NCBI GenBank assembly: GCA_003279845.1
Contig: QCGP01000001.1
Coordinates: 62,001-126,000, forward strand
Direction of reading: 5' to 3'
From: Prochlorococcus sp. AG-388-F11
GTDB lineage: Bacteria > Cyanobacteriota > Cyanobacteriia > PCC-6307 > Cyanobiaceae
Length of the DNA stretch: 64,000 bases
The notes under the pieces are model-generated. The model was not told where the DNA came from. It searched no databases and was given only the letters and a program-made list of their open reading frames with translations. Each line of letters begins with the position of its first letter. Position 1 is the first letter of the stretch. Position numbers and translations under genes: made by a program. Shown here one piece after another: positions 1 through 64,000 of the stretch.

Positions 1-279
1 CTGTCCTCATGCAGTAATGATAAAGATTTTTTCCTTACCAAAGATAATGCATTAATTAGTTGCGGAGGGAAATCTCGTATTGTTGAAAATGAAAATGAAG
101 AGATAATAAATACTGAAGTTAAGGATTTAAAAGATGGAATAGGTAAGTATGTGGAATTTACAGTTGTAGAGACTGATAAGAAAGGCGGAAAATATAGAAT
201 TATTAATTGTTTTCCAAGTGAAGAACCACAAGATTCAATAATAAAAACTATTAAGACGAACTATAAATTAAATAACTAG
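1..279 (+). CDS. C-terminal part of a small lipoprotein-like protein (5' end outside window)
   Basis: An open frame runs from base 1 to a TAG at 277-279 without a start, so the gene begins upstream of the window. The first visible residues are L-S-S-C, which fits a lipobox (L-x-x-C), and the rest is a hydrophilic domain of about 90 residues with two further cysteines. If the lipobox reading is right, the protein is a secreted lipoprotein anchored by that cysteine. I do not recognise the family; the lipoprotein idea is inference because the signal peptide is not visible. Confidence 0.55.
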   Translation: MSSCSNDKDFFLTKDNALISCGGKSRIVENENEEIINTEVKDLKDGIGKYVEFTVVETDKKGGKYRIINCFPSEEPQDSIIKTIKTNYKLNN

Positions 280-351
280 AGAGTCTAAAAAAGAACTTGT
301 GGATTATTTTAGTTTTATATAAAAATTTAGATCAGGTTAAGCAATATAAAA

Positions 352-373
352 GTTTGACTAATGTTTGAGTAAA
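352..373 (+). repeat. 11-bp tandem repeat, lone arm A of the recombination-like module
   Basis: GTTTGACTAAT and GTTTGAGTAAA lie head to tail, followed by AAATAATGAATCCTTGAGATC. The same arrangement opens the module copies at 3882 and 6653. Here the second arm and the palindrome are missing, so this is an isolated or truncated copy. Confidence 0.5.
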
Positions 374-412
374 AAATAATGAATCCTTGAGATCTCAGTC
401 ATTGTAATAATC

Positions 413-595
413 TTACCTTCTAGCAAGGTAAATTATTACCGTCATAGTTCCCATTGCAACAATACCAAAGTTCCAAAGAGTTGAACTATTTCTATTAAAT
501 TGTTGAACCCAACTTGGAATGCCATCTGACATAAAAAAGAGGGTTAATCCAACTAATAGAACTATTGGTAATCCTAAAGCTATAAATAATTCCAT
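413..595 (-). CDS. Small membrane protein, 60 aa
   Basis: The protein has two hydrophobic stretches (about residues 3-22 and 43-57) separated by a polar loop, so it is probably a two-pass membrane peptide. The ATG at 593-595 directly follows a hairpin and U-run belonging to the conserved leader family described at 596-636, which supports the start and shows there is no room for a Shine-Dalgarno site. The family is not recognised. It lies alone on this strand, divergent from the Hli cluster at 820. Confidence 0.6.
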   Translation of the reverse strand: MELFIALGLPIVLLVGLTLFFMSDGIPSWVQQFNRNSSTLWNFGIVAMGTMTVIIYLARR

Positions 596-636
596 TAAAA
601 AAGGGTTTTATCCCTCTATGTTAGATCGACTGTCAA
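596..636 (-). promoter_or_regulatory. Conserved leader: TTGACA block + hairpin + U-run, next to ATG
   Basis: On the minus strand the order is TTGACAGTCGATCTAACA, a short hairpin (AGGG, ATAAAA, CCCT), TTTTTT, then the ATG of the 60-aa gene. No minus-strand gene lies just upstream, so this is not simply the terminator of a preceding gene. Related copies are at 2464, 4333, 8343, 9339, 10348, 26760, 27226 and 32675. Conservation is observed; a regulatory role is inference. Confidence 0.6.
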
Positions 637-701
637 TTGAAGTCTTATAAAACTACTTGACCTAAACCTTTTAAAATATTTTTGTGTAGATACGTAATAA
701 A

Positions 702-806
702 ATACATTTATGTAACATTAATGTATAGATTTAATATAAATTTAAGCATAAAAGACCAATTTCTTTACATATAGAAATATTTGTGTTACATTAGTTTACA
801 TAAATT
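702..806 (+). promoter_or_regulatory. Candidate promoter/operator region of the Hli operon
   Basis: An inverted repeat ATACATT / AATGTAT (702-726) is followed at 786-805 by TGTTACAT and GTTTACATAA. A similar TGTAACAT...GTTTACATAA pair lies at 6905-6928 before the gene at 6940, and a related pair lies before the Hli gene that starts at 31550. The shared motif suggests a common regulator or promoter type; no -10 element can be assigned with confidence. Confidence 0.35.
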
Positions 807-819
807 TCTCTTTATAAAA

Positions 820-927
820 ATGACTCCTGAAGCAGAAAGATTTAACGGTTGGGCAGCAATGCTCGGTTTCGTTGCAGCTGTTGGCGCATACGTAACAACT
901 GGTCAAATTATTCCTGGTTGGTTCTAA
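820..927 (+). CDS. hli: High-light-inducible protein (Hli), 35 aa
   Basis: This is a single-helix member of the chlorophyll a/b-binding superfamily, which protects photosystems under high-light and other stress at the thylakoid membrane. The chlorophyll-binding motif reads AERFNGWAAMLGF; the usual NGR arginine is replaced by W. The C-terminus TTGQIIPGWF is the signature Prochlorococcus Hli tail. The stop codon overlaps the next gene's ATG (TAATG), so it is the first cistron of an Hli operon. Confidence 0.88.
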   Translation: MTPEAERFNGWAAMLGFVAAVGAYVTTGQIIPGWF

Positions 928-1061
928 TGAAAAACACAAAAACAGTTGAGAAGGAAAAGGTTATAGCTGAGAAGCTTAACGGCAGATTTGCAATGATGGG
1001 CTTTATTGCTCTTGTTGGTGCTTATCTAACAACAGGTCAAATTATTCCTGGCTTTGTGTAA
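927..1061 (+). CDS. hli: High-light-inducible protein (Hli), 44 aa
   Basis: It has a lysine-rich N-terminus, then AEKLNGRFAMMGF, which carries the full Hli/ELIP chlorophyll-binding motif, and the tail TTGQIIPGFV. The start is the ATG overlapping the previous stop; an in-frame start further upstream would read into the previous gene. It is nearly identical to the 44-aa Hli at 32042 inside the tRNA-bounded element, which suggests mobile spread of this module. It overlaps the next cistron by one base (TAATG). Confidence 0.9.
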   Translation: MKNTKTVEKEKVIAEKLNGRFAMMGFIALVGAYLTTGQIIPGFV

Positions 1062-1243
1062 TGCTTGAGGCAGGAATTAACACTTCGATTAACACTATAC
1101 TTTTTCCTTTTATGCCAGTCATAACAGTATTTATCGTTAGTGCATTTATGTTGAGTGATTTGCCATGGAATGATGACGACGACGATGATGATGGCGGTGG
1201 ATTAATCGCCCCGATGTATAACTATGTTCCCCAAGGAGCTTAG
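1061..1243 (+). CDS. Small TM protein with poly-aspartate stretch, 60 aa
   Basis: One hydrophobic segment (residues ~13-32) is followed by an acidic run of seven aspartates and a glycine-rich tail. It overlaps the stop of the preceding Hli gene, so it is translated from the same message. A relative with a TM segment and an Asp-rich tail lies at 31766, also beside Hli genes. The function is unknown; the repeated pairing with Hli genes suggests a related photoprotection or stress role. Confidence 0.7.
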   Translation: MLEAGINTSINTILFPFMPVITVFIVSAFMLSDLPWNDDDDDDDGGGLIAPMYNYVPQGA

Positions 1244-1258
1244 AAGATATATATCAAA

Positions 1259-1372
1259 ATGATTTTCATCTCATCTTTATTTAACTCAGTCCCTTCAAGT
1301 GCTAAAGACCTTTTAGAGTTTGGTTTCTTTCTTACTGTGGGTATTACAGCAGGAAAGGTAGGACTTTTATGA
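1259..1372 (+). CDS. Small membrane peptide, 37 aa
   Basis: The peptide contains N-S-V-P-S-S-A-K-D-L-L-E-F-G-F-F followed by a hydrophobic VGITAG helix. It matches the 34-aa product at 7139 (NSAPRDLIEF...VGFTAG), which defines a small paralogous family. It overlaps the next ORF by four bases (ATGA), consistent with translational coupling in the Hli operon. No known family recognised. Confidence 0.6.
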   Translation: MIFISSLFNSVPSSAKDLLEFGFFLTVGITAGKVGLL

Positions 1373-1455
1373 AAACATTTCTAATTGCCATATCAATATT
1401 TGGCATTGCAATAATAACTACTGCGATATCACCAAGTATTGCTTACGCAAAATAA
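1369..1455 (+). CDS. Very small hydrophobic peptide, 28 aa
   Basis: It is almost entirely hydrophobic with a positive N-terminus (MKT) and ends in A-Y-A-K, resembling a bare signal peptide or single TM helix. The ATGA overlap with the upstream ORF is the main evidence that it is translated. The function is unknown. Confidence 0.5.
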   Translation: MKTFLIAISIFGIAIITTAISPSIAYAK

Positions 1456-1491
1456 AAATTTTAATCACTCTTATTAACGAACAAGTAAAAA

Positions 1492-1620
1492 ATGGAAAAC
1501 TCAAAACCAACTTATTGGCAAAATGCCGAGAGAACCAATGGAAGAATGGCAATGATGGGTTTATTCGCAATGGTTGTCAACTACGGTCTTTTTGGCTGGA
1601 TCATTCCAGGTATTTTTTAA
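1492..1620 (+). CDS. hli: High-light-inducible protein (Hli), 42 aa
   Basis: AERTNGRMAMMGLFAMVVNY gives the chlorophyll-binding motif E-x-x-N-G-R-x-A-M-x-G, followed by FGWIIPGIF. The N-terminus SKPTYWQNAE is typical of the longer Hli class. It belongs to the same transcriptional array as the preceding micro-genes and sits one base before the next ORF. Confidence 0.88.
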   Translation: MENSKPTYWQNAERTNGRMAMMGLFAMVVNYGLFGWIIPGIF

Positions 1621-1621
1621 A

Positions 1622-1711
1622 ATGAATATAGACATTTTCTTAATCTCCTTCTTTACATATCTATTAGTGCCAGTGGTAATGATAGCTAAAGGAAAAAAAG
1701 CAACTAATTAA
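1622..1711 (+). CDS. Single-TM micro-protein of the 'GKK' family, 29 aa
   Basis: One hydrophobic helix ends in VMIAKGKKATN. The gene starts one base after the Hli stop. The peptide at 30755-30853 matches over 22 consecutive positions, and a more distant relative ends in LKGKKKTP at 34123-34218; all are in Hli or accessory clusters. The function is unknown; the consistent linkage suggests a co-factor of Hli-type complexes (inference). Confidence 0.6.
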   Translation: MNIDIFLISFFTYLLVPVVMIAKGKKATN

Positions 1712-1776
1712 AAAAAATGAATTTAGGTATTCTTTTTCTCCTAGTTAATGCAACTAGATCAATAACTTTATCCTAA

Positions 1777-1896
1777 TTGGATTGGATTTCAGATCATCAA
1801 TCAGAATTTTCAAGATTAGATATGGCACTAGTTTTAAAGATTGGTCGCCTTATGGATGAAGGGATAATAGAACTTGATTGTAAATTACCAGCATAA
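1777..1896 (+). CDS. Possible small protein, 39 aa, TTG start
   Basis: A frame opens right after a TAA at 1774 with TTG and reads DWISDHQSEFSRLDMALVL..., a soluble, charge-balanced peptide with no stop for 39 codons. The composition looks like real protein and it lies before the terminator at 1913. No good ribosome site is visible; the ATG at 1822 is an alternative start. The call is tentative. Confidence 0.4.
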   Translation: MDWISDHQSEFSRLDMALVLKIGRLMDEGIIELDCKLPA

Positions 1897-1912
1897 ATAT
1901 TTAAAATTAAAT

Positions 1913-1957
1913 CGTCATGAGAGCTTGCTTTTAGGGATATAAGCGAGCTTTTTTTTC
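1913..1957 (+). terminator. Rho-independent terminator of the Hli operon
   Basis: The stem AGCTTGCTT / AAGCGAGCT encloses a loop with TAGGGATA and is followed by eight T. It is preceded by CGTCATGA. The terminator of the other Hli cluster (32302-32343) has the same CGTCATGA prefix and TAGGGATA loop but a different stem, so the loop and prefix are conserved beyond what a terminator needs. Confidence 0.85.
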
Positions 1958-2030
1958 TATCTGTGATGAGTACGTTCATTAAAACAAGTTAGAACGCGAA
2001 TTATTAGCTATTAATAAATAAAGGATATTA

Positions 2031-2192
2031 ATGAACCTAAAAATCAATATAAATTTTTTAGAAAAATATTTAGCTTATTTAATAAATGATATTGAATATA
2101 AGTGGATTACAAAAAATTTAAAAGAATATGATTTAATGGCGGACGTTGACGATCAAAGATTTCATCATTTTAGATCGACTATCAATCAATAA
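2031..2192 (+). CDS. Hypothetical protein, 53 aa
   Basis: A soluble peptide with I/K-rich composition and a C-terminal DVDDQRFHHF motif. The ATG follows AAAGGATATTA, a plausible ribosome-binding site. The last codons (RSTINQ) are encoded by a copy of the TAGATCGACTATCAATCA block, so the 3' end may have been created by arrival of that repeat. Family not recognised. Confidence 0.5.
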   Translation: MNLKININFLEKYLAYLINDIEYKWITKNLKEYDLMADVDDQRFHHFRSTINQ

Positions 2193-2195
2193 AAA

Positions 2196-2405
2196 GTTCG
2201 AATGAGGTTCGAATAGAATTTTTGATAAAAAATAAAACCATTGATATGACTAGCAAAATGTATCTCGCTCATTTTCCATAAGCCAAAACTTTTCTTCAGT
2301 CATATCAGGGGATTTAGAGGAATTAATCTGCTAGAATTTTGCTAGAATCAGAATTTGATTTATATGTTTATTATCCATCAAATTTTCTATGTAGGAAAGT
2401 GATGG
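2196..2405 (+). repeat. Recombination-like repeat module, copy 1
   Basis: Arm A: GTTCGAATGAG + GTTCGAATAGA (2196-2217). Arm B: GCTAGAATTTT + GCTAGAATCAG (2330-2351). Exactly 34 bp after the second arm-B unit begins, a palindrome starts (2375-2405) with CCATCA and TTTC arms around a short spacer, closing GAAAGTGATGG. The spacer between arms reads like the other copies (CATTTTCCATAAGCC, AAAACTTTTCTTCAGT). The layout resembles arm- and core-type sites of a tyrosine recombinase; the role is inferred. Confidence 0.65.
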
Positions 2406-2463
2406 TGGGTAAGGGGGGGTTGAAACAGTTTTGATGAATTAAATATTTTTTTAATTGTCTTAA

Positions 2464-2505
2464 TAAGGAGCTAATTGCCCCTTAGTTTAGATCGACTGTC
2501 AATCA
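2464..2505 (-). terminator. TTGACAGTCGATCTAAA block plus hairpin (terminator/leader family)
   Basis: On the minus strand TGATTGACAGTCGATCTAAA precedes a hairpin GGGGC-AATTA-GCTCC and TTATT. It lies about 45 bp after the stop of the minus-strand gene 2552-2707 and no start codon follows, so here it may act as that gene's terminator. Confidence 0.5.
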
Positions 2506-2551
2506 GTATGTATTCTAGATTCTCAGAATTTCTTGTAAACAAACATTTTAT

Positions 2552-2707
2552 TTAGCCAGAACAAGAAAAGGCACCTGCAAGAATATTTTTGAAAATAGGT
2601 GCTTGACCTAATGCGTATAAAAAGAAAGTGGATGATGCGAGAGTAATAGCTATTTTAGAAGCCCTGTTAACTTTCAAATTTGAGACTTTTGTAAATGCAG
2701 AATTCAT
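2552..2707 (-). CDS. Small membrane protein, 51 aa
   Basis: A basic N-terminus (MNSAFTKVSNLKVNRASK) is followed by a hydrophobic helix (~19-36) and a short tail ending FSCSG. It is probably a single-pass membrane peptide. Family not recognised. Confidence 0.5.
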   Translation of the reverse strand: MNSAFTKVSNLKVNRASKIAITLASSTFFLYALGQAPIFKNILAGAFSCSG

Positions 2708-2910
2708 TTGTTCATTAATGTGATGAAATTATATTAGCTGAATAGAAAAAAAGTTCAGCATCAAAATTTACCAAAGATTAATTTTATTGCTGCTGTTGCT
2801 GCTCTTGCATTTTTATATATTCGAATTCTTTTTTAGAAACTATTCTCATTTTGAACTCTGGATATCTTGTCTTCCACTATTTATTAATTGAAATAGCTAT
2901 ACCTTTTAAA

Positions 2911-3059
2911 TCATGGGTACAACCTTTCAATAGCTTCTTTCTGTTCTTGCTTTTTTATGTTTTCAGCATCTAAAACAGGGCACGAGTTTTGATTTAGTGA
3001 TGCGAGGAAATTGCTTTTTTGAATAGTTTGAAAAGTGGTGCAAGTAATAAGTTTTTCAT
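2911..3059 (-). pseudogene. Frameshifted paralog of the 49-aa gene at 28049
   Basis: The first 15 codons read MKNLLLAPLFKLFKK and the rest, in another frame, reads NFLASLNQNSCPVLDAENIK and on to ERLYP. The intact copy at 28049-28198 has the same order of motifs, including CPVYDAEEIKKQEQ and LYP. A single base missing in a homopolymer (T6 on the plus strand near 3015-3020) explains the break. The ATG directly follows the stop of 3060-3245, as in an operon. Confidence 0.6.
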
Positions 3060-3245
3060 TTATTCCCAAGTTTTCATATCAGAGAAGTCGCTTGCTATTG
3101 CATGAAGCATCCCTCCAACAAATGATCTAGGACAACCAAGTTTGTTAACTAAAACTTCTGATTGTTTTTTGATATCTTCCCATGTAGGTCTTATATCCTC
3201 ATTTATTTGTTTAAGGCTAGGTTTAAATTCTTCTGAATCATTCAT
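3060..3245 (-). CDS. Hypothetical protein, 61 aa
   Basis: A soluble peptide with a predicted helical middle (RPTWEDIKKQSEVLVNKLG) and a C-terminal CPRSFVGGMLHAIASDFSDM segment. The stop codon abuts the ATG of the frameshifted gene 2911-3059. The family is not recognised; the composition and length suggest a real accessory gene. Confidence 0.55.
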   Translation of the reverse strand: MNDSEEFKPSLKQINEDIRPTWEDIKKQSEVLVNKLGCPRSFVGGMLHAIASDFSDMKTWE

Positions 3246-3323
3246 AATAAAAAATGTATTAACTTAGTAAAGTTCAATTGATAGTAAAGATAATCCCATT
3301 TATTTATATCAATTCAATTAAAA

Positions 3324-3479
3324 TTACAAAATAAATTCTTTAGAAATTATTCTAAGCTGATTTAAATTCAGATTATTTAAATAATTATTTTCAATAAATT
3401 TTTCCTCATTAATTTCGAGATCTTTAATCTCAGAAATAATGCTGCTAGATATTAAATCAATTAAATGTTCTTTGTCCAT
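3324..3479 (-). CDS. MDKEHL family small protein, 51 aa (paralog 1)
   Basis: The start is set at the internal ATG that matches the paralog at 10736-10891; both copies are exactly 51 aa, begin MDKEHLIDLIS and end NLNQLRIISKEFIL. Their leaders also share an ACTCAAC...ATAAGTAA...AATACTT element. The protein is acidic, helical and soluble. The function is unknown; the duplication points to segmental copying inside the island. Confidence 0.6.
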   Translation of the reverse strand: MDKEHLIDLISSSIISEIKDLEINEEKFIENNYLNNLNLNQLRIISKEFIL

Positions 3480-3558
3480 AATTAATATATAGATCCAAAA
3501 CAAACATTTATTATTTAAAGTCTTCAACTCAACATATAAGTAAAAATACTTAGATAAA

Positions 3559-3580
3559 TAGCAAACTTATAAGTTTGCTA
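3559..3580. repeat. 22-bp perfect palindrome
   Basis: TAGCAAACTTA is followed immediately by its reverse complement. It lies about 80 bp upstream of the MDKEHL gene start, between that gene and the tRNA-like block. It could be an operator or a small cruciform; there is no U-run. Confidence 0.45.
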
Positions 3581-3624
3581 AATCAAGTTACCTAAACTTG
3601 TCATGAATATATTTTATCGGTATA

Positions 3625-3712
3625 AGTGGTCTAAGGACTTGTCCTTTTCGTAAGGACTTGAGCCTAGCGGTTTCGAGGTTAACCCCGCACTCCTACACAC
3701 GAGTACAAAACC
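3625..3712 (+). other. tRNA-like degenerate sequence
   Basis: AAGTGGTCTAAGG looks like a tRNA-Ser type D arm. GTCCT-TTTCGTA-AGGAC forms a perfect anticodon-type stem with a 7-nt loop. A variable-arm-like stretch and GCGGTTTCGAGG...CCCCGC follow. The acceptor stem and T arm do not fold canonically, so it is more likely a tRNA remnant than a working tRNA. It lies 170 bp before module copy 2. Confidence 0.3.
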
Positions 3713-3881
3713 TTTTTAATTAATGCAGATTACTTCCAAGACACTTAGCTTGCTACTTAATGTAGTTTTTGTGCTTTGTGTCTTTGTCATTTGAAGACTA
3801 TTCATCAAAAGAGATTAATAGTTTCAGGGTTTTCTTACTTCGAACCGAACTCAATATCGGTTAGTTTTTTACTCTGTAAAA

Positions 3882-4080
3882 GTTTGAGTAAAGTTTGAGT
3901 AAAAAATATCGATTCCTTGAGATCCCAGTAATAGCTAGACACGCTCAATTTTCATTAGCCAAAACTTTTCTTCAGTAATATTAAGGTATCTTGGCGATTT
4001 TTAAGTCTTGGAGGAGGTGTTATCCAAACTTTTATGGGTATAAATTTATTATCCATCAAAGTTCCAAATTAGGAAAGTTA
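3882..4080 (+). repeat. Recombination-like repeat module, copy 2 (partly decayed)
   Basis: Arm A is two exact GTTTGAGTAAA units (3882-3903) followed by the CCTTGAGATCCCAGTAATAGC block. Arm B is not recognisable at the expected 4008-4029. The palindrome keeps its left half CCATCAAAGTTCC and GGAAAGT but loses GATGG on the right (4053-4080). Arm A to expected arm B is 126 bp, as in copy 4. Confidence 0.55.
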
Positions 4081-4121
4081 CATGAATTAATAAGTCTCTT
4101 CATAAAAAAACAATTAATCAA

Positions 4122-4244
4122 TTAGTAATTAATTAATTTTCTTTTTCCATCTCTAGTTTCTACTTTATTTATTCTTAACCCTATAAAAGCAGCCCAAATA
4201 ACTGCAAATAAAATTGGTAAAAAAATGATTGCAAGTTTCATCAT
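4122..4244 (-). CDS. Small single-TM protein, 40 aa
   Basis: One hydrophobic helix (LAIIFLPILFAVIWAAFIG) is followed by a basic/polar tail (LRINKVETRDGKRK). The size and helix resemble small photosystem subunits, but no subunit-specific motif is present. A degenerate copy of the TTGACA-type leader lies ~90 bp upstream at 4333-4350. Confidence 0.5.
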   Translation of the reverse strand: MMKLAIIFLPILFAVIWAAFIGLRINKVETRDGKRKLINY

Positions 4245-4332
4245 TGTTTTAATCCTGTTATTTGCTCAAAAGAATAACCTTTAAATAAATAAGAAAAAAT
4301 AGGTACTTTATCTAAAAAAGTAGTGTCGAGGT

Positions 4333-4350
4333 TAGATCGACTGTAAATCA
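4333..4350 (-). promoter_or_regulatory. Degenerate leader-family block
   Basis: TGATTTACAGTCGATCTAA (minus strand) matches the TTGACAGTCGATCTAA block with two changes. It is followed by a stretch ending in TTTTTT, but the hairpin is not clear. It precedes the small membrane gene at 4122-4244. Confidence 0.4.
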
Positions 4351-4402
4351 AAAATTATCCTAAATCTTTACCTCAGAAAATGACTTTATATTTATTAGTT
4401 TT

Positions 4403-4478
4403 GCTAGAATTTTGCTAAAATCGGAATCTAATTTAAATTTTTATTATCCATAAAAGTTACTATTTAGGAAAGTGATGG
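4403..4478 (+). repeat. Recombination-like repeat module, copy 3 (arm B + palindrome)
   Basis: GCTAGAATTTT + GCTAAAATCGG (4403-4424) precede the palindrome CCATAAAAGTTAC-TATTTA-GGAAAGTGATGG (4448-4478) by the same 24-bp gap seen in copies 1 and 4. Arm A is absent. Confidence 0.6.
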
Positions 4479-4517
4479 GTAGTGTGGGGAAACTTCATTA
4501 TTTTTTGGATACCTATC

Positions 4518-5384
4518 CTAATCTGAGATATTTGATGATTTGATAATTTCCCATGCTTCTGATGCAGTGTCTGCATATTCAAAAAGATTTAAGTGCTCAT
4601 CTGAAATTAATCCAAGATCAGCTAGATATTCGAAGTTAATTATCTTATCCCAATATTCTCTTCCAAAAAGTATTATTGGAATTTTGTTTTTCATTCCTGT
4701 TTGACGAAGTGTTAATAGTTCAAATAATTCATCTAATGTTCCAAAACCCCCAGGAAAAAATACAGCACCTATTGATCGCATGACGAAATGGATCTTTCTT
4801 AATGCAAAATAATTAAATTTAAAGCATAGACCTGGAGTTATAAAAGCATTGGGGATTTGTTCATTGGGAAGACTGATATTTAACCCTATAGATTTACAAT
4901 TTGCTTCAAACGCACCTCTATTAGCAGCTTCCATAATCCCTGGACCCCCACCAGTCACAATCACATGAGAATTACAGGATTTACTTTGATTATTAATTGA
5001 AGCAAGTTTAGAAAAATCCCTTGCGGATTGATAATAGTGACTCATTGATAGCAAATTTTCTAACCTATTTAAATTTCGTTTAAGCAAAACCGATGAAGGA
5101 TTTTTTTTAATTAATTTTTTTATATCGTCAATTTTCTCTTTTGTTTTTGATTCTTCTGCAACACTTGCGCCTCCAAAAATTATTATGGTTGAAAGGATTT
5201 TATTTTCTTCTAGGATTAAATCTGGTTTAGTAATTTCAAGCATCATTCTGACTCCGCGCATTTCGTTTCTGTTGAGCAAACCAATATCTTCACAAGCCAA
5301 TTTATACGAATCAGAATTAATAATTAAATTCAGATTTTTTGAATTATTAATTTTGGTTGAAATACCTTTTTGTGTTTTGTTCAT
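4518..5384 (-). CDS. LOG-family protein (TIGR00730-type nucleotide phosphoribohydrolase), 288 aa
   Basis: This is a Rossmann-type LOG/lysine-decarboxylase-like protein, a family that cleaves ribose-5'-phosphate from nucleoside monophosphates such as cytokinin nucleotides. The diagnostic motif PGGFGTLDELFE (about residues 211-222) carries the catalytic glycine loop and glutamate, and VTGGGPGIMEAANRGA (~143-158) is the nucleotide-binding turn. The N-terminal ~60 residues extend beyond the usual short LOG proteins, as in the longer bacterial subgroup. The next gene on this strand (5386) lies upstream with only one base between, so they are probably co-transcribed. The exact substrate is not deducible. 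Confidence 0.85.
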   Translation of the reverse strand: MNKTQKGISTKINNSKNLNLIINSDSYKLACEDIGLLNRNEMRGVRMMLEITKPDLILEENKILSTIIIFGGASVAEESKTKEKIDDIKKLIKKNPSSVLLKRNLNRLENLLSMSHYYQSARDFSKLASINNQSKSCNSHVIVTGGGPGIMEAANRGAFEANCKSIGLNISLPNEQIPNAFITPGLCFKFNYFALRKIHFVMRSIGAVFFPGGFGTLDELFELLTLRQTGMKNKIPIILFGREYWDKIINFEYLADLGLISDEHLNLFEYADTASEAWEIIKSSNISD

Positions 5385-5385
5385 A

Positions 5386-5904
5386 TTAAGTAAACGTCTT
5401 AATTTTTCGTTCTAGGGGATGAAACCCAACTCTCTTAATTTGATTATTTTCCCAAAACCAATAAACAGGTGGAGTTTTTCTTGCCTTTTTAAAACTTATT
5501 TGGTCTAATTTTTGTGGGATAAATTCTTTAGCTGGATCAAAAAATTTATCTCTTGTGGGTTGATTTAAAACGATACTACCTTCTTTGCCTGAGATTGATC
5601 TGTGATAAGTTCCAACAGGAATTTCTAATGCTCCCATAGATCTATTTAAATAAATCACATGATGAGGTTCATCCCATGCAGGATTTATTAAAACAAATGT
5701 TCTTTCCCCAGTAATAACTAAGTTGTGATCAATTTGATGATTGTGAACATAATATTGTTCATCTTTAAAATCATCTGGAGGAGATATAGCTTCTTCAGAA
5801 TGAATTACCACATCACAACCATTAGATGCCCTCAATCCAGCATCAAAGAATGTCACTTTTGGAGTCTCTCTAAAAATTGCTGTTGGCATGAATTTTAATT
5901 TCAT
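5386..5904 (-). CDS. Cupin-like protein, 172 aa
   Basis: The central part has cupin features: a histidine-rich strand (YYVHNHQIDHNLVITGE), then LEIPVGTYHRSISG with another His, typical of a metal-binding beta-barrel. The C-terminal 50 residues are basic and end outside the barrel. It is encoded one base upstream of the LOG-family gene. The enzyme activity is unknown; sugar-epimerase or dioxygenase-type folds are possible. Confidence 0.6.
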   Translation of the reverse strand: MKLKFMPTAIFRETPKVTFFDAGLRASNGCDVVIHSEEAISPPDDFKDEQYYVHNHQIDHNLVITGERTFVLINPAWDEPHHVIYLNRSMGALEIPVGTYHRSISGKEGSIVLNQPTRDKFFDPAKEFIPQKLDQISFKKARKTPPVYWFWENNQIKRVGFHPLERKIKTFT

Positions 5905-5977
5905 AGTTAAACCTCTCCTTAAAAATTTATGAATATTTTTAAAATTTATAAGCTATGAAAACCGATTAATGAATAAG

Positions 5978-6124
5978 TCAGTTACAACAAACTAAACAAT
6001 CTTCTTTAGTTGGGTAATCTTGACATTCTCTCTTAAAAGTTTCTTCTAAAACTTCTACTTTATTGACATAATCTAGATCTTGCAGACCTTTGTTTGGAAC
6101 TGTGAATTGTGTTTGAAGTTTCAT
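5978..6124 (-). CDS. Small cysteine-containing protein, 48 aa
   Basis: MKLQTQFTVPNKGL... ends in RECQDYPTKEDCLVCCN. The spacing of the C-terminal cysteines (EC-x6-8-C-x2-C) resembles the ECxxHPxNNHCKIxCD tails at 6325 and 12431, so it is probably a distant member of that family. The C-terminal cluster could bind metal. The ATG is preceded by TTAGGAGCGAAA, a good ribosome site. Confidence 0.55.
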   Translation of the reverse strand: MKLQTQFTVPNKGLQDLDYVNKVEVLEETFKRECQDYPTKEDCLVCCN

Positions 6125-6137
6125 TTTTCGCTCCTAA

Positions 6138-6239
6138 TTAATACTGTTTTTTGAAGCCATCCCAGGTTTTAGAAAATCTTAATCCTAGATAAGTAACTAG
6201 AATTGCCCAAAATAGAATCTCTATAGTTAAATTAGTCAT
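6138..6239 (-). CDS. MTNL-type single-TM peptide, 33 aa
   Basis: MTNLTIEILFWAILVTYLGL is followed by a basic tail. The gene at 12223 begins MTNLTLEIVFWAILISYLGL, and looser relatives are at 11854 and 30500. AGGAGGAAAAC precedes the ATG. Together with 6325-6477 it forms a two-gene block duplicated at 12223-12595. Confidence 0.6.
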   Translation of the reverse strand: MTNLTIEILFWAILVTYLGLRFSKTWDGFKKQY

Positions 6240-6324
6240 CTGTTTTCCTCCTTTCTATCTGACTATTTTTTAGTACGGATGATATATAAAAATCAAGCGT
6301 AAGAATACTTAAAAAGTTCGAGTA

Positions 6325-6477
6325 TTAATCGCAAAAAATTTTGCAATGGTTATTACTAGGATGCTTTTCGCATTCTTTATTCCAGTAAGCTTCAAGTTCT
6401 TTCGCCCTAATATCGTATGAAAGATCTTTTGTATCCAAGTCCATCTCTTGGATGGTGAATGTGTCGTTTAATGCCAT
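6325..6477 (-). CDS. Small protein with C-terminal HPxNNHCKIxCD motif, 50 aa
   Basis: The start is placed at the ATG at 6475-6477, because the paralog at 12431 has the same length and an SD-like AAGGTAAG precedes it; an upstream in-frame ATG would run into the promoter cassette. The tail AYWNKECEKHPSNNHCKIFC has three Cys and two His, suggesting metal binding or a disulfide. The function is unknown. Confidence 0.6.
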   Translation of the reverse strand: MALNDTFTIQEMDLDTKDLSYDIRAKELEAYWNKECEKHPSNNHCKIFCD

Positions 6478-6502
6478 AAGACTTACCTTTTGACTACACT
6501 TA

Positions 6503-6570
6503 TGTTCTAATTCATTTGAATAGTTAATCTCAAGTTTTATGTGTGCGGTTAGAGGAACAAAATTGTACGG
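6503..6570 (-). promoter_or_regulatory. Promoter-like cassette with twin CCGYAY sites, copy 1
   Basis: Read on the minus strand, CCGTAC and CCGCAC are 22 nt apart with GTTCCTC between; 38 bp from the second site is AATTAGAACA. The same elements at identical spacing occur at 7814-7881 and 29830-29907, each 20-40 bp before a small gene. The spacing of two DNA turns suggests binding sites for a regulator. Confidence 0.5.
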
Positions 6571-6652
6571 ATTAAGGATCAAAAAAAATTCTCAAAGTAA
6601 AAAAAATGACCAGAAAAATATCTTTAAAGGTATTAATTTTAAATTTAAAAAA

Positions 6653-6854
6653 GTTTGGATAAAGTTTGGATAAAAAATTACGAATCCTTGAGATCCTCGG
6701 TATGGCTAGACGCGCATGCTTTTCATTGGCCAGAAGCTAGGCTCCTTTTGTACCATCAGATCTCGGCGAAAATTTCAGGTTCGAATGAAGTTAGAATAAC
6801 TCGTTCAAATATAAATTCATTATCCATCAAAGTTTCTATTTAGGGAAGTGAGGG
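6653..6854 (+). repeat. Recombination-like repeat module, copy 4
   Basis: Arm A: two exact GTTTGGATAAA units (6653-6674), followed by CCTTGAGATCC and GGCTAGACGCGC. Arm B: GTTCGAATGAA + GTTAGAATAAC (6779-6800). Palindrome 6824-6854: CCATCAAAGTTTC-TATTTA-GGGAAGTGAGGG. The 24-bp arm-B-to-core gap matches copies 1 and 3. An open frame across this region is not a gene. Confidence 0.65.
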
Positions 6855-6939
6855 TTGGTATAGGGTGCACGCGAATTATCAGCTACTCACACTTGAGCTT
6901 TTTATGTAACATAATAAGTTTACATAAAGTAACAATTAA

Positions 6940-7134
6940 ATGAAAAGACTTTTTCCTTATATAGCTTTTGCATGTTTAACTGGTTTTACGGCTACGACCG
7001 GTTTACCAGTTATAGCAGGTGGTTGTAGTAGCCACATGAACAAAAAAGTTGAAATCAAATGTGCTGAAGATGATACTGAGTGTCAAATTGAAAAGACTGA
7101 AAAGTTTGATTTAAGCGATTCTCTCAAGTCATAA
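6940..7134 (+). CDS. Small exported protein, 64 aa
   Basis: The N-terminal signal peptide (MKRLFPYIAFACLTGFTATT...VIAG) is followed by a short hydrophilic domain with CSSHMNKK, IKCAEDDTECQIE and a charged C-terminus; three cysteines in the mature part could form a disulfide. A TGTAACAT...GTTTACATAA motif at 6905-6928, also seen before the Hli operon, lies just upstream. The family is not recognised beyond its Prochlorococcus-like style. Confidence 0.65.
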   Translation: MKRLFPYIAFACLTGFTATTGLPVIAGGCSSHMNKKVEIKCAEDDTECQIEKTEKFDLSDSLKS

Positions 7135-7138
7135 AATT

Positions 7139-7243
7139 ATGACTCAAATCAGTTTTTTTATGAACTCTGCCCCAAGAGATTTAATCGAGTTCATTTTCTT
7201 TGCTGCTGTTGGCTTTACTGCAGGATTATTGGGATTAATTTAG
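7139..7243 (+). CDS. Small membrane peptide, 34 aa
   Basis: MTQISFFMNSAPRDLIEFIF is followed by a hydrophobic helix with VGFTAGLLGLI. It is a paralog of the 37-aa peptide at 1259 (NSVPSSAKDLLEF...VGITAG). It lies four bases after the exported 64-aa gene and is likely co-transcribed. Confidence 0.55.
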   Translation: MTQISFFMNSAPRDLIEFIFFAAVGFTAGLLGLI

Positions 7244-7361
7244 TTATAGAAAATTGACCCATTCTTTTTTTCTCCTAATTTTTTCAAGTCTTTCTTTCTT
7301 TTATGTGATGGCTTGCTTATGGAGAGATTTAATTAATCAAAAGTAAAAAATTTTTTTTAAA

Positions 7362-7505
7362 TTACCTTTTATAAATAAATTTCTGTATGTCTTCGAATAG
7401 ATTAGATTTTGATTTAAAAAATCCATTACTTTTTAAATAAGATTTTCCTTTTTCTATATTTTCAATTCTTTTTTTATAAGAATTTTCATCTAAATTTTTT
7501 TGCAT
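7362..7505 (-). CDS. Hypothetical protein, 47 aa
   Basis: A basic, helical, soluble peptide (MQKNLDENSYKKRIENIEK...) with no TM. It has good codon texture and a single ATG start, but no SD is clear. Function unknown. Confidence 0.45.
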   Translation of the reverse strand: MQKNLDENSYKKRIENIEKGKSYLKSNGFFKSKSNLFEDIQKFIYKR

Positions 7506-7640
7506 AACAAAATAGTCGGACTCTTATTCTGAATAATCCTCACATAAAAGCGGTTACCTTAAATACAAAATTTAAATTCTTTTTTGAATTGCTTCTCATT
7601 CAAACTTAAGATCTAATAAAAAAGTTTTTTTCTTAAATTT

Positions 7641-7778
7641 CTAGGAATCTTTTGATATCTTGTTCTTCATGTCCTCAATATTATTAATTAATTTGTCTAA
7701 CCATTCTGTCTTGTCTTCTGGTTTTAAATATGTAATTTTTGGTTGATTAATTTCAAGAGTCTCAAAATCTCCACTCAT
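7641..7778 (-). CDS. Hypothetical protein, 45 aa
   Basis: A soluble peptide MSGDFETLEINQPKITYL... ending in a short helix. The start is well supported: AAAGGAGGATTT directly precedes the ATG. It is driven by copy 2 of the twin CCGYAY promoter cassette. Function unknown. Confidence 0.6.
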   Translation of the reverse strand: MSGDFETLEINQPKITYLKPEDKTEWLDKLINNIEDMKNKISKDS

Positions 7779-7813
7779 AAATCCTCCTTTGTATATTCGT
7801 TTAACTACCTATT

Positions 7814-7881
7814 TGTTCTAATTGATTTGACTAAAACACTGCGTATCTAATGTGTGCGGTTTGAGGAACATTTAGGTACGG
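7814..7881 (-). promoter_or_regulatory. Promoter-like cassette with twin CCGYAY sites, copy 2
   Basis: The minus strand shows CCGTAC and CCGCAC 22 nt apart with GTTCCTC between, then AATTAGAACA at the conserved 38-bp offset. It lies 36 bp upstream of the ATG at 7778. Confidence 0.5.
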
Positions 7882-7934
7882 AAAGAGGTATGTTTTTTTA
7901 GCCATTTAAATCTATGGCTGACCTATACTGGAAA

Positions 7935-7982
7935 TATGGTTGTCATGAGTCGGTTGCGTTGCTACAACTGAAATCAACCATA
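7935..7982 (+). promoter_or_regulatory. Leader hairpin upstream of the 60-aa gene
   Basis: TATGGTTG and CAACCATA form perfect 8-bp outer arms. An inner GGTTG / CAACT pairing extends the stem across a ~48-nt structure ending 23 nt before the ATG at 8006. No U-run follows, so a 5'-UTR regulatory structure is more likely than a terminator. Confidence 0.4.
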
Positions 7983-8005
7983 AACTTTTAATTACATTTA
8001 ATAAA

Positions 8006-8188
8006 ATGACTTACTACAGTTGCTTTGATCAAAAAGGAAACATAATTGCTCGCTGTCAGACTAAAGAAGATATTGATGTTCTTAAGAAAATGGGCAGACC
8101 AATAATGGAAATAAAAGAAATGAAAAAAGAGGAATCAGTTGTTTGTTCTTTAACTGGTAGTCCATCCGATTACAACGAAGATTATTAA
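8006..8188 (+). CDS. Hypothetical protein, 60 aa
   Basis: A soluble protein MTYYSCFDQKGNIIARCQTKEDIDVLKKMGRPIMEI... with an acidic C-terminus (SPSDYNEDY). It looks like a complete small alpha/beta domain. A structured leader precedes it and a TM micro-gene follows after four bases. Function unknown. Confidence 0.65.
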   Translation: MTYYSCFDQKGNIIARCQTKEDIDVLKKMGRPIMEIKEMKKEESVVCSLTGSPSDYNEDY

Positions 8189-8192
8189 GAGT

Positions 8193-8312
8193 ATGACTCA
8201 AAGATCACTTCAATTAAGTCAACATGGAAGATCAGTAGTTCTTTTGTTGGTTGTATTGAATAGCATTTGTACTTTCTTTTCTACTTTTGAAAAAGCATTA
8301 ACTGATCTCTAA
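8193..8312 (+). CDS. Small membrane peptide, 39 aa
   Basis: A polar N-terminus (MTQRSLQLSQHGR) is followed by a hydrophobic helix (SVVLLLVVLNSICTFFSTF) and a charged tail. It is probably co-transcribed with 8006-8188 and ends before the terminator at 8343-8407. Family not recognised. Confidence 0.55.
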   Translation: MTQRSLQLSQHGRSVVLLLVVLNSICTFFSTFEKALTDL

Positions 8313-8342
8313 AGAGCGAGATAAAAAATATTTAGTTATTTG

Positions 8343-8407
8343 TAGATTAACAGTCAATCAATAAAATTTAAGACATAAAAAAAGACCATTTTACAGGTCT
8401 TTTTTAA
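8343..8407 (+). terminator. Rho-independent terminator preceded by a leader-family block
   Basis: TAGATTAACAGTCAATCA (a divergent form of the TAGATCGACTGTCAATCA block) precedes a stem AAAGACC / GGTCTTT with six T. It closes the 8006-8312 transcription unit. Confidence 0.75.
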
Positions 8408-8796
8408 ATGTTGACGACAGAGAGGAGATCTATTTAATAATCAGATTAAGAATTTTCTTAAAAATGAGTTTTGTAAGTAAAAGTGATAACTCACTTCTTC
8501 ATGCTTTACAAACGACTTTATTTTTAAGATAGTTCAGAATTAATCCCGAGAGTTTAATTTCTGATCACTTAAATTTCTTTCCGTAAAGGTTAGATAATTT
8601 AATTTACCTTGGTGTTGCAGACCATTGGTTAGTGAAGATCTAGTTGGTCAACCTTGGTAGAGTCGATCACCAGGACTGCCGTACAAATAAATTAAGTCGG
8701 TCTCAGATATTTTGCATGAATCCTTAAGATTGATTTAATCATGATTAATTAAATCTTTAATCCTCGGACTACATCATCTCTTAGTAAGCATTTATT
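8408..8796. other. Gene-poor stretch, no feature established
   Basis: Only short frames occur; the best is a 22-codon ATG frame at 8464. An imperfect pairing GACCA...TGGTC around 8619-8650 could be part of an RNA. Nothing can be called with confidence. Confidence 0.3.
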
Positions 8797-9150
8797 TTAT
8801 TTTGTTTTACAAAGAATATAAAGCCAACCAAAGAAAGTAGCAAAAGCAATTATTAAAGCAATATTGTTATTCAATGGACTTAAATATCTTTCTATTGAAA
8901 GTGGTACATGGAGAATAACAAAATACCAATATAGAGAAGATATTAACCCAAACAATAAAGCCAGAAGAATATAAAAAGGCAAGATATATAATCTTCTTTT
9001 TTTAATTCTTTCCTCTGTAATATTTTCGGTTAAACCAATTCTTGACCAATAACCACCATTTAATTGAAGAAAAAACTTTAAAAATATTCCGTAAATATTT
9101 ATAAAAAACCTAGATAAAGCAAACAATGGCGAAATTATAAATCGTTGCAT
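8797..9150 (-). CDS. Two-TM membrane protein, 117 aa
   Basis: An amphipathic N-terminal half is followed by a charged ITEERIKKRR stretch and two strong TM helices (~52-77 and 94-113). Its ATG overlaps the stop of the upstream 62-aa gene (TAATG), so the two are translationally coupled. Family not recognised. Confidence 0.55.
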   Translation of the reverse strand: MQRFIISPLFALSRFFINIYGIFLKFFLQLNGGYWSRIGLTENITEERIKKRRLYILPFYILLALLFGLISSLYWYFVILHVPLSIERYLSPLNNNIALIIAFATFFGWLYILCKTK

Positions 9151-9338
9151 TAAAACTTTAAAAAAGTAATTAGTTCAGTTATGGAATTCTTACTTATATT
9201 ATTAACTTTTTTTTCTCTATATTTCGTTAGGAAAAATACCATTGAGCTAAAAACAACTAAAAATCCTATTAATGATATTCGATAGAAAATGTCATCAGAA
9301 ATATCAAAAAAAGCTGATCTTTTATATTTGTTTCTCAT
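9150..9338 (-). CDS. Single-TM protein, 62 aa
   Basis: A cytosolic basic N-terminus is followed by one TM helix (~21-41) and a lysine-rich then hydrophobic tail. The start is supported by the conserved leader (9339-9386): the U-run directly precedes the ATG. It is the first gene of a two-gene unit with 8797-9150. Confidence 0.6.
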   Translation of the reverse strand: MRNKYKRSAFFDISDDIFYRISLIGFLVVFSSMVFFLTKYREKKVNNISKNSITELITFLKF

Positions 9339-9386
9339 AAAAAAAAAGAGGATTGTTTACTCTCTAATGTAGATCCACAATCAATT
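9339..9386 (-). promoter_or_regulatory. Leader family: block + hairpin + U-run, next to ATG
   Basis: On the minus strand: TTGATTGTGGATCTACA, a weak AGAG...CTCT hairpin, nine T, then ATG. It is more divergent than the other copies but has the same order and the same contact with the start codon. Confidence 0.45.
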
Positions 9387-9486
9387 ACTAGCTTTTAGCT
9401 ATGCAAGTAGTAAGCGTTTCATAAAAAAACAGCTAATGAAAATAGATTTTATTTAGGATATAAAAACAAAATTTAGGGAGGATTAA

Positions 9487-9864
9487 ATGTCTATCATTAC
9501 CGACAATACAGTGTTAGTTAATATTTACAGCGGTTTAGAATTCAAAAATAAAATAACTTTAGGTTTATTGGTTGCACTTACTGCAGAAAAAAACGATCAT
9601 AAAGTAACTCTTTTTCTGGCAGGAGACGGAGTACAAATATTAAATTGCAAAAAAGCTGGTGAAATAGTTGGTCAAGGTACTGGAGATTTATACGAACATC
9701 TTCAAAATTTAAAGAATTCAAAAGTTACCATATATGTCTTAGGAATGTCTGCTAAATCTATGGGTTATGATGAGAAGCTTCTAGATGGATATACAGCAGA
9801 GTTTGTTATGCCAGATGTTCTAGTTGAAGAATCAATTAAAGCAGATAGCGTGCTTTGCTATTAA
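9487..9864 (+). CDS. DsrE/TusD-like family protein, 125 aa
   Basis: The layout is that of DsrE-like small sulfur-relay or peroxiredoxin-like proteins: an N-terminal strand with IYSGLEFKNKITLGLLVA, a VTLFLAGDGV strand-turn, CKKAGEIVGQGTGDLYEHL, and a VLGMSAKSMG loop near residue 84. Cysteines lie at about 54 and at the C-terminus (SVLCY), but the CxxC of true DsrE/TusD is not seen. AGGGAGGATTAA before the ATG is a strong ribosome site. Substrate unknown. Confidence 0.65.
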   Translation: MSIITDNTVLVNIYSGLEFKNKITLGLLVALTAEKNDHKVTLFLAGDGVQILNCKKAGEIVGQGTGDLYEHLQNLKNSKVTIYVLGMSAKSMGYDEKLLDGYTAEFVMPDVLVEESIKADSVLCY

Positions 9865-9942
9865 ATTATTTAATTGCTTCTTGATAAATCTTCCTGGTAT
9901 TGGCACAACCCCATATTAAAGCCACAAAAGGGAAACATAAAA

Positions 9943-10347
9943 TTAAATGTTTAATTTTTTCCTTTTAACTAATCCATAAGTACATAATATAGGGTTCACT
10001 ATTAAAACAACCCAAAAAGGAGGTGGAGGACCTCCATCAACAATTGTTCCAGCATTAAAAGTATTGAATAAGGCTACTGCTAATAAACAAGCCATTAAAG
10101 CTAGTTCACCTGATAAAACTTTTTTTAAAGATTTTTTATCTTTGATAGAGCTGCAAATAATCAATAAGAAACCTATCCCTAAATTACTAGCTGCTACAAC
10201 ATCTGCAGTCCCTCTTACAAGAAGCAATGTTTCACTTGAAGCATTGCCTGCGATAGTTTCCACAGAAAAAATAAGTAGGAAAATAATTAATAATCCCAAT
10301 AGGATATGAAGACTCCCAGTAGTTTTTAAAATATTTTTTAACTTCAT
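9943..10347 (-). CDS. Four-TM membrane protein, 134 aa
   Basis: Hydrophobic helices are at about 12-32, 45-66, 80-97 and 108-126, with a GGPPPPFWVV turn before the last. It resembles small uncharacterised cyanobacterial membrane proteins. The ATG lies three bases after the U-run of the conserved leader at 10348-10395. Function unknown. Confidence 0.65.
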   Translation of the reverse strand: MKLKNILKTTGSLHILLGLLIIFLLIFSVETIAGNASSETLLLVRGTADVVAASNLGIGFLLIICSSIKDKKSLKKVLSGELALMACLLAVALFNTFNAGTIVDGGPPPPFWVVLIVNPILCTYGLVKRKKLNI

Positions 10348-10395
10348 ACTAAAAAAGGAGCTAATTGCTCCTTAGTTTAGATCGACTGTCAATCA
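10348..10395 (-). promoter_or_regulatory. Leader family: block + perfect hairpin + U-run, next to ATG
   Basis: The minus strand reads TGATTGACAGTCGATCTAAA, then AAGGAGC-AATTA-GCTCCTT, TTTT, AGT and ATG. It also lies eight bases after the stop of 10403-10537, so it could double as that gene's terminator. The stem differs in sequence from the other copies but pairs, which indicates structural constraint. Confidence 0.65.
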
Positions 10396-10402
10396 AAGGA
10401 AA

Positions 10403-10537
10403 TTAGTTCTTAGAATGTTCATCTAGTTTAGTTTGAAGTTTTGCTGCCTTATGCAATAAACCTACTGCTTCTTTTCTTCCAGTTGCGATAGATGCTTGAT
10501 GTAATAATTCAGCATATTTCTTGGTTAATTTTGTCAT
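10403..10537 (-). CDS. Hypothetical helical protein, 44 aa
   Basis: A basic, alanine-rich single-helix peptide MTKLTKKYAELLHQAS...VGLLHKAAKL. No TM. Its stop lies just before the leader/terminator at 10348. Function unknown. Confidence 0.55.
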   Translation of the reverse strand: MTKLTKKYAELLHQASIATGRKEAVGLLHKAAKLQTKLDEHSKN

Positions 10538-10735
10538 TGGTTAGTTTTTTAATTTCATATTCACAGGCTTGATAAGTAAGTTAAATCTTAAACTTTTTAT
10601 ATTGGATAGATCTAACAACTTAATTACAATAAAGTATTTGACTCTTGCAGTTAGTACTCTTTTTCATAAGTTCTTTAGCTTGGTCAATATTTCTGTTTCT
10701 TATCTCTACCTGAGATTTAATAATAATAACATGAT

Positions 10736-10891
10736 TTACAAAATAAATTCTTTAGAAATTATTCGCAACTGATTTAAATTTCGATTATTTAAATAATTTT
10801 CAGCATTGAATTTTTTCTGATAAGTTTCGAGATCCTTAATCTCAAAAATCATACTATTGGATATCAAATCAATTAAATGTTCTTTGTCCAT
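10736..10891 (-). CDS. MDKEHL family small protein, 51 aa (paralog 2)
   Basis: It has the same length and the same termini (MDKEHLIDLIS... and NLNQLRIISKEFIL) as 3324-3479, with several substitutions in the middle. The upstream ACTCAACACATAAGTAA element is shared too. It is an intact duplicate. Confidence 0.6.
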   Translation of the reverse strand: MDKEHLIDLISNSMIFEIKDLETYQKKFNAENYLNNRNLNQLRIISKEFIL

Positions 10892-10979
10892 AGTTAACTT
10901 ATACTCCTTGCCTAGAGTTAATTACTAATTAAGTAGGCAACTCAACACATAAGTAATAATACTTGGATGCTTTAAATGA

Positions 10980-11153
10980 TTTGATAATTTAGTTTTTCAA
11001 AGGAGATATGGCGAACAAAAATCTGAGGGAATAAATGGACTAATACAGAATCTTAGCCTTGATGGTTTAGAAACTGAAAATCATTTCGATCCTAAAAATG
11101 ATGATCTTGCTGATTGGTTTAGTGGATCTCCTTATTGGGTGAGAAGGAGCTAA
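10980..11153 (+). pseudogene. Possible gene remnant, ~57 codons without a start
   Basis: An open frame with protein-like composition (RRYGEQKSEGINGLIQNLSL... to DDLADWFSGSPYWVRRS) has no ATG/GTG/TTG near its beginning and follows a TGA at 10977. A different frame opens with AAAGGAGATATGGCG but stops after eight codons. It is probably the end of a decayed gene. Family not recognised. Confidence 0.3.
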
Positions 11154-11545
11154 TTGCCCTTTCGTTTGCAATAAATTCAAATTAGCAATTAAAAAAGGAA
11201 ACCTCCTCAACTTGTCTTAGGTCATAATCTCAAATAACCAATTGCATAAATCCCATTTGATCATCAGTTAGTTTCCTCTCAATTAAGAATATATTAAGGC
11301 AGATAAAGAATACATTTTTTATTTTAATTTTATTGGATTTTCGCAGTTCCTAAATATCTTACTTTTCCTATTGTTTTTCTAGTATCACTCATAAATAAGA
11401 ATCAAGAGTTTTAAGACTTAAAACTAATACATTAATTATTTTTCAACGGTTTTAAATATTTCACTATATTCATAATCAGTATTTTTGCTCTAGTAAGTTT
11501 CAATTATCACCTCTAATTTAGATTCACTGATTGAGGTATAACTTC

Positions 11546-11659
11546 ATGAGTACGTTCAAAATTAAATACTTTAAAAACACAAAAAAGATCATTAACACTC
11601 TTTGGTTGGATAAATTAATTAATCAACTTGAAAAAAAATCAAAGGGAGTTTTATCATGA
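11546..11659 (+). CDS. Small basic protein, 37 aa
   Basis: A soluble Lys-rich peptide MSTFKIKYFKNTKKIINTLW... Its TGA overlaps the ATG of the next gene (ATCATGA), supporting translation. The first codons (ATGAGTACGTTCA) also occur at 1967-1979. Function unknown. Confidence 0.5.
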   Translation: MSTFKIKYFKNTKKIINTLWLDKLINQLEKKSKGVLS

Positions 11660-11829
11660 ATACATTTAGAAATAAACAATTTAAAAATGAATTAGATCCT
11701 AAGTATGCCTTTTATGATTGTCTTCGTAGTTGCGAACTTAAGAGTAATTCTGGAAAGTCTTTAGAAGAATGCTTTGATAATTGTGAACTTAGACCATTAC
11801 CAAAGAATTTTGAAGTTTTAGGTTTTTAA
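11656..11829 (+). CDS. Small four-cysteine protein, 57 aa
   Basis: YDCLRSCELKSN...EECFDNCELR contains two C-x3-C pairs, suggesting a twin CX3C helical hairpin with disulfides or metal. It overlaps the upstream gene by four bases, AAAGGGAG lies upstream of the ATG, and a frameshifted MTNL-type gene follows. The function is unknown. Confidence 0.6.
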   Translation: MNTFRNKQFKNELDPKYAFYDCLRSCELKSNSGKSLEECFDNCELRPLPKNFEVLGF

Positions 11830-11853
11830 TAAAAATTTAAGGAGGTAAATATT

Positions 11854-12010
11854 ATGACCAACATCGTAATTGAGCTTCTTCTATTAACTTTTTTTAGTTA
11901 ATTTTGGAGCTATCTTTACAGCTAATATTTATTCACAATCAGTAAAAGAAATTCAACGTAATAAATTATTTTGTAGTCAATCTATAAGCAACCCATATTG
12001 TATTGTTTGA
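11854..12010 (+). pseudogene. Frameshifted MTNL-type membrane protein gene
   Basis: After a strong AAGGAGGTAAAT and ATG it reads MTNIVIELLLLTFFS then stop. Skipping one T in the T7 run at about 11889-11895 restores VNFGAIFTANIYSQSVKEIQ and an end SNPYCIV. The intact relative at 30500-30658 has the same order (MTNLAIELLLL, VNFGAILTANIYSKSVKE, SNPYCII). It is a one-base homopolymer insertion: pseudogene, sequencing error or slippage-decoded gene. Confidence 0.6.
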
Positions 12011-12222
12011 TAAATTAATTACAAACTAATAACCCTAAAACTAGAGTTCAAATTATAAAAGTTAACGTCTACCAAATCTAAAAATAGGGAGTGTATGGGA
12101 CTTCCGTTTTCATTGAATCACCATAATAGCTTTCAGCTGATTTTACTAAGATCCAATAAATGAAATTTAGAAATGATTTTTCCATAAAAACATCTATATC
12201 TTTCCTAATTCAAATCAAATTC

Positions 12223-12345
12223 TCAAATAAAAACATCGTAGAAAATACTTAATGGAAGAGATTTAGATTTTATAATTTGATCAGTTAATCCTAAATACGA
12301 GATTAAGATTGCCCAAAAAACAATCTCCAAAGTTAAATTTGTCAT
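12223..12345 (-). CDS. MTNL-type single-TM peptide, 40 aa
   Basis: MTNLTLEIVFWAILISYLGL matches 6138-6239 over the N-terminus and TM helix; the tail diverges. AAGGAGAAAAAG precedes the ATG. With 12431-12595 it is the second copy of a two-gene block. Confidence 0.55.
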   Translation of the reverse strand: MTNLTLEIVFWAILISYLGLTDQIIKSKSLPLSIFYDVFI

Positions 12346-12430
12346 TTACTTTTTCTCCTTTTGTACTAAATGAGCTTTGACGGATTAAATATAAAAATCA
12401 AGCGTAAGAATACCTAAAAAAGACCAAATA

Positions 12431-12595
12431 TTAATCACAATAAATTTTGCAATGATTATTGGTTGGATGTGCGATGCATTCTTGATCCCAATATTCTCGT
12501 TCTTCTTTTTTGTGTGGTTGATAATTGAAATCATGCATTCTCCACATATCTGAAGTTGCATTTTTTAGAGCGATGAACGGAGAAGTGAGTTTCAT
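12431..12595 (-). CDS. Small protein with C-terminal HPxNNHCKIxCD motif, 54 aa
   Basis: The tail EYWDQECIAHPTNNHCKIYC closely matches 6325-6477. The intergenic DNA up to the MTNL gene is also conserved (ATCAAGCGTAAGAATAC). The ATG is preceded by GGAGGTTTT. It probably binds metal through Cys/His (inference). Confidence 0.6.
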   Translation of the reverse strand: MKLTSPFIALKNATSDMWRMHDFNYQPHKKEEREYWDQECIAHPTNNHCKIYCD

Positions 12596-12710
12596 AAAAC
12601 CTCCTTTTTCTCTACTACTTTATTATCCTCCTTTTTTCTTGAAATTCACAGGGTATTAATACTCTAGTGGAGTTGCTTTGTGGTTGATGTGAGTATATTC
12701 TTTTCTGCAA

Positions 12711-12827
12711 TCATTTACTTCCTTTTTCTTTTCTGGCAGCATTACCTTTCGATCTTAATACTAAGGTTATTGTTAAAGCAGTACTAAGAATTACAGCATC
12801 AATTAACAGATGAGGTGAAATATTCAT
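12711..12827 (-). CDS. Small single-TM peptide, 38 aa
   Basis: A hydrophobic helix (LLIDAVILSTALTITLVL) is followed by a basic tail RSKGNAARKEKGSK. This is the positive-inside pattern of many micro-proteins in this window. No known family. Confidence 0.45.
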   Translation of the reverse strand: MNISPHLLIDAVILSTALTITLVLRSKGNAARKEKGSK

Positions 12828-13297
12828 TAACTGATCAAATAAATAAGATGAGAAATCATTCCTTCTGATATAAATCTTTTTTGCATCAAAAATGGTAGTA
12901 ATTAATCTTATTTTATACCGATTGTCAATCTAAGACGTTCTATAGGGGAGAAGGGACTAAAAATAGCCCCTCTTGGTGAAACTATTTCAAAGAAATACCT
13001 TCAAGATCTTACTCTAAAAAATTAAAACCTAAGCAATTTAATAAAATCAATATTAAAAAATCTAGCACTAAGATAAATTTTTTTCGCATCCTATCAATTA
13101 GCCAAATAATTTGTGCTTATAAATTTTTATTAATGGTAAATCAATAGTTTCTTACCAAAATATTTATTCTAATTTTTTTATCTTTGTTAGTTTTTTTTGA
13201 TTATCTTTATCTTTTTCTATCTTTTATGGAGCTTAATCAAGATTTGGCCACAAAAAAATGAGGTTTATACTTAAAATAAAATTTTATAATAATTATT
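12828..13297. other. Non-coding stretch with a degenerate leader-like block
   Basis: ATTGTCAATCTAAGAC followed by a pairing AGGGG...CCCCT (about 12918-12983) resembles the leader family but has no U-run and is 310 bp from the next gene. The rest is AT-rich with no convincing gene. The bcp start at 13298 lies at its end. Confidence 0.35.
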
Positions 13298-13747
13298 GTG
13301 CAGATAGGAGATAAAATTCCAGAATTTTCTTTACTGGATCAAAATGGAATTAAAAGAACAAATAAAGGATTAAAAAATCCTTTGGTTTTATTTTTTTATC
13401 CAAAAGATGACACACCTGGATGCACCATAGAAGTCTGCGGATTTAGAGATAAGTATGACTTATTTAAGGTCTTAGGTGCGCAAGTTTGGGGAGTAAGTAA
13501 TGGCAGTACTTCAAGTCATTTGGCATTTGCCAATAAAAATAAGTTACAGTATCCTTTACTTTGTGATACAAATGACTCTTTAAGGAAAACTTTTAAAGTA
13601 CCTAGAGTATTAGGTTTTATGGATGGTAGGGTAACTTATGTTATTGATCGAAAAGGTACAGTTAGGCATGTTTTTAGAGATTTATTGAATGGTCCTGAAC
13701 ACATCAAAGAGGCAATTAGAGTTCTTAAGTTAATTCAAAATCAATAA
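13298..13747 (+). CDS. bcp: Peroxiredoxin, Bcp/PrxQ subfamily, 149 aa
   Basis: A thiol peroxidase that reduces H2O2 and organic hydroperoxides with thioredoxin. VLFFYPKDDTPGCTIEVCGF (about residues 30-49) carries the peroxidatic cysteine in TPGCT and the second cysteine five residues later, the 1-4 spacing of the PrxQ type. The length matches the family. The GTG start is chosen because the protein begins at the conserved IGDKIPEFSLLDQNG strand. Confidence 0.92.
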   Translation: MQIGDKIPEFSLLDQNGIKRTNKGLKNPLVLFFYPKDDTPGCTIEVCGFRDKYDLFKVLGAQVWGVSNGSTSSHLAFANKNKLQYPLLCDTNDSLRKTFKVPRVLGFMDGRVTYVIDRKGTVRHVFRDLLNGPEHIKEAIRVLKLIQNQ

Positions 13748-13814
13748 ATTTTTATTCACAGAATTATAGATTAATAAGTTTTATTTTATTATAGTTCCAG
13801 ATTTTGTTTAATTT

Positions 13815-14087
13815 ATGAAGAAAATGGGAATGCAGGCTGTTGATCTTGCTATTCAAAATGGAGTTGATCTTGACGGCACTCCAATTCCTCCAAAAATGCT
13901 AGAACTATATAACAGAATTATGGATGAGGAGAATAAAAGACAAAGGAGTGGGGTTAAAAAATCAATGAGAAATAGATGTGTTAAGACTGGTTCTAAGCAT
14001 TTTGATAAAGAAACATTGAATCAATTATTAATTGACTCAGGATGGGAAGGTCTCAAAGAAAAGGAAATTTTATTTTTTTATACCTAA
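13815..14087 (+). CDS. Hypothetical protein, 90 aa
   Basis: An all-soluble protein with a LDGTPIPPKMLELYNRIMDEENKRQRSGVKKSMRNRCVKTGSKHF core, helical and basic, ending FFYT. It lies 67 bp downstream of bcp on the same strand. It reads like a conserved marine cyanobacterial small protein; no function can be assigned. Confidence 0.6.
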   Translation: MKKMGMQAVDLAIQNGVDLDGTPIPPKMLELYNRIMDEENKRQRSGVKKSMRNRCVKTGSKHFDKETLNQLLIDSGWEGLKEKEILFFYT

Positions 14088-14196
14088 AAAAAAATAATTT
14101 TTTTTAAATTTATCTTAAAAAATATTTATGGTAATTTTTTAATTAAATTAAGAAACTGAGAACTAATTAAATTTTTTTTAGATCTAATTTTTAGAA

Positions 14197-14541
14197 TTAA
14201 TTAAACCATCCTTTTTTGTTAGAGGAAATTATTTTTTCTTTTTCAGCTTTTGTTTTAATACTTGCTTTTTTGAAAGCCAAGTTGGCTTCTATAACCGAAA
14301 CTATTGATATGAAAAAAAGACCAGAAATTCCAATTATTTGTTCACTTTGAGAAGGTTCTGAATCTCCTTGTAAAAAAAAACCTAAAGCTAACCATGCAGT
14401 AGTAGCAGTGATGGTAAAAAAATATGGTTTCCATCTTCTTTGATATAAGTAACCAGATCCTAAGCCAGGAAGAAAATTCAAAAAAGATGCTACCCAGCCT
14501 TTTGAAGATGCAAGTATTTCGTCTCTTGAGGGATAAGACAT
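14197..14541 (-). CDS. Two- to three-TM membrane protein, 114 aa
   Basis: GWVASFLNFLPGLGSGYLYQRRWKPYF (about 15-41) is a hydrophobic, glycine-rich entry segment, followed by TM helices at ~43-59 and 69-88 and a lysine-rich tail. It resembles cyanobacterial membrane proteins of unknown function. A 34-aa TM gene starts upstream with only five bases between. Confidence 0.7.
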   Translation of the reverse strand: MSYPSRDEILASSKGWVASFLNFLPGLGSGYLYQRRWKPYFFTITATTAWLALGFFLQGDSEPSQSEQIIGISGLFFISIVSVIEANLAFKKASIKTKAEKEKIISSNKKGWFN

Positions 14542-14546
14542 TTATC

Positions 14547-14651
14547 TTAGGTATTTATTAAATGTGAATTTATATAAGCAAAAGATATTGCGGCACAAAT
14601 TACCCAGCTGAAGGGTAGGAACATTCTTATTTTTTCTTTATTATTATTCAT
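14547..14651 (-). CDS. Small membrane peptide, 34 aa
   Basis: MNNNKEKIRMFLPFSWVICAAISFAYINSHLI: a polar N-terminus then one TM helix. It ends five bases before the ATG of the 114-aa membrane gene, so it is probably a leader cistron of the same message. Confidence 0.5.
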   Translation of the reverse strand: MNNNKEKIRMFLPFSWVICAAISFAYINSHLINT

Positions 14652-14719
14652 TCTTTAATTATGGAAAATATTTTTAAAATTTGTGGATTTGATGGATACC
14701 TTAAAACTAGAAGAATTAA

Positions 14720-14743
14720 AAAAGACGGTTAAAAACCGTCTTT
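14720..14743 (-). terminator. Rho-independent terminator of the 14768-15004 gene
   Basis: The perfect stem AAAGACGGTT / AACCGTCTTT is followed on the minus strand by a T-run. It lies 24 bp past the stop of the gene at 14768. Confidence 0.85.
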
Positions 14744-14767
14744 GAAAAAGTAAGTTCTCAAAAAAAA

Positions 14768-15004
14768 TTATTTATTTTTTGAAGCTGAGAGTACTTTAAG
14801 TTCTTTCTTTACTTCTTTTTCTCTCTCTTCAAGATGTTTTAGTTGAGCTTTAAACGCATCTTCAAGTCTTACTTTTTGTGTTGTAATTTCATCAAGTACT
14901 TCTTGATGTTGGTTTTTCCTTAACTCCTTCATTTCACTATCAGAAATAACATATACTGAGCTATATGAAGGTGTTTCAAAAAGAAGATCAAAAATTGAAT
15001 ACAT
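14768..15004 (-). CDS. Coiled-coil protein, 78 aa
   Basis: A short N-terminal segment (MYSIFDLLFETPSYSSVYVISDSEM) is followed by a continuous charged coiled coil (about 28-75, KVRLEDAFKAQLKHLEEREK). It has the style of conserved picocyanobacterial small proteins. It is monocistronic with its own terminator. Function unknown. Confidence 0.65.
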   Translation of the reverse strand: MYSIFDLLFETPSYSSVYVISDSEMKELRKNQHQEVLDEITTQKVRLEDAFKAQLKHLEEREKEVKKELKVLSASKNK

Positions 15005-15207
15005 AAGTGACCTTTGAATTAGTACAAATCTAATATCTAATAATTTTTTTTAATATGAAAGGATAAATACCGAAGATATTGATACGGCAAATACACCGAA
15101 TTTCGGTTTACCTAACATAACCGCCCAGTATTTACCGATCTCATATTAAGGTATATTTTAAGATACTAGAGATAATTCAAAAATTCTAAATTTAAAAAGA
15201 ACTTAAA

Positions 15208-15636
15208 ATGGATATAAAAATTACTAAAACATTAGTAATACCATCCAACGAAATTAAGTGGCGATTTTCCAGATCCTCAGGTCCTGGAGGGCAGAATGTA
15301 AATAAAATTGAAAGCAGAGTAGAGATTATTTTTAATTTAGAAGATTCAAAAGTCCTAAATGATTATCAGAAAGAAATTCTTAAGATTAATTTGAAAAATA
15401 AATTAGTGAAAAATAGATTATGTCTAGCGGTTCAAGAACATAGAAATCAATTACAAAATAGGCAGCTAGCCTTAATAAAATTTAGTTCAATCATAAAAGA
15501 TGGCTTAAATAAACCATATAAATTTAGGAAATCTACGAAACCTACTAAAGCATCGCAGAAGAAAAGAATTGATTTTAAGAAAAAACGTGGCGAATTGAAA
15601 AAAAGTAGACAAAAAGAAAAAATATATCAACTATGA
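15208..15636 (+). CDS. arfB: Alternative ribosome-rescue factor ArfB (YaeJ-like), 142 aa
   Basis: A codon-independent peptidyl-tRNA hydrolase that frees stalled ribosomes. SSGPGGQNVNKIESRVEI (about 24-41) contains the catalytic GGQ and adjacent conserved residues of class-I release-factor domains, without the codon-recognition domains of RF1/RF2. The lysine/arginine-rich C-terminal tail fits the mRNA-channel anchor of ArfB. The length (~140 aa) is typical. Confidence 0.9.
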   Translation: MDIKITKTLVIPSNEIKWRFSRSSGPGGQNVNKIESRVEIIFNLEDSKVLNDYQKEILKINLKNKLVKNRLCLAVQEHRNQLQNRQLALIKFSSIIKDGLNKPYKFRKSTKPTKASQKKRIDFKKKRGELKKSRQKEKIYQL

Positions 15637-15977
15637 GAAATAAATAAATATTCCCTTAGTAAATTTTTTGCAAGAATATGATTAATTTAATTTCGTTTCG
15701 GTTTAGTTAATTCAAATAATGATTTCTGGTTAATTGACTCTAATTCTGTTGGGGAAGTGCATTCCTACAAAGATAATGAGTATTCTGATAAAAATCTATT
15801 ACTTATATGTTTATTGATTAAGGAATCATTATGGAAATTCATAGAGAGAATCCTCAATATAATGAAAACTAGAAAAAAAATTTTTATTGGAGACAAGATT
15901 ATTATGGCAAAAATTGTTAAATTAAGATTGCCCAAAAACTATTAAAAAATGGGGAGGAAATTCAAAAATAAATTTTT
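15637..15977. other. Intergenic region, no supported gene
   Basis: A 62-codon frame exists at 15757 but its composition is not protein-like and it shares space with other short frames (for example ATGGAAATTCATAGAGAG... stopping after 13 codons). This may be a decayed small gene. No terminator or RNA was recognised. Confidence 0.3.
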
Positions 15978-16148
15978 TTAATTTAAGAAAATAAATGAAC
16001 CTTTAGGATAAAGCCTGGAAATTTTTTTATGTTGTAATAATTTCTTTTTTTTGATGTCATTTTCATATCTTCTCAACATCATTAGATAGTTTGTAAATCC
16101 AAAAATTACTAAAAAGATAATAAATCTTATTCCTGCCTCAAATTTCAT
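15978..16148 (-). CDS. Small single-TM protein, 56 aa
   Basis: Starting at the ATG at 16146-16148, the protein has a TM helix FIIFLVIFGFTNYLMML, then a strongly basic tail (RRYENDIKKKKLLQHKKISR). An upstream in-frame ATG would add 14 polar residues and is less likely. Function unknown. Confidence 0.5.
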   Translation of the reverse strand: MKFEAGIRFIIFLVIFGFTNYLMMLRRYENDIKKKKLLQHKKISRLYPKGSFIFLN

Positions 16149-16240
16149 ATGAGAATTAATCTTTATTTTAATCTGACAATTATTAATCAAAAATCAATCG
16201 GTATTTATCTCTAATCTTAAGAAACCTATATCTTATTTAA

Positions 16241-17104
16241 TTAAATTTTTGATTTTTTTTTCAAAATAAAAAAATATAAAAAACATAAAAAAAATAACAG
16301 TGAAATACCCAATAAACCACCTAGTGGATTTGTATTTATATTCCCTGGTCCTACTAACCAAATTGGGACATCTTTTGATATTTCAAATAAACCATTATTT
16401 ACTAAAAACCAACCTCCTACAAGTCCCCCATGTAATCCTATACAACCCCATAATGAGTTATTATTTTTTAATCTCACAAATGCTAAAAATATACCGAGCA
16501 AAAATAATCCAGATAGTATGCTTATCATTTGCCATAGAGGTAAATTAAATCCAATATGTACTATGCTAAATATTGATGACTGAAAAATTAAGGCTTTTCT
16601 TAGACCAAATTGATTTTTTAATTCTTCTAGAAGCCAGCCCCTAAAGATAAGTTCTTCTGCAAATCCCACTCCAAAGATCAAGAGAAAGCTATTTATCAAT
16701 ATATCTATTGATATTTCGCCTAACCAAATACCGTCTTTGAAAAGAATTATAGGAATTAAAATTGCTGATAATAGACTGATTGCCCCTAACAAACCTTTTA
16801 AAAAGTAAAAACTTGTTTTCCTATTTCTATTTGTTTTCTTAATTCCAACTAATTTCCAAACATTATTTAATTTCCATCGAACTTCAAACCATTTAGGTAA
16901 TGAAATAACAAAAATTAAAAATGTTATAATTGTCCCGATTAAAGAGATATTTTCTTTTTCAATACCTAGAAAAATAAGAGGACTTGCTAAAATCCAACCC
17001 AGAAAATATAAAAAAGGAATGAATATAATCGTTGATATTATTTTAGGCCTTAAAATAAAAGTTTTAAGATATATGCATTTAATTCTCTGAAAAAATATAT
17101 TCAT
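16241..17104 (-). CDS. CPBP-family intramembrane metalloprotease (CAAX protease/bacteriocin-processing type), 287 aa
   Basis: This is a multi-pass membrane protein with eight or so helices. The C-terminal half has the CPBP motifs: EELIFRGWLLEEL (EExxxR), then FSIVHIGF with the second zinc histidine, and LHGGLVGGWF. Such enzymes cleave or bind prenylated or membrane substrates and often process peptides or act in self-immunity. The ATG at 17104 is preferred over an upstream TTG. The target is unknown. Confidence 0.85.
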   Translation of the reverse strand: MNIFFQRIKCIYLKTFILRPKIISTIIFIPFLYFLGWILASPLIFLGIEKENISLIGTIITFLIFVISLPKWFEVRWKLNNVWKLVGIKKTNRNRKTSFYFLKGLLGAISLLSAILIPIILFKDGIWLGEISIDILINSFLLIFGVGFAEELIFRGWLLEELKNQFGLRKALIFQSSIFSIVHIGFNLPLWQMISILSGLFLLGIFLAFVRLKNNNSLWGCIGLHGGLVGGWFLVNNGLFEISKDVPIWLVGPGNINTNPLGGLLGISLLFFLCFLYFFILKKKSKI

Positions 17105-17198
17105 TATGAAAATCAAATTCTCGTTAATTTCTTAAAAAGATCATATAGCTTGATTTATGTAAAATTTGATTATTTTAATATGAACTTACATATATTTA

Positions 17199-18032
17199 TT
17201 AAACTATTACATTTTCACTTGGAAGAATAATTCTTTTTTCTTTTAAAGAGAAATTAGAGGGAACTAAGAATTCTTTTTTGGAATTTGATAAGAAAGATGC
17301 CCACCAAGAAAAAGTACTATTGCTCAATATAGCTAAATTTGAAGATCTTATAATATTAAAATCATTTTTTATAGAATTTGATTTAAGAATTGAAATTTTT
17401 AAATCTATAAAATATTTTTTCATTTCTTTTATAATTTCTTTACCATATTGTCTATCTTCAGAAATCACCTTGAAGGTATTAAATCCCTTTCTCAGTGCAT
17501 ATTCAATTGCTTTTTTATAATAGTAACTATCGCAAATATTTAAGTCTTTTATTTTGAGGAAGTCACCTCCCCTAACATGAATAATTACATTTTCATTACA
17601 AATTTTAATATGCTCTTTATTCAAGGAAATAGGTCTTAATTTTAATTGACTAAATAATTCATTTATTTGTTCATACTTCCATTTATGGATAAAATAACCA
17701 TCTAAAAATAATATTTTTTTATTAAAAAAATTAGAATTCTTTAAATAAAAGTTCCTATCATTTACCCCTATATATGGTACATAACTGCCAAACCTTAATC
17801 CTGCAGAACTTCTGGCTAAAAATCTTGTAAATAAATTTATTTTTCTAGAATTATCATAATGAAGCCAATCAGGGATTTCAAAAATATAATTGAGGCAATT
17901 TTCTCTTTTTGGGATGTGAATATCTCCTAGAAAAGAAATTATTACTTTTTCTTTCTTATTGCGATATTTCAAAAATGCTGCGGTTTGAAATAATTGATTA
18001 CCTAATCCCCCAATCATTCTAGAAAAAAGCAT
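17199..18032 (-). CDS. Glycosyltransferase family 11 (alpha-1,2-fucosyltransferase-like), 277 aa
   Basis: The N-terminal GGLGNQLFQTAAF and the HVRGGDF motif (HxRxxD, GDP-sugar contact) in the middle are the classic GT11 signatures. SNSTFSWWASFLS near the C-terminus is the third conserved GT11 block. Such enzymes transfer fucose or related GDP-sugars to surface glycans. The ATG at 18032 is chosen over a TTG four codons upstream. It is divergent from a GT2 gene, and together they look like a small surface-glycan island. Confidence 0.9.
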   Translation of the reverse strand: MLFSRMIGGLGNQLFQTAAFLKYRNKKEKVIISFLGDIHIPKRENCLNYIFEIPDWLHYDNSRKINLFTRFLARSSAGLRFGSYVPYIGVNDRNFYLKNSNFFNKKILFLDGYFIHKWKYEQINELFSQLKLRPISLNKEHIKICNENVIIHVRGGDFLKIKDLNICDSYYYKKAIEYALRKGFNTFKVISEDRQYGKEIIKEMKKYFIDLKISILKSNSIKNDFNIIRSSNLAILSNSTFSWWASFLSNSKKEFLVPSNFSLKEKRIILPSENVIV

Positions 18033-18132
18033 TTTTTTAAACAAAAAATATAAAGTTAAGAAAAAGATTCTTTAGTTAGTTCTAATTTTATATTAAGTAT
18101 ATAATCTTAAGTTAATAATATTTAAAGTTAAA

Positions 18133-18900
18133 TTGGAAAAATATCCTATTTCTAAACAAAATTCATCTTACTTATTTAATATCGTAGTCCCACTATTCAA
18201 TGCGGAGAAATATATAGAAAAGTGCCTTAATTCAATTATTAAACAATCCTATAAAAAATTTCATGTCCAAATAGTTGATGATTGTTCTACTGATTCTTCT
18301 TATGATATCGCTTCTTCAATATGTAATAAGAATAAGAATTTTGAGATAATTAAAAATCCTAGGAGATTAGGAGCATTAAATAATATTTTTAATTTGCTTG
18401 ATAAAAAAATCAAAGAACCATCTCAGACTATTGATATTTTAATTGATGGAGATGATTACTTATATAGTGGTGATGTTCTAAATATTCTTCACGAAAAGTA
18501 TTCAGAAACAGATTGTTTATTAACATATGGTTCGCATTTATGCTCAAAAGGTGTTCGAGGTAAAAAATATCCAGGCTTAATAAGAAAATTTAACTTATTT
18601 AGGGAATATTTTTGGTACGCCTCCCATTTAAGAACTTTTAGACATGATTTGTGGTTATCTGTTAATAAGCATGATTTATTAGATAAAAATAGAAAATACT
18701 ACTCTGTCGCTTGGGATCTAGCAATAATGTTCCCAATGTTAGAAATGGCCGGTTCACGTCAAGAGTTTATTAAGGAAGTTTTATATGTCTATAACGATGA
18801 AAACCCTATCTGTGATCATAAAATAAGAAGAAAACAACAAATATTGGCTGCAAAAGAAATAAGAAAAAAAGAAAAATATCGTAAGAAAGATTTTATTTAA
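18133..18900 (+). CDS. Glycosyltransferase family 2, 255 aa
   Basis: An inverting GT-A enzyme: NIVVPLFNAEKYIEKCLNSI opens the fold, VDDCSTDSS binds the nucleotide, and LIDGDDYLYS carries the DxD metal motif. There is no TM domain, so it is a cytosolic transferase acting on lipid-linked or soluble acceptors. The start is TTG; no ATG lies nearby. It is divergent from the GT11 gene. Confidence 0.88.
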   Translation: MEKYPISKQNSSYLFNIVVPLFNAEKYIEKCLNSIIKQSYKKFHVQIVDDCSTDSSYDIASSICNKNKNFEIIKNPRRLGALNNIFNLLDKKIKEPSQTIDILIDGDDYLYSGDVLNILHEKYSETDCLLTYGSHLCSKGVRGKKYPGLIRKFNLFREYFWYASHLRTFRHDLWLSVNKHDLLDKNRKYYSVAWDLAIMFPMLEMAGSRQEFIKEVLYVYNDENPICDHKIRRKQQILAAKEIRKKEKYRKKDFI

Positions 18901-19068
18901 AATTTATTTTGATATTTATCTTATTTTGCACTAGGCCACATTAATCTGATCCCTATTTATATTTTTCATTATTCAATATGTTCTTTTTTCGTAATACTTG
19001 AAATTCTAACTATTGAAAATGCCTAAAAGTGATGTTTATTGAATACATATATATATTTATAAAAATTT

Positions 19069-19158
19069 ATGGTTATTAATCTTTCAACTTTAATTTTTAC
19101 ATTACTATCTCCATTACTTATTTTTGCAGTAATAATTTCTGTTTACTTATTTCATTAG
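19069..19158 (+). CDS. Hydrophobic micro-peptide, 29 aa
   Basis: MVINLSTLIFTLLSPLLIFAVIISVYLFH is a single TM helix. Its size is like small thylakoid subunits but there is no matching signature. Weak evidence. Confidence 0.4.
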   Translation: MVINLSTLIFTLLSPLLIFAVIISVYLFH

Positions 19159-19186
19159 GAAGTATTTTCAAATAATCTTAACTAAT

Positions 19187-19282
19187 TTAAGGATGTATTA
19201 TGCCTGCTTTTTCTAATGCAAATGATAAAAATGCAATAATTGCCATTAGAGTTAAAATCTTGTTCTTTTTGATGAAATCCAT
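19187..19282 (-). CDS. Small single-TM peptide, 31 aa
   Basis: MDFIKKNKILTLMAIIAFLS...: a basic N-terminus, one helix and a short tail AGIIHP. It is convergent with the 29-aa peptide. Typical island micro-protein; function unknown. Confidence 0.4.
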   Translation of the reverse strand: MDFIKKNKILTLMAIIAFLSFALEKAGIIHP

Positions 19283-19392
19283 AATGGATATTAATAATCT
19301 ATTTATTAAATTCTTATATAAAATAATAAGTAATTAAAAATATTTTAACAATTACGATGGAACCTATATAAATAGGAGATTTACTTCCCTCA

Positions 19393-19616
19393 ATGGCATC
19401 TTATAAAAAGGCTATTGAAAAATATGATAAAGGTATAAAAGAAGGTTAATTTTATGAAGACACTCTTGGCAGAGATTTTAATTATCCAGATTGGTAAATA
19501 CGCTTAATACACAAATAACTTTTGCCTTGGCTGATTGGATTATAGATTGGCGAAAGTGCCGAGATAAGAATTCATCTATTGATGAGCGTATAAATTGTTT
19601 TTTCAATGGAAATTGA
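19393..19616 (+). pseudogene. Decayed gene, ~73 codons with one stop and one frameshift
   Basis: MASYKKAIEKYDKGIKEG, then TAA, then FYEDTLGRDFNYPDW, then a frame change into NTLNTQITFALADWIIDW and on to ERINCFFNGN. The parts read as one coherent Trp/Asp-rich protein interrupted twice. Recent inactivation is the simplest explanation. Family not recognised. Confidence 0.45.
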
Positions 19617-19817
19617 AAGATTATAAACTTTTTAATAGGGATAAAAGAATAATAGAATCTATTTTTCTTTATAAATGTGAATAAGTAAGAATTATAGACT
19701 TTAATTTTTATATTTCTCTATAAAAAACAAAAGATCATTTAAATCCTCTTACAAATTAAGAAATAAGTAAATCAGCATTTTTACGGATTTACTTAAAATA
19801 TATAAAGGAGTAATTTA

Positions 19818-20118
19818 TAAATGTTGAGTTCGGAGGCAATCTAAATGATTGATAGTCCGCCTGAAATTTAGCAAATTCCAAAATATAGGAAGCGTATTCC
19901 TGAGAATGGGATTATTCGAAAATTAAAGTTCAATCAACTAGTCTGATAAGACTTCGCTTTATAATTACTAGCGACAATAGGGACTGAAATTATCGAGAGA
20001 AATCCCCGAATTCACATATTCTATGTTTATGAGTAAATAGACTTTGAAATATGTAACTTTATATCCTTTAAGAAGGAAATTAGATATTTGAAAAGGACTG
20101 TATAATCAGTCCTTTTTT
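19818..20118 (+). ncRNA. Candidate structured non-coding RNA with terminator
   Basis: About 300 bases without a gene contain local pairings such as AGGC-AATC...GATT...GCCT near 19833 and end in a very strong terminator: AAAAGGACTG-TATAAT-CAGTCCTTTTTT (20091-20117). No gene ends just upstream on this strand, so the terminator must belong to an untranslated transcript. It does not match tmRNA or RNase P motifs that I can check by eye; a 6S-like or lineage-specific RNA is possible. Confidence 0.4.
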
Positions 20119-20194
20119 GTTTAAAAAATTTCTTCTAAACTATGAAGTCTTTTTGTATATTGTAGATTTGTAGAGTGATCAAAAATATTTCAAA

Positions 20195-21145
20195 ATGAAA
20201 GATCAAGTCTTGTTTCCAAAAATTGAAGCACGTGAAAAGGGTTTTTTAAAGGTTAGTGATATTCATACTATTTATTGGGAAAGATCTGGCAATCCAAATG
20301 GAAAAAAAATACTGGTTATTCATGGAGGTCCAGGAGGAGGAAGTCAACCAAGATATAGAAGATACTTTGATCCAGTTAAATTCGATATTATTCAATTTGA
20401 CCAAAGAGGTTGTGGTTATTCAACACCCTTCTCTGAATTAAAAGAAAATAAAACTAATCATTTAGTCGATGACATTGAGAAATTAAGGATTCTATTAAAA
20501 ATTGATAGGTGGCATTTGTTTGGTGGATCTTGGGGCTCAACACTTTCCCTTATATATGCAATTAAAAATCCCTCAAGAGTTATCAGCTTAACTTTGCGAG
20601 GAATATTTTTATGTAGAAAGTTTGAATTATTATGGTTCTATCAATATGGTGCAAGTGAGATATTCCCTGAGGAATTTGAAGAATATATTTCTGTAATACC
20701 AAAAGAAGAAAGAAATGATTTGATAAATTCTTTTTATAAATATCTAACATCTTCAGATGTGAAGCTGAGATCAAGAGCAGCAGCAGCTTGGACAAAATGG
20801 GAACTCTCAACTAGTCATTTAATAAATAAAAAAATCGATTTTGATAAGTCCCAAGTTAATTCTTTTTCAGATGCCTTTGCAAGGATCGAATGTCATTATT
20901 TTATTAATAATATTTTCTTAGAAGATAATTTTATTTTGAATAATATAAAAAAAATAGAATCAATTCCAACAAAAATAATTCAAGGGAGGTATGACGTCGT
21001 ATGCCCTGTTAGGAGTGCTTGGGATCTAAATAAGAAATTAAAGAATTCTGAATTAATTATTGTTAATGATGCTGGGCATTCAATGAGTGAAAAAGGTATA
21101 GGTATCGAATTAATAAAAGCTGTAAAAGGAATTGAAAATCTTTAA
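20195..21145 (+). CDS. pip: Proline iminopeptidase, peptidase family S33, 316 aa
   Basis: An alpha/beta hydrolase that removes N-terminal proline. HGGPGGGSQPRYRRYFDP (about 44-61) is the oxyanion-hole loop diagnostic of S33, FDQRGCGYS follows, and GGSWGSTLSL (~108-117) contains the nucleophilic serine. GRYDVVCP and the GHSMSE histidine complete the triad region. Full length. It is probably transcribed alone. Confidence 0.93.
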   Translation: MKDQVLFPKIEAREKGFLKVSDIHTIYWERSGNPNGKKILVIHGGPGGGSQPRYRRYFDPVKFDIIQFDQRGCGYSTPFSELKENKTNHLVDDIEKLRILLKIDRWHLFGGSWGSTLSLIYAIKNPSRVISLTLRGIFLCRKFELLWFYQYGASEIFPEEFEEYISVIPKEERNDLINSFYKYLTSSDVKLRSRAAAAWTKWELSTSHLINKKIDFDKSQVNSFSDAFARIECHYFINNIFLEDNFILNNIKKIESIPTKIIQGRYDVVCPVRSAWDLNKKLKNSELIIVNDAGHSMSEKGIGIELIKAVKGIENL

Positions 21146-21168
21146 TAGATAGAATATTTATTTAGAAA

Positions 21169-21342
21169 TTAAAGGCCATTATCTTCAATATTTTGCGCAA
21201 TACTTCTAAGAAGTTCGACGATATCAGAATCTTCGCATTTAGTATCTTCTTTAAGCAAAATGCACTCGTCTCTAATACTTACATTAGTACTCCACCATAT
21301 ACCTGAACTATTGGTATCGTCCCATTCAAATCTTTCAGACAT
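21169..21342 (-). CDS. Hypothetical protein, 57 aa
   Basis: An acidic soluble protein MSERFEWDDTNSSGIWWSTN... with two cysteines and a C-terminal helix (DIVELLRSIAQNIED). It looks like a complete small conserved protein. Convergent with pip. Function unknown. Confidence 0.55.
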   Translation of the reverse strand: MSERFEWDDTNSSGIWWSTNVSIRDECILLKEDTKCEDSDIVELLRSIAQNIEDNGL

Positions 21343-21464
21343 AATTAATAAAATCTAATCAATACATTAAAGCTTGCATTACCTCATCGTGGATTTAGAT
21401 ATTTAATTTCAATATTTAAAGCTTTTCTATATAATAAAAATCTGGAAATTTTAGAAAATCCTTT

Positions 21465-22961
21465 CTAGATATCTAATTTCAGTTCGGTTTGTATTTCTTT
21501 TTTCTTAGAAACAATTTTTTTATTTTTTATATTTTTTCTTATCATTTTTCTAGAGCCATGTTTTAAATAAATTTTTTTTGAGATATCCCAATATCCATCC
21601 TTTTTAGTTATTTCCTGAATTTTCTTCTTTGCATTCTTAGTGCTATTTGGGACGTCAATTATTGGCCTTATATATTTAATTTTTTCATATTCTTCTTTAT
21701 TAAATCTAGATAATAGCCATGGTTCATGTATGAAATTAAGTGATATATCTTTTAATTCTGGTATCCATTTTTTTATAAATTTTCCTTGAGGATCATGATC
21801 TTTTCCCTGCTTAATAGGATTATAAATTCTATTGGTATTTATAGATGTAGTTCCAGATTGCATTTGGCATTGGTTCCAATGTATCCCAGGCTCATAATCT
21901 ACAAATTTATTTGCTAATTCAGAACCTGAATCTTGCCATGGTAACCATAAATTATAGCTAGCAAAAGACATTAACATAGCGCGCATCCTGAAGTTAATCC
22001 ATCCATTGAAATTTAATGAGCGCATACATGCATCTATAAAAGGAAAGCCTGTATTACCTGCACTCCATAAATACAGTAATTCATTATTTTTTTCTCTAAT
22101 ATTTTTAAAAAAAGGATGGAATTCTCTAAACTCTAGTTCTGGTTCACTTTCAAGTTTCTGAATAAAATGACAATGCCAAGTTAATCTACTTTTTAACATC
22201 CTGGAATTATTGTTTTTTGATATATTTGCCTTATTAAAAATTTCTTTTAATGAAATGCATCCCCAACAAATATATGGAGATAGTCTTGTACAACTATCAA
22301 ATGATTTTTCTGGGCTAGAAATATCTTTTGCATAAGAATCTAGTTTATTAGTAAAGAAGTATTGCATTCTCTCTAAACCTTTCTTTCTTCCGCCTTGCAT
22401 TCTTCCTGGACAAGTTTCTTTTTTAAAGGGAAAAATTTCATCTGAGGGTATTTCTCCAACATCAAAATTAATGGAATTAATTCTCAATGGGGCCTTAAAA
22501 AAGTTTTTTTCGGAATTTTTTTGCCACTTTTTAGCCCAATTATTTCTATCAAAATTCCCTCTAAAAACTGAAAATTGTAGAAATTCTTTCCAAACAATAT
22601 TTTTGCTTAAAGACCATTCTCTCACTTTTTGATCTCTTTTATAAGTAAGCCAATCTCCTGTTTCTTGATGGCTATATATGCCCTTGATTTTGAATTTTAA
22701 ACTAACTTCATCAAAAATATTAATAACATTTCCAGTCCTAATAATTAATGGTTGTCCAATCTCAGCAAGTGTATTTCTTAAATCTAAGAGACTTTCTTTG
22801 CAAAATTGCCATTGCCTATATGAATGAGTATTTTGGCTCCAAATATCTAACTCAATAATATAAATAGGTAAAATATCATTATCTTTTATTGCCTCATAAA
22901 GAGCTTCATTATCAAAAATTCTTAAATCTTTCTTAAACCATAAGATATTTATTTCTTTCAT
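21465..22961 (-). CDS. phrB: DNA photolyase/cryptochrome family, 498 aa
   Basis: The N-terminal photolyase alpha/beta domain (ILWFKKDLRIFDNEAL) binds the antenna cofactor, and the helical C-terminal domain binds FAD: WHCHFIQKLE, NTGFPFIDACMRSLNFNGW, then NQCQMQSGTTSINTNRIYNP and DPQGKFIKKWIPEL. These are all photolyase signatures; light-driven repair of pyrimidine dimers is the likely role. The QMQSGTT variant marks a bacterial subgroup that may act as a cryptochrome rather than a classic CPD enzyme. Confidence 0.87.
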   Translation of the reverse strand: MKEINILWFKKDLRIFDNEALYEAIKDNDILPIYIIELDIWSQNTHSYRQWQFCKESLLDLRNTLAEIGQPLIIRTGNVINIFDEVSLKFKIKGIYSHQETGDWLTYKRDQKVREWSLSKNIVWKEFLQFSVFRGNFDRNNWAKKWQKNSEKNFFKAPLRINSINFDVGEIPSDEIFPFKKETCPGRMQGGRKKGLERMQYFFTNKLDSYAKDISSPEKSFDSCTRLSPYICWGCISLKEIFNKANISKNNNSRMLKSRLTWHCHFIQKLESEPELEFREFHPFFKNIREKNNELLYLWSAGNTGFPFIDACMRSLNFNGWINFRMRAMLMSFASYNLWLPWQDSGSELANKFVDYEPGIHWNQCQMQSGTTSINTNRIYNPIKQGKDHDPQGKFIKKWIPELKDISLNFIHEPWLLSRFNKEEYEKIKYIRPIIDVPNSTKNAKKKIQEITKKDGYWDISKKIYLKHGSRKMIRKNIKNKKIVSKKKEIQTELKLDI

Positions 22962-23041
22962 AATTTTTCTTTCAATCCTAGAAAAATAATATTAAGTTTG
23001 TAGGTAAAAAATTTAAAAAATTCTAGAATAACTAAAAAAAA

Positions 23042-23665
23042 ATGAAAATAACAGAAAAACTTTGGGAGGATAATTATGAGATTGCATTACTAAGTTTAAA
23101 TACAAAATTTGTTCAAGGTTTAAAGAATGGAAGTCTACCTAAAAATAAATTTCAAGAATATTTAGCCCAAGATTATTTCTTTTTAGAGACTTTTGCTAAG
23201 GCATATAGTCTTGCAGTTTCTAAATCAAAAGATAAGTACTCAATAAGGAAGTTGAGTGAACTTTTAATGGGCGTTTCAGAGGAGTTAATACTACATGAAA
23301 CTTATGCAAAAGAATGGGATATTGATTTAACTAACAACTATATAAAAAAAGCTACTAAAAATTATACAGATTTCCTTGATGATACTTCCAAAAGACTTAG
23401 CTCCGTTGAAATAATGTTTGCAATGACTCCATGCATGCGACTTTATTCTTGGATAGGAAAAAGTTTGTATAAGGAGGATTTTGACATTAAATATAAAGAA
23501 TGGATAATTACTTATTCTGATGAGAGCTTTGAAAAGCTAGTATATTCACTTGAAAATCTTATTGAGACTAATAAAGAAACATATGATATTAATCAGGCCA
23601 AATATTTATACAGGAGAGCTATGGAATTGGAGTTAGATTTTTTTAATGCATATTCAGATTTCTGA
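23042..23665 (+). CDS. tenA: TenA-family thiaminase II / aminopyrimidine aminohydrolase, 207 aa
   Basis: An all-helical TenA fold protein that salvages thiamin breakdown products to HMP. FQEYLAQDYFFLETFAKAY (~38-56) is the TenA signature helix, EELILHETYAKEWDI follows, and MTPCMRLYSWIG carries the catalytic cysteine; the C-terminal MELEL glutamate is present. Only 49 bp separate it from thiD, so the pair probably makes and phosphorylates HMP. Confidence 0.92.
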   Translation: MKITEKLWEDNYEIALLSLNTKFVQGLKNGSLPKNKFQEYLAQDYFFLETFAKAYSLAVSKSKDKYSIRKLSELLMGVSEELILHETYAKEWDIDLTNNYIKKATKNYTDFLDDTSKRLSSVEIMFAMTPCMRLYSWIGKSLYKEDFDIKYKEWIITYSDESFEKLVYSLENLIETNKETYDINQAKYLYRRAMELELDFFNAYSDF

Positions 23666-23714
23666 TTTAAATTAAAATTTATTTATAGTACTTTCAAAAA
23701 CGACTTAATAAATT

Positions 23715-24494
23715 ATGTATTCTAAAATTGCACTTTCAATAGGCGGTAGTGACTCCGGTGGTGGAGCAGGCATACAGGCTGACCTGAGAACTTTCATGGC
23801 CCTTAAAGTACATGGATGTTCTGTTATTACATGTATTACTGCACAAAATAGTATAGAGGTTACATGCGTTCAACCAGTAGAGAAGAAGACTTTATTAAAT
23901 CAGATAGATGCTTTATTTGCTGATTTTAGTATTGATGCCTTAAAAACTGGAATGTTATTAAATGAAAGGATAATTAATGATACTGCTTCAAAATTAAATA
24001 CATACAAAATAACCAAAATTATTGACCCAGTAATGGTTACAAGAACTGGTTCTAAATTATTGGAAGATTCTGCTATTAATGCTTATAAAAAACTCTTATT
24101 ACCAATTGCTGATTTGGTAACTCCAAATATTTATGAAGCAAATCTACTTTCTGGTTTAGAAATAAGGATTAAAGAAGATATCGAAAATTCAGCGAGAAAA
24201 ATTATTGGTCTTGGAGCTAAAGCGGTACTTATAAAAGGTGGCGGTTTAAATGATATGAAAGGGAAGGATTTTTTTCTTGATTTAAATGGTAGAAAAGAGT
24301 GGCTATTTAATAATTTTATAAATACAAAAAATACCCACGGTAGCGGCTGTACTTTGAGTGCTGCCATTTGTGGTTACAAGGCTTTAGGATTAGATCTATT
24401 TGATTCCATACAAAAAGCGAAATTATTTGTTGAGAAATCTTTAGACAATTCTTATAAAATAGGATCTGGCCCTGGTCCCTTAGGTCATCATTAA
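23715..24494 (+). CDS. thiD: Hydroxymethylpyrimidine(-phosphate) kinase, 259 aa
   Basis: A ribokinase-fold enzyme of thiamin synthesis that converts HMP to [25 protein letters not shown] (~6-25) is the substrate-binding signature, and [13 protein letters not shown] (~204-216) carries the anion hole and catalytic base of the family. It is downstream of tenA, consistent with HMP salvage. Confidence 0.95.
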
Positions 24495-24512
24495 TTATTT
24501 ATGGAAGTGGAG

Positions 24513-24698
24513 TTAGAACCACCATTTTCTGTAGGGCTTTTTTAAAAATAAGATTTCTTCAGTCTCCCATCCTCCCTCCAACCACTCAAGATGCTCAAGT
24601 AATAAAGACTCACTTTCCCTTTTGCTTAATTGCCCAATTCTATTAGCAATACCATCGAACCTTACTTTCATCAATTCCTCAATCTTGATGTTATTCAT
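24513..24698 (-). CDS. Hypothetical protein, 61 aa
   Basis: A soluble helical protein MNNIKIEELMKVRFDGIAN...LLEHLEWLEGGWETEEILFLKKPYRKWWF. The Trp-rich tail and clean start suggest a real conserved small gene. It is convergent with thiD. Function unknown. Confidence 0.6.
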   Translation of the reverse strand: MNNIKIEELMKVRFDGIANRIGQLSKRESESLLLEHLEWLEGGWETEEILFLKKPYRKWWF

Positions 24699-24880
24699 AG
24701 GTTAAATAATAAATTTTTTCTACTCTTACTTGTATACATTTTCTTGTCAACAATTTAATTTTATTTGTTTACTAGCAGTTCTCAAATATGTATTAAATAC
24801 AACTTTTTAAAATAGATAGTAATTAAGACTTATTCACATAGATTTAATTAAAGACTAATTTATATAAAAATACTTTAATT

Positions 24881-25024
24881 ATGAATAAAGAGGAAACAGC
24901 AAAGCAAAAAACTATTTTAAATGTAGGCTATTGTGAAACAACCTCTGAATGGCTCAATAGAATCATTACAGAACTAGCAGATGAAAATAAAAATTTTGTA
25001 GATTTGTCAGTTATTTGTACTTAA
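24881..25024 (+). CDS. Hypothetical protein, 47 aa
   Basis: MNKEETAKQKTILNVGYCETTSEWLNR... is a soluble mixed alpha/beta peptide with two cysteines. No SD is clear. It is monocistronic between AT-rich flanks. Function unknown. Confidence 0.45.
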   Translation: MNKEETAKQKTILNVGYCETTSEWLNRIITELADENKNFVDLSVICT

Positions 25025-25115
25025 GTTTTTAGAAAATATTTTTTATTTTGATTTATTTTCAAGTCTCCATTATCTCCATTAATTGTAAGATTAATTTAAA
25101 AGATATATTTGTGAA

Positions 25116-25583
25116 GTGAATCCTAATCAAAAAAATAGAGAAATAATTGAACAATTTAATTTATCTCCTCATCCTGAAGGTGGATGGTTTAGAGAGATAG
25201 TAAGGAGTAAGAATTCTCTAATAAGGGAAGACGGCCAAAGTAGAAACTTTATTACAGGAATTTATTATCTTTTGGAAAGAGATGCAAAAAGTGCTTGGCA
25301 CAGAGTAAAAAATGCAGATGAAATTTGGATTTATCTAAGGGGCGATCCTCTGAATTTATGGTGCCTAGATAATGATAATAAGTTAATGAGAAATTTAATT
25401 TTAGATTCCAATAACCCATTAGAAATGATCCCTTCTGGATATTGGCAAGCCGCAAAAAGTACAGGCGAATTTACTTTAGTGAGTTGTTGTGTTGGCCCAG
25501 GCTTTGATTTTAAGGATTTTGAATTGCTCAGAAATACAAATCATACACTTAGATTAAATAAAGCAATTAATGATCTTATTTAA
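25116..25583 (+). CDS. DUF985/cupin_5 family protein, 155 aa
   Basis: LSPHPEGGWFREIVRS (~16-31) is the hallmark opening of DUF985 cupins. TGIYYLLERDAKSAWHRVKNADEIWIYLRG follows with the His/Glu metal site, and IPSGYWQAAKSTGEFTLVSCCVGPGFDFKDF closes the barrel. The start is GTG, in line with the usual N-terminus. The biochemical role of the family is not well defined. Confidence 0.85.
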   Translation: MNPNQKNREIIEQFNLSPHPEGGWFREIVRSKNSLIREDGQSRNFITGIYYLLERDAKSAWHRVKNADEIWIYLRGDPLNLWCLDNDNKLMRNLILDSNNPLEMIPSGYWQAAKSTGEFTLVSCCVGPGFDFKDFELLRNTNHTLRLNKAINDLI

Positions 25584-25653
25584 GACATTTTTTCCTCTAT
25601 ATTTTTGAAATTATCATTTAGATTTATAGGACTACTTAATCAATGTATATGGA

Positions 25654-26031
25654 ATGAATCAGAATCCTGTCAAAACAATTGGTATTAATGATGAACCAAG
25701 AAAAGATTCATACTTAGTATATGTAAATCAGGTTGATGAATTAAAAAAGATTTTGAATAGGGATTTTAATAAGTGGTCGGATTTTGATAGTTGGGAAAGT
25801 ATTTCAGTTCAGCAATGGATTTTTTCTAGGGCTTTGGAAGTTTTCAGAGGTATGAAAATTGATATTAAATGTGATTGCTGTGAACATAATGATTCATTCC
25901 CGAATGATTTTGAGAGTATTAAAAAAGAAAAATGCTTTGGTAAAAAAAGTGCTTACATGATTGAAAAAGTTCTAGATGAAATTGTATTAGCAAAGGCAAG
26001 AAGAGAAAGTGATGGAACATATTCTGCGTAA
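25654..26031 (+). CDS. Hypothetical protein with Cys cluster, 125 aa
   Basis: A soluble protein; the centre has IKCDCCEHND (C-x-C-C-x2-H), a possible metal site, and KCFGKKSAYMIEKVLDEIV follows. The N-terminal half is helical and Trp-rich (WSDFDSWESISVQQWIFSR). Not a family I can name. Confidence 0.6.
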   Translation: MNQNPVKTIGINDEPRKDSYLVYVNQVDELKKILNRDFNKWSDFDSWESISVQQWIFSRALEVFRGMKIDIKCDCCEHNDSFPNDFESIKKEKCFGKKSAYMIEKVLDEIVLAKARRESDGTYSA

Positions 26032-26067
26032 GCTTCATAAATATCCATGGATTGAAAAATCTTTTTC

Positions 26068-26250
26068 TTACCAGTGAAAATTATCAGAAGAACCAATTGT
26101 TAAATTTCTAGTGGACATCTTATGGAACTTAAAGTGTACCGAATCACTGAACTCCTTTTCATCTGAATAATTCACAAGATCTACTGGGTCGATATTTTCA
26201 TCGAACCATGCATCATATTCAATATGTTTTGGTTCAGCAAAATAACTCAT
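26068..26250 (-). CDS. Hypothetical protein, 60 aa
   Basis: An acidic soluble peptide MSYFAEPKHIEYDAWFDENIDPVDL... The ATG at 26250 is preferred over a TTG two codons upstream. Convergent with the 125-aa gene. Function unknown. Confidence 0.5.
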   Translation of the reverse strand: MSYFAEPKHIEYDAWFDENIDPVDLVNYSDEKEFSDSVHFKFHKMSTRNLTIGSSDNFHW

Positions 26251-26390
26251 ATCCAATTAATAGCTTTCAAAAAACATATAAACGGTACATGCGATACCAA
26301 ATTAACATTCTTAATTTTTAGATAATCCATATTTTTAACTCGTTCATAAAGATTAGTTGCTAAAAAGATAGGAGAAATATCTATAAATTA

Positions 26391-26744
26391 ATGTCTCTAG
26401 ATACAACCATGGTTTCTATCCATCCCCAATTCACAATCAAGGATGGGAAGATGGACCAGTGCATAGCTCTTTTAGAAGAAATTTTGGTAATAACAAAAGC
26501 TAATGAACCTGACTGCCTTTTTTTTAATATCACTACATGCGGGTCAGATAAGGCTTATGTAAGAGAGGCATATAAAGATGGTGCCGCCGCTTTATTTCAT
26601 CTCAAAAATATGGGACATATGATTCCCAAGCTTTTTGAAGTGTCAGATATTACTGTGCAGGTCCAAGGCCCTGCCAAGGAGATTGAACCCTTGAAGGAAA
26701 TACTGCCAGACGCTGATTTCTATGAAGCAATATCTGGATTCTGA
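26391..26744 (+). CDS. ABM-domain (antibiotic biosynthesis monooxygenase-like) protein, 117 aa
   Basis: A ferredoxin-like fold of the ABM/quinol monooxygenase type: FTIKDGKMDQCIALLEEILVITKANEPDCLFFNITTC (~14-50) gives strand-helix-strand, then VREAYKDGAAALFHLKNMGH, the typical 'E-x-Y-x-D-x2-A-L-x-x-H' stretch. It may be a dimeric oxidase or a stress protein. It is the first of a run of similar small proteins up to 28774. Confidence 0.75.
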   Translation: MSLDTTMVSIHPQFTIKDGKMDQCIALLEEILVITKANEPDCLFFNITTCGSDKAYVREAYKDGAAALFHLKNMGHMIPKLFEVSDITVQVQGPAKEIEPLKEILPDADFYEAISGF

Positions 26745-26759
26745 TTTGGATTGTATATA

Positions 26760-26797
26760 TTGAAAGTCGATCGCTAGGGGCTTTTAGCTCCCTTTTT
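26760..26797 (+). terminator. Terminator with leader-family block
   Basis: TTGAAAGTCGATCGCT precedes a stem GGGGCT-TTT-AGCTCC and TTTTT. It lies 16 bp after the ABM gene stop and ~80 bp before the next start, so it works at least as a terminator. Confidence 0.65.
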
Positions 26798-26874
26798 ATT
26801 TAGGAATTCAAAATAAATTAATCTTCCCTTTACTTATATCAAGTAATTTTATTATTAGCTCAAATATTATTTTT

Positions 26875-27222
26875 ATGGCATCAACTTTTTTTATTGTTCA
26901 TCATGAATTTAAGGCAGGAAAAGCTGAAAAATGGTGGGAAACAGCTTATGCGGCAATGTCACCAGGTGGTGGATGGGATGATGCGGTAGCAGCTAATAAA
27001 GAAAAAGGATTTTTTAACCATTCTGCAAATGCCGTAACTAAAACTGGTCCTGTATATTGTTTTTGGGAAGTAAAAGAGGGTATTTCAGCTGAGAAGTTTC
27101 AAGAGTTCATAGACGGTCCCTCTGGTCCAGGTTTCGGACAAGATGCTCTGATGAATATCTGTAAACCAATTGACACATCATTAATGAATGGACAAACACC
27201 TTATCCACCAGTTTTTTCTTGA
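26875..27222 (+). CDS. Small alpha/beta protein, 115 aa
   Basis: FFIVHHEFKAGKAEKWWETAYAAM, AAANKEKGFFNHSANAV-type segments and VYCFWEVKEGISAEKFQEF give a ferredoxin-like strand-helix-strand layout similar in outline to ABM proteins. There is no catalytic motif. The same small-domain style is seen in its neighbours; the function is unknown. Confidence 0.65.
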   Translation: MASTFFIVHHEFKAGKAEKWWETAYAAMSPGGGWDDAVAANKEKGFFNHSANAVTKTGPVYCFWEVKEGISAEKFQEFIDGPSGPGFGQDALMNICKPIDTSLMNGQTPYPPVFS

Positions 27223-27225
27223 TTA

Positions 27226-27266
27226 TTGACAGTTTATCTAGAATAGGGAGCAACTAGCTCCTTTTT
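27226..27266 (+). promoter_or_regulatory. Leader family: block + hairpin + U-run, next to ATG
   Basis: TTGACAGTTTATCTAGAA, then GGGAGC-AACTA-GCTCC, five T, and the ATG at 27270. It also lies directly after the stop of the upstream gene, so it may both terminate and lead. Confidence 0.6.
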
Positions 27267-27269
27267 ATT

Positions 27270-27548
27270 ATGTCTCTTGAAACTACCGTTTTCACATTCA
27301 AAATTAGTGTCCCTTTTGAAGAATGGGCTGCGGTTTATGACAGCGAAGAAAATATAGAAATGAATAAAGAGCTCGGAATTATTTGTTTATACAAAGGTGT
27401 TAAGAAAGATGATCCAACAAGTGTAATTCTTATTGAGCAGGGTGAAGAAGGTAAATCAATAGCTATGTTTGAAGATCCAGCAGTGAAACCATTAATTGAG
27501 AGTGCAGGTCATATTTACGATTCAACGGTTATATCCAGTTATTTTTAA
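27270..27548 (+). CDS. DUF3764-like protein, 92 aa
   Basis: A small alpha/beta protein: TTVFTFKISVPFEEWAAVYDSEEN, then YKGVKKDDPTSVILIEQGEEG and AMFEDPAVKPLIESAGHIYDSTVISSYF. This matches my memory of the DUF3764 family of marine picocyanobacteria. The stop directly precedes the next ATG. Function unknown. Confidence 0.65.
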   Translation: MSLETTVFTFKISVPFEEWAAVYDSEENIEMNKELGIICLYKGVKKDDPTSVILIEQGEEGKSIAMFEDPAVKPLIESAGHIYDSTVISSYF

Positions 27549-28052
27549 ATGAAAAGCGTAATTCTTCCTGCAATATTATTATTATTTCCTTTTTCTGCTC
27601 AAGCGGGTTTTCCAGAAGGTGAGAATGGATATGATCTAAAAAAAATTGAAGAGTCTTTTAGATTACCTTGTGATGAAATTGGAAATGATGATTGTATTGC
27701 AAGAGCATTAGGAGTTGGGGCCTGTACCTGGATATTTGGAATAAACAAAAATAAAGAACCTGCGGAAGCTTTAAAAATTTCAGATACTGTTTTAATTGCT
27801 CTTTTGAAAGGAAATAATCTTGATTTAAAATCAATGCTTGAAAAAGATGGATTAATTAAAACGAATATAAAAAAAGAAGCTTCTTATAGAATTAATTTCT
27901 GCAGAGAGGAAACAAAAAAAGCTATTCCAAAGTTAATTAAGAAATTACCAGAGGGTGTTGTATTGGATGAAGAGAGAATAGAAAATTTAACCAGAGTGTT
28001 TCCTCTGCAGTATTTAAGTATGTTTGAGCAATTTAGCAAATATAAGCAATGA
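27549..28052 (+). CDS. Exported protein, 167 aa
   Basis: A clear signal peptide (MKSVILPAILLLFPFSAQA, cleavage before GFPEG) is followed by a ~148-residue domain with five cysteines (LPCDEIGNDDCIARALG, ACTWIF, FCREETKKA), suggesting disulfides in the periplasm. The start abuts the stop of 27270-27548 and the stop overlaps the next ATG, so it is the middle of an operon. Family not recognised. Confidence 0.75.
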   Translation: MKSVILPAILLLFPFSAQAGFPEGENGYDLKKIEESFRLPCDEIGNDDCIARALGVGACTWIFGINKNKEPAEALKISDTVLIALLKGNNLDLKSMLEKDGLIKTNIKKEASYRINFCREETKKAIPKLIKKLPEGVVLDEERIENLTRVFPLQYLSMFEQFSKYKQ

Positions 28053-28198
28053 AACGTTTACTATTGACTCCCATATTCAAACGTTTTAAAAAAAATGCTT
28101 TTTTCTCATCACTTAATCAAAATACTTGTCCTGTTTATGATGCTGAAGAAATAAAAAAACAAGAACAACAAGAAGCTATTACAAAGTTATACCCATAA
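28049..28198 (+). CDS. Small basic protein, 49 aa
   Basis: MKRLLLTPIFKRFKKNAFFS, then LNQNTCPVYDAEEIKKQEQQ and a tail ITKLYP. It overlaps the exported-protein gene by four bases. A frameshifted paralog is at 2911-3059. The N-terminus is amphipathic and basic and may sit on the membrane. Confidence 0.6.
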   Translation: MKRLLLTPIFKRFKKNAFFSSLNQNTCPVYDAEEIKKQEQQEAITKLYP

Positions 28199-28203
28199 AA
28201 AAA

Positions 28204-28220
28204 GGGCGATAGCTTCGCCC
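28204..28220 (-). terminator. Hairpin GGGCGA/TCGCCC with T-run on the minus strand
   Basis: The stem GGGCGA-TAGC-TTCGCCC sits just after the 28049 gene; the T7 run follows only on the minus strand. It could end minus-strand transcripts or be a hairpin at the 3' end of the plus operon. Confidence 0.5.
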
Positions 28221-28340
28221 CAGTCAAAAAGCATGATAATTCCCATCACCCTCCTTTTTTAAAATCCTAGCACTACATATAGTGTTTGTAAGTAATAAAA
28301 ATTTACTATTGGTGGAGTTGTTTGTTTCTAATTAATTTGT

Positions 28341-28384
28341 CATGATGGAGATCCCCATCACTCAGGCTCGCAAGAGTCTTTTTT
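28341..28384 (+). promoter_or_regulatory. 5'-leader hairpins before the 129-aa gene
   Basis: TGATGG...CCATCA forms a perfect inverted repeat, followed by ACTC...GAGT and TTTTTT ending at the ATG at 28385. The hairpin-plus-U-run directly before the start resembles the leader family but lacks the TTGACA block. Confidence 0.4.
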
Positions 28385-28774
28385 ATGTCTAGTTTTGGAT
28401 CAGACACCCCATTTATGCTTCTTGCAAAACTTAAAGTTAAGGAAGATAAAGTTTCAGAATACTTAGAAATTGCAGATAAGACAGATAAAGCTGTTGAAGC
28501 TGACGAACCAGGAATGCTCCATCATACTTTTGATCAAGATCCTGATGATCCTCTTCGTTTCGTATGGTCAGAAGTTTATAAAAATGATGATGCTTTACTA
28601 GCTCATTTAGCTAATCCAGCATTAGGTATTTATCTTGAGGCTCATGCTGAATTAGGAACTGATTTTTCTGTTGAATTTTACGGAACTGTGGGAGATAAAG
28701 TTATTGAAGCCATGAATGGAACAGGAGTTCCATATAAGATCTTTAATACAAAATTAGGATATAGCAGAATTTAA
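28385..28774 (+). CDS. ABM-domain (quinol monooxygenase-like) protein, 129 aa
   Basis: MLLAKLKVKEDKVSEYLEIADKTDKAVEADEPGMLHHTFDQDPDDPLRFVWSEVYKNDDALLAHLANPALG follows the ABM fold exactly (strand-helix-strand, E-P-G-M, W-S-E-V-Y, A-L-x-x-H). Such proteins oxidise quinols or act in heme or stress chemistry. It is the best-defined member of the cluster at 26391-28774. Confidence 0.82.
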   Translation: MSSFGSDTPFMLLAKLKVKEDKVSEYLEIADKTDKAVEADEPGMLHHTFDQDPDDPLRFVWSEVYKNDDALLAHLANPALGIYLEAHAELGTDFSVEFYGTVGDKVIEAMNGTGVPYKIFNTKLGYSRI

Positions 28775-28802
28775 GGGTAAGTGTATCAAATAATTAGTTC
28801 GA

Positions 28803-28922
28803 TTAAATTATTAATAAGAATCTGAGTGCAAGCGGTAACCATAGGCATAAAAGAAGCATTAGTAAAAGATAAATAGCATTGATATTTGGAATGTAATGCT
28901 CTTTAAAAATTTTTGTTTTCAT
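28803..28922 (-). CDS. Small membrane peptide, 39 aa
   Basis: A polar start MKTKIFKEHYIPNIN and a long hydrophobic helix to the end. It is separated from the upstream 29-aa gene by three bases. Convergent with the ABM gene. Function unknown. Confidence 0.5.
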   Translation of the reverse strand: MKTKIFKEHYIPNINAIYLLLMLLLCLWLPLALRFLLII

Positions 28923-28925
28923 AAT

Positions 28926-29015
28926 TTATCTCGCCTTTTTAAGTTTGAACTCTCTTCTGATAAGCAATGCTATAACGACAACACACATGTTCATTAGAAA
29001 TACGTCTAATGGCAT
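28926..29015 (-). CDS. Small membrane peptide, 29 aa
   Basis: MPLDVFLMNMCVVVIALLIR plus the basic tail REFKLKKAR: one TM helix, positive inside. It is the first of two minus-strand micro-genes. Confidence 0.45.
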   Translation of the reverse strand: MPLDVFLMNMCVVVIALLIRREFKLKKAR

Positions 29016-29157
29016 TTAATAAAAAAAGTCTCTACTTAATTAATAGCAAGATTTTTGATCTACGAATCAAGAAATGATTACTATTGTTTATTGGCTTAAT
29101 AAAACGAATTTAAAAATTAAATTTATGCTTAAATATCTCAGTTCTTTTAACTATTAA

Positions 29158-29460
29158 ATGGCTTTTTCAGAAACAAGAATAGTAATAGGTGGTCTAGCTC
29201 ATGTACCTGTTCTTATTTTCATCGCCAATTTTATTAAAGGTAAGTTTGGAATTAAAACCGAAGAGGCCGAAGATAATGTAGTTAATATAGAGCCAGTTAA
29301 AATTATTGAGGTAAAAGATACATTAATTAAAGAAGGGAAAGCAGAAACTATAAAGGAACTATCAAATAAGCTGGATAGTCTTGAGCAGAAGGCTGATGAG
29401 GTTTATGAAAAGGTAAAGAAGAAAAAAAAAGATAAAAAGAAGAAAAAAAAGAATAACTAA
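29158..29460 (+). CDS. Membrane-anchored coiled-coil protein, 100 aa
   Basis: An N-terminal helix (IVIGGLAHVPVLIFIANFIKG) is probably membrane-embedded. A heptad-like charged coil (KELSNKLDSLEQKADEVYEKV) and a poly-lysine tail of about 15 residues follow. The basic tail could bind nucleic acid or lipid. It overlaps the convergent gene 29457-29642 by four bases. Confidence 0.6.
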   Translation: MAFSETRIVIGGLAHVPVLIFIANFIKGKFGIKTEEAEDNVVNIEPVKIIEVKDTLIKEGKAETIKELSNKLDSLEQKADEVYEKVKKKKKDKKKKKKNN

Positions 29461-29642
29461 ATTGAAATCCTATCAAGCATCAATACATCTTGAGCTTTGA
29501 TTGTATCTCTTTTATTTTCATCTTCGGAATCTTTATAAGATTCAATTTCAGCTTGAATTTTTCTTTTGTAAACTCTTTTTATATAGTCAATTTCTCTTCT
29601 CTCTTTATTCAAGATTGAGAATGGTGATTTTTTTAAGTTCAT
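29457..29642 (-). CDS. Hypothetical protein, 61 aa
   Basis: MNLKKSPFSILNKERREIDYIKRVYKRKIQAEIESYKDSEDE is a charged helix, soluble; AGGAGAAAGTT precedes the ATG. Function unknown. Confidence 0.55.
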   Translation of the reverse strand: MNLKKSPFSILNKERREIDYIKRVYKRKIQAEIESYKDSEDENKRDTIKAQDVLMLDRISI

Positions 29643-29669
29643 AACTTTCTCCTAATAAATGAGTTTTGA

Positions 29670-29807
29670 TCAGCTCCAATACTTATAAGATTCAACGAAG
29701 CTATCCAATGTTTGCTGATTCCTGATTTCTTCCTCAAGAAGCTCTTCTTCTGATCTTTTTTGAATCTCAGAATTGTAATCTTCTTTTAATGTGGATTTGG
29801 AAGACAT
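29670..29807 (-). CDS. Hypothetical acidic protein, 45 aa
   Basis: MSSKSTLKEDYNSEIQKRSEEELLEEEIRNQQTLDSFVESYKYWS is an acidic helix. It is under copy 3 of the twin CCGYAY cassette. No known family. Confidence 0.55.
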   Translation of the reverse strand: MSSKSTLKEDYNSEIQKRSEEELLEEEIRNQQTLDSFVESYKYWS

Positions 29808-29829
29808 TTGCTTTTGAAGTCTACAACTA

Positions 29830-29907
29830 TGTTCTAACTAGTCAGACAAGCTTTCAGACTAAAAAAAATGTACGGTTTAAGGTACTCCTAAATACGGATA
29901 AAGGATC
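29830..29907 (-). promoter_or_regulatory. Promoter-like cassette with twin CCGYAY sites, copy 3
   Basis: On the minus strand CCGTAT and CCGTAC are 22 nt apart with GTACCTT between; AGTTAGAACA lies at the same 38-bp offset as in copies 1 and 2. The flank GATCCTTTAT also matches GATCCTTAAT of copy 1. Confidence 0.5.
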
Positions 29908-29970
29908 AACAATTCAATTCGAATATGGGTATAATCTGGGAAGAATTTATTTACTTCCTTCGCATATAAT

Positions 29971-30135
29971 TTAATTTAAGGGTACTCTCTTTTTCACTGT
30001 TTCTTTTTTCATATCATCAATCTCATTTCTGATTTTGTTGTAGTAGGCCAACTCTTTTGGATCATCAGAACCAAGACCATAATTCATGGTTGTTGCAATA
30101 TAAATTCGGTGCATCCAGCATGAAGATGGTGGCAT
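29971..30135 (-). CDS. Paralog of the 34215 gene, 54 aa, just outside the left repeat
   Basis: The frame reads MPPSSCWMHRIYIATTMNYG, then LGSDDPKELAYYNKIRNEID and VKKRVPLN. It matches 34215-34406, which lies inside the element. The C-terminus is shorter because the last codons are lost. The copy ends ~90 bp before the left tRNA-Thr, so the two copies straddle the element boundary. Function unknown. Confidence 0.5.
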   Translation of the reverse strand: MPPSSCWMHRIYIATTMNYGLGSDDPKELAYYNKIRNEIDDMKKETVKKRVPLN

Positions 30136-30221
30136 TAATGGAATACAAGCTTTATCAAAGCTATCTGAATTTTAGGTAAAATGCTGTCCATGAGTTCCCA
30201 GCTTTTTTAGTCAATAGCGCA

Positions 30222-30315
<94 letters not shown>

Positions 30316-30499
30316 GGGACCATTAATGATTGCCTGCAGCACAGTAATTCTGGAGTGTGCAGAATAATTTAGAGGGACCATCAGTTGCTTTTAAATTATT
30401 TCTAGGGAGTGCTGTGATTCATCTTAAGTCCATTTAAACCTCGGATTTTTCTTTTTTATGGCTCCCTAAAGAAATTATGTTTTGTGAGCCAAATTTTTA

Positions 30500-30658
30500 T
30501 CAAATAATGCAATAGGGATTGCTGAAAGACTTACCACAAAATAATCTATTACGTTTAAATTCCTTTACTGATTTTGAATAGATATTAGCTGTAAGGATTG
30601 CTCCAAAATTTACTAAAACCACAGTCAAAAGAAGTAGCTCGATAGCGAGGTTGGTCAT
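30500..30658 (-). CDS. MTNL-type membrane protein, 52 aa
   Basis: MTNLAIELLLLTVVLVNFGA is one TM helix, then ANIYSKSVKEFKRNRLF and a cysteine-containing tail ending SNPYCII. It is intact, whereas the relative at 11854 has a one-base frameshift. AGGAGGGTAATCTT precedes the ATG. Function unknown. Confidence 0.6.
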   Translation of the reverse strand: MTNLAIELLLLTVVLVNFGAILTANIYSKSVKEFKRNRLFCGKSFSNPYCII

Positions 30659-30754
30659 AAGATTACCCTCCTTAAAGTTATATGAAAACTCTATAACAAT
30701 TTTGTAAGTATTGAATAGAGTTTAAATTCTTATTTTTGGAAGACTAAATCTTTT

Positions 30755-30853
30755 TTAGTCAGTTGCTTTTTTCCCCTTAGCGATCATCACTACTGGTACT
30801 AAGAGATAGGTAAAGAAAGAGATTAAGAAAATGTCGATATTCCTCGATTTCAC
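30755..30853 (-). CDS. Single-TM 'GKK' micro-protein, 32 aa, GTG start
   Basis: From NIDIFLISFF through VVMIAKGKKAT it matches the 1622 peptide. The former ATG position is changed; a GTG overlapping the upstream stop (TAGTG) can serve as start. It belongs to the minus-strand Hli cluster. Confidence 0.5.
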   Translation of the reverse strand: MKSRNIDIFLISFFTYLLVPVVMIAKGKKATD

Positions 30854-31080
30854 TATAAATTTTTTAAATCTTGCTCTATTTTCTCAAGTTTTTTGTTTAG
30901 TTCTGTCTTCTCTTTCAATAAAGCTTTTTTCTTTAATTGAAGTTCTTTGTTAAATGGAGAATTAAAGTACTTTTTGTAAGCTAGAAAAAATACAGCCAGT
31001 GCTACAACAATCCCTATCGCACCAATTATTAGTATGGGCGAAGATGGAAAATCGTAAAATGGTACAGAGAGTAAAATCAT
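30853..31080 (-). CDS. TM plus coiled-coil protein, 75 aa
   Basis: A hydrophobic helix (~17-36, ILIIGAIGIVVALAVFFLAY) is followed by a continuous lysine/glutamate coiled coil to the end. The start abuts the Hli gene stop (31081), so it is translated from the same message. The Hli-plus-membrane-coil pairing may be a scaffold for Hli complexes (inference). Confidence 0.6.
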   Translation of the reverse strand: MILLSVPFYDFPSSPILIIGAIGIVVALAVFFLAYKKYFNSPFNKELQLKKKALLKEKTELNKKLEKIEQDLKNL

Positions 31081-31341
31081 TTAAACGAAACCTGGAATTA
31101 TTTGGCCTGTTGTTAAGTAAGCTCCAACAGCAGCAATTAATCCAAGCATTGCGAATCTGCCATTAAGAGTTTCTGCAACAACTTTTTCTTTTTCAATTGT
31201 TTTGACTTTAGTGTTTGAATTTGTCATTGGATTTAAAGTTAGATAGTTTAAATTTTCGTTTTGGAATTGCTTGGTTAGATAAGCAACGAGGATAGCTGTG
31301 AAGAATACGATTACAGCTAAAAAACCTGAAAGAGGAGACAT
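31081..31341 (-). CDS. hli: Hli protein with extra N-terminal TM helix, 86 aa
   Basis: Residues 1-38 form a separate TM segment (SGFLAVIVFFTAILVAYLTK...), then a complete Hli: AETLNGRFAMLGL and TTGQIIPGFV. The start at 31341 overlaps the previous stop (TAATG), supporting the fused form; an internal ATG at 31227 would give a plain 48-aa Hli. Both may be used. Fusing a helix to an Hli would give a two-helix, SEP-like arrangement. Confidence 0.75.
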   Translation of the reverse strand: MSPLSGFLAVIVFFTAILVAYLTKQFQNENLNYLTLNPMTNSNTKVKTIEKEKVVAETLNGRFAMLGLIAAVGAYLTTGQIIPGFV

Positions 31342-31550
31342 TAAAAAATACCTGGAATTATTTGGCCTGTAGTTACATAAGCTCCCAAAAGTGCTATTAA
31401 ACCTATCATTGCCCAACGACCATTAACTTTTTCTGCGTTTTGAGGATATCCATCGTAAGAAACAGATTGATCAACATAAGGACGAGGCTCAGTTGGAAAA
31501 ATATTTTGCCTTCCGCCTGATTCAGTAGTTATGTATGAAGAATTAGTCAT
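31341..31550 (-). CDS. hli: High-light-inducible protein, long N-terminus, 69 aa
   Basis: The start is placed at the ATG at 31550 (MTNSSYITTESGGRQNIF); the hydrophobic extension upstream is in the promoter. The C-terminal half holds AEKVNGRWAMIGLIALLGAY and TTGQIIPGIF, the full Hli motif and tail. It is the first cistron of the minus-strand cluster down to 30755, with a TTTACAT...ATGTTACG element upstream. Confidence 0.85.
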   Translation of the reverse strand: MTNSSYITTESGGRQNIFPTEPRPYVDQSVSYDGYPQNAEKVNGRWAMIGLIALLGAYVTTGQIIPGIF

Positions 31551-31765
31551 TAGTAATAATTTAATTGTTAACAAACGTAACATATTTATTAATTAATGTA
31601 AAGAAAAAGGCTGTAAAAATGTGTATCTCGGTACTTTATGCGCAATAATGATACAGATAAGTAACAGTTAGCAATTAATTTTTAAAGTTGAAGCTAATAA
31701 TTAAAAGATCATATAGATATGAAAAAGCCTCCCCGGATTTGTTTTTGATTGATCAAAATTAAATA

Positions 31766-31915
31766 ATGACTGATCCTATTCTCTACTTATCGATGATCCT
31801 TGGGTTGGGAGGCGTTTACGTCTTGATTACCTCTTTCAATGATGACGACGATGACAGCAATGATGATGGTGAAAAATATTTTTTTAATCTCGAATATGAA
31901 AAGGTGGGAAGATAG
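31766..31915 (+). CDS. TM protein with poly-aspartate stretch, 49 aa
   Basis: One TM helix (ILYLSMILGLGGVYVLI) is followed by NDDDDDSNDDGEK and a polar tail. It matches the design of the 60-aa gene at 1061 (TM then Asp run) and, like it, sits beside Hli genes. Function unknown. Confidence 0.6.
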   Translation: MTDPILYLSMILGLGGVYVLITSFNDDDDDSNDDGEKYFFNLEYEKVGR

Positions 31916-32041
31916 CTTAATAAGTTCAGCTTATAGGGGGTATGAGAGTAAGTAATTATACTCACGCTTATAATTTTCAATTATTAGATTTGTTTCAAGA
32001 TTGCATTAGGAAGCATCTTAGCTAAACAACCAACCAAACAA

Positions 32042-32176
32042 ATGAACGAAACAAAAAAAGTTGAGAAGGAAAAAATCGTAGCTGAGAAGCTTAACGGTAG
32101 ATTCGCTATGATTGGCTTTATTGCCCTTATTGGCGCATATCTAACAACTGGACAAATTATTCCGGGATTTGTATAA
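32042..32176 (+). CDS. hli: High-light-inducible protein (Hli), 44 aa
   Basis: AEKLNGRFAMIGFIALIGAY and TTGQIIPGFV: the same length as, and nearly identical to, the Hli at 927. It is cargo of the tRNA-bounded element. A TM micro-gene follows directly (TAAATG). Confidence 0.9.
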   Translation: MNETKKVEKEKIVAEKLNGRFAMIGFIALIGAYLTTGQIIPGFV

Positions 32177-32284
32177 ATGGATTTTATATCTAAAAAACAA
32201 GGATATGTACCCCTTAAGGTGGTTCCTTACATATTCTTTGTTGCAGTTGTTTTAAGCATCACAACATCAAATACATTCGTTTAG
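32177..32284 (+). CDS. Small membrane peptide, 35 aa
   Basis: MDFISKKQGYVPLKVVPYIF is followed by a hydrophobic helix VAVVLSITTSNTF. It starts right after the Hli stop. Function unknown; it belongs to the Hli transcript ending at 32343. Confidence 0.5.
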   Translation: MDFISKKQGYVPLKVVPYIFFVAVVLSITTSNTFV

Positions 32285-32301
32285 TTTTTCAAAACTTACA
32301 T

Positions 32302-32343
32302 CGTCATGAAAGTCAGCTAGTAGGGATACAGGCTGACTTTTTT
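32302..32343 (+). terminator. Rho-independent terminator of the 32042 Hli unit
   Basis: CGTCATGA, then stem AGTCAGC / GCTGACT with TAGGGATA in the loop, then six T. The prefix and loop match the terminator at 1913-1957, the other Hli operon. Confidence 0.85.
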
Positions 32344-32443
32344 AATGGGTATTGAGCAAGTGACTTGGAATAATTAAATCAAAACTAATAATTAAAGGAT
32401 AGAGAACATTAAATGAAACGTTAACTTCCTAAACCGCTATCAA

Positions 32444-32584
32444 CTATTCCAGATTAGTATCAAATTCAGGCCTAAATTTAGTAAGTTTTGAAATTTCTAA
32501 TTCAAGTTCCTCTTGTGAATTAAACCCTAAAACATCATATGATTCCAAACCTAATGAAGTTTCTTCTTTTTGGACTAATTCCAT
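32444..32584 (-). CDS. Hypothetical acidic protein, 46 aa
   Basis: MELVQKEETSLGLESYDVLG, then FNSQEELELEISKLTKFRP: acidic and helical, no TM. It is divergent from the NTF2-like gene. Function unknown. Confidence 0.5.
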   Translation of the reverse strand: MELVQKEETSLGLESYDVLGFNSQEELELEISKLTKFRPEFDTNLE

Positions 32585-32674
32585 TTTTTTATAACTTATA
32601 GCATAATACTAGATTTTTAAGATTTTAATGAAATACTAAGTTGGTTATTCAACACCTAAAGATGATTTCTTAAA

Positions 32675-32718
32675 TTGACAGTCGATCTAAACTGGAGGGG
32701 ATAAACCCCTCTTTTTTT
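32675..32718 (+). promoter_or_regulatory. Leader family: block + strong hairpin + U-run before ATG
   Basis: TTGACAGTCGATCTAAAC, stem GAGGGG-ATAAA-CCCCTC, seven T, then more T and the ATG at 32730. The upstream gene is divergent, so this hairpin cannot be the terminator of a preceding plus-strand gene. This is the clearest case for a 5'-UTR role. Confidence 0.65.
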
Positions 32719-32729
32719 ATTTTTTTTTG

Positions 32730-33143
32730 ATGGGAGAAGAAACTTCTCAAATAACAGAAAAGGAAGCTTTGAGTATCTATGCGAAAATGATGCATACTCT
32801 TGATTCATCTGAGTTTGAATCGTTTTTGTCAGAAGATTTCACATACTCCTCACAGAAAGTTTTGACCGATATGAACTCAAAAGATGAATTCATTGAATAC
32901 ATCAGACCGAAACTTGAAATAATAAAAAAAACTAAAAGTTCTGTTTACGCAGAATTGGGCGTATGCCCAGCTTATGGTCATACCGATTGCCTCATCATGG
33001 CTCAAGGCGATAAGTCTAATCTTCTTGGAGTTGCTTATGCTTCTATAGATGAAGGGAAAATATCTAGTCTTTCCTTGTGTATTGTTCCTACTCCTGATTC
33101 AGCTGAGCGGAGTGGAATTTATCCCGGACTTCAGTCGAATTGA
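32730..33143 (+). CDS. NTF2/SnoaL-like protein, 137 aa
   Basis: EKEALSIYAKMMHTLDSSEFESFLSEDFTYSSQKV gives the typical long helix pair and 'fsedf-y' opening of the NTF2-like cone fold, followed by beta strands (VYAELGVCPAYGHTDCLIMAQ). Such domains act as isomerases, hydrolases or binding modules; no catalytic residue can be assigned. The ATG follows the leader at 32675. Confidence 0.6.
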   Translation: MGEETSQITEKEALSIYAKMMHTLDSSEFESFLSEDFTYSSQKVLTDMNSKDEFIEYIRPKLEIIKKTKSSVYAELGVCPAYGHTDCLIMAQGDKSNLLGVAYASIDEGKISSLSLCIVPTPDSAERSGIYPGLQSN

Positions 33144-33336
33144 ATAATACAAAAATACTTCTTGCGGACTTTTATTCCATTTGGCAATATTAGTAACCGA
33201 CTCCAAAATTGGCACATCAATATAAGATGTTTCCCTTAATGGCCAGATAGAACTGAAGGAATAAAAGTCAGGGATTTTCGAATATTTTTCTTTCGGTTCA
33301 GCTGTTAAAAAGCTCCTACACACATACTGATAGACA

Positions 33337-34122
33337 ATGAAAATTATTAAGAGACTCAGGTCGCTGCCAGGCGATTCTCTGGGTGTTATACGCCGCACCC
33401 CGCCACTTGTTTTCGCAATGGCTGTCTTATCTCTCGGAGGATTTATAGGTGCCTCCACGGTCCTTGTGAGAGGGTTCAGAACGGTTGAGAATACTATCAC
33501 TGTTACAGGTGCAAGTACTGAAAGTTTTGAGAGTGATATTGCAAAATGGTCAGTCCAGGTAAAGACCTCAGGTAAAACTCAGATTGACTCATTTACCAAG
33601 CACAAGGACTCCATTAATAAGACAATGGAATTCCTTAAAGCCAATGGAATTGAGGACAGCGTAAAGCAGGATGTTTATCTTGGCCCTGCGAGTATCAGTG
33701 AATATAAAACTAGGAATCCCAAGACTAATGAAATCATTAGAACTGAATGGATTACTTATCAAAATATTGAGATTGAAAGTAGGGATGTTTATAACATCCA
33801 GAAGACTCATAGTCAGATAACAGAATTGCTTGGCAAAGGGGTAAGGGTGAAACCAAGCCGTCCTGAATTCACTTATTCAAAGCTGGCTGATAAGCGCGTT
33901 GACATGCTTGCTAAGGCAGCAAAGGATGCACGAATCAGAGCTGAGGCTATTGCGCTTCAGGCAGGATCTGAAGTAGGCGGTTTGAAGAGAGTTAATACTG
34001 GAGTTTTCCAGATAACTGTTCCGAATTCCACCAAGGTAAGCAGCTGGGGGTCTTATGACACCACCACCATCAAGAAAGACATCACTGCGGTTATGGGAGT
34101 AACTTTTGCTGTTAAGAAGTAA
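33337..34122 (+). CDS. SIMPL-domain (DUF541) periplasmic/membrane protein, 261 aa
   Basis: The N-terminal TM anchor (~24-45) is followed by a DUF541/SIMPL domain: NTITVTGASTESFESDIAKWSV (~52-73), YQNIEIESRDVYNIQKTHSQI, and AAKDARIRAEAIALQAGSEVGG (~196-217). SIMPL proteins bind partners at the envelope and are linked to stress or outer-membrane integrity. Bases are visibly richer in G/C than in the neighbouring Hli genes, which suggests transfer from another bacterium. Confidence 0.82.
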   Translation: MKIIKRLRSLPGDSLGVIRRTPPLVFAMAVLSLGGFIGASTVLVRGFRTVENTITVTGASTESFESDIAKWSVQVKTSGKTQIDSFTKHKDSINKTMEFLKANGIEDSVKQDVYLGPASISEYKTRNPKTNEIIRTEWITYQNIEIESRDVYNIQKTHSQITELLGKGVRVKPSRPEFTYSKLADKRVDMLAKAAKDARIRAEAIALQAGSEVGGLKRVNTGVFQITVPNSTKVSSWGSYDTTTIKKDITAVMGVTFAVKK

Positions 34123-34218
34123 CTAGGGAGTCTTCTTTTTGCCTTTAAGAATCATCAACAAAGGCAGACCAATAAGCATCAGACTCCCATCAATCAATAA
34201 AAAAGTATTGAGGTTCAT
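34123..34218 (-). CDS. Single-TM 'GKK' micro-protein, 31 aa
   Basis: MNLNTFLLIDGSLMLIGLPL then LMILKGKKKTP; it has the same size and KGKK ending as the peptides at 1622 and 30755. Its ATG overlaps the stop of 34215-34406 (ATGA). It is convergent with, and abuts, the SIMPL gene. Confidence 0.5.
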   Translation of the reverse strand: MNLNTFLLIDGSLMLIGLPLLMILKGKKKTP

Positions 34219-34406
34219 TTATCCATTCTGTCTGGGGTATCCCAATTAAGGGGTATCCCTTTTTTTACTGGTTCTTTTTTCATATCATCCATCTCTTTTC
34301 TGATTTTGTTGTAGTATGCCAACTCTTCTGGATCATCAGAACCAAGACCATAATTCATGGTCGCTGCAAGATAAATTCTGTGCATCCTGTATGACGATAG
34401 TGGCAT
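34215..34406 (-). CDS. Hypothetical protein, 63 aa (paralog of 29971)
   Basis: MPLSSYRMHRIYLAATMNYG, then LGSDDPEELAYYNKIRKEMD and PVKKGIPLNWDTPDRMDK. The ATG at 34406 is preferred over the TTG four codons upstream because the paralog starts there. It is coupled to the micro-gene at 34123. It occurs both inside (here) and just outside (29971) the element. Confidence 0.55.
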   Translation of the reverse strand: MPLSSYRMHRIYLAATMNYGLGSDDPEELAYYNKIRKEMDDMKKEPVKKGIPLNWDTPDRMDK

Positions 34407-34418
34407 TAATGAAGACAA

Positions 34419-34738
34419 TCTCTGTTAAATATATATGAATTTAAGGCAAAATGCTGACCTCTGAGATCCTAGTTATAGCAGTCGATTACGAAACCCCATC
34501 ATAATACAGGGGAAGAGGGGGTAAAAAGACAAGAAATTGAGGGAGGACTACTTACTGGATGTGTGTACATCATCATTGTAAGTACTGAAAATAAACAACT
34601 CTCAACTAAAACTAAACTACTTATATCTGATACGTGGGTATGTGTGTAAACACATAATGCACGTACTGTATAAAGTTACATATATGTTGAGTATGAGAGT
34701 ATATTTTTTATGTCTTATTCTTAGAAAAGTGTTCAGTT
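34419..34738. other. Intergenic region upstream of the NUDIX-helicase operon
   Basis: It holds a GAATTTAAGGCAAAATGCTG...GAGATCC block that is repeated next to the left tRNA-Thr (30174-30210), a run of GTGTGTACATC-like motifs, and the palindrome at 34639. No gene seen. Confidence 0.4.
34639..34656. promoter_or_regulatory. 18-bp palindrome, candidate operator
   Basis: TATGTGT-GTAA-ACACATA: seven-base arms around four bases, 83 bp before the NUDIX start. It could be the binding site of a repressor for the NUDIX-helicase operon. Confidence 0.35.
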
Positions 34739-35134
34739 ATGATTGAGGTTGTTGCAGCAATTATTAAAGTAGAAAATAAATTTCTTTGTTGTCAAAGAGA
34801 CGAAAATAAATATAAATATATTTCAAAAAAGTTTGAATTTCCTGGAGGCAAAGTTGAGAAAAATGAAACTAATGAAGAAGCTTTAATTAGAGAAATAAAG
34901 GAGGAATTAAATTTAGAAATTTATATCAATAGATTTTTTGCAACAATAAATTATTCCTATCCTGATTTTGATATTAAAATGCATTGTTTTTTATGTTCAC
35001 TGAGAGAGTTCAATATCAAATTAAATGATCATATTTCTTTTGAGTTATTAGACTTAGAAAGTATTCAATCATTAGATTGGGTTCCTGCTGATTTGGAATT
35101 GATTAGATTCCTGAAGGATGAAAATGGAATCTGA
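34739..35134 (+). CDS. NUDIX hydrolase (MutT-like), 131 aa
   Basis: The NUDIX box GGKVEKNETNEEALIREIKE followed by ELNL (about 36-59) has the required R-E-x-x-E-E; the last G is N. The family removes damaged or unusual (d)NTPs or other NDP-X compounds. It overlaps the helicase by 17 bp in a different frame, so it is translated and regulated together with it. It is likely the nucleotide-handling partner of a defence or repair helicase. Confidence 0.88.
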   Translation: MIEVVAAIIKVENKFLCCQRDENKYKYISKKFEFPGGKVEKNETNEEALIREIKEELNLEIYINRFFATINYSYPDFDIKMHCFLCSLREFNIKLNDHISFELLDLESIQSLDWVPADLELIRFLKDENGI

Positions 35135-38042
35135 AAATAGCATCTTATCGCAGGCAATCAAAACTGGATTAATAGATAAAAATATTGAATCAAGCATAAA
35201 TTTACAGCCAAAAATAATTACTAACAACTTTCAAAATAATGAAAAGGTTTTATCTGTAATAAATGATTTATTAGTAGATTGCGAAGAGTTTTTTTTCAAT
35301 GTTGCCTTTCTTACTAAGAGTGGTGTATTGAGTTTAATTAATACATTAGAAAGAATAGAGAAATCAGGAATAAATGGAAAGGTATTAATTTCTAAATATC
35401 AGAACTTTAGCGACCCAAATGCTTTGAGGATGCTCTTGAATTTTTCTAATATTGAATTAAGAGTAATTGACGAAAATAATTTTCATGCAAAAGGATATCT
35501 TTTTAAATTAAAAAACAACTATGAATTAATAATTGGAAGCAGTAATTTAACACAAGATGCTTTAAGCAAAAATACAGAATATAATTTGAAATTATCTTTA
35601 TCAAAAAATAGTAAATTAAAAAGTGAAGCACTTTCTCTTTTTACTAGGTATTTTTCTAGAGGGATAAAAGTTAGTGAAAGTTTTTTAAATGAATATGAGA
35701 AAGTCTATGGAGAAATAAAAAGAGTAAATCAATCTGTTAGTACAAAAAAAATAGATAAGTTTTCCCCTATAGAGCCTAATGTTATGCAGAAAGAAGCTCT
35801 TATTAATTTAGAAAATTTAAGGAGGGCAAATGTTAAAAAGGCTCTACTAATTTCTGCTACTGCAACTGGAAAAACTTATCTTTCAGCATTTGATGCCAAA
35901 AACTTCAATGCAAAACGCGTACTCTTTATTGTTCACAGATGGAATATTGCTAAAAAAGCAATGGAGTCTTTTGAAAAAATATTTGGAGACGAGAGAACTT
36001 ATGGACTTTATAAAGGCTCCATTAATGATATTAATTTTGACTTCATCTTTTCTACAAATCTCACAATAAGTAATTCTCAAAACTTAAATAAATTCAGTCC
36101 TGACTTTTTTGATTACATAATAATTGATGAAACTCATAGGGCAGGAGCGTCCACATACCAGAAAATTATTAACTATTTTTCACCTAAGTTTTTATTAGGT
36201 ATGACTGCCTCTCCAGAAAGAACTGATGGCTTTGATATCTTTAAATTATTTGATCATAATATTGCTTATGAAATTAGATTGCAAAAAGCAATGGAAGAGG
36301 AATTAGTTGTTCCCTTTCATTATTTTGGAATAACAGATTTAAATATAAATGGAGAAATAATTGATGAAAAATCTGATTTTAATAAATTAATTTGTGATGA
36401 AAGGGTAGAAAGAATTTTGGATATATCAGATAAATATGGTTGCGATGACAATATCATTCGAGGAATAGTGTTTTGTTCTCGAAAAGATGAGGCTTATGAA
36501 TTGGCTAATAAATTTAATTTAAAAGGTCGTAAGTCCATTACTTTAACGGGTAGTCAATCTGAAGATGAAAGAGAAAATGCTATCCAACAATTAGAAAGTG
36601 ATAATCTTGAGGAAAAATTAGAATTTATTTTTGCAGTTGATATTTTTAATGAGGGAATTGATATCCCAAGAATCAATCAAATAATTATGTTGAGGCCAAC
36701 TCAATCTAATATCATCTTTATTCAACAGCTTGGGAGAGGTTTAAGAAGATTTGAGAAAAAAGAATATCTCACTGTGATTGATTTTATCGGAAATTACCAA
36801 AATAATTTTTTAATACCTGTAGCACTTTTTGGAGATACCTCTTACAACAAAGATAATTTAAGAAAGCTTCTATCTGCAGGTAGTGCACATATACCAGGTG
36901 CTAGCACTGTAAATTTTGACGAAATATCGAAGAAAAAAATATTTGAGTCAATATCTAATGCAAATCTACAAACGAAAAGGGAACTTATTAATGATTACAG
37001 ACTAATGAAATACAAACTGGGAAGATATCCAATGATGATGGATTTTTTTAATAATAATGCACGTGATCCAATTCAATTCGTAAACCATTCAAATTCCTAT
37101 ATCGAATTTTTAAATATGGTAGAAGATGATTTTCAAATTGATCTAAATTATAAAAATCTAAAACTTTTACAAATATCTTCTCAATTTTTGAATAATGGTA
37201 AATCTATCTTAGATGTTTATTTAATAAAAATTTTATGTATTGAAGAAAGAATTTCAACAGAAGATTTCAAAAATAGAATAGAAGAAAAATTTAAAATAAT
37301 TGTTGAAAATCAGCATTTAAAAGCTGTTTTTAATATTATCAATCTTCAATATTTTACTGAACTAAAAGAAAGTAAAAAAGTTCCTGTAGGAGAAATATAT
37401 AATTTTGAGATTCTAAAAATTAGAGAAAACATAATAACTATTGGGAGCTCATTAAAGGAGGCAATTTCGTCAAATAATTTCAAATTATTCTTACTAGATT
37501 CCTTAAATTATGCGATAAAATCATTTGGATTAAAAAAACAAAAAACTGATTATAAAGATGGCTTTTTAAGATATGAAAAATATACAAGAAGAGATATTCA
37601 TAGAATCTTAAATTGGCCGAAAGAACCAAATCATCAAAGTGTTGGGGGTTATATGTCATCACCAGATAAGCAAAATTGTCCGATTTTTGTGAAATATAAA
37701 AAAGATGAAAAGATTGCAGACACAATGAAATATGAAGATAAATTTATTAATAATTTCACACTTGAATGGTATTCAAAAAACTCAAGAACTTTCAAGAGTG
37801 GAGATGTTATTGAGATAATTGAAAGTTCTCAAAATAATATGAGATTACCTTTATTTCTTAAAAAAGATGACAATGAGGGACTTGATTTTTATTTTTTAGG
37901 AGATCTAAAAGTTGATAAAAGTTTTTTAGAGGAAACCTTTATTATTGATAAAAAGAACGATAAAAAGAAAGCTATTGTTAAGATACGAATGCATTTAGAT
38001 AAACCTATAAAGGAAGATTTATATAGGTATATTATTGATTAG
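35118..38042 (+). CDS. PLD-domain / DEAH-box helicase / DUF3427 protein, 974 aa
   Basis: Domain order: a PLD-like N-terminus (~20-190) with the HxK...N motif NFHAKGYLFK and GSSNLTQDAL; helicase superfamily 2 from ~225 with SATATGKTY (Walker A), IIIDETHRAG (DExH), GMTASPERTDG, then a C-terminal helicase domain with FNEGIDIPRINQIIMLRPTQ and QQLGRGLRR (motif VI); DUF3427 from ~620 to the end. This is the SSL2-type helicase architecture seen in restriction-like defence genes. Overlap with the NUDIX gene shows a fixed functional pair. An internal in-frame ATG at 35124 is an alternative start. Confidence 0.88.
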   Translation: MKMESENSILSQAIKTGLIDKNIESSINLQPKIITNNFQNNEKVLSVINDLLVDCEEFFFNVAFLTKSGVLSLINTLERIEKSGINGKVLISKYQNFSDPNALRMLLNFSNIELRVIDENNFHAKGYLFKLKNNYELIIGSSNLTQDALSKNTEYNLKLSLSKNSKLKSEALSLFTRYFSRGIKVSESFLNEYEKVYGEIKRVNQSVSTKKIDKFSPIEPNVMQKEALINLENLRRANVKKALLISATATGKTYLSAFDAKNFNAKRVLFIVHRWNIAKKAMESFEKIFGDERTYGLYKGSINDINFDFIFSTNLTISNSQNLNKFSPDFFDYIIIDETHRAGASTYQKIINYFSPKFLLGMTASPERTDGFDIFKLFDHNIAYEIRLQKAMEEELVVPFHYFGITDLNINGEIIDEKSDFNKLICDERVERILDISDKYGCDDNIIRGIVFCSRKDEAYELANKFNLKGRKSITLTGSQSEDERENAIQQLESDNLEEKLEFIFAVDIFNEGIDIPRINQIIMLRPTQSNIIFIQQLGRGLRRFEKKEYLTVIDFIGNYQNNFLIPVALFGDTSYNKDNLRKLLSAGSAHIPGASTVNFDEISKKKIFESISNANLQTKRELINDYRLMKYKLGRYPMMMDFFNNNARDPIQFVNHSNSYIEFLNMVEDDFQIDLNYKNLKLLQISSQFLNNGKSILDVYLIKILCIEERISTEDFKNRIEEKFKIIVENQHLKAVFNIINLQYFTELKESKKVPVGEIYNFEILKIRENIITIGSSLKEAISSNNFKLFLLDSLNYAIKSFGLKKQKTDYKDGFLRYEKYTRRDIHRILNWPKEPNHQSVGGYMSSPDKQNCPIFVKYKKDEKIADTMKYEDKFINNFTLEWYSKNSRTFKSGDVIEIIESSQNNMRLPLFLKKDDNEGLDFYFLGDLKVDKSFLEETFIIDKKNDKKKAIVKIRMHLDKPIKEDLYRYIID

Positions 38043-38167
38043 ACTTAAGCTATAAATTGGTTCTAAGAAATATTAAATTTAATTTAAAAATATTTAAAGA
38101 TAAACGAATTGATGAAAAATTCTAATTTATGAATTATTAATTTAAAAAGATTAAGAAAGTTCTTTAA

Positions 38168-38632
38168 ATGGCTAGTTTAAAAAATAAAAAAATTGAAAGA
38201 AAAGGAATTTCCATTTGGCCTTTAGTTGGCGCTATATATTGCCCAATTATCTTCGTAGTTCTAGTAATTAATTTGCCTAAAGTGCAATGGAAATATGTTT
38301 TTGAATCTAATAAAACTAGAGTTGCTCGCCGTCATAAAAAAGCGGAAGATATTGGTTTGCCTGGCATACCTTATTGGAGAAATTCAGGCTCAGCAGCAAT
38401 ACTTTATTTAAATAGAGATGGAGTTGCTTATGCGATGTGCGGTCCTGATTTCTTTTGCTCAGAAGAATTGAATGCAAAACGAGGTATTCATTTTATGCCT
38501 ATTAGTGGAGGAGTTAGAAGAATTAATAGCAAAGTTATATTTGCAGCAGATAGCTATTGGTGTGATAGCTATGACATTAATCATGCAGGAAAATGTAGAT
38601 CAGGTGGATGGGTGAATGGTTCGGAAAGATAA
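38168..38632 (+). CDS. Membrane-anchored hypothetical protein, 154 aa
   Basis: One TM helix (~17-36, IWPLVGAIYCPIIFVVLVI), then a soluble domain with four cysteines (AMCGPDFFCSEEL, SYWCDSYDINHAGKCRSGG). The cysteine pattern suggests disulfides in an exported domain. No family recognised. It is the last cargo gene before the integrase. Confidence 0.6.
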   Translation: MASLKNKKIERKGISIWPLVGAIYCPIIFVVLVINLPKVQWKYVFESNKTRVARRHKKAEDIGLPGIPYWRNSGSAAILYLNRDGVAYAMCGPDFFCSEELNAKRGIHFMPISGGVRRINSKVIFAADSYWCDSYDINHAGKCRSGGWVNGSER

Positions 38633-38770
38633 AATTATTTAAAAGAATTTTCAAATGAAGAACTTCCTCATATCAGGTTTGGTAGATGATAAATACAGTA
38701 TTTATTCGAAAAATCTTAAATTTTTATCTAAAAATTCTCTTTCGTTTTATACGTCCAATCCCTTTTTATA

Positions 38771-38786
38771 CCCCCCCCAAGGGGGG
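38771..38786 (-). terminator. G/C hairpin at the integrase 3' end
   Basis: CCCCCC-CCAA-GGGGGG is a strong stem in an AT-rich context, 13 bases beyond the integrase stop. There is no U-run, so it is a partial terminator or a boundary hairpin. Confidence 0.45.
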
Positions 38787-38798
38787 AAAGTTATTAAT

Positions 38799-39764
38799 TT
38801 AAAAACTTAATTGATAGTGACTGTATCTCATCAACATTTTTATATCTCTGTGTCCACTGCATGCACTTATCTCCAAAGCATTCATTCCTGAACTCCACAT
38901 TCTGCTTATGGCAATATGTCTTAGATCATGAAATCTGAGAGTTTCAAGCCCGGCCCTTTTTCTTGCTTTATCAAATCCATTTCTCGCAGCCCCTTTTTTA
39001 ATAGTAAGTACTTTGCCTTCTTTACTTTCAAAACTTCTTAGTAGCATTTTTGCGTCTGATGGTAATGGAACAATTTTCATTGAATTTGAACCTCCTCTTG
39101 CTGCACATTCTTTTCTTTGGATATAAATTTTCTCTTTATTTAAATCAATATTTCTCCAGGTCAGGCTTAAAAGTTCGGAGCGGCGGAAGCCAGTTGTCAG
39201 GGCCAGCTTTGTGAGTCTCAGATGATTTTTGTTGGACATCTGAGACAGTTCATATAAAAGTTTTTGTTCATCCTGATCAGTGAAAAATGGCGCTCTCGCA
39301 TCCCCCGTTCCTCTCACTCTCAGATCCCTTGCAGGGTTATCTTTTATTTCCGCTCCTCTTTTATCTCGTGCCCAGTCAATTAATACACGTAAAATTCTCA
39401 GTTCACGCATAACTGTATTTGGTTTCACTTTCAGTAATCGTTCATCTCTCCAGACCGCAAAGTGCTTTATCTGCAGATCACTTAGTGGAATATCTCCAAG
39501 CCAGCTTTCTGCCGTCACCCTGAGAGGATATTTTTCATTTTCCGCACTGCGGTGCAGCAGCAGCGGACCATTTATATAGTCATTGATTGCCTCTCCAAGG
39601 GTTAAGGGGATGTCATTTAAAACCTTTTTTGCTCTTTCTTCAACTGCATCTGCCCAGGATTTCGCCAGATCTCTGGAAAGAAAAGTTCTTGACCTGGGGC
39701 CTACATAATTCTTCCTTCTGATAAGGACCTGCCAGCCGCTGCCGCTTCTTCTGATTGTTGCCAT
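38799..39764 (-). CDS. int: Tyrosine recombinase (integrase), 321 aa
   Basis: A phage-type integrase. The N-terminus MATIRRSGSGWQVLIRRKNY resembles arm-binding domains. The catalytic residues are present: TTGFRRSELLSLTW (Arg I), FHDLRHIAISRMW (H-x-x-R), SGHRDIKMLMRYSHY (His and nucleophilic Tyr). It sits ~140 bp from the right tRNA-Thr, where attP-adjacent integrases lie. The ATG at 39764 is preferred over a GTG nine codons upstream. Its bases are G/C-richer than the host DNA, as in the SIMPL gene. Confidence 0.93.
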   Translation of the reverse strand: MATIRRSGSGWQVLIRRKNYVGPRSRTFLSRDLAKSWADAVEERAKKVLNDIPLTLGEAINDYINGPLLLHRSAENEKYPLRVTAESWLGDIPLSDLQIKHFAVWRDERLLKVKPNTVMRELRILRVLIDWARDKRGAEIKDNPARDLRVRGTGDARAPFFTDQDEQKLLYELSQMSNKNHLRLTKLALTTGFRRSELLSLTWRNIDLNKEKIYIQRKECAARGGSNSMKIVPLPSDAKMLLRSFESKEGKVLTIKKGAARNGFDKARKRAGLETLRFHDLRHIAISRMWSSGMNALEISACSGHRDIKMLMRYSHYQLSF

Positions 39765-39902
39765 TTCGGTGTCATCGTTTGTGTGATGCACCTCCAGATA
39801 TCTACCTTTAAAACAGAAAAGTGGACCCGAAAACGGACGTCCACTTCTGAATAATTTCTTTGTGCGATAGTGGCAATCTCACTGATACCAAGCTATCCGG
39901 CG

Positions 39903-39986
<84 letters not shown>

Positions 39987-39996
<10 letters not shown>

Positions 39997-40068
39997 TGGA
40001 TTTGAACCAACGTAGGCAGAGCCAGCGGATTTACAGTCCGCCCCCTTTAACCACTCGGGCACCGACCC
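39987..40068 (-). tRNA. trnY: tRNA-Tyr (GTA)
   Basis: 82 nt with a class-II long variable arm. Acceptor GGGTCGG / CCGGCCC + A, anticodon arm GCGGA-CTGTAAA-TCCGC (anticodon GTA), variable arm TGGCTCTGCCTACG, T arm TTGGTTCAAATCCAA. The left repeat holds only its last nine bases. Confidence 0.93.
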
Positions 40069-40170
40069 CCACTATTTGAACTTATCAGTTAATGGACACT
40101 TTTTGTGAAAATGTTTTGGTTTTTTTGTTTCTTTCTAGATAGCATTTGTAAAGAAAAGGTTTAATTGACG

Positions 40171-40611
40171 ATGCATATCTTATTGATAAATGGGCCAAAT
40201 CTAAATCTTTTGGGTACTAGAGAACCTGAAATATATGGTAAAAAAACATTAAATGATATTGAAAAAGATTTAACTAAAATTGCTAAAGATAAAAGTATTA
40301 ATCTTGAATGTTTTCAAAGTAATCATGAGGGTGAAATAGTTGATAAAATTCATGATTCTGTTAACAGGATTCAAGGAATTCTTATAAATGCTGGGGCTTT
40401 TACTCATACTTCCATTTCCATCCGAGATGCTTTAATTGGATCAAAAATTCCATTTGTAGAGTTACATATTTCAAATATTTTTAGTAGGGAAGATTTTCGT
40501 AAAGAATCTTTTCTTACGGATAAAGCTGTAGGAATCATTAGTGGATTCGGGATATCCAGCTATTCTTTAGCTCTTGATGGAATAATTGAATATTTAAGTA
40601 ATAAAGATTAA
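40171..40611 (+). CDS. aroQ: 3-dehydroquinate dehydratase, type II, 146 aa
   Basis: A shikimate-pathway enzyme that dehydrates 3-dehydroquinate. [21 protein letters not shown] (~3-23) is the type-II signature with the catalytic Tyr loop. [32 protein letters not shown] and [16 protein letters not shown] complete the active site. The ATG at 40171 (after AAAGGTTTAATTGACG) is preferred over a TTG two codons upstream. miaE follows directly. Confidence 0.95.
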
Positions 40612-41220
40612 ATGCTAGTTGATTTTAAAAGGCCTTCTTCCCATATAAAATATTTATCCTCATTAACTTCAGATAAATGGATACAAATTGCTTTGTCTAA
40701 CCCAATAGACATTCTTATTGACCATGCTCATTGCGAACGAAAAGCTGCAGGTGTAGCTGTTCAATTAATGTTTAGATATCCTTCTGAACCAAATTTAGCT
40801 GAAGTTTTAAGTCCTATTGCTAGAGAGGAATTAGAACATTTTGAAAAAATACTTTATTTTTTAAAGGATCTTGGACATTCTCTTAAGGCTTTAAAACCTC
40901 CTCCTTATGGTGCTGAATTATCTAAGAATATAAGAAAGGAAGAACCTAATAGGATGCTAGATAGTTTCTTAATCGCAGGCCTGATTGAAGCAAGAAGTCA
41001 TGAAAGACTAAGTTTGCTTGCTCTAAATTCTGAAGACAAATCTTTTAGAGGCCTTTATGAGTCTCTGCTCGAAAGTGAGGCAAGACATTTTGGAATTTAT
41101 TGGAAATTAGCGCAAACTAAATTCTCTAAAAACCAAACCTTTAAAAGGTTAGATGAATTGTCTAAATTTGAATCAGAGATACTTGCCGAGACTTGTCTTT
41201 TGCCAAGGGTCCACAGCTAA
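40612..41220 (+). CDS. miaE: tRNA-(ms2io6A)-hydroxylase, 202 aa
   Basis: A diiron-type hydroxylase of modified A37 in tRNA. DHAHCERKAAGVAVQLMF (~37-54) and IAREELEHFEKIL (~68-80) give the two E-x-x-H helices, and IEARSHERL (~123-131) supplies more ligands. It abuts aroQ with no spacer. The length fits MiaE. Confidence 0.9.
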   Translation: MLVDFKRPSSHIKYLSSLTSDKWIQIALSNPIDILIDHAHCERKAAGVAVQLMFRYPSEPNLAEVLSPIAREELEHFEKILYFLKDLGHSLKALKPPPYGAELSKNIRKEEPNRMLDSFLIAGLIEARSHERLSLLALNSEDKSFRGLYESLLESEARHFGIYWKLAQTKFSKNQTFKRLDELSKFESEILAETCLLPRVHS

Positions 41221-41239
41221 TAATTTAAATAAATTAAGA

Positions 41240-41995
41240 ATGTTAATAAAAAAAATTTTAACAGCATTTTCAGATAACAAAATTGATTCCCCATCATTCA
41301 CTATCGTTGGTGTTGGTCCAGGAGATCCATCGCTTTTAACAATTGCGGCTGTAGATGCAATCAAAAAAGCAAAAGTTATAGTTTTCCCAGTTTCGGATGA
41401 TAATAAAAAGAGTTTTGCTGCAGAAATAGTCAAAAAATACACCAAATTTAAAAAAAATATACCTGTTATTTTTCCAATGGCTAGGAAGGATTTTGATCCT
41501 GATGAAATATGGTCTATTGCGGTAGAGAAAATTGTGAAATTTATACAAAATGGCGAATCAGTCGTTTTACTTTGTCTTGGAGATACTTCGCTATTTGCAA
41601 GCTCTTCAAATATTGTGAGAATAATAAAAATTAATTATCCCGAAATCATCACCAAAACTATACCCGGTATTTCTTCTGTTTCAGCAGCAGCAGCCTTGAA
41701 TGATTTTGATTTAGTTAAAAAAGGAGAGACCTTGATAATCAAAGAATGCCCTTCTTCAAATTTAGAATTAACTTCCCTTATCAGGGAAAGTAGAGGAAAT
41801 AAAACTGTTTTAGCAATTATGAAAGTTGGAAAAAGATGGAATTTAGTAAGGGAAATCTTAAAAAAAGAGGATATTATTAATAAATCACTTATAGCTTTAA
41901 GTGTTGGTATGCCTAAACAAACTATTCAATATGCATCACAATATAAAAAGGACTTCATGCCTTATTTCTCTTTGATTTTGATAAGGTTTGATTAA
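41240..41995 (+). CDS. cobI: Precorrin-2 C20-methyltransferase, 251 aa
   Basis: A SAM-dependent uroporphyrinogen/precorrin methyltransferase (cobalamin pathway). VGVGPGDPSLLTIAAVDAIK (~20-39) is the family's GPGDP motif, LLCLGDTSLFASSSNIVRII is the second, and TIPGISSVSAAAALNDF the third. The start is placed at the ATG at 41240; an in-frame extension upstream overlaps miaE. Confidence 0.92.
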   Translation: MLIKKILTAFSDNKIDSPSFTIVGVGPGDPSLLTIAAVDAIKKAKVIVFPVSDDNKKSFAAEIVKKYTKFKKNIPVIFPMARKDFDPDEIWSIAVEKIVKFIQNGESVVLLCLGDTSLFASSSNIVRIIKINYPEIITKTIPGISSVSAAAALNDFDLVKKGETLIIKECPSSNLELTSLIRESRGNKTVLAIMKVGKRWNLVREILKKEDIINKSLIALSVGMPKQTIQYASQYKKDFMPYFSLILIRFD

Positions 41996-42480
41996 TGAAT
42001 AAAAAGGATAATTTAGTAGGAAAACAATTTACATGGCGAATATCTAGGAAACTATTATTTCTCATTCTCGAAGATAAAGTTAGTGATGTTTTTGTTTGTG
42101 AATTGGTCTGGGAAAGGCTTTTTTACACTAGAGAAAAAAATACAAATGATTGGATTTCTAGTGAATTAACTCCTGCTTATTGGTTAGAAAAATTTGTAAA
42201 GGCTCCTCAAATTATTTCAGAGCGAACAGCCTCAGTACATTTGACCCGATCAATTCCCATGGAACATAAACAGGGATTAAAAAATTTTCTTAATTTTAAA
42301 GGTTATAAGATTAATGAACTCTATCCAAGGAGAACTAGGAGAGCGACCGCCGTAAATTGGATGATTTATTGGGCCATTGAAAATGATAGTTTTTCAAATG
42401 ATAATGGAGTAATACCCAGTCCTAGTTCATCACCTGTTAATCCAGCTAAGGGACATTTTGGCGATCCAGAAATCAAATAA
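41995..42480 (+). CDS. DUF1823 family protein, 161 aa
   Basis: It matches the cyanobacteria/plastid DUF1823 family in style: VCELVWERLFYTREKNTNDWISSELTPAYWLEKF, APQIISERTASVHLTRSIP, and PRRTRRATAVNWMIYW. Soluble, no TM. It overlaps the cobI stop by one base. The role is unknown. Confidence 0.75.
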   Translation: MNKKDNLVGKQFTWRISRKLLFLILEDKVSDVFVCELVWERLFYTREKNTNDWISSELTPAYWLEKFVKAPQIISERTASVHLTRSIPMEHKQGLKNFLNFKGYKINELYPRRTRRATAVNWMIYWAIENDSFSNDNGVIPSPSSSPVNPAKGHFGDPEIK

Positions 42481-42554
42481 GTTTTTTTGAATAAGGTAAA
42501 TGATTCTTTTAAAGGTATAGTTGTAATGGATACTATTTTCTTTGGAGAGAAGAA

Positions 42555-43928
42555 TTGATTCTTCCTACAATAGCAATTATCGGAAGACCTAACGTTGGGA
42601 AATCTACCTTAGTTAATCGTCTTTGCCAAAGTAATGATGCAATAGTATTTGATAAACCTGGTGTTACGAGAGATAGAACTTATCAAAATGCGTCATGGGG
42701 AGGCAAGGAATTTCAAATAGTTGATACTGGAGGTTTAGTTTTTCATGATGATAGTGAATTTCTCCCAGAGATAAGAACACAAGTTTTCTTGGCTTTAGAA
42801 GAGGCTTCACTCGCCTTACTTGTAGTAGATGGGAACCAAGGTGTTACCGATGGTGATTTATCGATAGCAAAATGGTTGAGAAACTCAAGCTGTAAAACAT
42901 TTGTTGCTGTTAATAAATGTGAATCGACTACTCTTGGAATCTCTTTGGCTTCAGAGTTCTGGAAATTGGGATTGGGCGAACCTTACCCTGTTTCCGCTAT
43001 TCATGGTTCAGGAACTGGGGATCTCTTAGATCTTGTTATTGGGGAACTTCCTGAAAATAATATTCAGGATGAAGAAGAAAAGATAATGATGTCAATTATT
43101 GGCAGGCCAAATGTTGGTAAATCTAGTTTGTTAAATTCAATCTCTGGAGAAAAAAGAGCAATAGTTAGTGATATTAGTGGAACGACAACTGATTCAATTG
43201 ATACTCTTATAAAAAAAGGTGATCATCAATGGAAAATTATTGATACTGCAGGAATTAGAAGAAAGAAAAATGTTAAATATGGTACTGAATTTTTTGGAAT
43301 TAATAGGGCTTTTAAATCGATTGATAGAAGTGATGTTTGTGTTTTAGTTATAGATGCTGTAGATGGAGTAACTGATCAAGACCAGAAGTTGGCAGGGCGA
43401 ATAGAGGAACAAGGTAGAGCTTGCATAATCGTTATTAATAAATGGGATCTTGTAGAAAAAAATAGTTCAACAATTTATCAAGTAGAAAAAGAACTTAGAT
43501 CTAAACTTTATTTTTTACACTGGTCAAAAATGGTTTTTACATCTGCTCTAACTGGACAAAGAGTTGATAATATTTTTGAGCATGCTCTTAATGCTGTAAA
43601 TCAACATAGAAGAAGAGTTACAACATCAGTTGTTAATGAAGTGCTTAAAGACTCAATCAGTTGGAAAAGTCCTCCGACGAAAAGAAGCGGCAAGCAAGGT
43701 AGGCTTTATTACGGTACTCAAGTAAAGAACAAACCTCCCACTTTTACTCTTTTTGTAAATGACCCTAAATTATTCGGCATAACTTATAGAAGATATATTG
43801 AGAAACAGATTAGATTAAATTTAGGATTTGAAGGTACACCTCTCATTTTACTATGGAGAGGAAAGCAGCAAAGAGCATTAAATAAAGAAGTCGAAAGGGA
43901 AAATATTGAGCTAATACAAAAAGATTAA
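42555..43928 (+). CDS. der: Ribosome-assembly GTPase Der (EngA), 457 aa
   Basis: Two tandem GTPase domains are each complete: GRPNVGKST at ~9 and GRPNVGKSS at ~183, with DTGG and DTAGIRRK switch II and NKCE / NKWD specificity motifs. A C-terminal KH-like domain (~355-450, [17 protein letters not shown]) follows. It is essential for 50S assembly. TTG start. It overlaps cbiQ by one base (TAATG). Confidence 0.96.
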
Positions 43929-44842
43929 TGAATTTACTAACCAAATTTTCTGTTGGTCAATATGTTTATGGAAATAGAAGTTGGATAAGAATTATAGATA
44001 GTAGATTAAAAATAATTATTGTAATGATATTTTTAATCACTCCAATTTGGGCAGGTCCAATATGGAGATTGAGCTTAGTTGGTTTTTTATTATTAATTAC
44101 TTTTTTAAGTTTATTGCCATCTAGGATATGGTGGCGATCATTATTTTTACTCTCTTGTTTATCAGTATTAATTGGATGTATATCAATACTTGCTTCTTCT
44201 GATGTTCAATCTCTCGATGGCTACTTAAGAGATCCTAACGAGTTGAAAGTAGTACTGGAAAGCAATAAAGACTGGAATATTTTGCAAATTCCCTCACAGA
44301 AGATATGGTTTATAAATTTTGGTCCCTATAACTTATCCAGAAAAGCATTTGAATTAGGAATTAAAACCTCAACTTTGATATTTACTGTTATTCATAGCGT
44401 TAATTTGATGCTTTTAACTACATTACAAGAAGATATAGTTTGGGGATTAAGTTGGTTTATGTATCCATTAAGAAAAATAGGGTTACCAATTAGTAAGTGG
44501 CTTTTTCAGTTATTAATTGCATTACGCTTTATTCCTTTAGTACAGGAAGAATTTCAAAACATAGTTAAATCGGTGGCGGTAAGGTCAATAAATTTTCGAA
44601 ATTTAGGATTTAAGAAGTCCTTTAATATATTACTTATTTTCGTGGAAAGGTTATTTCAGAATATATTTCTAAGAATTGATCAAGGAGCAGAATCATTACT
44701 ATCAAAGAAAAAAATTATTATAAAAACCAATAGATTTAGAACCCTTTATCCTTCGAGATCTGTCAATGTAATTGTTAATACAATATCGATATGTTTTATT
44801 TGCATAGCAATTTTTCTTAGAAAACTGTATGGTGCATTATAA
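43928..44842 (+). CDS. cbiQ: CbiQ/EcfT-type ECF transporter membrane component, 304 aa
   Basis: Five to six TM helices. WGLSWFMYPLRKIGLPISKW (~172-191) is the coupling-helix region of the T component, and the C-terminal part ends with a basic arm. The family couples ATPases to vitamin or metal uptake (often cobalt/cobalamin); no ATPase or S component lies here. It is translationally coupled to der. Confidence 0.8.
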   Translation: MNLLTKFSVGQYVYGNRSWIRIIDSRLKIIIVMIFLITPIWAGPIWRLSLVGFLLLITFLSLLPSRIWWRSLFLLSCLSVLIGCISILASSDVQSLDGYLRDPNELKVVLESNKDWNILQIPSQKIWFINFGPYNLSRKAFELGIKTSTLIFTVIHSVNLMLLTTLQEDIVWGLSWFMYPLRKIGLPISKWLFQLLIALRFIPLVQEEFQNIVKSVAVRSINFRNLGFKKSFNILLIFVERLFQNIFLRIDQGAESLLSKKKIIIKTNRFRTLYPSRSVNVIVNTISICFICIAIFLRKLYGAL

Positions 44843-44858
44843 ATAACACAATATTAGT

Positions 44859-45125
44859 TTGAGTTCCGAGCGTTATTTAAATCATCCAACATTTGGCATG
44901 TTGTATCAAGTCTCTCCTGGAAATGATGGGAGATTTATTTATGCTACTTTATATGCCCAAAAAATGTTTTTTTTGGTGGAAATTAGACAGAGAGAAGTTT
45001 TTTTTGAAGTTATACCTTATTTAGATGCTCGTAATCAGGCTGAATTAAATCTTCAAAAAGCGAGAAGAAAAGGATCCGAAGAACTATCTAAATGGGAGAA
45101 TTTATTCACACAAACTTTTTTATAA
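44859..45125 (+). CDS. pipX: PII-interacting protein X, 88 aa
   Basis: A small Tudor-like/helical co-activator of NtcA that switches partners with PII according to 2-oxoglutarate. NHPTFGMLYQVSPGN, ATLYAQKMFFLVEIRQR and YLDARNQAELNLQ are the PipX blocks. TTG start; the family length fits. Just upstream of pipY, the usual cyanobacterial pair. Confidence 0.93.
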   Translation: MSSERYLNHPTFGMLYQVSPGNDGRFIYATLYAQKMFFLVEIRQREVFFEVIPYLDARNQAELNLQKARRKGSEELSKWENLFTQTFL

Positions 45126-45128
45126 AAG

Positions 45129-45764
45129 GTGAACCCTTCAAATTTTTTAAAAATAAAAAATAAAATCCCAATAAATGTAAAAATTCTTGCTGTAAGCAAA
45201 GGATTTAATAGTCAAGAAATCAAGACTATTCAAAGTATAGGTCAGAATGATTTTGGCGAGAGTAAGGTACAAGAGGCTTTAGAGAAGCAATTAATCCTTA
45301 AAGATCTTAAAAAAATAAAATGGCACTTTATTGGACGAATCCAAAGTAATAAAATAAGAAAGATAGTACAAAATTTCCAATATATTCATTCAGTAGATTC
45401 ATTTGAAAAGTTGCAAAAGATTTCTTACATTTCACGAGAAGAGAAGAAAAATCCATCAATAATGTTGCAGATTAAGTTGAGTAATGACCCAACCAAAGGA
45501 GGTTTTAATCCTGAACTTTTAATATTGAAATGGAGAGAGATTAAAGAATTAAAAAATATCATTTTAACCGGTTTAATGACTATTAATCCAAAAGGACTTA
45601 GCTCTAAAGAAAATTTTGAATTGTTTAAAAAATGTCGATCCCTAGCTGATTCACTTGAACTCCCAGATTGTTCAATGGGAATGTCTGGGGATTGGAAAGA
45701 AGCTATTGATGCTGGAGCAACTTGGCTAAGATTAGGATCATTGATTTTTGGAGATAGATACTAA
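45129..45764 (+). CDS. pipY: PLP-binding protein PipY (YggS/PLPBP family), 211 aa
   Basis: A PLP-binding TIM-barrel protein of vitamin-B6 and amino-acid homeostasis. VKILAVSKGF (~11-20) holds the PLP lysine, DFGESKVQEALEK follows, WHFIGRIQSNK (~69-79) is the family signature, and CSMGMSGDWKEAI and RLGSLIFG bind the phosphate. GTG start. Three bases after pipX. Confidence 0.93.
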   Translation: MNPSNFLKIKNKIPINVKILAVSKGFNSQEIKTIQSIGQNDFGESKVQEALEKQLILKDLKKIKWHFIGRIQSNKIRKIVQNFQYIHSVDSFEKLQKISYISREEKKNPSIMLQIKLSNDPTKGGFNPELLILKWREIKELKNIILTGLMTINPKGLSSKENFELFKKCRSLADSLELPDCSMGMSGDWKEAIDAGATWLRLGSLIFGDRY

Positions 45765-45914
45765 TTAATTATTTTTTTATAAAATTCTTATCTATAAAAC
45801 TTGCAGTAAAGTACAAGTAACGTTATTTAGGTATAGGTAGTTTTTTCATTTAAATAATGAATCTATTACTCTGGGTTATTAAACCTTAGTAATTAATTTC
45901 AAGAGGATTTAAAG

Positions 45915-46490
45915 GTGTCACTTATTTCTAAATTAAAGGCAGTTGTTGCAGGAGATGAGTATCTCGACGATGATTTTGATGAGTTAGATTATGCTTCGGA
46001 GCATGAATTAAATGATATTAATGATTTCAAACAAAATCAAAGAAATGAAAATGCCCTTGCAAATTCAAATCCATTCGATTTTATGAATAATAATAAAACG
46101 TCAAAAGTGATTGGAATGCCTGGGATCTCAAATGCATCTTCAGAGGTCAGCTTAATGGAACCAAGAAGTTTCGATGAGATGCCTAAAGCAATACAAGCAT
46201 TAAGAGAGAGAAAAACTGTAATTCTCAATTTAACTATGATGGATCCTGATCAGGCTCAAAGAGCTGTTGATTTTATTGCTGGGGGGACATATGCAATTGA
46301 TGGACATCAAGAGAGAGTTGGCGAAAGTATTTTTCTTTTTGCGCCAAGTTGTGTAAATGTAACTAGTTCTTCCTCAGAAGAAGCTTCCCCTTCTAATGTG
46401 CCTGCAAATAATTCACCAAAATACAGTTTGGACAATAATACTGCTCCGGAACCAGCATGGGGGAATTCTAAATTAAGAGCTTATTCATGA
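45915..46490 (+). CDS. sepF: Cell-division protein SepF, 191 aa
   Basis: It links FtsZ to the membrane. The acidic N-terminal linker (~18-55) is followed by the SepF domain at ~78-155: [39 protein letters not shown] and [23 protein letters not shown] start with AAGAGGATTTAAAG upstream. Seven bases before proC. Confidence 0.93.
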
Positions 46491-46497
46491 TTAATCC

Positions 46498-47310
46498 GTG
46501 ACTGATAAAATTGCTATTATTGGTTTTGGAAATATTGCAAATGCTATAATTACTCCTCTATTAGATAATAAGTTAATTCAACCAGAGAATGTTTACTGTG
46601 TTGTAAATTCAGGCAAAAGTTTAGAAAATATAAAAAAAAATTATAAATATAATATAAATGTCTATAAATCAAATTCCATAGACTCAAAAAAAATTTGGGA
46701 TTGTCAAGTTAAACTTCTATCTGTAAAGCCACAGCATCTTAAGGATATATTTGAAAGTGATGATATAAAAAATAAGGATAATTTATTAGTATCAATTCTT
46801 GCAGGTGTTTCAATAAATAAACTTACTCAAAAATTTCCCAACCATAAATGTGTAAGGGTAGTTACTAATATTCCAATAACTGTTGGAAAGGGTTTAACAG
46901 GAATTGCTTGGGGTGAAAAAATTACAAGTGATCAGAAACAATTTACAAAAAAATTATTTGAAAATACTAGTAAAATTTATGAATTCACTGAAGATTACCT
47001 TGATATATTTCTAGCTTTGACATCATCAGGACCTGCAATAATCGCTTTAATTATTGAAGCATTAAGTGATGGAGGATTGAGTGGAGGATTGCCAAAAATA
47101 CTTTCAGAAGAACTTGTTATGGAGATGATAATAGGGACTATCAGTTTAATAAGAGAAAATAAACTAACTACTTCCGAGCTTAAAAATTTAGTAACCTCTC
47201 CCGGTGGAACAACTATTTCTGCTTTAAGGGTTTTAGAAAGAAAGAGTATAAGGTCCGCTTTAATTGAATCAATAGTTTCAGCTAGTAATAGAAGTAAAGA
47301 GTTTCGTTAG
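46498..47310 (+). CDS. proC: Pyrroline-5-carboxylate reductase, 270 aa
   Basis: The last step of proline synthesis. The Rossmann start IAIIGFGNIANAII, the SVKPQHL loop (~75-81), SILAGVSINKL, and the C-terminal dimer helix with ALTSSGPAIIALIIEAL and SPGGTTISALRVLE, the ProC signature. GTG start. Convergent with a GT4 gene that overlaps by four bases. Confidence 0.94.
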   Translation: MTDKIAIIGFGNIANAIITPLLDNKLIQPENVYCVVNSGKSLENIKKNYKYNINVYKSNSIDSKKIWDCQVKLLSVKPQHLKDIFESDDIKNKDNLLVSILAGVSINKLTQKFPNHKCVRVVTNIPITVGKGLTGIAWGEKITSDQKQFTKKLFENTSKIYEFTEDYLDIFLALTSSGPAIIALIIEALSDGGLSGGLPKILSEELVMEMIIGTISLIRENKLTTSELKNLVTSPGGTTISALRVLERKSIRSALIESIVSASNRSKEFR

Positions 47311-48473
47311 TTGGTGAAATTACTTTTTAAGTTCATATAAACTTTCTCAAGTGAATTTATATTTTTAGTGATTGTGTATCTCTCAAGTACTCGTTCTCTA
47401 GCTTTTTGCCCAAGATCTTTTGTAAATGAAGGATGTTCCACAAGAATTGGGATTATAGTTTTCAATTGTGCAGCCACATTTTCAGTTGAAATTACTATTC
47501 CTGTTCCGTTATCTAAAACTTCACCATCAGCTCCGGCATCTGTAGCTACACAAGCAGTACCAGCAGACATTGCCTCTAAAAGTGATAATGATAAACCTTC
47601 TACTAAGCTTGGTAAGAAAAATACTTCTGCTATTTGCATTATTGATATCCTAGTTTCTAAATCTAATTCGGCACCCCACCAAATTAATTTCTCATTACCA
47701 AGGTTAGAAAAACTATTTTCCAGTGTTGGCTTCATTGGTCCATCCCCAACAATAACTAATTTGCAATTTTGAGTTTTTGTTTGGCGCCAAGAACGTAAAA
47801 GTGCCTCGATATTTTTCTCATTTGCAATCCTTCCCATATATAAAAAGATTCTTTCATTTCCAAGTTTGTTTTTTACCTGATCATATTTTTTACTTTTTTC
47901 GCAAAAAGGTTTCCAAATATTTTCATCAACGCCGTTTGGAATAATTATTTGTTTTTCTTTAGGTACTCCTAATTTCTCAAGAACATTTTTTTGAGGTTCA
48001 GAAAAAATAATTATTTTGTCGAACTTTGCTAAAGAGGGAGCATAAAGTTGATACGTTAACTGTTGAGTGCTAGCAGTTAGATTTCTATTTTTTGCATCAA
48101 ATGGTGGATGAAATGTTCCTATAAGAGGAACATTAATTTCATTACAGAGCTCTGGAAGTCTAAAGTCTAAAGGAGATAAAGTTAGGCTTGCATGTACTAT
48201 GTCAGGTTTTAATCTTTCCAATGATAGCCTTAGCTCTTTTTCTGCCCTTGGCGAGGGTATTGTATAAACTTGAGATTTAATTAAATATGGGAGACTTACA
48301 TCAGGATCATTTGCAAGAAATAATGGTTTTGATGAATTTGAACTAGAGGGGTTGTCGAAATGAATAAAACTAATTTTATGCCCTCTGGCCTTCAATTCCT
48401 TAGTAGTTGAATTACCGTAAGTTACATTTCCGCAAAAAGGGGATTTTTTACCCAACCAGGCAATATGAACCAC
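47307..48473 (-). CDS. Glycosyltransferase family 4, 388 aa
   Basis: A retaining GT-B enzyme. The N-terminal domain begins with HIAWLGKKSPFCGNVTYGNS; the C-terminal half has YMGRIANEKNIEALLRSW, IVGDGPMKPTLEN, and FFLPSLVEGLSLSLLEAMSA (the E-x7-E motif). The acceptor is unknown; a lipid or glycolipid sugar transferase is plausible in cyanobacteria. GTG start. Confidence 0.88.
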   Translation of the reverse strand: MVHIAWLGKKSPFCGNVTYGNSTTKELKARGHKISFIHFDNPSSSNSSKPLFLANDPDVSLPYLIKSQVYTIPSPRAEKELRLSLERLKPDIVHASLTLSPLDFRLPELCNEINVPLIGTFHPPFDAKNRNLTASTQQLTYQLYAPSLAKFDKIIIFSEPQKNVLEKLGVPKEKQIIIPNGVDENIWKPFCEKSKKYDQVKNKLGNERIFLYMGRIANEKNIEALLRSWRQTKTQNCKLVIVGDGPMKPTLENSFSNLGNEKLIWWGAELDLETRISIMQIAEVFFLPSLVEGLSLSLLEAMSAGTACVATDAGADGEVLDNGTGIVISTENVAAQLKTIIPILVEHPSFTKDLGQKARERVLERYTITKNINSLEKVYMNLKSNFTN

Positions 48474-48559
48474 AATAATTTGATTTAGCTATTTATAAAG
48501 TTAACAGCCAGAGTCGCTATGATCATAATTTTGAAGTTTATTAATGATTTATGAAAATT

Positions 48560-49345
48560 TTAACTAAATATTTCTCTCAACATTTTTAGTGAAGATAGAT
48601 CTTTTTCTAGTTGAGCAGAGATCCAAGTCTCAATAATAAATAATATTTTAAGCCAGACTTTTTTAGGTCCCAATAACTCTCCATTAGATTTTATTGGTAA
48701 TTCGGGAAAAAGAAGTCTCTGTAATAGAGCAACTTCAGATGCATTTATTTTTAGATTACTTTGAGGATCTTCCATGGACGAGAACCCTTCACTTGGCAAA
48801 TAATAACAATTCCATTCCCAATTTCCTAAAGGCGGAATAATAGGTTCTCCAGTTTTACAGCAATGATGAATTGGTAAATTTATACCACCGATGGCTAATA
48901 GATGGATTAAAGATTGAATACTCATTGAGAGCATTTTAATATCTTCTTCTTTAGATTCTTCATACAAATAAATCCTATCTAGATGTGCAAGAACACAAGA
49001 TAAATAGTTTTGTTGCTTGTCATTATTACCTACTAATAAAAAAGTTAATTCAGTTATTGCTTGCGCGGCTGCAAGACATTCAATATTTTTCCCTAGACCA
49101 GAATAGCTTTTTAATATTTTAATTTGACGTACAGATTTAAGATTTCTTTTCCCAAAAATTTGTAGACTTAAATATGTTAATGGAGTAGCTGCGGCAAGAC
49201 TACTTTTAGGACGTCTAGCACCAGGTACCGCTAATCGAACAATCCCTTGCTCATCAGTAAGAATAGTTATTAATCTATCATTCTCACCTAATGGAGAGGC
49301 TTTAATACAGAGACCCTCTAGTCTGCACTCACCAGAACCAGACAT
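48560..49345 (-). CDS. recO: DNA repair protein RecO, 261 aa
   Basis: A mediator that loads RecA through RecFOR. The N-terminal OB fold is CRLEGLCIKASPLGENDRLI with the VPGARRPKSSLAAATPLTYL loop; helical domain and HHCCKTGEPIIP cysteine region follow. One base from deoC, so co-transcribed. Confidence 0.92.
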   Translation of the reverse strand: MSGSGECRLEGLCIKASPLGENDRLITILTDEQGIVRLAVPGARRPKSSLAAATPLTYLSLQIFGKRNLKSVRQIKILKSYSGLGKNIECLAAAQAITELTFLLVGNNDKQQNYLSCVLAHLDRIYLYEESKEEDIKMLSMSIQSLIHLLAIGGINLPIHHCCKTGEPIIPPLGNWEWNCYYLPSEGFSSMEDPQSNLKINASEVALLQRLLFPELPIKSNGELLGPKKVWLKILFIIETWISAQLEKDLSSLKMLREIFS

Positions 49346-50005
49346 TTAAATAACCTTTACTTCTTGAAAAATCTCACAAAAATTAGAAGTTCCAACGCAA
49401 CTAATTCCATTATCAAACAAATCAATAACTTGCGTAAGTTTTTTTATACCACCTACAACTTTGATGTGATTTTGGGAGCCCGTTATTTTTAATATTTCCG
49501 GTACATCATTTAATGTAATAGGAGCTCCAAACCCGTCCCCGAATTGAAAATTTTTTATTCCTAATTCCAAAGATATTGCTATCGCATTGTATAAAACTTC
49601 TTTTTGTAGTTTTGATTTATTTATGATTATTGAAACTGGTAATCCAGATAACTTAACTTGCTCAATTTCAGCAGCGAAAGTTTCTAAGTTTCTTTTGGAT
49701 AAATTGATAAAGTTTGGGACATATTCAATTCCGTTTGCACCTTTATCTTTTGCAAAATTAACTAATTCTTCAATAAATGTAAATGGTAAATCTGCTAAAG
49801 GGTAAGAAATGAGTGCGTTTATGTTTGCACTGTAATTGCTCAAACGGTTTTGAAAATCATCTAAATAATTAAGTGAAGTAGAAATATTCTTGATATTATA
49901 TTTTTTTATTAAATCGCAATTCGCGCAGAAATCTTCCCAAGTTAAATAGGGATTAATAATGATGGCATGAATTTTTTCGTTTAATTCATATTCAATATTG
50001 GGCAT
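49346..50005 (-). CDS. deoC: Deoxyribose-phosphate aldolase homologue, Schiff-base lysine absent, 219 aa
   Basis: A DeoC-like TIM barrel: AIIINPYLTWEDFCANCDLI, the ISYPLADLPFTFIEELVNFAKDKGANGIEYVPN block (~65-98) and IKVVGGIKKLTQVIDLF (~180-196). In active DeoC the Schiff-base lysine sits in a KTSTG loop; the equivalent here reads FQFGDGFG, with Q for K, and the catalytic Asp region reads GIEYV. The second lysine (IKVVGG) is retained. It lies between recO and hpf; it may be an inactive or repurposed enzyme. Confidence 0.75.
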   Translation of the reverse strand: MPNIEYELNEKIHAIIINPYLTWEDFCANCDLIKKYNIKNISTSLNYLDDFQNRLSNYSANINALISYPLADLPFTFIEELVNFAKDKGANGIEYVPNFINLSKRNLETFAAEIEQVKLSGLPVSIIINKSKLQKEVLYNAIAISLELGIKNFQFGDGFGAPITLNDVPEILKITGSQNHIKVVGGIKKLTQVIDLFDNGISCVGTSNFCEIFQEVKVI

Positions 50006-50012
50006 TTAAAAG

Positions 50013-50597
50013 TTATTTGGATTGAATCAGTCCATAACCTCCATGATTCCTCTTGTATATAACTTGAAGTTCATCATTTTTTTTATTTCGAAAAACATAA
50101 AAATCATGATCAATTAAATCTAATTGTTTTCTTGCTTCTTCTGATGAAATTGGATTCATTTCAAAGTATTTATTTTTTATAGATGGCTCAGGCAGACTTG
50201 CTTCTATTCCTTCTTTAAGTAAAGCTTCATCTAAAAATCTTGATTCTGTATTTTCAATTGGGAAAGATTCTCTATTTTTAAAATGATTATTATGAATTGT
50301 TTTATTGTTTCTTTCTTTGTATTTACGTAATTTTCTACAAAGTTTATTTGAAACTAAATCAATGCTTGAGTATAGATTTTCAGTTTTTTCTTCGGCTCTA
50401 ATTACGGTACCATTTGCAAAAATAGTAACTTCTGCAGTTTGGAACGAGACTCTTGGATTTTTTTCAATTGAAAGGTGTATGTCCGCTTCTTTAACGATAT
50501 CCTTATAGTGATGTGTTGCTTTTTCTATCTTTGCCTCAGTATATTCTTTTAATGCTCCAGTGAGCTCAAGATTTTTCCCATGGATTAAAATTTTCAT
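50013..50597 (-). CDS. hpf: Ribosome hibernation-promoting factor, long form (LrtA), 194 aa
   Basis: The N-terminal RaiA/HPF domain (~1-100: KILIHGKNLELTGALKEY, HLSIEKNPRVSFQTAEVTI) binds the 30S. The C-terminal domain (~130-190: KYFEMNPISSEEARKQLDLI, FYVFRNKKNDELQVIYKR) is the dimerisation part of the long form, which makes 100S ribosomes in the dark or stationary phase. Confidence 0.93.
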   Translation of the reverse strand: MKILIHGKNLELTGALKEYTEAKIEKATHHYKDIVKEADIHLSIEKNPRVSFQTAEVTIFANGTVIRAEEKTENLYSSIDLVSNKLCRKLRKYKERNNKTIHNNHFKNRESFPIENTESRFLDEALLKEGIEASLPEPSIKNKYFEMNPISSEEARKQLDLIDHDFYVFRNKKNDELQVIYKRNHGGYGLIQSK

Positions 50598-50641
50598 AAC
50601 AAATCTAAAAATATTTACTTACTTTCTAAATCTACTTAAAT

Positions 50642-51292
50642 ATGGTTAATAGAACAGCAATAATTAAACAACCTGATAAGATTTCTTATTTTAATGATGT
50701 TTATAAATTACAAAAAGAACATCAGGAGGCATTGATTTCAGATAACTCTAACCCTGATTTTATTTGGATAGGGGAGCATCAACTCTGTTATACGTTAGGT
50801 AGAGGATCTAATTACGATAATTTATTATTTTCTTTGAATGATGATAATTATGATGTTTTTAAGATTGATAGAGGTGGTGAGGTTACTTGTCATATGCCAG
50901 GACAATTAGTAACCTACTTGGTTTTAGATTTGAAAAATTTTAATAAAGATTTAAATTGGTATTTAAGAAAAATTGAAGAAATCATTATAAAAATTCTTGG
51001 AATTTTTAATATAGATTGTCATTCAAGAGATGGTTTCACGGGTGTTTGGATAGGAAATAAGAAAATTGCTTCAATTGGAATTGGTTGTAAAAGATGGATT
51101 ACAATAAATGGATTTTCAATCAATTTTGACTGCAAATTAGAAAACTTTAATAAAATTGTTCCTTGCGGAATAGAAAATTGTCTAATGGCAAATATGATTG
51201 ATTACAACAAAAATTTAAATATTCAAGAGGTCAAGAGAATTGTTAAAAAAATCATTCAGGAAGAATTTAATTTTGATTTTGTATCAAAATAG
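50642..51292 (+). CDS. lipB: Lipoyl(octanoyl)transferase, 216 aa
   Basis: It transfers octanoyl from ACP to lipoyl domains. [20 protein letters not shown] (~79-98) is the LipB substrate loop; [10 protein letters not shown] (~140-149) carries the catalytic lysine and VPCGIEN (~172-178) the catalytic cysteine. It is divergent from hpf, and pdhC (53964) is its likely client. Confidence 0.93.
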
Positions 51293-51319
51293 AAATTAAA
51301 ATTTCAAAATCAATTTAAT

Positions 51320-53263
51320 ATGAGTGATTTAGCGTATTGGCCTTCAGGCAAACCTCTTTCTAAAAAAGATAAATTTGCTAAAAATAGAGATTTTATTAAG
51401 AACCTTCATCATATAGATCAAATTTGGGAAAAATTAAAATTTAAATGTGGTGATACTTTAGCTGTTAGCGATTTAAGAGGGAAATACAAAGAAAAATTTT
51501 CTTATTCTGAACTGGCTGATTTAATAACAAAAGTCTCTTTTTCTTTTGAAAATTATGGTTTAGTAAAGGGGGATGTAGTTACTGTAATATCTGAAAATTC
51601 TCCAAGATGGCTAGTTGTAGATCAAGGCTTAATGCGTTTAGGAGCTATAAATGCAGTGAGAGGTATTAATTCTCCTTCAGTAGAATTAGATTATATTATT
51701 GAGCACTCTAATTCAGTAGGTCTAGTAGTTCAATCTAAGGAGACTTGGCTAAAGTTAAACAACAAAGAAGAATTAAAAAAAAGTTTGAAATTCATAATCA
51801 ATTTAGAAGATGAACAATTTGAAAGTTTAATAAGTTGGAATCAATTCATAAGTTCAGTAGAAAAAGAAAATTCACAAAAAAATAATCTTGAAAAATTTAA
51901 TCCAGAAATTGATGATGTTGCTACTATTCTTTATACTTCTGGGACAACAGGAAAACCTAAAGGTGTCCCTTTGACTCATGCAAATTTTTTACATCAAATA
52001 ATCAATTTAGCCTACATTGCTGATCCAGAACCAGGGACCTCTGTATTAAGCGTTTTGCCTATCTGGCATTCTTATGAGAGGAGTGCTGAATACTTCTTTT
52101 TTTCATGTGGTTGTTCTCAATACTATACAATTGCAAAATTTCTGAAAGATGATATTACACAAATAAAACCTGTTGTCATGGCTACTGTTCCAAGACTATG
52201 GGAATCAATACATGATGGTTTTTTTCAGGCGTTGAAAAAAATGCCTTCCAAAAAGCAAAAACTTATTAACTTTTTGATAAGTAATAGTTCAGTCTTCAAA
52301 AGAAGTCTAAGGAAGATAAAAAATTTAGATATGAATCAAATAACTTTTAAATCAAAAATTCCCTTACTGGGTTCTGTTATTGGCCGATATCCTTTACATA
52401 AGTTGTCTACTATTTTTTTATGGCCGAATATTCTTAGGCAATTATGCGGAGAAAAACTGAAGTTTCCCATTAACGGTGGAGGTGCATTGCCAGAACATGT
52501 GGATCTTTTTTTTGAATCTTTAGGTGTAGATGTTTTGGTGGGATATGGACTAACAGAAACTAGTCCAGTATTAACTTGTAGGAGGAGAGAATTAAATGTT
52601 AGAGGATCATCTGGTCAGCCTCTAGCATTTACTGAAATCAAAATAGTGAATGATGATAAAAAAAAGATTCTGCAGTTCAGAGAAGTCGGAAAAATTCTTG
52701 TTAGGGGGCCACAAGTAATGAAAGGTTATCTGAATAATGAAATAGCTACAAAAGATGTTTTATCCAAGGATGGTTGGTTTGATACTGGTGATTTAGGTTT
52801 TCTAATACCAAATGGTTCTCTCTTCATAACAGGAAGATCCAAGGATACAATAGTCCTATCAAGTGGTGAAAATATAGAACCGAATCCGCTAGAGACTGAA
52901 ATCCTTAGTTCTGAATTTATTAATCAGATTCAACTAGTAGGACAAGATAAGAAATGTTTAACAGCCCTTGTAGTGCCTAATGTCGAATTGGTTAAAAGCA
53001 AGTTTTTGGAAGAAGACCTTTCAAAATTAAACCTTAATAAGCATATTGGTACATTTTTTAAATCACAAATTAATAATTTGCTTAAAAGTCGATTAGGAGC
53101 AAGATCAGAAGAACAAATATTAGATTGTTATTTTGTTCATGCCTTTACTTTAGAAAATGGTTTGTTAACACAAACTCTTAAACAAAAAAGAAAAGAAATA
53201 GAAAAAAAGTATTCATTACAAATAGAAAATATGTATGAAAACAAATTTACTAAGAAAATTTGA
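51320..53263 (+). CDS. Long-chain acyl-CoA/acyl-ACP synthetase, 647 aa
   Basis: An AMP-forming adenylating enzyme. ATILYTSGTTGKPKGVPLTH (~194-213) is the P-loop, LPIWHSYERSAEYFFF (motif II) and VLVGYGLTETSPVLTCRRRE (motif III) follow, and GWFDTGDLGFL (~488-498) and the GRSKDTIVLSSGENIEP loop are the C-terminal signatures. In cyanobacteria the orthologue (Aas) recycles free fatty acids. It lies 27 bp after lipB. Confidence 0.92.
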   Translation: MSDLAYWPSGKPLSKKDKFAKNRDFIKNLHHIDQIWEKLKFKCGDTLAVSDLRGKYKEKFSYSELADLITKVSFSFENYGLVKGDVVTVISENSPRWLVVDQGLMRLGAINAVRGINSPSVELDYIIEHSNSVGLVVQSKETWLKLNNKEELKKSLKFIINLEDEQFESLISWNQFISSVEKENSQKNNLEKFNPEIDDVATILYTSGTTGKPKGVPLTHANFLHQIINLAYIADPEPGTSVLSVLPIWHSYERSAEYFFFSCGCSQYYTIAKFLKDDITQIKPVVMATVPRLWESIHDGFFQALKKMPSKKQKLINFLISNSSVFKRSLRKIKNLDMNQITFKSKIPLLGSVIGRYPLHKLSTIFLWPNILRQLCGEKLKFPINGGGALPEHVDLFFESLGVDVLVGYGLTETSPVLTCRRRELNVRGSSGQPLAFTEIKIVNDDKKKILQFREVGKILVRGPQVMKGYLNNEIATKDVLSKDGWFDTGDLGFLIPNGSLFITGRSKDTIVLSSGENIEPNPLETEILSSEFINQIQLVGQDKKCLTALVVPNVELVKSKFLEEDLSKLNLNKHIGTFFKSQINNLLKSRLGARSEEQILDCYFVHAFTLENGLLTQTLKQKRKEIEKKYSLQIENMYENKFTKKI

Positions 53264-53301
53264 TTTGTTATATCTATATTGAAAAGGTAATTTAATTTTT
53301 T

Positions 53302-53745
53302 ATGGAAACAAAAAACTCAATATCTATAAAGCGCTCAATAGCTATAAAAGCTGTAGTTACACCAACTTGGAAGGAAGATGCTGAAAAAGAATTAAGTAAA
53401 GCAATTTCAAACATTGATCAGCAATTATCTCAACTAGAGCAGGAGGGGCAGCAAATAGTAAATAATATTAGATCTCAATCGGTTAATCCTCTAGATCCAA
53501 GGGTTCAAGAACAGGTTAGTCAGGTGCAACAACAAGTCGCAGCAAAACGAAATGAAATTGAAGAACAAAAAAGAAATCTACTTCAACAACAGAGTCAAGT
53601 TCGCGAATTGAAAATGGATGAAATTGTTGATCAAGGACAAGTGGATAGTTTCTGTGATGTCACTGTGGGCGACAATCTTATTGAAAAAATGCAAGTCTCG
53701 ATAACTGTTAAAGATGGAGTTATTCAATCTATAGATAATAATTAA
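53302..53745 (+). CDS. YlqD-like coiled-coil protein, 147 aa
   Basis: IKRSIAIKAVVTPTWKEDAEKELSKAI is followed by a coiled coil rich in Gln (~29-105) and a small C-terminal strand domain (CDVTVGDNLIEKMQVSITVKDG). This matches the YlqD family of cyanobacteria and Firmicutes. The function is not established. Confidence 0.82.
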   Translation: METKNSISIKRSIAIKAVVTPTWKEDAEKELSKAISNIDQQLSQLEQEGQQIVNNIRSQSVNPLDPRVQEQVSQVQQQVAAKRNEIEEQKRNLLQQQSQVRELKMDEIVDQGQVDSFCDVTVGDNLIEKMQVSITVKDGVIQSIDNN

Positions 53746-53963
53746 AGAGAAGATTTAGTATTTTTGATAAAAATAAGTAAATCTTAATTTCGAAAAGTTT
53801 TAAATTCTAATCGATCTAAATTATTACTTTCTTAAGTTTTAAGAGTTTCCACTGTGAACATGATTTCGTATAATTAAAACAAGAGTTTAAAGGGTTCTTA
53901 ATCATAAAAACTTTAGGAAGTTTGGTAGAAATCCCTTGAAACTTATGCAATAACAATTTTCTT

Positions 53964-55331
53964 ATGTCTCACGAAATATTCATGCCTGCCTTGAGTTCTA
54001 CTATGACGGAGGGCAAGATTGTGGAATGGTTGAAAAATCCAGGAGATAAAGTTGAAAGAGGTGAATCTGTCTTGGTTGTTGAATCTGACAAGGCAGATAT
54101 GGATGTTGAATCTTTTCAAGATGGATATCTTGCGGCTGTTTTAATGCCTGCCGGCAGCACTGCACCAGTAGGAGAGACTATTGGTCTTATTGTAGAAAAT
54201 GAGGATGAGATAGCTTCTGTTCAAGAACAAAATAAAGGAAATCAACCCGAAGTTTCTAGCTCGGATCAACTTGAATTGGTAAGCAATAAAACTAAAGAAA
54301 AACCAGTAGTCCAAAGTGAAATTGTTGAAAAAAAAGAGAAAGAAGTCGTATTAAAGAGTGAAAAGGCAGCCCCATCTTTTAATAGCGATCAAATTAATGC
54401 CGCTACAAATAATGTTTCTTCGAGGATAATTGCATCTCCAAGAGCTAAAAAACTAGCCTCTCAAATGGGTGTTGATTTAGCAAAAGTTTATGGATCTGGT
54501 CCGCACGGAAGGATTCAAGCCGATGATATTTTAAAAGCTAATGGCCAACCTGTTTCTATACCATGGATAGGAGAAGGTGGTTCTCCTGCAAGTATTCCTG
54601 GTTCAAATTTGGGAGTTGAAAGTAAACCAGAAACTTTAGGGAATAGTTTTGGTAATCCTGGAGAAACAATTCAATTTAATACACTTCAAAAAGCGGTAAA
54701 TAAAAATATGGAATCTAGTTTAGATGTGCCATGTTTTAGAGTGGGATACTCCATCAACACAGATAAATTAGATAATTTCTACAAAAAAGTAAAACAGAAT
54801 GGAGTGACTATGACTGCTTTACTAGTAAAGGCAGTTGCAAAGACACTAAAGAAACATCCTCAAGTTAACTCAAGTTTTTCAGAAAATGGAATTTCTTATC
54901 CAGAAAATATAAATATTGCTGTTGCTGTTGCGATGGAAGATGGTGGACTAATAACTCCAGTTTTAAAAGAACCATGCAATACTGATTTATTTGAATTGTC
55001 TAGGGAATGGAAAGATCTCGTAAAAAGATCAAGATCCAAACAATTAGAACCTGATGAATACTCAACTGGTACCTTTACTTTATCTAACCTTGGGATGTTT
55101 GGAGTTGATCGATTTGACGCAATTCTTCCTCCAGGTACCGGTGCTATTTTAGCCATAGCATCATCGAAGCCAACCGTTGTTGCTAATATTGATGGTTCAA
55201 TATCTGTTAAAAAAATAATGCAAGTAAATCTAACAGCTGATCATAGAGTGATCTATGGAGCTGATGGAGCTTCATTCTTAAAAGACTTGGCTTCCCTAAT
55301 TGAAGATGAGCCAGAGACTCTTGTCTCCTAA
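53964..55331 (+). CDS. pdhC: Pyruvate dehydrogenase E2, dihydrolipoamide acetyltransferase, 455 aa
   Basis: An N-terminal lipoyl domain with the modified lysine in VVESDKADMDVESF (~39-52), a Glu/Lys-rich linker, the peripheral-subunit-binding domain (SPRAKKLASQMGVDLAKVYG, ~159-178), and the catalytic domain with TFTLSNLGMFGVDRF and TADHRVIYGADGASFL (His and Asp of HxxxDG). One lipoyl domain only. Octanoylated by LipB. Confidence 0.95.
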   Translation: MSHEIFMPALSSTMTEGKIVEWLKNPGDKVERGESVLVVESDKADMDVESFQDGYLAAVLMPAGSTAPVGETIGLIVENEDEIASVQEQNKGNQPEVSSSDQLELVSNKTKEKPVVQSEIVEKKEKEVVLKSEKAAPSFNSDQINAATNNVSSRIIASPRAKKLASQMGVDLAKVYGSGPHGRIQADDILKANGQPVSIPWIGEGGSPASIPGSNLGVESKPETLGNSFGNPGETIQFNTLQKAVNKNMESSLDVPCFRVGYSINTDKLDNFYKKVKQNGVTMTALLVKAVAKTLKKHPQVNSSFSENGISYPENINIAVAVAMEDGGLITPVLKEPCNTDLFELSREWKDLVKRSRSKQLEPDEYSTGTFTLSNLGMFGVDRFDAILPPGTGAILAIASSKPTVVANIDGSISVKKIMQVNLTADHRVIYGADGASFLKDLASLIEDEPETLVS

Positions 55332-55337
55332 ATTTAA

Positions 55338-56462
55338 TTGATTTCTCAAATTAATAATGAAGAAAGAGATTATAAGCTTGAAGCTTATGATTATTTACTT
55401 GATCCTTCATTAATTGCTAGTAAACCTTCTGCAATTAGGCATGAATCAAGATTGATGATAGTTAGAAATAGTGTTTTAGAAGAAGACTGCTTAACTAATA
55501 AATTTACCAAGAATCTTTTAGATGAATTTAGAAAAGGCGATCTTATAGTTGTAAACAATACTAAAGTAATGAAAGCTAGGTTAAAGGTTGAATTAGAAAA
55601 TAAGACATTAGTCGAATTATTAGTTTTAGAAAGATCCCATGAATGTGTTTGGTTATGTTTGGCCAAGCCAGCGAAAAAGTTAAAAATAAATAGAAAATTA
55701 AAATTAAAATCTCCTTTAGCAGAAGATATTAATTTGTTTGTTGATGGGGTTGATGAAGAAACTGGAGGGAGATTTATTAAATTTCCGGAAAATATAACTT
55801 GTCTCAATTCAATGAATGACCTTCTTGATAAATACGGGGAAATCCCACTCCCGCCTTATATAAAAAATTCCGAAGAAGAATCTTTTCATGAGAAAAGTTA
55901 TCAAACTGAGTATGCAACTAATCCGGGGGCAATTGCTGCACCAACAGCTGGTTTACACTTAAGCAAAAGTCTTATTTCCAATCTAAAAAAAAAAGGAGTA
56001 ATAATCTTACCGATAACTTTGCACGTGGGTTATGGAACATTCAAACCAATTGATCAAGAAGATTTAAGTAACTTAAAACTTCATAAAGAATGGGTAAGTG
56101 TTAATAAGGAAGTAGTGGAGGAAATAAAAAGAATAAAGAAAACAGATAGAAGAATAATTGCTATAGGTACAACTAGCGTAAGAGCTCTTGAAAGTTGTTA
56201 TTCTCACGAAAGTAAGGACTTTATTCCCATAGCGAAATACGTGGATTTAGTAATTAAGCCAGGTTATAAATTTAAGGTAGTTGATGGATTATTAACTAAT
56301 TTTCATCTTCCAAAAAGTTCATTATTACTATTAGTAAGTGCAATGATTGGTAGAGAAAGATTATTAGATTTGTATAAAAAAGCCATAAAAGAAAAATTTA
56401 GATTTTTCTCTTATGGCGATGCTATGTATATTTCCCCAGATTCATTACTAGAGAAAAAATAG
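55338..56462 (+). CDS. queA: S-adenosylmethionine:tRNA ribosyltransferase-isomerase, 374 aa
   Basis: It makes epoxyqueuosine in tRNA. YDYLLDPSLIASKPSAIRHESRL (~17-39) opens the enzyme, YATNPGAIAAPTAGLHLSKSL (~193-213) is the QueA signature, and FHLPKSSLLLLVSAMIGRERL (~331-351) closes it. TTG start. Six bases after pdhC. Confidence 0.95.
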   Translation: MISQINNEERDYKLEAYDYLLDPSLIASKPSAIRHESRLMIVRNSVLEEDCLTNKFTKNLLDEFRKGDLIVVNNTKVMKARLKVELENKTLVELLVLERSHECVWLCLAKPAKKLKINRKLKLKSPLAEDINLFVDGVDEETGGRFIKFPENITCLNSMNDLLDKYGEIPLPPYIKNSEEESFHEKSYQTEYATNPGAIAAPTAGLHLSKSLISNLKKKGVIILPITLHVGYGTFKPIDQEDLSNLKLHKEWVSVNKEVVEEIKRIKKTDRRIIAIGTTSVRALESCYSHESKDFIPIAKYVDLVIKPGYKFKVVDGLLTNFHLPKSSLLLLVSAMIGRERLLDLYKKAIKEKFRFFSYGDAMYISPDSLLEKK

Positions 56463-56464
56463 AT

Positions 56465-57451
56465 TTAGGCTTTGACTGGTTCTTGAATGATTCCGCTTGG
56501 AACTTCAGTAAACATAATTGATGATAAATATCTCTCTGCTAAATCAGGTAGAACAACTACAATAGTTTTTCCCGCATATTCATCTTGTTCAGCTAATCTA
56601 ACAGCAGCAGCAGCAGCAGCTCCACAAGATATTCCAACTAATAGACCTTCTTCTTTTGCTAATCTAAGAGCCATCTCGATTGACTCGTCATTTGTTACCT
56701 GTTCAACTTTATCAACAATTGACAAGTCAAGGTTCTTAGGAATAAATCCTGCTCCAATTCCTTGAATTTTATGTGGTCCAGATTTAACCTCTTCTCCATT
56801 CATTGTCTGTGTAATAACAGGACTATGTGAGGGTTCTACAGCTACAGAAGTAATATTTTTGCCCTTCTCTTGCTTAATGTATCTTGAAACTCCTGTAATT
56901 GTGCCGCCAGTTCCAACCCCTGCAACTAAAACATCAATTTCACCATCGCAATCATCCCAGATTTCTGGTCCAGTAGTTTTGAAATGAATTTCAGGGTTTG
57001 CTGGATTATCAAATTGTCCTGGCATGAAATATTGAGAAGGATTACTTTCTGCAATTTCTTTAGCCTTAGCTATTGCTCCAGGCATACCTTTAGATGCCTC
57101 TGTTAAAACAATTTCAGCACCCAACACTGCCATAACCCTTCTTCTTTCAATTGACATGGATTCTGGCATTGTAAGGATCAGTTTATAACCTCTTGCTGAA
57201 GCAGTAAAAGCTAGAGCAATTCCTGTATTTCCAGAAGTTGGCTCAACAATAGTTTTGTCTTTTGTAAGTTTCCCACTTTTCTCTGCATCCCAGATCATGT
57301 TTGCGCCAATTCTACATTTGACACTATAAGCGGGGTTTCTACCTTCAATTTTTGCAAGTACTGTAGCTTTCGCGTTTTTAGTAATTGATTTTAATTTTAC
57401 TAATGGAGTGTTTCCAATAGCAAAACTGTTGTCCTCATAAATTTTTGCCAT
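56465..57451 (-). CDS. cysK: Cysteine synthase A (O-acetylserine sulfhydrylase), 328 aa
   Basis: A PLP enzyme. [18 protein letters not shown] (~36-53) holds the PLP lysine (SVKCR), [12 protein letters not shown] (~67-78) binds the substrate carboxylate, and [16 protein letters not shown] and [17 protein letters not shown] bind the PLP phosphate. It makes cysteine from OAS and sulfide. Clustered with two Cys/Met PLP genes. Confidence 0.95.
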
Positions 57452-57535
57452 TTATATATTGAGAAAATATATATTAATACTAACTATTATTCAGAAAAAG
57501 AGTATATAAGTTTCTATACGGTAAATACTAGGAAT

Positions 57536-59005
57536 TTAGAAATTATTTAGTGCTTCAGAAAAGCTTTTCCATAATTGATCTTGGTCTTCTAATCCAACTG
57601 ATACTCTAATAAGGTGCGAGGGTATACCAAAACTTTCAGCCCAATCCAACTCGTCATAATGAGCTAGTAAAACATAAGGACAAACTAGAGTAAATTTTGT
57701 ACCTAAACTAGGTCCTTTAGATACTTTTAGAGAATCATAAAATTTCTTAGCTTTGTTCATTCCTCCATTTAATTCAAATGATAATAAGCAACCGTATCCT
57801 CCATCAGAAGTAAGTAAAGAATTAAAATTTTGACAATTTTCAGGATGGAAAATATTTTTAATCTCGCTATGGGTCTCTAATCTTTTTTTTAATTCTAAAC
57901 ATGCTTTATTTTGTTCAAAAACTCTTTGATTTACGTCTCTACTAACTTTCTCTAGATAAACTGTATCTCCATCGGAAAGTGTTGGAAGATTAATCTCTTT
58001 TAATGCATTTCTAAATTGATCAATCCATTTGCTTTTTGGATTTACTATTAATGATCCGGCGAGAATATCACCACTACCTGAAAAAATTTTTGTAAGTGAA
58101 GTGAAAACTATATCTGCATGTTCTAGGGAATTTATATTCAAATTTGAACCAATTGTATCGTCAACAATTAAGGGAATATTTAACTTTTTTGCTATTTTTG
58201 AAATTTTTTTAATGTTTACGCATTTGAGCATTGGATTACTCGGTAGTTCAATAATTAATGCTGATGGATTTATGCTTTTGATTTCTAATTCAATATCCTC
58301 GCAATTTTCTTCTGTAATTAACTTGGCTCCATGAAATATATTCATTGGTAATTTAAGTACATCTACATATGGAAAACCAATTTGGAGCGTTGGTTTGGCT
58401 GGAAATAATTTATATATGATTTCTAGTGATGTATGCAATGCAGACATTCCAGATGAAGTTAAGTGAATATCATTAGAGTTAATTTTTGTAGATTTAGAAA
58501 TTCTATTTTTTATTCTTTGAGAACATTCATTAACGTAAGATTTTGGAGGGCAATCTTCAAGACCTAGTTCTATAGCAGCAGCCCTTGAAGATATGCCTAG
58601 ACCAGTATGTTGCCAAAAAGATTTTGCATGAATACTTCCTTCTTTTTCAGTTATTAAGAGAGCTAAATTATCTCTTTTTTCTATTAATGAGAATTGTTCA
58701 GAAGTGTTTCTATCAATGTATTTTTTAGCTTTAAAAGCTATGCTTTCGTTCGGATATGGCCAGATACTTTTATTGTTGTAGTAATTTTCCTTTTTTACTT
58801 TTTCGCATAATCTTTTCACTATGGGGTTTAGCCCGAATCTTGGGTAAATGGACTTCAATAAATTCATGCATGCTTGATTTTTTTCCTCGTAATTTATTAC
58901 ATCATTCCAAGTTGGTAATGCTACAGAAACAGCATGAATACTATCAGGAATAGAATATCCCAACTCTAAATTTTTCCATATAGGGTTTTTAAGTAAATCT
59001 CTCAA
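57536..59005 (-). CDS. Cys/Met-metabolism PLP enzyme, long form (cystathionine gamma-synthase-like), 489 aa
   Basis: The C-terminal ~330 residues follow the MetB/MetC fold: SSGMSALHTSLEII (~173-186), LIIELPSNPMLKCVNI, LIVDDTIGSNLN, and TSLTKIFSGSGDILAGSLIV with the PLP lysine. The N-terminal ~145 residues are extra compared with ordinary MetB. TTG start; no ATG nearby. It lies directly downstream of 59009-60172 (3 bp), so they are co-transcribed. The extension is of unknown function. Confidence 0.8.
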   Translation of the reverse strand: MRDLLKNPIWKNLELGYSIPDSIHAVSVALPTWNDVINYEEKNQACMNLLKSIYPRFGLNPIVKRLCEKVKKENYYNNKSIWPYPNESIAFKAKKYIDRNTSEQFSLIEKRDNLALLITEKEGSIHAKSFWQHTGLGISSRAAAIELGLEDCPPKSYVNECSQRIKNRISKSTKINSNDIHLTSSGMSALHTSLEIIYKLFPAKPTLQIGFPYVDVLKLPMNIFHGAKLITEENCEDIELEIKSINPSALIIELPSNPMLKCVNIKKISKIAKKLNIPLIVDDTIGSNLNINSLEHADIVFTSLTKIFSGSGDILAGSLIVNPKSKWIDQFRNALKEINLPTLSDGDTVYLEKVSRDVNQRVFEQNKACLELKKRLETHSEIKNIFHPENCQNFNSLLTSDGGYGCLLSFELNGGMNKAKKFYDSLKVSKGPSLGTKFTLVCPYVLLAHYDELDWAESFGIPSHLIRVSVGLEDQDQLWKSFSEALNNF

Positions 59006-59008
59006 TTT

Positions 59009-60172
59009 TCAGAATTTATTTAAAGCAAATAATATGTCTGAGATTAAATCGTTTGTTTCTTCACATCCAATCGATAATCTGACAAGAGCATCATCTATCC
59101 CTAAAAGATTTTTTGTTTCATCATCAACAGAAGCATGAGTCATTGTTGCAGGGTGACAAATTAAACTTTCAACTCCTCCAAGGCTTTCTGCTAGCGAGAA
59201 ATATTTGAGAGATTTGCAAAATTTAAAAGTATCCTCTTTTTTAAGATTTAATTTTATGGTGATCATCGAACCTCCAGATCTCATTTGAGATTTTGCTAAA
59301 TTAAATTGTCGATGTTTTTGATTAAAAGGATAAATTACTTTACTAATTATTTTATGATTCTCTAATTCTTCAGAAATTAATTTTGCACTTTGCGTTTGTT
59401 GTTCGATTCTTAAAGGAAGAGTTTTTACTCCTCTCGTAATGAGCCAACTATCAAAAGGAGATGGTTGAAGCCCTAGAGCTTTTTGAGAGAAAAGCATCTT
59501 ACTATTCCATACCTCATTATTTGTCAGTACTGCTCCACCAAGTGCATCACTATGTCCATTAATGAATTTTGTTGTGCTTACGAGTGATAGTGTTGCACCA
59601 AGGTCCAATGGTTTTTGAATAAGTGCCGTTGAAAAGGTGTTGTCCACAACTACTGGGATTTGTAGTTTATTCGCTTCATCACAAATCGCCTTAATATCAA
59701 GTACCTTCAAAAGTGGATTAGTTGGACTTTCTAGCCATATCAAGGTTGGCTCGAAGTATGAAATCTTTTTGATATTATTTTCGTTTGTAAAATCTGTGTA
59801 TAAAACTTCTAGTCCAAATTTCTTGAAAACTTTTTCGAACATCCTCACTGTACAACCATAGAGATTTGACTCGCAGAGTATCTTGTCACCTGATTTTAGT
59901 GTTGATGAAATTGCAGTTACCGCGCTAATTCCAGATCCAAAAACTGTACAGTATTTAGAATCTTCTATTGATTTAAGGACGCTTTCTAGAATTCTAAAGT
60001 TTGGATTGCCTGATCTTGTGTAGTCGAAATTATCTTTATTTCCATGTTTAAAAGTAGATGTAGAAAAAATAGGAGGCATAACGCATCCAGTTTCTTCTGC
60101 AAATGTTTCCCCATGGTGAATAGATAAGGTCTTAAAACCTGGCTTTTTTATATTATTTTCCTTATTTCCCAT
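59009..60172 (-). CDS. metB: Cystathionine gamma-synthase/lyase family enzyme, 387 aa
   Basis: A PLP fold-type I transsulfuration enzyme. YTRSGNPNFRILESVLKSIE (PLP phosphate site), FGSGISAVTAI, WLESPTNPLLKVLDI, VVDNTFSTALIQKPL and SLVSTTKFINGHSDALGGAV (PLP lysine). It is paired with the longer paralog and cysK, forming a sulfur-amino-acid cluster. Synthase versus lyase cannot be told by eye. Confidence 0.87.
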   Translation of the reverse strand: MGNKENNIKKPGFKTLSIHHGETFAEETGCVMPPIFSTSTFKHGNKDNFDYTRSGNPNFRILESVLKSIEDSKYCTVFGSGISAVTAISSTLKSGDKILCESNLYGCTVRMFEKVFKKFGLEVLYTDFTNENNIKKISYFEPTLIWLESPTNPLLKVLDIKAICDEANKLQIPVVVDNTFSTALIQKPLDLGATLSLVSTTKFINGHSDALGGAVLTNNEVWNSKMLFSQKALGLQPSPFDSWLITRGVKTLPLRIEQQTQSAKLISEELENHKIISKVIYPFNQKHRQFNLAKSQMRSGGSMITIKLNLKKEDTFKFCKSLKYFSLAESLGGVESLICHPATMTHASVDDETKNLLGIDDALVRLSIGCEETNDLISDILFALNKF

Positions 60173-60248
60173 TATTTTTAAAAATAAGAATTAAATTAAA
60201 TCTGTCTTTTAAAAAATGAGAGATTTAATAATCCAAAGAAAAGTAGTA

Positions 60249-60857
60249 TTAAACTTTTCTTGAATAATATTCAACAACTAGTAGTTCGTTTATTTCAAGA
60301 GCCACCCACTCTCTATCGCATTTTCCACTTATTTTCCCCGTTAATTTAGGTTTGTCTAAATCAAGATGAGGTGGGACATTTGCTAAACCAGGGAATTCTA
60401 TATTACCTTCTACAAGTTTTTTGCTTGCTTTGTTTTCTTTAATTCCGATTACATCGCCTGATTTGCATTGATAACCAGCAATATCAAGAACCTTTCCATT
60501 AACGGTTACATGGCCATGATTTACTAATTGTCTTGAGCCTGGAATTGTACCTCCAAAACCTAATCTAAAACAAACATTATCAAGTCTGTTTTCTAAAAGT
60601 CTTAGTAGGTTAGTTCCTGTAGATCCTTCTTGAGCTCTAGCTTTTTTTACATAACGTACTAGTTGTTTTTCGGAAACTCCATAATTAAACCTAAGTTTCT
60701 GCTTTTCTTCTAGACGAATTGCATATTCTGATCGCTTGCGACGGGCTTGGCCGTGCTGACCTGGAGGATTAGACTTCTTTGAAGCTTTCCTGGTGAGACC
60801 TGGTAGTTCTCCCAAGCGACGCGTAACCCTTAATCTGGGGCCGCGGTATCTTGACAT
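60249..60857 (-). CDS. rpsD: 30S ribosomal protein S4, 202 aa
   Basis: [20 protein letters not shown] (N-term), [39 protein letters not shown] (S4 signature, ~84-102) and the S4 RNA-binding domain ([20 protein letters not shown]). It organises 16S assembly and can regulate its own operon. Divergent from yidD. Confidence 0.98.
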
Positions 60858-60952
60858 AATTTTAAATTAAATAGAAATTTGCAATAAATTGGATAATTGA
60901 TTAAATTCAATTAAACTAATTACTACTAGAATTACTATTTTACATCATTAAA

Positions 60953-61189
60953 GTGTTCAAAACTATTAATCAATCAATTACTTATATATTTCTTTTTTTG
61001 ATTTCGTTTTATCAAAAGTGGTTTTCTCCTTTTTTCGGACCAAGATGCAGATTTATTCCAAGTTGCAGCTCTTATGGATATGAGGCAATTACTAGACATG
61101 GTCCTTGGAAGGGAGGTTGGTTAACTTTAAAAAGATTAAGCAGATGTCATCCTTTAACTCCCTGTGGATGTGACCCTGTGCCTGACTAA
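60953..61189 (+). CDS. yidD: Membrane-protein insertion efficiency factor YidD, 78 aa
   Basis: [20 protein letters not shown] then [18 protein letters not shown] and [14 protein letters not shown] is the YidD pattern: amphipathic N-helix, three conserved cysteine clusters. It helps YidC-type insertion. GTG start. Confidence 0.93.
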
Positions 61190-61193
61190 ATGA

Positions 61194-61496
61194 ATGAAAA
61201 TATTTATTTTTGTTAGGCAGGGATGTTGCCTTTGTGATTCATTAAAAAACAAACTGGCAAAAATAAATCTTAATGAGTTATTCCCTAATCTAGAGGAGCT
61301 CAAAGAAATTGATATTGATAGGGTTGATTTATATAAAGATAAATATAAAAAATATGATTATGAAGTACCTGTTATTGCTGTTGAAGGAATTAGGTCAGAG
61401 GAGATTATAGAATTGCCTCGCATTTCTCCAAGATTAAAAGATGATCAATTAAAGAATTGGTTTCAAAAAAATATTAGTAGCATTCTAGAGAAATAA
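61194..61496 (+). CDS. Glutaredoxin-like (DUF836-type) protein, 100 aa
   Basis: FVRQGCCLCDSLKNKLAKI gives a C-x-x-C-like motif at the N-terminus of a thioredoxin fold, followed by ELKEIDIDRVD and YEVPVIAVEG (cis-Pro). The DUF836/glutaredoxin family handles thiol chemistry. Four bases after yidD, probably co-transcribed. Confidence 0.82.
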   Translation: MKIFIFVRQGCCLCDSLKNKLAKINLNELFPNLEELKEIDIDRVDLYKDKYKKYDYEVPVIAVEGIRSEEIIELPRISPRLKDDQLKNWFQKNISSILEK

Positions 61497-61505
61497 TTTT
61501 TTTAT

Positions 61506-63041
61506 ATGAGATCTATAAAATTACATAAACTTTTAGATTTGGTAGGAATTATTCCTTCATTAGATTTAATCGATCATGAAATCAATAATATTTCTTTTAA
61601 CTCTAAAGAAGTTCAAAAAGGAACTTTATTTTTAGGTATGCCTGGTTTAAATGTTGATGGAGGAAAATATTGTATTGAGGCAATTGAAAATGGCGCTGAG
61701 GCTGCCATTATTGGGTCTGCTGCAAAAGAGAAAATTGGATCTATTGATCGAGAAAGGATTTTGGTTGTAAAGGATAATTTAGATTATATTTTTGGTCAAA
61801 TAGTCGCTGAGTTTTGGAATAGGCCTTCAAGAAAACTTAAACTTATTGGTGTTACTGGTACAAATGGAAAAACGACAATTACTTTTTTATTGGAATATCT
61901 TTTAAAAAAATTAGGTAAAAAGACTGCATTATTTGGGACCTTGCTCAATAGATGGCCTGGCTTCTCAGAAGTGGCTTCTCATACAACTGATTTCGCCGAT
62001 AAACTTCAAAAGAAATTAAATGCTGCTGTTGAGGTAAAATCTGAATTCGCGATATTAGAGGTAAGTTCTCATTCTATTGCTCAAAACAGGATATCAGGAT
62101 GCGAATTCGAGGCGGCTATTTTTACTAATTTAACTCAAGATCATCTTGATTATCACTCAGATATGGAATCATATTTTCAAACAAAAAGAAAATTATTTTT
62201 CCCACCTTACTTAAAAGAAAAAGATGGAATTTGTGTATTAAATCATGATGACCATTGGATATCTAAATTATCATCTGATCTTGAAAAAAGATCTTCATTA
62301 GTCTCTACAAAGATTACTGAAAGTGAATTTGAAAATGATGATTTTTTTTTCGTAACAGATAAAAAATTTACTGAGAGTGGTTCCACCTGTATTTTTCATA
62401 CACCTAGGGAAAAAATTCAACTTTTTGTTCCACTTGTTGGTGAATTTAATTTAATGAATGCGATTCAAGCAATAACAATTTTGTATAAACTTAATTTTTC
62501 TTTAAAAGATCTATCAAAGTTAATACAATCTTTCCCTGGTGCTCCTGGGAGAATGGAGAAAATAAAAATTGATAATGACGTCGTTTTAAGATCACTTCCA
62601 ACAGTAATTGTCGATTATGCCCACACTCCTGATGGATTAAAAAAAGTTTTGCAATCAATTAAAAAACTTTGTGAAGGGAAACTCATAACTGTTTTTGGCT
62701 GTGGCGGAGATCGAGACCGTAGCAAAAGGCCTTTAATGGGATCAATAGCTGAAGAGTTTTCTGATCAACTTTTTATAACTTCAGATAATCCAAGATCAGA
62801 AGAACCCCAAAAGATAGTAAATGATATTTTGATGGGTATAAAAAAAAGAGAAAAAATAAAAATTGAGATTGATAGATTTAAAGCAATTAATGAATCTATT
62901 AAATTTGCTAATAAAGAAGATATTGTTTTAATTGCAGGAAAAGGACATGAAGACTACCAAATCCTCAATGATAAAGTTATTAATTTTGATGATAGAAAAA
63001 TAGCTTATAAATTATTAAAAGAAAAAAATAAATCTCAATAA
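61506..63041 (+). CDS. murE: UDP-MurNAc-tripeptide ligase MurE, 511 aa
   Basis: A peptidoglycan ligase that adds the third residue. GVTGTNGKTTITFLLEYLLK (~117-136) is the ATP loop, EVSSHSIAQNR (~184-194) and the carbamylated-lysine region follow, and TSDNPRSEEP (~423-432) is the DNPR motif that selects meso-diaminopimelate. Ten bases after the previous gene. Confidence 0.96.
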   Translation: MRSIKLHKLLDLVGIIPSLDLIDHEINNISFNSKEVQKGTLFLGMPGLNVDGGKYCIEAIENGAEAAIIGSAAKEKIGSIDRERILVVKDNLDYIFGQIVAEFWNRPSRKLKLIGVTGTNGKTTITFLLEYLLKKLGKKTALFGTLLNRWPGFSEVASHTTDFADKLQKKLNAAVEVKSEFAILEVSSHSIAQNRISGCEFEAAIFTNLTQDHLDYHSDMESYFQTKRKLFFPPYLKEKDGICVLNHDDHWISKLSSDLEKRSSLVSTKITESEFENDDFFFVTDKKFTESGSTCIFHTPREKIQLFVPLVGEFNLMNAIQAITILYKLNFSLKDLSKLIQSFPGAPGRMEKIKIDNDVVLRSLPTVIVDYAHTPDGLKKVLQSIKKLCEGKLITVFGCGGDRDRSKRPLMGSIAEEFSDQLFITSDNPRSEEPQKIVNDILMGIKKREKIKIEIDRFKAINESIKFANKEDIVLIAGKGHEDYQILNDKVINFDDRKIAYKLLKEKNKSQ

Positions 63042-63121
63042 AATTTCTTAATAAATAAGAAAGATCTTTACGCAAATTACAAGAGAAGTTTCTTAGAATC
63101 AATGAAGTTATTTTTAATAAA

Positions 63122-63826
63122 ATGAAAGGCTTAGCCTTAGTTGTAGGCGCAGGCGGAATTGGAACACAACTAGCTAAAGATCTGAATGAAAGTGAAAAAG
63201 ATTTAGATGTTGTTTTGTGTGGAAGAAAAAGTGAATTTAATTCTTTTTGGGAATTAGATGTAGAGGATTCTCAATCCCTTTTGCATTTGAAAAATAAAAT
63301 ATCAAATCATCCTTCAAAATTAAGGTTAGTTGTTAATGCTACAGGTAGACTTCATAGTGAATCTATTCAACCAGAAAAAAGATTGCAACATCTTGATAAA
63401 AAAAATATGATGGAAAGTTTTTCAATAAATGCCTTTTCTCCTATTTTATTAGCTAAAGCGATTGAAGAATTTATACCAAAAGATTTTGATTTTAATTTTG
63501 CAAGTATAAGTGCAAGAGTGGGTAGCATTGGAGATAATCAAACTGGAGGATGGTATTCATATAGAGCTGCAAAATCTGCGCAAAATCAGTTTTTTAAATC
63601 TTTAAGTATTGAATGGGCTAGACGTTTCCCAAAGGCTACTATCACATTGCTTCATCCAGGAACAGTAGATACTGATTTATCTAGACCTTTTCATAAATTT
63701 GTTCCAGAACATAAATTATTTAGTAAAGAAAAATCCTCCCAATTCTTGATCAATATTATTAAAAATCAATCACCAGAATCTACCGGAAAATTTATTGCAT
63801 GGGACAACTCGGAGATACCTTGGTAA
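63122..63826 (+). CDS. Short-chain dehydrogenase/reductase, 234 aa
   Basis: A classical SDR. VVGAGGIGTQLAKDL (~7-21) binds NAD(P), VVNATGR (NAG-like) follows, FASISARVGSIGD holds the catalytic Ser, and YSYRAAKSAQNQFFKSLSIE (~147-166) has YxxxK. The substrate cannot be told from sequence. Confidence 0.88.
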   Translation: MKGLALVVGAGGIGTQLAKDLNESEKDLDVVLCGRKSEFNSFWELDVEDSQSLLHLKNKISNHPSKLRLVVNATGRLHSESIQPEKRLQHLDKKNMMESFSINAFSPILLAKAIEEFIPKDFDFNFASISARVGSIGDNQTGGWYSYRAAKSAQNQFFKSLSIEWARRFPKATITLLHPGTVDTDLSRPFHKFVPEHKLFSKEKSSQFLINIIKNQSPESTGKFIAWDNSEIPW

Positions 63827-63861
63827 ACTAAATTTTTTCTTTATATCAATAGATCTTTAAG

Positions 63862-64000
63862 TCAATATTTTTTTATTTCTTTAGCAAGTAAATCAATCTC
63901 AGCTTCTGTAGTCATTTGATGTACGCATGCTCTAAACCATTTTGGATCTTCTAAAACTCTAATCCAAATTTTCTTTTCTCCAAGTTTCTTTACAAATTTG
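63862..64000 (-). CDS. C-terminal end of a class-V aminotransferase (cysteine-desulfurase-like), partial
   Basis: The window ends inside the gene; 45 codons of its 3' end are visible. WIRVLEDPKWFRACVHQMTT then EAEIDLLAKEIKKY is the typical C-terminal 'R-A-C-x-H-x-M-x-T-E-x-E-I-D-x-L' tail of class-V PLP enzymes such as SufS or isopenicillin-N epimerase-like proteins. The catalytic part is outside the window. Confidence 0.7.
   Translation of the reverse strand, partial: KFVKKLGEKKIWIRVLEDPKWFRACVHQMTTEAEIDLLAKEIKKY

What the first reader, a model, noticed from the sequence alone, without database searches (positions are those of the whole stretch)
34739..38042. Overlapping NUDIX + PLD/SF2-helicase/DUF3427 operon as a putative defence or DNA-processing module
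The NUDIX gene overlaps the helicase by 17 bp. The helicase combines a PLD-like nuclease domain, a DEAH motor and DUF3427. Placement inside a mobile element next to the integrase, with a palindromic candidate operator upstream, is typical for defence cargo. Alternatively the pair could serve element replication. NUDIX activity could remove modified nucleotides or a signalling nucleotide.
Basis: partly seen in the sequence, partly recalled or inferred. Interest (0 to 1): 0.65.

Follow-up and report, generated by a model that had tools for sequence, protein, structure and literature searches.

The report
Restriction enzyme paired with nucleotide cleaner
A mobile island in a marine cyanobacterium carries a gene for an enzyme that probably shreds DNA containing modified cytosine, coupled to a second gene whose closest tested relative destroys the building blocks of exactly those modified cytosines, a pairing that recurs in bacteria and archaea.

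Summary
The "PLD/SF2-helicase/DUF3427" gene is a full-length SauUSI-type, type IV (modified-cytosine-dependent) restriction enzyme: 40% identical to an S. aureus copy, nuclease H/K kept, C-terminus predicted as an SRA domain. It lies on a ~9.7 kb integrase/tRNA-Thr island; relatives show the empty site or other defence genes in the slot. The overlapping NUDIX is a near-constant partner: 75 of the 80 best helicase relatives have one within 700 bp, as does SauUSI of S. aureus. The reverse fails: of 112 Bacillota NUDIX loci of the PADLOC family 20 have the helicase, 12 are adjacent or fused to an unrelated HNH type IV enzyme, 80 have neither. The closest solved NUDIX (3GWY, 43% identical) was assayed by others: 4-5e6 M-1 s-1 on 5-methyl- and 5-hydroxymethyl-dCTP, precursors of the two bases that SauUSI cuts. 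My reading: the NUDIX clears modified dCTP so that the cell's own DNA does not become a target; starving modified-DNA phages is the main alternative. Co-localisation is in print for S. suis; I found no paper joining the two specificities. Function was not tested.

The parts
30219..30319 (-). distal repeat of the island: second tRNA-Thr(ggt) copy (30223-30295) plus flank, attachment-site candidate
   Evidence: 101-nt direct repeat, 98% identical to 39900-40000; boundary agrees with empty sites in L324, L326, L328
33337..34122 (+). SIMPL/DUF541 gene, island passenger that borders the cargo slot
   Evidence: Pfam PF04402 2.9e-23; also in islands L323, L329, L045
34739..35134 (+). NUDIX hydrolase, PADLOC PDC-S07 family, 3GWY/5X1X type; intact Nudix box
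35124..38042 (+). SauUSI-type type IV restriction enzyme (972 aa from the likely start; ORF opens at 35118)
   Evidence: PDB 7clg 1e-205 over residues 9-970; PADLOC mREase_IV 2e-213; 39.8% identity to an S. aureus copy over 974 columns
35484..35492 (+). PLD nuclease HxK (H121, K123; SauUSI H119, K121)
   Evidence: invariant in A2; 78 of 79 helicases, 1 gap
35769..36746 (+). SF2 motor (ResIII residues 216-366, Helicase_C 446-541; ATGKT, DETH)
   Evidence: Pfam; sequence
37521..38039 (+). target-recognition domain with predicted SRA fold (C-terminal part of DUF3427)
   Evidence: AlphaFold2 model pLDDT 88.3; 7clg Z 17.3, SUVH6 Z 11.2, SUVH5 SRA Z 10.8
38168..38632 (+). 154-aa ORF of unknown function between pair and integrase
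   Evidence: no Pfam hit below 0.05, no PADLOC or NCBIfam hit at 0.01
38799..39791 (-). tyrosine recombinase (integrase) of the island
   Evidence: Pfam Phage_integrase 4e-23; 86% and 85% identical copies at the same site in L323 and L329
39900..40000 (-). proximal tRNA-Thr(ggt) (39904-39976), island boundary; tRNA-Tyr 39986-40068 follows

Best explanation
A two-gene modified-cytosine defence unit on an integrative island. (1) The large protein is a SauUSI-type type IV restriction enzyme: its SRA domain flips out 5-methyl- or 5-hydroxymethyl-cytosine in incoming DNA, this switches on the SF2 motor, and the dimeric PLD nuclease shreds the DNA (inferred from homology; mechanism studied in SauUSI by others). 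(2) The translationally coupled NUDIX hydrolyses 5-methyl-dCTP and 5-hydroxymethyl-dCTP to the monophosphates (inferred from the assayed relative 3GWY). (3) It thereby keeps those bases from being built into the cell's own DNA, from phage-made precursors or from nucleotides released when modified DNA is shredded, so that the chromosome does not become a substrate (inference, the least certain step); a side effect may be starving phages that need modified dCTP. Linkage of the same NUDIX family to an unrelated HNH type IV enzyme, including fusions, says that the link is the base, not the helicase.
For: Enzyme; pocket residues Y831, F841, D858, W868 kept in the window, I842 to V, M829 to G. SauUSI cuts 5mC and 5hmC (PMC7913695, sections 3, 24, 25 and first part of 28 read). 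Pairing: 75 of 80 helicase loci; S. aureus, where the neighbour is 130/130 identical to PDB 5X1X; 9 of 9 Bacteroidota genomes found from the 3GWY sequence alone; 0 of 12 loci of the more distant PLD/helicase/DUF3427 clade. Shared base, second nuclease: HNH type IV gene adjacent in 7 and fused in 5 of 112 Bacillota NUDIX loci and adjacent in 12 of 13 closely related prophage loci; TagI, the SRA-HNH model, also takes 5mC and 5hmC (PMC6212794, abstract and passages). Chemistry: 3GWY kcat/Km 4.8e6 for 5-Me-dCTP and 4.4e6 for 5-hydroxymethyl-dCTP (PMC5158307, passages), against 2.8e3 for E. coli MutT on 5-Me-dCTP (PMC3744803, passages). Tree: 3GWY and the window NUDIX lie in one 98-percent SH-aLRT set of 100 rows, 77 labelled helicase-paired and 13 HNH-paired. 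Genome: no C5-cytosine methylase found in the 2 pair-bearing genomes, against 4 of 9 relatives without the pair at this site (weak).
Against: No activity was tested. The kinetics are of a 43%-identical protein, with large standard errors by its authors' own account, and I could not see the genome context of 3GWY in B. fragilis. The PDC-S07 NUDIX family is broad: 80 of 112 Bacillota loci and 4 of 6 Pseudomonadota matches show neither helicase nor HNH partner. The D118 residue that I first took as a mark of the pair is also in 84 of 86 unpaired relatives. Self-protection presumes that modified dCTP arises in the cell; I have no evidence of that in this host. W868 is kept in only 52 of 79 relatives. 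G000 is only 86.6% complete, so a missed methylase is possible.
Confidence: 0.58

Rival explanations
1. Same enzymes, other purpose: the NUDIX is itself an antiviral effector. It drains the 5-hydroxymethyl-dCTP (or 5-methyl-dCTP) pool that modified-DNA phages must build, so such a phage either stalls or makes DNA that other systems can cut; DNA that is modified all the same is shredded by the SauUSI-like enzyme.
For: 3GWY acts as fast on 5-hydroxymethyl-dCTP as on 5-Me-dCTP; type IV nuclease and NUDIX share island, gene pair and sometimes polypeptide.
Against: Draining the pool without stopping the phage would lower modification and so weaken the type IV partner; no infection data.
Confidence: 0.22
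2. The NUDIX is an ordinary nucleotide-pool sanitiser (MutT/NudG-like, against oxidised nucleotides) that rides along with the restriction enzyme; adjacency reflects co-transfer only.
For: Many members of the family have no type IV partner; E. coli NudG, tabled at 1.3e6 on 5-methyl-dCTP, suppresses spontaneous and oxidative mutations (passages); PDB names 5X1X 'Mutator mutT protein'.
Against: 75 of 80 pairing across phyla, overlaps or tight spacing in many, fusion to a second kind of type IV enzyme, distance correlation r 0.71 over 79 pairs with 0 of 2000 shuffles (which shared ancestry alone could also give); the window protein is below the MutT cut-off (67.8 against 97.9 bits).
Confidence: 0.12
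3. The NUDIX protein binds and controls the nuclease (antitoxin-like or accessory subunit), with catalysis secondary.
For: Overlapping genes and fusions would keep a complex stoichiometric.
Against: A Nudix box is intact in every NUDIX hit listed; SauUSI was studied in vitro without it (PMC7913695); the gene may lie downstream (22 of 75 loci) or downstream on the other strand (6 of 75).
Confidence: 0.06
4. The pair serves excision or replication of the island, or handles a signalling nucleotide.
For: Lies one ORF away from the integrase.
Against: Absent from two islands with 85-86% identical integrase at the same site, whose slot holds other defence genes; present without an integrase seen beside it in G388 and on plasmids.
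Confidence: 0.02

Closest known systems
SauUSI (S. aureus type IV restriction enzyme, PDB 7clg)
   Same: Full-length homology (39.8% identity), PLD-SF2-coupler-SRA order, HxK, most pocket residues, predicted TRD fold; in the two S. aureus stretches read, SauUSI too has this NUDIX immediately upstream
   Different: M829 (modelled to fill the flipped-base gap) is G and I842 is V in the window; target sequence unknown; the SauUSI paper has no hit for operon, mutT, hydrolase or pyrophosph
3GWY / Q5LBB1_BACFN (B. fragilis 5-substituted-(d)CTP pyrophosphatase)
   Same: Closest solved NUDIX, 42.6% identity over 129 aa, same supported tree set
   Different: Studied only in vitro, as a remover of mutagenic nucleotides; its own genomic neighbourhood not seen here
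PADLOC candidate PDC-S07
   Same: The window NUDIX matches the profile at 4.7e-44; PMC12813430 reports PDC-S07 and RM type IV co-localised (within 20 genes) in 23/23 occurrences in S. suis (passages)
   Different: An unvalidated candidate; the profile also picks up many NUDIX genes without a type IV neighbour (80 of 112 Bacillota loci)
SRA-HNH / McrA-type type IV enzymes (TagI, ScoA3IV, EcoKMcrA)
   Same: The same NUDIX family is adjacent or fused to HNH type IV enzymes of this kind
   Different: Another nuclease fold and no helicase part; the SRA domain of the three prophage copies scanned scores below Pfam's cut-off
Tycheposon-like tRNA islands of Prochlorococcus (name recalled)
   Same: Tyrosine recombinase beside a tRNA gene, duplicated tRNA ends, swappable cargo
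   Different: The original description was not read (search listing only); membership left open

Membership tests
SauUSI-type type IV restriction enzymes | PLD nuclease + SF2 ATPase + coupler + TRD in one chain, alignable end to end | tested here: met
   7clg 1e-205, residues 9-970; mREase_IV 2e-213
SauUSI-type type IV restriction enzymes | PLD HxK catalytic pair | tested here: met
   H121/K123 in the window; 78 of 79 helicases
SauUSI-type type IV restriction enzymes | SRA-fold TRD with flipped-base pocket | tested here: met
   fold: 7clg Z 17.3 (143 residues, 3.0 A), SUVH6 Z 11.2; pocket Y, F, D, W kept, I842V, M829G
SauUSI-type type IV restriction enzymes | cleavage only of 5mC/5hmC DNA, ATP-dependent | not testable with these tools
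   needs the purified enzyme
SauUSI-type type IV restriction enzymes | no cognate cytosine methylase in the host | tested here: inconclusive
   PF00145 not found in G000 (86.6% complete) and G388; found in 4 of 9 relatives
5-substituted-dCTP pyrophosphatase (3GWY/NudG-like NUDIX) | intact Nudix box and kinship with an assayed member | tested here: met
   box in sequence; 3GWY 112 bits, same 98-percent set
5-substituted-dCTP pyrophosphatase (3GWY/NudG-like NUDIX) | hydrolysis of 5-Me-dCTP / 5-hydroxymethyl-dCTP | not testable with these tools
   measured by others for 3GWY, not for this protein
MutT 8-oxo-dGTPase (TIGR00586) | score above the curated cut-off | tested here: not met
   67.8 against 97.9 bits
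NudG equivalog (NF007834) | score above the curated cut-off | tested here: not met
   74.3 against 156 bits: NudG-like, not orthologous
PADLOC PDC-S07 | profile match | tested here: met
   4.7e-44, 147 bits
tRNA-targeting integrative island (tycheposon-like) | tyrosine recombinase, duplicated tRNA ends, empty site in relatives | tested here: met
   other features of tycheposons not tested

The most novel reading that the evidence does not exclude
Modified-cytosine defence works at two levels at once: a NUDIX enzyme that destroys modified dCTP is an overlooked second component of type IV restriction, recruited by at least two unrelated nuclease lineages (PLD-SF2-SRA and HNH, in the latter even as one polypeptide), including the textbook enzyme SauUSI of S. 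aureus. Its job is to keep the cell's own DNA free of the base that its nuclease cuts, in effect the self/non-self rule of a restriction system that has no methylase.
Probability: 0.5. Interest if true: 0.85.

Novelty: new variant of a known kind. Interest (0 to 1): 0.7.

Why it matters
SauUSI-like type IV enzymes are studied as one-gene systems. If the NUDIX is a real component, it would explain how cells survive carrying a nuclease against a base that phage enzymes or nucleotide recycling can put into their own DNA, it would give PADLOC candidate PDC-S07 a mechanism where it is paired, it would add a partner to well-studied barriers to gene transfer such as SauUSI, and it joins two published data sets (enzyme kinetics and restriction specificity) that I did not find joined in print. 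It can be tested at once with purified enzymes and E. coli/T4 strains.

Tried and rejected
Replication/excision role: disfavoured by islands with the same integrase and other cargo. Operator palindrome: no match in G388; promoter scan at background, 28 found against 24.9 in shuffles. D118 as a signature of the pair: rejected, also in 84 of 86 unpaired relatives. PDC-S07 as a marker of the pair by itself: rejected, only 20 of 112 Bacillota loci have the helicase. Neighbours of the non-helicase NUDIX genes: 137 of the 142 proteins listed were scanned; the five left out by hand were three of 90-92 aa, one near-copy (L224) and one of 1208 aa (L241). Families found were mixed, the most frequent PADLOC family being mREase_IV with 5 members; only the first 25 of 142 Pfam and of 80 PADLOC families are shown. 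Strong NUDIX without type IV neighbour in L288-L290: none found (L288 and L289 lie near contig ends). Finding the genome context of 3GWY in B. fragilis: not reached; the plasmid, phage and viral collections gave at most 56% identity. Viral contigs: 3 relatives of the helicase, all partial.

Print searches: SauUSI+NUDIX gave 1 paper with unrelated passages; DUF3427+NUDIX the same paper; 'type IV restriction'+NUDIX gave 2 papers, listing only; nudix+5-hydroxymethylcytosine+restriction+phage gave 0; SauUSI alone gave 52 papers, 40 listed, of which I opened PMC7913695 and PMC6212794; PDC-S07 gave 6 papers, of which 3 were looked at by passages. The library holds open-licence PMC papers only, so absence from print is not shown.

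Of the 5 without a NUDIX, L108 and L123 end 26-29 bp after the gene, L090 lacks the nuclease part, L067 and L079 show none. The 112 Bacillota loci cover 113 places in 109 genomes; L166 is the same genome as L091, other overlaps cannot be excluded; in L243 a helicase lies 1.5 kb away and was not counted. In the tree L291 (helicase-paired) was left out, and L154, whose contig ends before a partner could be seen, was labelled HNH with its 12 kin. The 13 prophage loci are close kin, not 13 events. In the control only the 12 loci L033-L044 have the 5' flank (453-1110 bp); L003-L030 were not counted. Whole-genome absence of DUF3427 among the 9 relatives was tested only for G238, G311 and G392; for the other six only the island site was read. 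One of the four methylase matches (G1887) is in two pieces.
Full report
WHAT IS THERE. The window lies in an unnamed picocyanobacterial genome (G000, 1.5 Mb in 37 contigs, 86.6% complete; Prochlorococcus by gene content, recalled). A 131-aa NUDIX ORF (34739-35134) overlaps a helicase-like ORF (35118-38042). The second in-frame ATG (35124) is the more likely start: the 67%-identical protein of G388 begins there and AAGG precedes it by 6 nt, giving an 11-bp overlap, also seen in G388.

THE LARGE PROTEIN. It matches PDB 7clg, SauUSI, at E 1e-205 over residues 9-970 and PADLOC's type IV model mREase_IV at 2e-213; identity to an S. aureus copy is 39.8% over 974 columns. By SauUSI numbering (PMC7913695, sections 3, 24, 25 and the first part of 28 read) H119 and K121 of the PLD nuclease are kept in the window and in 78 of 79 aligned relatives; of the six residues named for the flipped base, Y831, F841, D858 and W868 are kept in the window, I842 is V and M829 is G. 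W868 varies in the family (52 of 79). A model of the last 173 residues (29 sequences, pLDDT 88.3) matches SauUSI at Z 17.3 (143 residues, 3.0 A) and the SRA domains of SUVH6 and SUVH5 at Z about 11. So DUF3427 here holds an SRA-type reader. SauUSI cuts 5mC and 5hmC DNA and shreds it (PMC7913695).

THE NUDIX PARTNER IS NEARLY CONSTANT. A NUDIX gene lies within 700 bp in 75 of 80: upstream in 54, downstream in 22 (one has both), 16 of the 22 on the same strand; elsewhere in the same loci there are 3 NUDIX genes in 662,018 bases, so about half a case would be expected near the helicases by chance (my arithmetic). By record titles the hosts include Bacteroidota, Bacillota, Vibrio, Psychrobacter, Methanolobus, Methanococcoides and Methanobrevibacter. 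Of the four best plasmid hits, the three with gene tables show it too (the fourth was not checked). In both S. aureus stretches read, the gene directly upstream of sauUSI is this NUDIX; one copy is identical over 130 residues to PDB 5X1X, 'Mutator mutT protein'. Reciprocally, the 3GWY NUDIX sequence alone picked 9 of 395 Bacteroidota genomes at E at most 1e-30, and all 9 have the helicase next door, one of them (G728) known before. A control set of the more distant ~1050-aa PLD/helicase/DUF3427 proteins shows 0 NUDIX in 12 loci with 453-1110 bp of 5' flank. NUDIX and helicase distances correlate (r 0.71, 79 pairs, 0 of 2000 shuffles), which common descent of the hosts could also give.

THE REVERSE DOES NOT HOLD. 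In 378 Bacillota genomes the PADLOC PDC-S07 profile (E at most 1e-30) finds 109 genomes; of 112 loci read, 20 have the helicase within 700 bp. Seven more have an HNH type IV gene adjacent (L186, L188, L249, L277, L287, L296 abutting or overlapping by the first possible start, L229 about 125 bp away), and five are one polypeptide with an HNH type IV part followed by the NUDIX (L208-L212; Pfam HNH in the two scanned of L208-L210, PADLOC mREase_IV in all five). The other 80 have mixed neighbours. In Pseudomonadota 6 of 378 genomes match; two (G1126, G1204) have the helicase, none an HNH partner. Thirteen closely related IMG/VR prophage loci carry the NUDIX without helicase; in 12 the next gene is an HNH type IV enzyme (split over two frames in L162), and the thirteenth contig (L154) ends there. 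In the three scanned, HNH is above Pfam's cut-off and SRA below it; for the one compared with the PDB (L157) the closest solved structure is 6ghc, 5-methylcytosine-specific restriction enzyme A.

WHAT THE NUDIX LIKELY DOES. Its closest solved relative is 3GWY (112 bits; 42.6% identity over 129 residues). PMC5158307 (passages) screened that enzyme against 74 compounds: kcat/Km 4.8e6 for 5-Me-dCTP, 4.4e6 for 5-hydroxymethyl-dCTP, 6.7e6 for 5-Me-CTP, 8.5e4 for 5-OH-dCTP (M-1 s-1), much lower on canonical NTPs; its authors report large standard errors and class the substrates as mutagenic nucleotides. E. coli MutT has 2.8e3 on 5-Me-dCTP (PMC3744803, passages), NudG is tabled at 1.3e6. In a tree of 223 NUDIX domains, window and 3GWY share a 98-percent SH-aLRT set of 100 rows (77 helicase-paired, 13 labelled HNH, 9 others, 3GWY itself), 5X1X sits in a 96-percent set of 27 with 25 paired, and NudG falls nearest to unpaired rows; the helicase label needs 17 changes against 73.6 in shuffles, the HNH label 8 against 19.4 (few columns, many weak forks, near-copies help such counts). 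So the NUDIX probably destroys the dNTP forms of the two bases that both partner nucleases read in DNA; TagI, the SRA-HNH model, also takes 5mC and 5hmC (PMC6212794, abstract and passages). That the link follows the base across unrelated nucleases is the main argument.

WHY A NUCLEASE WOULD NEED IT. A restriction system without a methylase is safe only while the cell's own DNA lacks the base. Phage kinases for 5-methyl-dCMP and 5-hydroxymethyl-dCMP are reported (PMC10742078, passage); such precursors would mark the chromosome for shredding. Clearing them is the simplest role (inference). Against phages directly, draining hydroxymethyl-dCTP is the rival. In line with type IV restriction, the two pair-bearing genomes show no C5 methylase, while 4 of 9 relatives without the pair at this site do (small numbers, incomplete genomes).

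THE ISLAND. The pair lies between tRNA-Thr copies at 30219-30319 and 39900-40000 (98% identical), near a tyrosine recombinase. Among 12 other genomes of the genus searched, 11 gave the site (not G1886), and none of these 11 has the pair there, though L330 and L331 are short stretches. Three (L324, L326, L328) have the empty site: window 29990-30319 runs on into 39903-40611 with only the tRNA shared. Two (L323, L329) have an 86% and 85% identical integrase and the SIMPL gene at the site with other cargo: MzaB-E matches, and a type II restriction enzyme with a cytosine methylase. The other six were not resolved. In G388, seen apart from these, the pair (67% and 73% identical) sits at the same tRNA on an island that also holds type III restriction-modification genes and ends in a 48-bp tRNA-Thr remnant. 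In 400 family genomes, matches over nearly the whole DUF3427 profile are limited to G000 and G388. This is defence cargo that comes and goes.

VERDICT. The enzyme is a new member of a known kind. The NUDIX partnership with matched chemistry is, as far as my searches reach, an unrecognised part of that kind; its co-localisation with RM type IV (within 20 genes) has been printed for S. suis (PMC12813430, 23/23, passages). Shown here: architecture, residues, predicted fold, pairing, fusions, island. Inferred: substrate of this NUDIX, modified-base dependence of this nuclease, and the purpose.

Noticed in passing
whole-genome places, e.g. G243:C45:5622-15118, G274:C51 and C56, G140:C1:1863796-1868429 (loci L003-L030 in part): In related genera, ~1050-aa PLD/helicase proteins with DUF3427 are accompanied on the same contig by extra DUF3427 pieces (up to 6 matches in one genome), as if a store of spare target-recognition domains.
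   Followed up: partly
window 29973-30189 and 34244-34459: Two neighbouring direct repeats (168 nt 88% and 49 nt 78% identical, spacing 4270) put a copy of the sequence outside the distal tRNA-Thr just behind the SIMPL gene, which suggests an older, nested insertion boundary.
   Followed up: no
L323:3382-10803: MzaB, MzaC, MzaD and MzaE matches in the same island slot of a relative (G238); a C5 methylase lies just upstream of them (G238:C1:362036-363031).
   Followed up: partly
L329:2653-4578: Type II restriction enzyme and cytosine methylase in the same slot of another relative (G1892), near the homologous integrase.
   Followed up: partly
L208, L209, L210, L211, L212: Single-chain proteins with an HNH type IV part followed by the NUDIX domain (413-488 aa).
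   Followed up: yes
L213:3608-4447 and L214:3578-4381: NUDIX in longer frames (280 and 268 aa) with an extra N- or C-terminal part that has no Pfam match in L213; L214 was scanned with PADLOC only.
   Followed up: no
L045:8163-9206: 347-aa ORF between the pair and tRNA-Thr in G388 with no PADLOC match; resembles T5orf172/GIY-YIG proteins by eye (recalled, not tested).
   Followed up: no
window 31081-31583: Two small ORFs on the minus strand of the island look like high-light-inducible proteins (by eye, recalled).
   Followed up: no
PADLOC PDC-S07 model (PDLC04899): The profile also matches many NUDIX genes with no type IV neighbour (80 of 112 Bacillota loci), so it probably over-calls defence.
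   Followed up: yes
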